In this document: positions 1 to 12,101 of the stretch, piece after piece | Layout of the letters: each line of letters begins with the position of its first letter | Position numbering within the stretch: position 1 is the stretch's first letter | NCBI GenBank assembly: GCA_009785765.1 | Contig: WQVP01000003.1 | Location: 1 to 12,101 of the forward strand | Direction: 5' to 3' | Length of the DNA: 12,101 nt | Source: Alphaproteobacteria bacterium | GTDB taxonomy: Bacteria; Pseudomonadota; Alphaproteobacteria; Rs-D84 | Made by a program: the position numbers and the translations under genes | The notes under the pieces: model-generated | Told to the model about the DNA's origin: nothing | Databases searched by the model: none | The model's input: the letters and a program-made list of their open reading frames with translations, nothing else

Positions 1-18
1 GCAATTGCCAGATTTTTA

Positions 19-300
19 TTAAGATTGGTACATTTTCTGGTTGGCTGTGCGCAAAGCCTTGGCTGCACGGGCACGGTCAACTTTGTCTTTAAAGTTCAAC
101 ATTGTTCGGTATGGATTTTCACCGGCAAGAATCTCTTTCACGCCAATCTCCATCCATTTACGACCAGATTTAAATGTTGCCGCCGCAACCAAGGCCACCG
201 AAAAGAAAGGTATTGCAATACCAGCAATAACAACCAACGCCACATTTGACCCAATGCGGAATATTTTAACTGCACGTTTTGATTGTTCTGGATTTAGCAC
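19..300 (-). CDS. Hypothetical small membrane protein (93 aa)
   Basis: I do not recognise a family. The product has a short charged N-terminus, one long hydrophobic segment at about residues 18-42 (likely one membrane span), and a basic, Arg/Lys/Ala-rich C-terminal tail that should be soluble and partly helical. The GTG at 298-300 is chosen as start because a consensus sigma-70 promoter (TTGACA, 17-base spacer, TATAAT) lies immediately upstream and would place +1 on the G of GTG, giving a leaderless mRNA. No Shine-Dalgarno sequence precedes it. The frame stays open upstream to about 367 but without an ATG, so an N-terminal extension from a rare start cannot be excluded. The stop is TAA at 19-21; nothing recognisable lies in bases 1-18. 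It is transcribed divergently from the glycosyltransferase gene. The base and codon use look native. Confidence 0.6.
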   Translation of the reverse strand: MLNPEQSKRAVKIFRIGSNVALVVIAGIAIPFFSVALVAAATFKSGRKWMEIGVKEILAGENPYRTMLNFKDKVDRARAAKALRTANQKMYQS

Positions 301-335
301 GCGCAGATTATATAAAGGCCGGTTGCTTTTGTCAA
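301..335 (-). promoter_or_regulatory. Consensus sigma-70 promoter for the 93-aa membrane protein
   Basis: On the minus strand TTGACA (330-335) and TATAAT (307-312) are both perfect hexamers, separated by 17 bases. The expected +1 is base 300, the first base of the GTG start. The spacer overlaps the -35 region of the opposing promoter that serves the glycosyltransferase gene. Confidence 0.7.
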
Positions 336-363
336 ACGCTTTGGCTATAATATGACAAAGGAG
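323..363 (+). promoter_or_regulatory. Promoter and ribosome binding site for the glycosyltransferase gene
   Basis: TATAAT at 346-351 is preceded by TTGCTT at 323-328 with 17-base spacing. The expected +1 is about 358, inside the strong Shine-Dalgarno AAAGGAG (357-363), which sits 5 bases before the ATG at 369. The leader would therefore be only about 11 bases. The -35 hexamer is weak (3 of 6). The promoter overlaps face to face with the promoter of the divergent gene, so polymerase could probably occupy only one of them at a time. Confidence 0.5.
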
Positions 364-368
364 ATTTT

Positions 369-1208
369 ATGAAGAAAATTGCCGTTATAACTATGCTTCG
401 TAATGACGAATTCTTTTTGGAATTATGGGCGAAATATTATTCACGTGAACTTGGTGCTGAAAACTGTTATGCGCTTTTTGATGGCACGGACCAAAAGATT
501 CCCGCATTTGCAAAAAAAATAAATACCAAAAAATTTGAACGCAAAGAAGAGTCAAGGACCAAAGGCGATAAAACCCGTGTCAATCGCATTAATGATTTTG
601 CAAATGATTTAATGAAAAACCACGGATATGACATAGTAATTGGTACGGACGTGGATGAATTTATTGCGGTGGATCCGGATTTAAAAATGAGCCTTCGTGA
701 GTATTTATCAAGCGTGCCGCAAAATCGTACGGCCCTATCTCCGCTTGGGCTTGACCTTGCACAGCACCTGACATTGGAAAAACCGTATGATGCAAAAAAG
801 ACCATGTTATCACAACGAAAATATGCATTTATATCAACCAGATTTACCAAATCATCAATTATGTTAAAACCGGGAAGATGGGGAAGTGGCTTTCACCGCA
901 TGAACGGAAAAAATTTCAAAATTGATCCGAATTTATATTTGTTTCATATGGGGTCGCTTGACCATAAAATGTCCATTGATAAGATAAATTCCGACAACCG
1001 TGATGCATCGTGGAAAAGCCACAGAATGCGCCGCACGATGGAAAATTTTAACCTTATTACAAATTCAACGGCACGTGATTTTGCAATTACAAAATGTGCC
1101 CGACGGATACAACAAATTGCACGTCCGCCATATTCATGGAACAAACCATTTATGTTTGGCATTAAATGGGTGGTAAAAATTCCAAAACGGTTTGAAAAAT
1201 TGTTTTAA
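369..1208 (+). CDS. Glycosyltransferase, family 2-like (Glyco_tranf_2_4 type)
   Basis: Predicted cytoplasmic glycosyltransferase of 279 aa. The N-terminus (ITMLRNDEFFLELWAKYY, residues 7-24) matches the opening of the family-2-like group in which a 'K/RNE..FL.EW..YH' motif begins the GT-A fold. A DxD-type metal and nucleotide-sugar site is visible as GTDVDEF at residues 92-98. A downstream FHMGSLDH segment is typical of the C-terminal part of such enzymes. No signal peptide or membrane span is evident. The donor and acceptor sugars cannot be read from the sequence; a role in LPS or other surface glycan is plausible. The ATG at 369 is supported by AAAGGAG 5 bases upstream. The gene stands alone: a divergent promoter lies upstream and a terminator begins at its TAA stop. 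The C-terminal end is strongly basic. Confidence 0.78.
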   Translation: MKKIAVITMLRNDEFFLELWAKYYSRELGAENCYALFDGTDQKIPAFAKKINTKKFERKEESRTKGDKTRVNRINDFANDLMKNHGYDIVIGTDVDEFIAVDPDLKMSLREYLSSVPQNRTALSPLGLDLAQHLTLEKPYDAKKTMLSQRKYAFISTRFTKSSIMLKPGRWGSGFHRMNGKNFKIDPNLYLFHMGSLDHKMSIDKINSDNRDASWKSHRMRRTMENFNLITNSTARDFAITKCARRIQQIARPPYSWNKPFMFGIKWVVKIPKRFEKLF

Positions 1209-1238
1209 AAAAATCCCGACGAAAGTCGGGAATTTTTT
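1207..1238. terminator. Bidirectional intrinsic terminator between the glycosyltransferase gene and recA
   Basis: A 7-bp stem (TCCCGAC / GTCGGGA, 1214-1220 with 1225-1231) closes on a GAAA loop. On the plus strand it is followed by six T at 1233-1238. On the minus strand it is followed by the complement of the A-run at 1207-1213. It therefore suits both converging genes. It is very compact: the glycosyltransferase stop TAA is 1206-1208 and the recA stop (1237-1239) uses part of the plus-strand T-run. Confidence 0.9.
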
Positions 1239-2307
1239 AATCTTCACTCTCTTCCTGAGTATCTGGGCCCGTGGTCATCTCTTCTGCGATACCTGCGGAT
1301 TTTGCCATGATTTTATCCAGCAACTCTTTTTGCATTTCTGGATTATCTTTCAAGAAATTACGTGCATTATTTTCGCCTTGGCCTATTCTTGTAGAATTAT
1401 AAGAATAGAAACTTCCCGCCTTTTCAATAAACCCAAGCTTTACGCCCATGTCAAGAATCTCTGATGTTCTTGAAATGCCTTCGCCGTAAATAATTTTAAA
1501 ATCAACGGTGCGGAACGGTGGCGCAACTTTGTTCTTTTGAACTTTGACACGTGTTTCGTTTCCGATAACATCTTCTTTGTCTTTGATTGCGCCAATGCGA
1601 CGAATATCCAAACGTACCGACGCATAGAATTTTAACGCATTACCGCCAGAAGTTGTTTCAGGCGACCCAAACATAACGCCGATTTTCATACGGATTTGAT
1701 TAATAAATATAAGAAGAGTATTTGAACGAGAGACAGAGCCCGCCAATTTCTTTAATGATTTTGACATAAGGCGTGCTGTCGTGCCCATATAATTGTCTTC
1801 AAAATTCCCTTCTAACTCTGCCTTTGGGACAAGCGCCGCAACAGAGTCCACAACCACAACATCCACAGCGCCAGATGAAATAAGAGTGTTCGCAATTTCC
1901 AATGCTTGTTCGCCGGATTCTGGCTGAGAGATTATAACATCCTCTACTTTTAATCCCAGCTTTTTCATATAGCTTGGGTCAAGTGCATTCTCTACGTCAA
2001 TATACGCAACAGTGCCGCCTTTCTTTTGTGCCTCTGCGCACGCATGAAGTGCAAGCGTTGTTTTACCAGATGACTCTGGTCCATAAATTTCAATAATACG
2101 GCCACGTGGATAACCACCTATGCCAAGCGCAATATCAAGACCCAAAGATCCTGTGGAAATCGCCTCTATATTTTGAACAGCCCCATCACCCATAGACATG
2201 ATTGCATCTTTGCCAAATTCTTTTTTGATTTGTGCCAATGCCGCTTCTAGTGCTGGCGAAACATTTCCGCTGCTTTTTACAACTTCTTTTTCTGTTTTTT
2301 TGGGCAT
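1237..2307 (-). CDS. recA: RecA recombinase
   Basis: DNA-dependent ATPase that forms filaments on single-stranded DNA, catalyses strand exchange, and usually triggers LexA cleavage. Length 356 aa, normal for the family. Visible motifs: Walker [10 protein letters not shown] (76-84), the catalytic Glu in DVENALDP (E106), Walker B VVVVDS (150-155), the region [39 protein letters not shown] containing loop L2, and an acidic C-terminal tail (EESED). SVSRSN, NKVAPPF and GQGENNA resemble alphaproteobacterial RecA. Oddities: the residue after the catalytic Glu is Asn (usually His), and loop L1 reads NFEDNYMG (168-175) instead of the common E-(I/M)-G-D-S-H-(V/M)-G. Start ATG at 2305-2307 has AAGGAG (2315-2320) 7 bases upstream. 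It has its own promoter inside an inverted-repeat element and ends at a shared terminator. Confidence 0.98.
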
Positions 2308-2357
2308 GATTTTTCTCCTTAAAGTAACTAGGAACTAGGAATTAGGAACTAGTATTA

Positions 2358-2379
2358 TTTGCTATATAGTTATAGCAAA
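2358..2379. promoter_or_regulatory. Perfect palindrome over the recA -10 region (candidate operator)
   Basis: TTTGCTATA (2358-2366) and TATAGCAAA (2371-2379) are perfect 9-base inverted repeats separated by TAGT. The site covers the predicted -10 and +1 of recA, where a dimeric repressor would block initiation. The binding protein is unknown. It could instead be a chance palindrome, since its half-sites are built around a TATA-like core. Confidence 0.4.
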
Positions 2380-2398
2380 ATCTTAATGTTAAAAGCAA
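2369..2398 (-). promoter_or_regulatory. Putative recA promoter (extended -10)
   Basis: On the minus strand TTGCTT (2393-2398) lies 18 bases upstream of TATAAC (2369-2374), which is preceded by TGC, an extended -10. The expected +1 is about 2362. The yajC promoter has the same TTTTGCTATA context. No alphaproteobacterial LexA box (GTTC-N7-GTTC) is visible here. Confidence 0.45.
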
Positions 2399-2453
2399 TG
2401 AATTTATTATATGAAAAACCACCAGTTCCTAATTCCTAGTTCCTGGTTGCTGG

Positions 2454-3650
2454 TTATTTTTTAAGCACAAACAGGCCTGCAAAAATCGCAACCGCACCGG
2501 CCAACAGCAACACAACCGATGTTGACCCGCTTGCAAATATAAGTGCGGCGGCAAGCATAGGCACTATGATACGAGATGTGCTTGTTGCGGTTCTATATAT
2601 GCCCATAAATCTTATTCTTTCGGCCTTTTTTGCCGCATCAAAGAATGGCAAATCACGCATAGGCTCTATGAACGCACCCGCCAAATGCCATAAAACAAAT
2701 ATAGCAAGCAAAGTATACCCATCCGCAAAACTTGCCCATAGTGCAAACATTCCATATATTAAAAACGCAGTACTGAGTATTATTTTTTTGCCGTATTTTT
2801 TGGCCAATCTGCCGGCCGGCTGGGCAAGCACTATATACGGAATAATCATAAGTGTAATAAGCACGCCCAAAGTTTGTTCAATAGACAATCCAAACAACGT
2901 AGTGTTATTTTGAACCACCATAATTGGCACATAAATTGTTCGGATTACAACCAAAGAAAAATCGCTGAACATTACAATGTATGCGCGAATAAATGATTTT
3001 CGCCTGAAAAATAATATGATATTTATCCACACCGATTTAAGTGTGCGACGTGCACGTATTGTCGTAAACTTTTTTGTCTGTTGCTTTATCCGCATCTTTG
3101 TGAAAACAAAAAGTGCCATAAAATAAAGTGCCGCAGATAAAAAGAATGGCGTCCGAATACCGAATTCTGAGGCAACCGACAGTGCAATAATCGGCGCCGT
3201 CAAAGCGCCAAGGTTTACAAAAAACCAACGACGTGCGTTAAGTTTCTCCATGCCAACACCATGCGCAAAGTCCGCCATAAAAAGCGGCACCAACAGCCCC
3301 AACATTACCTGAAACGCACCAGATACCAAGTCAATCGTTATAAACGTTGGTGCGGCAATTGGAAAGGCCATCATAAAATATGAAAGCGCAACTATTAAAA
3401 GCGATGTATGAAGCAAAGGTGCCTTTGCAAACCTTTTAAATACTTCGGATGCAAAAATAGTTATAAACGCCATCAATGCAAAATAAAACGAAACATACAT
3501 TCCGACAAGCGCCGGGTCTCCAAAGATATCAAGGAGTACAAGCGAATAAACAGCGCCAATTATAGATCCTGCAAACCCTGTAAAAAAACCCAGATTTGCA
3601 AACGAAAATCCGGTTACTTTTTTATGATGGGAAATATATTTATCACTCAT
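2454..3650 (-). CDS. Major facilitator superfamily (MFS) transporter
   Basis: Integral inner-membrane protein of 398 aa with about 12 hydrophobic segments in two halves. A basic central loop (about residues 186-222, many Arg/Lys) separates the halves, as in 12-span MFS carriers. A motif-A-like loop, PAGRLAKKYGKK (278-289), precedes a span in the second half. The substrate cannot be read; the motif pattern and size fit a drug or metabolite exporter or a sugar-type carrier equally well. The N-terminal tail (MSDKYISHHKK) is cytoplasmic and basic. The start at 3648-3650 lies only 11 bases after the S41 stop and has no clear Shine-Dalgarno, so it is probably translated by coupling within the same operon. 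The stop TAA is contiguous with the heptamer array upstream of recA. Confidence 0.85.
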   Translation of the reverse strand: MSDKYISHHKKVTGFSFANLGFFTGFAGSIIGAVYSLVLLDIFGDPALVGMYVSFYFALMAFITIFASEVFKRFAKAPLLHTSLLIVALSYFMMAFPIAAPTFITIDLVSGAFQVMLGLLVPLFMADFAHGVGMEKLNARRWFFVNLGALTAPIIALSVASEFGIRTPFFLSAALYFMALFVFTKMRIKQQTKKFTTIRARRTLKSVWINIILFFRRKSFIRAYIVMFSDFSLVVIRTIYVPIMVVQNNTTLFGLSIEQTLGVLITLMIIPYIVLAQPAGRLAKKYGKKIILSTAFLIYGMFALWASFADGYTLLAIFVLWHLAGAFIEPMRDLPFFDAAKKAERIRFMGIYRTATSTSRIIVPMLAAALIFASGSTSVVLLLAGAVAIFAGLFVLKK

Positions 3651-3661
3651 TGCATTCGCTA

Positions 3662-5185
3662 TTAATTATTCATTAGATTATTAAAAACTCTTTCATCCGA
3701 GAGTATTTGAACAGCAATTGCCATTGCCACCGCATCTTCGTCTGCGCCGGATGCAATTTGCGGACAGCCACGACGAATTACAGAAGCGTCTATGTCTTCG
3801 GCGTTAAAGTCCCTTGCGCCAAAATCATTATTTATAACGTTTACGAAAAATGCGCCTTGTTGTTCTTCGCTTCGTATATTGGACAGGCAAACAATTGGAA
3901 AAAATCCACGACCGTCCAAATCACGACCGCTTTGTGTTTTTATTATGCGGTTCATAACTTCCAAAGCGCCGCCGTTATTTAAATTTATTCGTGTGGCCAA
4001 TCTTGCACGTCCCGCCGTCGGTGTTCCGATAACAACCGCACGCCCATGTTCGTGCATTGCGGCGGCGATGGCTTCGCCCGTGCCACGGGTTCCTGTGGAC
4101 ACAACAACCACAACCCGTGCATTTGTTATAGAGTTTGCGCCCGGCACAATTTCGGTTTCTCTGTGAGCAGTTTCAACGCTGCGAAGAACCGGAAGGCGGC
4201 CTATGAAAAGACCGGCCAATTTTGCCGCAGCGCGTTCATCATCACCGTGCGCCGTACGCATATCCAAAATAATTCCAGATGGATTAAACCTTTGAATTGC
4301 TTCGTTAATAATCTGTGCGCTGTTATCGGACACTCTGTTTACAACAATTTCCAAAATAGGATCACGCCAAATAACATCTGCGTCCGTTATAATAACTGTG
4401 GCACGGCGAAGAGTAATATTACGGTCGCCAGACGCATTTAAAACACGAACACGAATCGTTCCGCTGTTAAACCCTGCGAATGCGGCAGCAACTTCGCCAT
4501 CTTGCATATCGCTTGTCCGTCGGCCGTTTATTGCGGTTATTAAATCACCGCCTCTGATGCCTTGCTCGGCTGCAACAGAACCACTAAACACACCCGTCAC
4601 GCGGAAATTTCCACGTTCATCCATTATGCCCTCTATGCCTGCACTTGTTAACAGTCGCCCGTCATTTGCAATTTCATCACGAAGCGAAAATATATATCGC
4701 CCATCTTGGTCAATTCCCGCCATCAATGCGCCAACGACAAGGTTAAATAAATCACCATCGTTTAATCTTCGTATTTCTGGGATGTGTTCACGAAGACGCA
4801 CTATCATTGCGGTTGTGATTTGGCCAAAGGCCGCCCAATCTCTGTCCGATGGCCTGGGCCAATTTCCGATTATATCGCCTCTGAAAACCAAGACTGCACG
4901 ATTTCCAGTCAATGCAACATGCGCATCTGGATGAACTTTGTCAAGCGATTCCAGCGCAATACGTATATCACGCCCGGCCCAATTTACCGCATCAAGACGT
5001 TCATAAATATCGGCAAAAACGGCGGATATTTCAAATACATTTATACCTTGTTGGATGGGATAGCGTTCGTCAAAAAGAGATGCTTGCGCCAAAGGCGCAA
5101 CCAAGAGAAAAAGTGAATAAGTGAATAAGTGAATAAGTGTCTTCACTTTTACATTCTTAACAAAATCGTTTATTAATATAGTCAT
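3662..5185 (-). CDS. CtpA-like S41-family protein, probably catalytically inactive, exported
   Basis: A carboxy-terminal-processing (tail-specific) protease homologue of 507 aa. It shows an N-terminal signal peptide ending at ...APLAQA, a helical region (about 45-175), a PDZ domain (about 180-262, with GSVAAEQGIRGGDLITAINGR) and an S41-like core (about 270-430, with GRAVVIGTPTAGR and SGRDLDGRGFFP). Active enzymes carry a Ser in SASASE and a Lys in T.GKG. Here the aligned positions are G368 (TRGTGE) and R393 (TAGRA), so the Ser-Lys dyad appears absent. It may be a periplasmic scaffold or PDZ binding protein. ATG 5185 is given as start. An internal GTG at 5144-5146 would give a cleaner 22-aa signal peptide (MKTLIHLFTYSLFLLVAPLAQA split as M-K-T then core). 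An octamer repeat encodes the core of that signal peptide. It lies between secF and the MFS gene in one run of genes. Confidence 0.82.
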   Translation of the reverse strand: MTILINDFVKNVKVKTLIHLFTYSLFLLVAPLAQASLFDERYPIQQGINVFEISAVFADIYERLDAVNWAGRDIRIALESLDKVHPDAHVALTGNRAVLVFRGDIIGNWPRPSDRDWAAFGQITTAMIVRLREHIPEIRRLNDGDLFNLVVGALMAGIDQDGRYIFSLRDEIANDGRLLTSAGIEGIMDERGNFRVTGVFSGSVAAEQGIRGGDLITAINGRRTSDMQDGEVAAAFAGFNSGTIRVRVLNASGDRNITLRRATVIITDADVIWRDPILEIVVNRVSDNSAQIINEAIQRFNPSGIILDMRTAHGDDERAAAKLAGLFIGRLPVLRSVETAHRETEIVPGANSITNARVVVVVSTGTRGTGEAIAAAMHEHGRAVVIGTPTAGRARLATRINLNNGGALEVMNRIIKTQSGRDLDGRGFFPIVCLSNIRSEEQQGAFFVNVINNDFGARDFNAEDIDASVIRRGCPQIASGADEDAVAMAIAVQILSDERVFNNLMNN

Positions 5186-5219
5186 TTTTTCACTCTTTCA
5201 TTTATTCACTTTTTCACTT
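5111..5219. repeat. Inverted pair of octamer tandem arrays spanning the S41 gene start
   Basis: The left arm, 5111-5139, on the plus strand is three copies of AAGTGAAT plus AAGTG. The right arm, 5191-5219, on the minus strand is AAGTGAAA, AAGTGAAT, AAATGAAA, GAGTG. The arms match at 25 of 29 positions in inverted orientation around a 51-base spacer. The spacer carries both candidate start codons of the S41 gene. The right arm begins at the secF stop codon TGA (5219-5221), which is contiguous with the repeat. The left arm is coding: it encodes the hydrophobic core of the signal peptide. Confidence 0.92.
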
Positions 5220-6088
5220 CATTTTTCTTCCCGCAGGCTGAAATTCAACAACAGAGCATTTGATATAAATATACTTGTAAGAGAGCCAAGCACAACACCA
5301 AATATCATAGCAATCGCAAATTCACGCAACATCGCACCACCGAACAAATAAAGTCCGAACATACACGCAATCGTTGTTGATGACGTGATAATCGTACGAA
5401 GCAACATTTCATTTACGGACAAATTAATAACCTCTGCCTTTGGCATTTTATGATACTTTTTAAAGTTTTCATCAATACGATCAAAGTTAACAACCTTGTC
5501 ATTCGTTGAATATCCAATCGCCATCAATATAACCGCAATCGCTGTCTGATTGAATTCAAGACCGACCAACGAAAAGAATCCGAACATAACAACAAAATCC
5601 AAACACAATGTAATGAACGAAGAAGTTGCATAACCACCACGATAACGTATCCATATATAAAGACTCATCAATATAAATGCGAAAAACACAGCCATAATAC
5701 CGCCGCGGATAAGTTCGCCGCCAATTTGTGGTCCGACAATCTGTACTTGTTCAAATGTAACACGATCGCCCAAAGTTGTGCGCAAATCAGACAGCAAACC
5801 TTGTTGCTCTGCCTCTGTGGAATCAGCCGCCAAACCAACACGTATAACCACGTTCCCAGTATCCCGCATTTCTTGTAATTCTGGCGAAAACTGGGCCAAT
5901 TCTGTACGCATACGATCAATGGTAAAATCTCTGTCAACCGTTGCAACTTCCAGTGATATACCACCCGAAAAATCAATGCCGTAATTAAGTCCACGCACAA
6001 AGAACGAGCCAATGGACGCCGCAATTAACGCCGCCAAACACACGTATGCAATATGTCTGTATTTTATAAATTGTATATTAAACTTCAT
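5219..6088 (-). CDS. secF: Protein translocase subunit SecF
   Basis: Inner-membrane partner of SecD; the pair uses the proton gradient to help pull exported proteins through SecYEG. Length 289 aa, typical. Visible features: N-terminal membrane span (about 13-31), GIDFSGG (37-43), a periplasmic domain, VGPQIGGEL (118-126) before the second span, and GYSTNDKVVNFDRIDEN (192-208), matching the family signature GYS.NDTVVVFDRI.EN with Lys and Asn substitutions. NEMLLRTIITSSTT corresponds to the usual N..L.RT..TS.TT. About six membrane spans are present. Start ATG 6086-6088 has AAGGAG (6094-6099) 5 bases upstream. It follows secD across an inverted hexamer repeat and precedes the S41 gene. Confidence 0.97.
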   Translation of the reverse strand: MKFNIQFIKYRHIAYVCLAALIAASIGSFFVRGLNYGIDFSGGISLEVATVDRDFTIDRMRTELAQFSPELQEMRDTGNVVIRVGLAADSTEAEQQGLLSDLRTTLGDRVTFEQVQIVGPQIGGELIRGGIMAVFFAFILMSLYIWIRYRGGYATSSFITLCLDFVVMFGFFSLVGLEFNQTAIAVILMAIGYSTNDKVVNFDRIDENFKKYHKMPKAEVINLSVNEMLLRTIITSSTTIACMFGLYLFGGAMLREFAIAMIFGVVLGSLTSIFISNALLLNFSLREEK

Positions 6089-6110
6089 GTTTGCTCCTTT
6101 GTCGCAAACC

Positions 6111-6170
6111 GTGACCGTGACGGTGTCCGTGACTGTAAATTAATACTGACACTGACACTGACACCGTCAC
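6111..6170. repeat. Hexamer inverted repeat (long hairpin) between secD and secF
   Basis: The left arm, 6111-6137, on the plus strand is GTGACC, GTGACG, GTGTCC, GTGACT, GTA. The right arm, 6144-6170, on the minus strand is GTGACG, GTGTCA, GTGTCA, GTGTCA, GTA. The arms match at 21 of 27 positions around a 6-base AT spacer. The secD stop TGA (6167-6169) is part of the right arm. The transcript of the sec genes should fold here into a long imperfect hairpin. No U-run follows, so it is not a standard terminator; it may stabilise mRNA ends or tune secF expression. Confidence 0.92.
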
Positions 6171-7723
6171 GATTTTACATATCCTATTTTTCTATTCTGT
6201 CCGCCCATATACATATCAATCATTACACGTGATAACAATATACATGTGAAAAGTGTTGTTATGATACCGACCGATAGTGTAACCGCAAAACCACGTATTG
6301 GACCTGCGCCAAACTGGAACAATACAAGCGCCGCAATAAGCGTGGTCAGGTTTGCGTCAATAACTGTTTTCATCGCACGGTCAAACCCGACATCAATTGA
6401 GCGAAGCGCCGATGCACCGGTTCGTAGTTCTTCACGAAGCCTTTCAAACTGTAATACGTTTGCGTCAACCGCCATGGCAAGAGTAAGCGCAATACCCGCA
6501 ATCCCAGGCAAAGTCAAAGTCGCACCCATAAACGCCGACACGCCGACAATCATCATCATATTGACTATCAATGCTATGTTCGCAATCATTCCAAATTTGC
6601 CATATATTAATATCATCGCAAACATAAGGAACAAAACACCTATAACCGTGCCGATTGCGCCCGCACGAATTGTATCGGCGCCCAAAGATGCACCAACCGT
6701 CCGCTCTTCAACAATGGAAAGCGGCGCAGGAAGCGCACCAGAGCGCAAAAGCACCGCCAAGTCATTCGCAGATTGTACGGTAAAGTTTCCAGAAATCTGA
6801 CCACGGCCGCCTGGGATAGGCTCTCTTATAACGGGTGCACTTAACACCATACCGTCCAAGACAATTGCAAATCTTACACCAACGTTTTCCGTGGTAAGAC
6901 GTGCAAAGCGACGTGCGCCAACACTGTCAAACACTTGGGTTACAACCGGCATTCCGTGTTGATCAAATGAACTTTGCGCATCTGTTAATGATTCGCCCGA
7001 AACCTCTATGCGTGAAAACACAGCCACCAATTGATATGGATTATCAATCATTGGCAAGAAATATGTACCAGACGGCGGCCGCCCCATTGCCATTTGTTCA
7101 TGAGTGATTGATTCATTAACCAAATGGAATGACATACGTGCGGTTTGTCCGATTAATTCTTTGATACGCTCTGGGTCGTCAACGCCCGGCAATTGCACCA
7201 ATATACGGCGCCCACCCTGTGTATTAATGGCCGGATCACGTGTACCAAGTGCATCAATTCGTCTGCGGACGATTTCTATTGAACGCTCCAAAGCACCTTC
7301 TATCATTTGTGCACGCTGTCTATCGCTGTATGACAAAGTTATAACATTACCAGACGCCGATACATCAACCGAAGCACCAAATTCAGAGCGCAGACGGGCA
7401 AGTGCACGAGATACGTCAGCGGATTCTCTTATCACAACCGTCACACCATAATCAGAGCGACGTAAATCAGAAAAGCGAATCATTCCACGGGTTCTGTCCA
7501 AAAGAGATGAACGTGTTGTATCATGCAATTGTACAACCGCATCACGGACCAGTGCATCTGTATCAACCTCCAACAACAACTGTGCACCGCCTTGCAAATC
7601 AAGACCCAGGGATATTGGCTGTATAAACCCAGGAAACCAAGGTGCAGTTTTTGGAAACATAGTTGGCACGGCAAGCATTACGCCAAACATAGCCACACCA
7701 ATAATTATTAATCTTTTAATCAT
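6167..7723 (-). CDS. secD: Protein translocase subunit SecD
   Basis: Inner-membrane translocase subunit with a large periplasmic domain that, with SecF and YajC, drives late steps of Sec export. Length 518 aa, normal for alphaproteobacteria and shorter than the E. coli protein. Visible: N-terminal span (about 4-22), GLDLQGGAQLLLEVD (40-54), the periplasmic P1 domain including RRRIDALGTRDPAINTQGGRRILVQLPG and GMVLSAPVIREPIPGGRGQISGNF, then about five C-terminal spans. VDANVLQFERLREELRTG corresponds to the conserved DANVLI.ER..EE. segment. The start ATG at 7721-7723 is preceded by a weak purine stretch (AAGTGAG), partly next to the hexamer repeat. The stop lies inside the secD-secF hairpin. Confidence 0.97.
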   Translation of the reverse strand: MIKRLIIIGVAMFGVMLAVPTMFPKTAPWFPGFIQPISLGLDLQGGAQLLLEVDTDALVRDAVVQLHDTTRSSLLDRTRGMIRFSDLRRSDYGVTVVIRESADVSRALARLRSEFGASVDVSASGNVITLSYSDRQRAQMIEGALERSIEIVRRRIDALGTRDPAINTQGGRRILVQLPGVDDPERIKELIGQTARMSFHLVNESITHEQMAMGRPPSGTYFLPMIDNPYQLVAVFSRIEVSGESLTDAQSSFDQHGMPVVTQVFDSVGARRFARLTTENVGVRFAIVLDGMVLSAPVIREPIPGGRGQISGNFTVQSANDLAVLLRSGALPAPLSIVEERTVGASLGADTIRAGAIGTVIGVLFLMFAMILIYGKFGMIANIALIVNMMMIVGVSAFMGATLTLPGIAGIALTLAMAVDANVLQFERLREELRTGASALRSIDVGFDRAMKTVIDANLTTLIAALVLFQFGAGPIRGFAVTLSVGIITTLFTCILLSRVMIDMYMGGQNRKIGYVKS

Positions 7724-7742
7724 TTTTTCTCACTTCGTTCTT

Positions 7743-7801
7743 GTGTCGGTGTCAGTGTCGGTGTCGGCGCCTGTATAATACAAAACCACTGACACAGACA
7801 C
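7743..7801. repeat. Hexamer inverted repeat between yajC and secD
   Basis: The left arm, 7743-7766, on the plus strand is GTGTCG, GTGTCA, GTGTCG, GTGTCG. The right arm, 7787-7801, on the minus strand is GTGTCT, GTGTCA, GTG. The arms pair over 15 positions with one mismatch (14 of 15), around a spacer holding a TATAAT-like core. The unit is the same hexamer word (GTGTCN) used in the next gap, between secD and secF. It lies 3 bases after the yajC stop TAA (7805-7807, minus strand). Confidence 0.88.
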
Positions 7802-7804
7802 GAA

Positions 7805-8089
7805 TTATTCAATATTCGCAACCGCATGCTTTGGAATTGTGACAACAACACCTTTGGCGATTTCAACATCCAGATTATTATCATCCATTTTTTTGATAAC
7901 GCCATATATTCCGCCGGACATCAGTATTTTATTCCCAACGGACAATTTGGACAACATGTCATTATATTCCTTCATGCGGCGCTTGTTCGGCCGTATCAGC
8001 AAGAAATATATAACACCAAATATTAAACCAATATAAAGCAGCATACCAACCATTTCATTTCCGCCGCCCGTAACAATTGTTTCATACAT
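7805..8089 (-). CDS. yajC: Sec translocon accessory subunit YajC
   Basis: Small single-span inner-membrane protein that associates with SecD-SecF. Length 94 aa, usual for the family. One transmembrane helix (about 13-31, MVGMLLYIGLIFGVIYFLL) is followed by the conserved IRPNKRRMKEYNDMLSKLSVGNKILMSGGIYGVI segment, matching the typical 'RPQ.KR.KE...ML..L..GD.V.T.GGI.G.I'. The basic C-terminal part is cytoplasmic. Start ATG 8087-8089 is supported by AAGGAG (8097-8102) 7 bases upstream. It is first in the yajC-secD-secF set and has a likely promoter of its own just after mutL. Confidence 0.97.
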   Translation of the reverse strand: MYETIVTGGGNEMVGMLLYIGLIFGVIYFLLIRPNKRRMKEYNDMLSKLSVGNKILMSGGIYGVIKKMDDNNLDVEIAKGVVVTIPKHAVANIE

Positions 8090-8117
8090 TTAAAAACTCC
8101 TTAATTTAGTATTAAAA

Positions 8118-8146
8118 TATATAGCAAAACCGCCCATAAAGGGCAA
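8118..8146 (-). promoter_or_regulatory. Putative promoter for yajC-secD-secF
   Basis: On the minus strand TTGCCC (8141-8146) lies 17 bases upstream of TATATA (8118-8123), which is preceded by TGC (extended -10). The ten bases TTTTGCTATA are shared with the recA promoter. The expected +1 is about 8111. A short GCCC/GGGC inverted repeat (8132-8144) overlaps the -35. Confidence 0.5.
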
Positions 8147-8163
8147 GTGAATAATCAAAGGTT

Positions 8164-9885
8164 TTATAACCTTTCAAACCATTTATCAATTTCGGAAATT
8201 GGGATAATTTTATAAACCGGGCGACCGTGATTACATTGTCCGCCTCGCTCTGTGTTTTCAATATCGCGCAATAATGCGTCCATTTGTACCATGTCCAATT
8301 TTTGACCCGCACGAACAGAGTGATGACATGCACGATTTGCAATTTTTAAATGTATTTTTTCGGAAAGCTTTGTGGACACTCCGCCGGTTGAAATTTCCGC
8401 CGCAATATCATTAAATAATTTCTCAAAATCAAAATCGTAATCTGCGGGCGCCTCGTAAATTGCGATTGCATTGTCGCCAAATTGACCGATTTTTATTCCA
8501 GACTTTTCAAGCTCTGGCCCTATGTTTTCAAGGGCAAGAATGAATTCAGGCTTTAATTTTATAACATGCGGTGAAAGCAAAGGTTGCGTTTTAATTTCGC
8601 CGCCACGCATACGTTCATAGACAATCCTTTCGTGTGCGGCGTGTTGATCAACAACCACCAAACCATTTTCATTTTCGGCCAAAATATACTTGTTTCCGAT
8701 TTGACCCAACACCCTTCCCAGAGGTTCGCCTGCCCCCTTGGGGACGGGATAGAATTCGTTAGCAGCTTGTTGTTTTACGAATTCTTGGGTGGGGGCATTT
8801 CCAAAGTCAAACTTTCGCACCGGCTCTTGCACCATGAATACATTATTTCCAAAATTAAAATCTTGTGACTTTGCTTGGTCTTTACTGACTATAGACTGTG
8901 GGCTATGGACTATGGACTCGGCGACAGTCGTCGCCAATACCTCGCGAATTCTTTTAATCATAAACGCCCGGATTCGTGCAGGTTCCAAAAAATGAACCTC
9001 GGTTTTTGCCGGACTTACATTCACGTCAACCGCATTTGACGAAACAGATAAATATAGTGCGCAAAGCGGAAATTCTCGGGTGCTCATAACATCCATATAT
9101 GATGCACGCAATGCACCGACCAAGACCTTGTCTTTGACCGGACGGCCGTTTACAAATAAAAACTGGTCTATTGACGATGCACGGCGAAGTGTTGGCTCTG
9201 ACACAAAGCCATATAAATTAATTTCGGACTCTTTATTTTTATCTCCGATGGACAGCATACGGCCATCCGCATCATCGCCCATAATTGCAATAATACGTTC
9301 ATGCAAAGGCTGGTCTTTTGGATACCGCCATTTATTATTAAGTGTAAACCCAACATCCGGACGGGCCAGCGCAAGACGCTTTATAACATCAACAACTGCC
9401 ATCATTTCGCCTTTGTCAGTGCGAAGGAATTTCAATCTTGCCGGAACTTTTGCAAAAAGATTACGGACCTGGATTCTTGTACCAGATTCCCATGACGATG
9501 GCTTTATTTCACCTGTATTACAGTCCAATTGAAGGCCGCCAGTACCGTTATTAGTATCAATTGTCATATCAGACACAGACGCAATAGACGGCAAGGCCTC
9601 GCCACGAAAACCCATAAAGTTTATAGAAAGCAAGTCATCACTTGGAAGTTTGGACGTCGCATGACGCATAATGCTTTTGGACAAATCATCTTGCCCCATT
9701 CCTTTGCCATCATCAACAACCGAAATCAAAGTTCGGCCGCCATCAACAACATCTATGACTATTTGCGACGCACCCGCGTCCAGTGCATTTTCCACCAATT
9801 CTTTGACAACGCTTGCCGGACGCTCTACCACTTCGCCTGCGGCGATTTGATTGATTAAATCATCTGGCAATATACGGACTGTCAT
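8164..9885 (-). CDS. mutL: DNA mismatch repair protein MutL (endonuclease type)
   Basis: MutS partner that nicks the new strand during mismatch repair. Length 573 aa. N-terminal GHKL ATPase motifs: KELVENALDAG (28-38; E29 and N33 match the E. coli catalytic and Mg-binding residues), VDDGKGM (57-63), ATSKL (76-80) and GFRGEALPSIASVS (92-105), then VDVNVSPAKTEVHF (287-299). The C-terminal dimer domain carries the endonuclease motif DQHA-XX-E-XXXX-E (413-424), ACHHSVRAG (519-527) and QCNHGRP (550-556), the metal-site set found in species without MutH. The linker (about 320-385) contains a heptamer repeat copy encoding residues about 323-333. The start ATG overlaps the greA stop by 4 bases (ATGA), implying coupled translation. 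The yajC promoter follows. Confidence 0.97.
   Translation of the reverse strand: MTVRILPDDLINQIAAGEVVERPASVVKELVENALDAGASQIVIDVVDGGRTLISVVDDGKGMGQDDLSKSIMRHATSKLPSDDLLSINFMGFRGEALPSIASVSDMTIDTNNGTGGLQLDCNTGEIKPSSWESGTRIQVRNLFAKVPARLKFLRTDKGEMMAVVDVIKRLALARPDVGFTLNNKWRYPKDQPLHERIIAIMGDDADGRMLSIGDKNKESEINLYGFVSEPTLRRASSIDQFLFVNGRPVKDKVLVGALRASYMDVMSTREFPLCALYLSVSSNAVDVNVSPAKTEVHFLEPARIRAFMIKRIREVLATTVAESIVHSPQSIVSKDQAKSQDFNFGNNVFMVQEPVRKFDFGNAPTQEFVKQQAANEFYPVPKGAGEPLGRVLGQIGNKYILAENENGLVVVDQHAAHERIVYERMRGGEIKTQPLLSPHVIKLKPEFILALENIGPELEKSGIKIGQFGDNAIAIYEAPADYDFDFEKLFNDIAAEISTGGVSTKLSEKIHLKIANRACHHSVRAGQKLDMVQMDALLRDIENTERGGQCNHGRPVYKIIPISEIDKWFERL
8887..8918. repeat. In-frame heptamer array inside the MutL linker
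   Basis: On the minus (coding) strand this reads AGTCCAT, AGTCCAT, AGCCCAC, AGTCTAT, AGTC. It is the same word as the arrays flanking the greA/lptG promoters 1.5 kb away. Read in frame it gives approximately ESIVHSPQSIV. No inverted partner was found nearby. It sits in the variable linker between the ATPase and C-terminal domains, where extra residues are tolerated. Confidence 0.9.
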
Positions 9886-10355
9886 TTAAATTCCACGCTT
9901 AATATGTCATATTCTTTGTCGCCCGATGGCGTTTTGACCGTGCAAGAATCCCCAACGCATTTTCCAATCAAAGCACGCCCAAACGGACTGGTGCATGATA
10001 TTACGCTTTTTCCATCGGCCTCTATATCTGATAATATTTGGCACTCTATTTTTTTGCCGTCTTCGTCTTCGGCAACGACGTATGCACCGAATATTATACG
10101 GTCTCCGGAAAGATTTGCCGTATCTATGATTTCGGCATTTGATATAACAGATTCTATGAAATTCATACGCTTGTTAACATGACGTTGTTTTTCGCGCGCA
10201 CTGGAATATTCTGCATTTTCGGACAAATCGCCCAGTTCACGTGCCGCCGCCACGGCTTTGTGAATGGCCGGCATCTCTATTTCTTTTAATTGTTTCAGTT
10301 CGGCGGCAAGCGCATCAAAGCCCGCCCTTGAAATTGGTCTTTTTTGTGAGTCCAT
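9882..10355 (-). CDS. greA: Transcription elongation factor GreA
   Basis: Binds the secondary channel of RNA polymerase and stimulates cleavage of backtracked transcripts. Length 157 aa, typical. The N-terminal coiled coil (about 8-78) carries at its tip ARELGDLSENAEYSSAREKQ, with the acidic pair D43 and E46 that coordinates the catalytic Mg. The C-terminal FKBP-like domain (about 83-157) includes SPFGRALIGKCVGDSCTVKTPSGDKEYDI, close to the usual 'SP.G.ALIGK..GD.V.V..P.G...Y.I'. The start ATG at 10353-10355 lies inside a heptamer repeat; the Shine-Dalgarno AAGGA (10365-10369) is also within the repeat, 9 bases upstream. The gene overlaps mutL by ATGA and diverges from lptG. Confidence 0.97.
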   Translation of the reverse strand: MDSQKRPISRAGFDALAAELKQLKEIEMPAIHKAVAAARELGDLSENAEYSSAREKQRHVNKRMNFIESVISNAEIIDTANLSGDRIIFGAYVVAEDEDGKKIECQILSDIEADGKSVISCTSPFGRALIGKCVGDSCTVKTPSGDKEYDILSVEFK

Positions 10356-10381
10356 AGTCTATAGTCCTTAGTCTATAGTCA

Positions 10382-10410
10382 ATAGTATAAGGCCAAGCGT
10401 ACAAAGTCAA
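10382..10410 (-). promoter_or_regulatory. Putative greA-mutL promoter
   Basis: On the minus strand TTGACT (10405-10410) is followed after 17 bases by TACTAT (10382-10387). TATACT overlapping it (10384-10389) is an alternative -10 at 15-base spacing. The expected +1 is about 10375, giving a leader of about 20 bases made almost wholly of heptamer repeat. Confidence 0.5.
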
Positions 10411-10423
10411 CCATCAACAATAT

Positions 10424-10452
10424 TTGACTATATATTTTGTACATAGTATCAT
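10424..10452 (+). promoter_or_regulatory. Putative lptG promoter
   Basis: TTGACT (10424-10429), a 17-base spacer, then TATCAT (10447-10452). The expected +1 is about 10459, giving a leader of about 27 bases that ends in the right heptamer arm. It is back to back with the greA promoter, with the two -35 elements about 13 bases apart. Confidence 0.5.
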
Positions 10453-10485
10453 TATATACCAATTCACAACTAACGACTATAGACT

Positions 10486-11553
10486 ATGGACTTTAGACTA
10501 AAAATTTTTACAAAATTTTTAATGCGGCGATGGTTTTTGGGCTTTGGCCTGGTGGTACTGGTGGTATCGGCCGTTATATTTTCTGTCACATTCGTAGAAA
10601 GGCTTCCCCAAGAAGCGGGCGCCATGGATTCCCTTTTCACCAGCTGGGCACTTCTTTTAAGGTATATCCCTTTGTTTTTACCGCTGGCGGTATTTATGGG
10701 GACGCTTGTTACAACATATAACCTTACCCGTTCATCTGAAAATGTTATTATATCCGGCGCCGGCCTGTCGCCATATCAAAGCACAAGACCATTTTTAATT
10801 GCGGCATTTTTTGTCGGCGTGCTCTCTGCGGCGCTTCTTAACCCTTATGCCGTTTATATCAATCGTTCAGACATAGGGTCAGAGCAAATTGACATGACGG
10901 ACAGTGCAATCTGGCTGCGAGAAACCACGGACTTTGGTACATTTACAATGCGGGCCACGGGGATTTCGTACGGAGACATGGATACTCTTGTCTTTACGGA
11001 TGTGTCTGCTTTTGTTTTGGACGATGAATCAAAATTTCAACAAAGGATAGAGGCCGCTGAAATAATACTGTCCACTCACAGTTTTTATGCACCAATCGCA
11101 ACTATATACAGCACGGACGGTCTTCCCACAGAGATTACCGATTGGAATATATCTTCGCTTATGACGCCGGACGCTGTGCTGGAAAGACATCTTCGTCCCG
11201 AACACGTATCATTTTGGAGACTTCCGATGTTTATCCGAAATCTTGAAAACATGGGCCTTAATTCCCGTGGCCACAAGATTCAGTTTTTTACACTTTTGTT
11301 TTTGCCTCTTACCTTGATTGCTATGGCAACATTGGGCGTCGCATTTTCACAAAGCAGACAAAGGCGCAATCATTCTTTTGGCGTGAAATTTGGTGCCGGA
11401 ATATTAACATGCTTTATATTGTATTTTATAATTAATGTGTTTGGCGCACTTGGTGCAAGTGGAGCATTGCCACCACTTATCGCCGTACTTTCGCCGCCAT
11501 TAATCGTAATGATTGGCGCCGCGATATTTATTGTTTCGTATGATAATATATAG
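10486..11553 (+). CDS. lptG: LPS export ABC transporter permease LptG
   Basis: Inner-membrane permease of the LptB2FG machine, which extracts LPS and feeds it to the LptC-A-D bridge. Length 355 aa, normal for the YjgP/YjgQ family. Visible: an N-terminal amphipathic start (KIFTKFLMRRWF), span 1 (about 15-35), two further spans (about 50-75 and 98-118), a periplasmic beta-jellyroll region (about 125-262) and three C-terminal spans. SFWRLPMFIRNLENMGLNSRGHKIQFFTLLFLPL and GALGASGALPPLIAVLSP match LptG better than LptF. SSENVIISGAGLSPY corresponds to the coupling-helix region that contacts LptB (usual form E....R.SGLS). The ATG lies within the heptamer repeat and lacks a good Shine-Dalgarno (AACGA at the expected place). 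lptF is not in the window. Confidence 0.92.
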   Translation: MDFRLKIFTKFLMRRWFLGFGLVVLVVSAVIFSVTFVERLPQEAGAMDSLFTSWALLLRYIPLFLPLAVFMGTLVTTYNLTRSSENVIISGAGLSPYQSTRPFLIAAFFVGVLSAALLNPYAVYINRSDIGSEQIDMTDSAIWLRETTDFGTFTMRATGISYGDMDTLVFTDVSAFVLDDESKFQQRIEAAEIILSTHSFYAPIATIYSTDGLPTEITDWNISSLMTPDAVLERHLRPEHVSFWRLPMFIRNLENMGLNSRGHKIQFFTLLFLPLTLIAMATLGVAFSQSRQRRNHSFGVKFGAGILTCFILYFIINVFGALGASGALPPLIAVLSPPLIVMIGAAIFIVSYDNI

Positions 11554-11577
11554 TCGTGTTCGTGGTTCGTGCCCGTA
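11554..11577 (+). repeat. Short degenerate heptamer array after lptG
   Basis: About three imperfect copies of a CGTGNTT unit (CGTGTT, CGTGGTT, CGTGCCC, CGTA) begin directly after the lptG stop TAG (11551-11553). It has a different word from the other arrays and no inverted partner in the window. I see no hairpin with a T-run, so it is not an obvious terminator. Confidence 0.6.
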
Positions 11578-11600
11578 AGATAAAAAGAAAGGATTGCAAA

Positions 11601-11735
11601 ATGCCCGCAAAGAAAAAAACTTATACAAAACAAATTATCGCCGGAATTATCATTTTAATAATTTTTGCTCTTATGTTTTATTATCAACAACCTATTCAAC
11701 ATATAAACGAAGTTCTACTAGTGCCTAATGCCTAG
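11601..11735 (+). CDS. Small single-span membrane peptide (44 aa), unknown function
   Basis: I do not recognise it. The ATG at 11601 is preceded by a good Shine-Dalgarno, AAAGGA (11588-11593), 7 bases upstream, which argues for real translation despite the small size. The peptide begins with a basic stretch (MPAKKKTYTK), then a strongly hydrophobic helix at about residues 11-28, then a short polar tail (YYQQPIQHINEV) ending LLVPNA. The N-terminal positive charges predict an N-in orientation. The last five codons and the TAG stop come from a heptamer repeat. It lies between lptG and xerD, in the same frame as xerD and separated from it by that TAG and four codons (TGC CTG ATG CCT). It could be a small regulatory or accessory membrane peptide; no family can be assigned. 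Confidence 0.65.
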   Translation: MPAKKKTYTKQIIAGIIILIIFALMFYYQQPIQHINEVLLVPNA

Positions 11736-11746
11736 TGCCTGATGCC
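11719..11746 (+). repeat. Heptamer array forming a three-frame stop cassette before xerD
   Basis: Four units, TAGTGCC, TAATGCC, TAGTGCC, TGATGCC, run straight into the TATG that contains the xerD start. Each unit begins with a stop triplet, and since 7 is not a multiple of 3, successive units place stops in all three frames. The third unit supplies the stop of the 44-aa ORF. Confidence 0.9.
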
Positions 11747-11747
11747 T

Positions 11748-12101
11748 ATGAACCACATCAACATCTTTCTTGAAGCCATAGTCGCAGAACGTGGGCGAAG
11801 CAAGCGAACGGTCGCATCATACAAATCCGACCTTGAACTTGCATCCGCACAACTTGGCGACTTGACGCACCTGTCAAGCGAAGACATTGCCGATTATCTT
11901 GCATCCCTATCACACAAAGGTATTGGTGCATCAACCATCGCACGAAAGACATCTGCGTTTCGTTCTTTTTACCGATTTCTTGCGCTTGAAAAAATCATAA
12001 CAAAAAATCCAACTTTGTCTTTGGAACTTCCACGTGTTGCAAAACCATTGCCGAAGTATTTAACGGCGGACGAAATAGAAGACCTTATAAATGCAGCCGG
12101 C
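11748..12101 (+). CDS. xerD: Tyrosine recombinase XerD (N-terminal part, cut by window end)
   Basis: Site-specific recombinase that, with XerC and FtsK, resolves chromosome dimers at dif. The visible 118 codons form the N-terminal SAM-like core-binding domain: FLEAIVAERGRSKRTVASYKSDLELASAQLGD, then IADYLASLSHKGIGASTIARKTSAFRSFYRFLALEKIITKNPT, then LELPRVAKPLPKYLTADEIEDLINAAG. The stretch KNPT..LELPRVAKPLPKYL favours XerD over XerC or phage integrases. The catalytic domain (R-H-R-Y) lies beyond the window. The ATG at 11748 is chosen because it aligns with the usual family start; an in-frame ATG at 11742 would add two residues. Neither has a Shine-Dalgarno, so translation may depend on termination of the 44-aa ORF just upstream. 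Confidence 0.9.
   Translation, partial: MNHINIFLEAIVAERGRSKRTVASYKSDLELASAQLGDLTHLSSEDIADYLASLSHKGIGASTIARKTSAFRSFYRFLALEKIITKNPTLSLELPRVAKPLPKYLTADEIEDLINAAG

Follow-up and report, generated by a model that had tools for sequence, protein, structure and literature searches.

What are the short tandem repeats that recur between the genes, and in places inside them, in this 12,101-nt stretch of alphaproteobacterial DNA (hereafter the window), and how did they arise? An array is here a tandem repetition of a 6-8-base word. The original prediction counted eight arrays in about 9.4 kb, and all are present: TRF lists seven of the eight sites, and the last, a weak unpaired TCGTGKT array directly 3' of the lptG stop (about 11553..11576, no strand assigned; TCGTGTTCGTGGTTCGTG), was seen by eye and lies below a TRF score of 30. 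Five of the sites had been described as inverted pairs, and all five were confirmed, namely recA/MFS (2323-2366/2408-2451, 44 nt, 82% agreement between arms), secF/S41 (5111-5139/5191-5219, 29 nt, 86%), secD/secF (6116-6136/6151-6171, 21 nt, 86%), yajC/secD (7743-7757/7787-7801, 15 nt, 93%) and greA/lptG (10349-10372/10469-10492, 24 nt, 96%). Folded as single-stranded DNA against 200 shuffles each, four of the five pairs beat every shuffle, and the yajC/secD pair was equalled by 2 of its 200.

Beside recA, an arm of the word AGGAAYT (2326..2352, + strand, TRF) faces its inverted partner at the end of the MFS gene (2425..2455, - strand, TRF). An arm of the 8-base word AGTGAATA lies within the S41 peptidase frame, in its 5' part (5103..5139, + strand; TRF, translations), and codes there for a hydrophobic stretch which, judged by eye, looks like a signal-peptide core; its inverted partner (5182..5219, - strand, TRF) adjoins the secF stop and contains at its edge the annotated S41 start codon (5183-5185), while the spacer between the two (5140..5181, - strand) falls at E≤1e-3 into one cluster with class D cores from four other loci. 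Inverted arms of a 6-base GTGTCN-type word occupy the secD/secF gap (6108..6136 and 6145..6171, both by TRF), and the yajC/secD gap holds a GTGTCN arm (7743..7767, TRF) with a short inverted partner (7787..7801) which came from the inverted-pair check and is absent from the TRF list; these GTGTCN arms have no assigned strand. The AGTCYAT pair between greA and lptG carries the annotated start codons of both genes, that of greA (10353-10355) in the arm at 10349..10386 (- strand) and that of lptG (10486-10488) in the inverted arm at 10475..10500 (+ strand; both TRF and ORF list). Another AGTCYAT array, unpaired (8887..8918, + strand, TRF), separates the conserved N-terminal part of mutL from the rest in an alignment of 13 MutL sequences, and an unpaired array of the word AGGCAYT (11718..11748, - strand, TRF) ends at the xerD start.

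The arrays are real and genome-wide. The source genome (G000, 54.6% complete) was sampled over 41 of its 102 contigs, and in these 303,034 bp TRF found 288 arrays of period 6-8, of which 232 were heptamers, vs 7-16 in five Markov-2 shuffles; concatenated strict intergenic DNA (26,031 bp) held 108, vs 0-3 in 20 shuffles. The prediction had named shuffled sequence and the rest of the genome as the places to look, and on both counts the arrays hold up. Among the 207 heptamer arrays with a TRF score of at least 40 the median is 4.43 copies, and 88 are 31-33 bp long. Same-word neighbours at most 400 bp apart were inverted in 71 cases vs 5 direct, and in sixteen relatives pooled in 48 vs none, which supports the shared architecture of 6-8-base units in inverted pairs that had been proposed. 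The purine-richer arm comes first in 61 of the 71 inverted pairs (7 opposite, 3 equal), and in co-directional gaps this polarity prevails by 42 to 1. The greA/lptG pair of the window is pyrimidine-first, opposite to the general polarity.

The closest known system is that of the inverted GGGAATC heptamers of Xanthomonas (Rehm, 2015, PMC4692102). According to the parts of that paper compared here, the GGGAATC and GGGGA(C/T)T repeats of Xanthomonas and Nostoc prefer four units and are mostly intergenic (intragenic in 11% and 7% of cases in two Xanthomonas genomes; 68% intergenic in Nostoc), face each other in 70 and 75 inverted pairs in the two Xanthomonas genomes and in few in Nostoc, have their G-rich strand as the sense strand close to stops and as the antisense strand ahead of genes, and keep their position among relatives while length and sequence vary. 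Each genome has one word type, for which quadruplex formation was proposed. The arrays of G000 likewise have period 7 with about four units, and occur in facing inverted pairs with a fixed strand polarity. That they too are G-quadruplex elements is suggested by period, four-unit preference and inverted pairing, but their word composition makes this very improbable: there is no single G-tract word but many word families, periods of 6 and 8 and shared cores occur as well, and four GGG tracts on one strand are found in only 12 of 235 heptamer arrays (223 lack them). Furthermore, 125 of 290 arrays lie within gene models, which, being home-made, give an approximate figure to set against the 11% and 7% of Xanthomonas.

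The words themselves recur across the genome. Unlinked same-word pairs number 550, vs a null mean of 66 and a null maximum of 108, so that the statement of no common words between distant sites is false on the scale of the genome. Nor is the view supported that architecture and not sequence is the common theme: words group into families throughout the genome, and certain pairs, which have a core in common, are dispersed copies. These families also count against a purely local origin, in which slippage expands a short seed, fold-back template switching writes a nearby inverted copy, and only gaps and protein loops tolerate the result in compact genomes. Slippage plus inversion, as originally proposed, fails on its own to explain word families and shared-core copies. 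We consider such an origin doubtful, although several observations speak for it. Partner arms resemble each other somewhat more than unlinked same-word arms do (18.5 vs 16.1, p 0.003), though the true partner ranks at 0.57 among same-word arms (p 0.16, n=45). Unit order is unmirrored in G000 (48 pairs, mean rank 0.511, 3 exactly mirrored), which speaks against local writing, while in the relatives 8 of 35 testable pairs are exactly mirrored (mean rank 0.600, p 0.073); an earlier pooled test of 81 pairs had given 54% above null (Stouffer z 2.18). Arm-to-arm copying, as read from unit order, is thus not seen in G000 and is weak in the relatives. Some pairs, moreover, surround native coding sequence: a Methyltransf_4 protein has its two arms as separate insertions on either side of native conserved residues, and therefore a pair need not be a single inserted unit.

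Calothrix, too, reportedly combines several heptanucleotide words in a single genome; its STRR sequences are said to have been described by Mazel in 1990, and the likeness concerns that feature alone. Three Calothrix heptanucleotides are mentioned in the part of PMC4692102 compared here. The TAACTGA repeats of Beggiatoaceae, cyanobacteria and Bacteroidetes (MacGregor, 2015, PMC4679880) resemble ours as intergenic heptamer arrays near start codons with a patchy distribution across taxa; they differ in having a single word in direct sets (one indirect repeat among 169 sets), and shared cores are not mentioned in the parts of the paper compared. MacGregor proposed a translational role for them, and the same parts cite a proposal of slippage at 7 nt (Mrazek, 2007) that would favour local mutation.

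What a local origin leaves aside are arm-core-arm units common to several loci. Spacers clustered at E≤1e-3 in 29 of 71 pairs; when 71 array-free gap chunks were drawn instead, ten times over, 2-15 clustered. The 87-bp class A unit has seven full-length matches in G000 (84-100%, query included) and none in 23 other genomes; its alignment holds 10 sequences over arms and core, with flanks that are unrelated by eye, and spans three related words (AGGAAYY, AGGGAYT, AGGCAYT). The 8-member spacer cluster contains one locus, L012_4801, that was left out of class A, and a class A-like match in G004 (E 0.046) is probably coding sequence and was set aside. The class G core matches at 8 G000 loci, full length at 3, and in none of the 23 other genomes; terminator-like palindromes occur in this and related cores, and part of the spacer clustering may therefore not reflect mobility. 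G013, which belongs to another genus, carries its own unit in two copies. Because some pairs share the DNA between their arms, a part of the population is dispersed in REPIN- or MITE-like fashion. REPINs, in the parts of Bertels and Rainey (2011, PMC3116915) compared here, are two inverted repeats with a spacer, hairpin-forming, dispersed and in several families per genome, and dispersed inverted doublets with a spacer occur in G000 too; their arms, however, are REP palindromes served by RAYT transposases, and not tandem heptamers. Excised or circular hairpin DNA is also reported for REPINs in that paper. Target-site duplications, as left by DDE transposons around MITEs, were not seen (2 of 83 pairs share a word of at least 6 at their ends, null 4.4, the ends being uncertain).

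Searches for an enzyme that could spread the arrays covered the Y1 transposase (PF01797) and reverse transcriptase (RVT_1) and found none that tracks the arrays. PF01797, the RAYT family, matches in 3 of 40 genomes (G007 and G012 above cut-off, G017 below); the array-bearing G012 and G017 thus do have weak matches, but most array-bearing genomes have none. It is absent from G000-G006 and G008, G000 being only 54.6% complete; the array-rich G005, G006 and G008 (92-99% complete) and the array-bearing same-genus G002 and G004 speak against a RAYT origin. Reverse transcriptase, present in 14 of 40 genomes, among them the array-poor G003, and not found in the array-bearing G000, G001, G002, G004 and G017, does not track the arrays. 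Loss of mismatch repair was likewise rejected, with MutS matches in 36 of 40 genomes (in G000 a fragment below cut-off) and mutL in the window. A search of 10 loci against Rfam returned rRNA and tRNA only.

Arrays occur between genes, at the ends of genes and in the loops of proteins. Gaps contain 165 of the 290 arrays with a score of 36 or more, and the 125 in gene models show that arrays are not gap-restricted. Where gaps measure 60 bp or more, 92 of 161 bear an array. Among 154 gap arrays with genes on both sides, a stop is the nearest gene end for 70 (at a median of 0.5 bp) and a start for 84, so that beginning at a stop codon, originally claimed for most arrays, applies to under half. Median gaps are longer with arrays at 8 of 8 junctions (array-bearing genomes n=1-3 at six of these), for example 85 vs 21.5 bp between yajC and secD; arrays add DNA to gaps.

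Such placement raises the possibility of selected modules at gene ends, either binding sites or RNA or DNA hairpins (mRNA 3' ends or processing sites, translational leaders), kept while their words turn over. Stop proximity, the 42 to 1 polarity and MacGregor's translational proposal point that way, as does strand bias, the purine strand being sense at stops in 51 cases vs 16 and antisense at starts in 48 vs 27. Words also have fixed and free positions (e.g., AGGTAAN), and exact fixed positions with one free position could mean selection instead of copying. The secF/S41 pair keeps its position while its word changes in 8 of 13 genomes read (both arms by TRF in five, one arm in G008 and G013, by eye only in G004), the behaviour among relatives that had been looked for, at this one junction. 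Nevertheless we regard selected modules as unlikely. Arm mismatches on the sense strand show no G-U bias (71 G-U vs 94 A-C), so that selection for RNA wobble is not seen and the leader or RNA-hairpin role once suggested gains no support from this comparison; 86 of the 290 arrays sit inside genes more than 60 bp from both ends; and several relatives have few arrays (heptamers of score at least 40: 4 in 80 kb of G003, 1 in 60 kb of G014) or none in single stretches of 13.5-20 kb (G007, G010, G015). Stop proximity may itself be a by-product of reading into an array, since 122 of 235 heptamer arrays have stops in all three frames of the purine strand (56 in those of the other strand).

The best explanation, to which we give about even credence, is that the arrays are a young genome-wide hairpin-repeat population, probably neutral or selfish, which spread by copying. 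Several arm-core-arm units are present at unrelated G000 loci, and words recur at unlinked loci. Whole hairpins (arm, core, inverted arm) or single arms, each arm with a 6-8-base word in four to five tandem copies, would be copied when replication or repair switches template from one folded single-stranded array to another. Every unit of an arm could pair with every unit of its partner arm, and out-of-register pairing followed by repair would change the word in both arms and scramble unit order. Absence of the hairpin nuclease SbcCD may be permissive, and at most that, because SbcD exceeded cut-off in 0 of 40 genomes (2 weak matches) and the control Caulobacter lacks it too. Against copying count the 42 of 71 unclustered spacers, the lack of target duplications, the separate insertions of the Methyltransf_4 pair, the absence of SbcD from array-free relatives as well, and unit divergence, which, compared as for REPIN doublets and singlets, is not significantly lower in paired than in single arrays (0.070 in 112 vs 0.109 in 90 arrays, p 0.52). 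Some single arrays may be decayed pairs, since an inverted word matching at 12/14 lies close to 9 of the 90, vs 1 for shuffled and 2 for direct words.

Bacterial heptamer repeats have been reported without an accepted mechanism, the most detailed case found being linked to G-quadruplexes. Since G000 words mostly lack G tracts, period, unit number, facing pairs and polarity need a non-quadruplex cause. Tentatively, this may be a new kind of mobile hairpin, with tandem heptamer arrays as ends and no transposase of its own, whose arms co-rewrite their word through any-unit pairing, giving many word families per species while polarity and unit number are kept. Array density differs strongly between related species, and the contrast within one genus (per 100 kb, G000 has 68 heptamer arrays and G003 has 5) offers a natural experiment. 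Arrays also contribute to coding sequence, at the S41 N-terminus in several species and, with different words in two species, in a RuvA linker and an MnmE loop.

The genome from which the window comes (G000: 512,778 bp in 102 contigs, completeness 54.6%, with the window as its 12,101-bp contig C3) was analysed over 41 of the 102 contigs, in which TRF identified 288 arrays of period 6–8, against 7–16 in five Markov-2 shuffles; 34, 232 and 22 of them have periods of 6, 7 and 8, respectively. All five inverted pairs originally predicted in the window (recA/MFS, secF/S41, secD/secF, yajC/secD and greA/lptG) were recovered by inverted-repeat search, and seven of the eight proposed array sites by TRF, the eighth being a weak array only. 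With a lowered threshold (379 arrays), G000 has 71 inverted and 5 direct cases of same-word neighbours at most 400 bp apart. Median copy numbers are similar across periods 6, 7 and 8 (4.58, 4.43 and 4.62), and it is therefore the number of units, not the length, that stays constant. The lengths of heptamer arrays peak at 31–33 bp (88 of 207), with a lesser peak at 27 bp (22). RecA, SecF, SecD, YajC, MutL and GreA of the window matched NCBIfam models above a cut-off; for LptG, the S41 peptidase and the truncated XerD the matches fell short of it. No NCBIfam match was obtained for the MFS protein, whose label thus rests on the original prediction. The closest named record to the window's SecD belongs to an uncultured alphaproteobacterium (66% identity), and 39 relatives with assemblies of 0.7–1.1 Mb served for comparison.

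Among 235 heptamer arrays of G000 we counted 550 unlinked same-word pairs, compared to a mean of 66 (maximum 108, 200 draws) for random gap words and of 36 (maximum 53) for letter-shuffled words. Word families combine fixed and free positions (AGGTAAN, with 14 arrays and 58 units, AGTGAAWR, AGTRAYC, AGGMAYY, CGTRAAT and GTGTCN). Compared as exact consensus words, lexicons differ from species to species, and three words (AAATCAG, AAAGAGC, AGAGCAT) were found in at least 3 of 17 sampled genomes, counting heptamer arrays of score ≥40 and with most genomes sampled by 7–100 kb only.

Whichever strand is read, the purine-richer arm comes first in 61 pairs of G000 versus 7, with 3 equal. In a set of 85 pairs under a looser definition, the purine-first/pyrimidine-first/equal counts were 42/1/2 between co-directional genes, 7/0/0 in convergent gaps, 9/3/0 in divergent gaps, 11/5/2 within genes and 3/0/0 near contig edges; sixteen relatives gave 39/5/4. 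The greA/lptG pair of the window is pyrimidine-first. Of the arrays beside stops, 51 have their purine strand in sense, 16 in antisense and 3 in neutral orientation; of those beside starts, 48 have it in antisense, 27 in sense and 9 in neutral orientation. GGGAATC repeats are placed likewise by strand relative to stops and starts, according to Rehm et al., 2015 (PMC4692102). Selection on gene-end modules is a live rival explanation for the arrays, and their recurrence at loops and gene ends may also reflect mere tolerance of such places.

Arrays add DNA to gaps: the median gap is longer in array-bearing genomes at 8 of 8 junctions, for instance 85 bp (n = 7) versus 21.5 bp (n = 10) at yajC-secD and 130 bp (n = 1) versus 43 bp (n = 13) at greA-lptG, with gene ends extended from tblastn and G008 and G013 missed at secF/S41. 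Between the greA/lptG arms (window:10375-10460), diverging -35/-10 promoter-like sequences were read by eye. The relative G013 carries one 8-base word in inverse arrays (L090:2644-2673 and L090:5274-5304) at either end of its secF-secD block, 2.6 kb apart.

Intragenic arrays fill protein loops. Within a Methyltransf_4 protein, the two arms contribute 9 and 5–6 extra residues, which surround native positions that are conserved. A PheT-like protein gains 4 and 2 residues from two unpaired arrays, and in MnmE a loop is replaced by an array at unchanged length. The MnmE loop of the relative G004 is also array-coded, by a different word, and the RuvA linker is heptamer-array-coded in G000 (L034:1583-1609) and G004 (L082:413-444), again with differing words (both G004 readings were made by visual inspection of sequence and alignment). 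Of 13 genomes read at secF/S41, 8 have a purine-rich arm adjoining the secF stop, with the other arm coding a hydrophobic N-terminal stretch, and the words differ among the eight; no clear pair was seen in G003, G010, G014, G015 and G020. The S41 N-terminus is possibly repeat DNA taken into coding sequence. At window:3662-5219 and in S41 loci of relatives, the arm-coded N-terminus looks signal-peptide-like by eye in several species, with different words.

Spacer clustering at E ≤ 1e-3 placed 29 of 71 spacers in groups of 8, 5, 5, 3, 3, 3 and 2, while ten control draws of 71 array-free gap chunks gave 2–15 nodes. Ten sequences can be aligned through both arms and core of the class A unit, which has its core around TTGTTGGAATTATATCCACAAA, although their flanks look unrelated. 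Full-length class A matches number seven in G000, query counted (84–100% identity), and none was found in 23 other genomes; additional copies, in which the word is AGGGAYT or AGGCAYT, have diverged further. Arm-core-arm units were hence duplicated to new places within the G000 lineage. G013, of another genus, shows such duplication as well, with two copies of a unit of its own that are 84% alike across 51 bp. In class B, three loci have the core in common and largely agree in the order of units in the left arm. The AT-rich palindromes TTGTCCATTATAATGGACAA and GTCTACTATAGTAGAC also recur in G000 (L036:342-360, L036:2981-3004, L014:3496-3519, L014:4819-4838, L030:5968-5987, L032:3872-3891; L041:139-154, L036:311-326), some within heptamer pairs and others alone, and several resemble two-way terminators.

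We infer that folded single-stranded arrays template one another, both locally and between loci. Register slippage would account for the arms having a word in common but not the order of units, and for class A copies in which the word differs in both arms although the core is preserved. Since pairs also occur around native DNA, arms can also be gained separately; local slippage plus inversion is a live rival source of the arrays. No G-U bias was found in arm mismatches (71 G-U versus 94 A-C). MutS had matches in 36 of 40 genomes. The SbcD family was over the cut-off in none of 40 genomes of the order, and because this includes array-poor ones, its absence is at most permissive.

By architecture the arrays belong to the inverted heptamer repeats. 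Part of them behave like REPINs/MITEs, but they differ from these in the enzyme and target-duplication tests as made here: of 40 genomes examined by profile search, three have a Y1 transposase and none of these is among G000-G006 or G008, RVT_1 occurs in 14 of 40 with a distribution that does not track the arrays, and target duplications at pair ends showed no excess over the null. Among the papers found, the nearest described systems are those of Rehm et al., 2015 and MacGregor, 2015 (PMC4679880). The literature search, which covered few subscription papers, turned up no hairpins that have heptamer arms and combine shared cores with a large set of words; this does not prove that none has been described. 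The arrays are a variant of inverted heptamer repeats with shared cores and many words.
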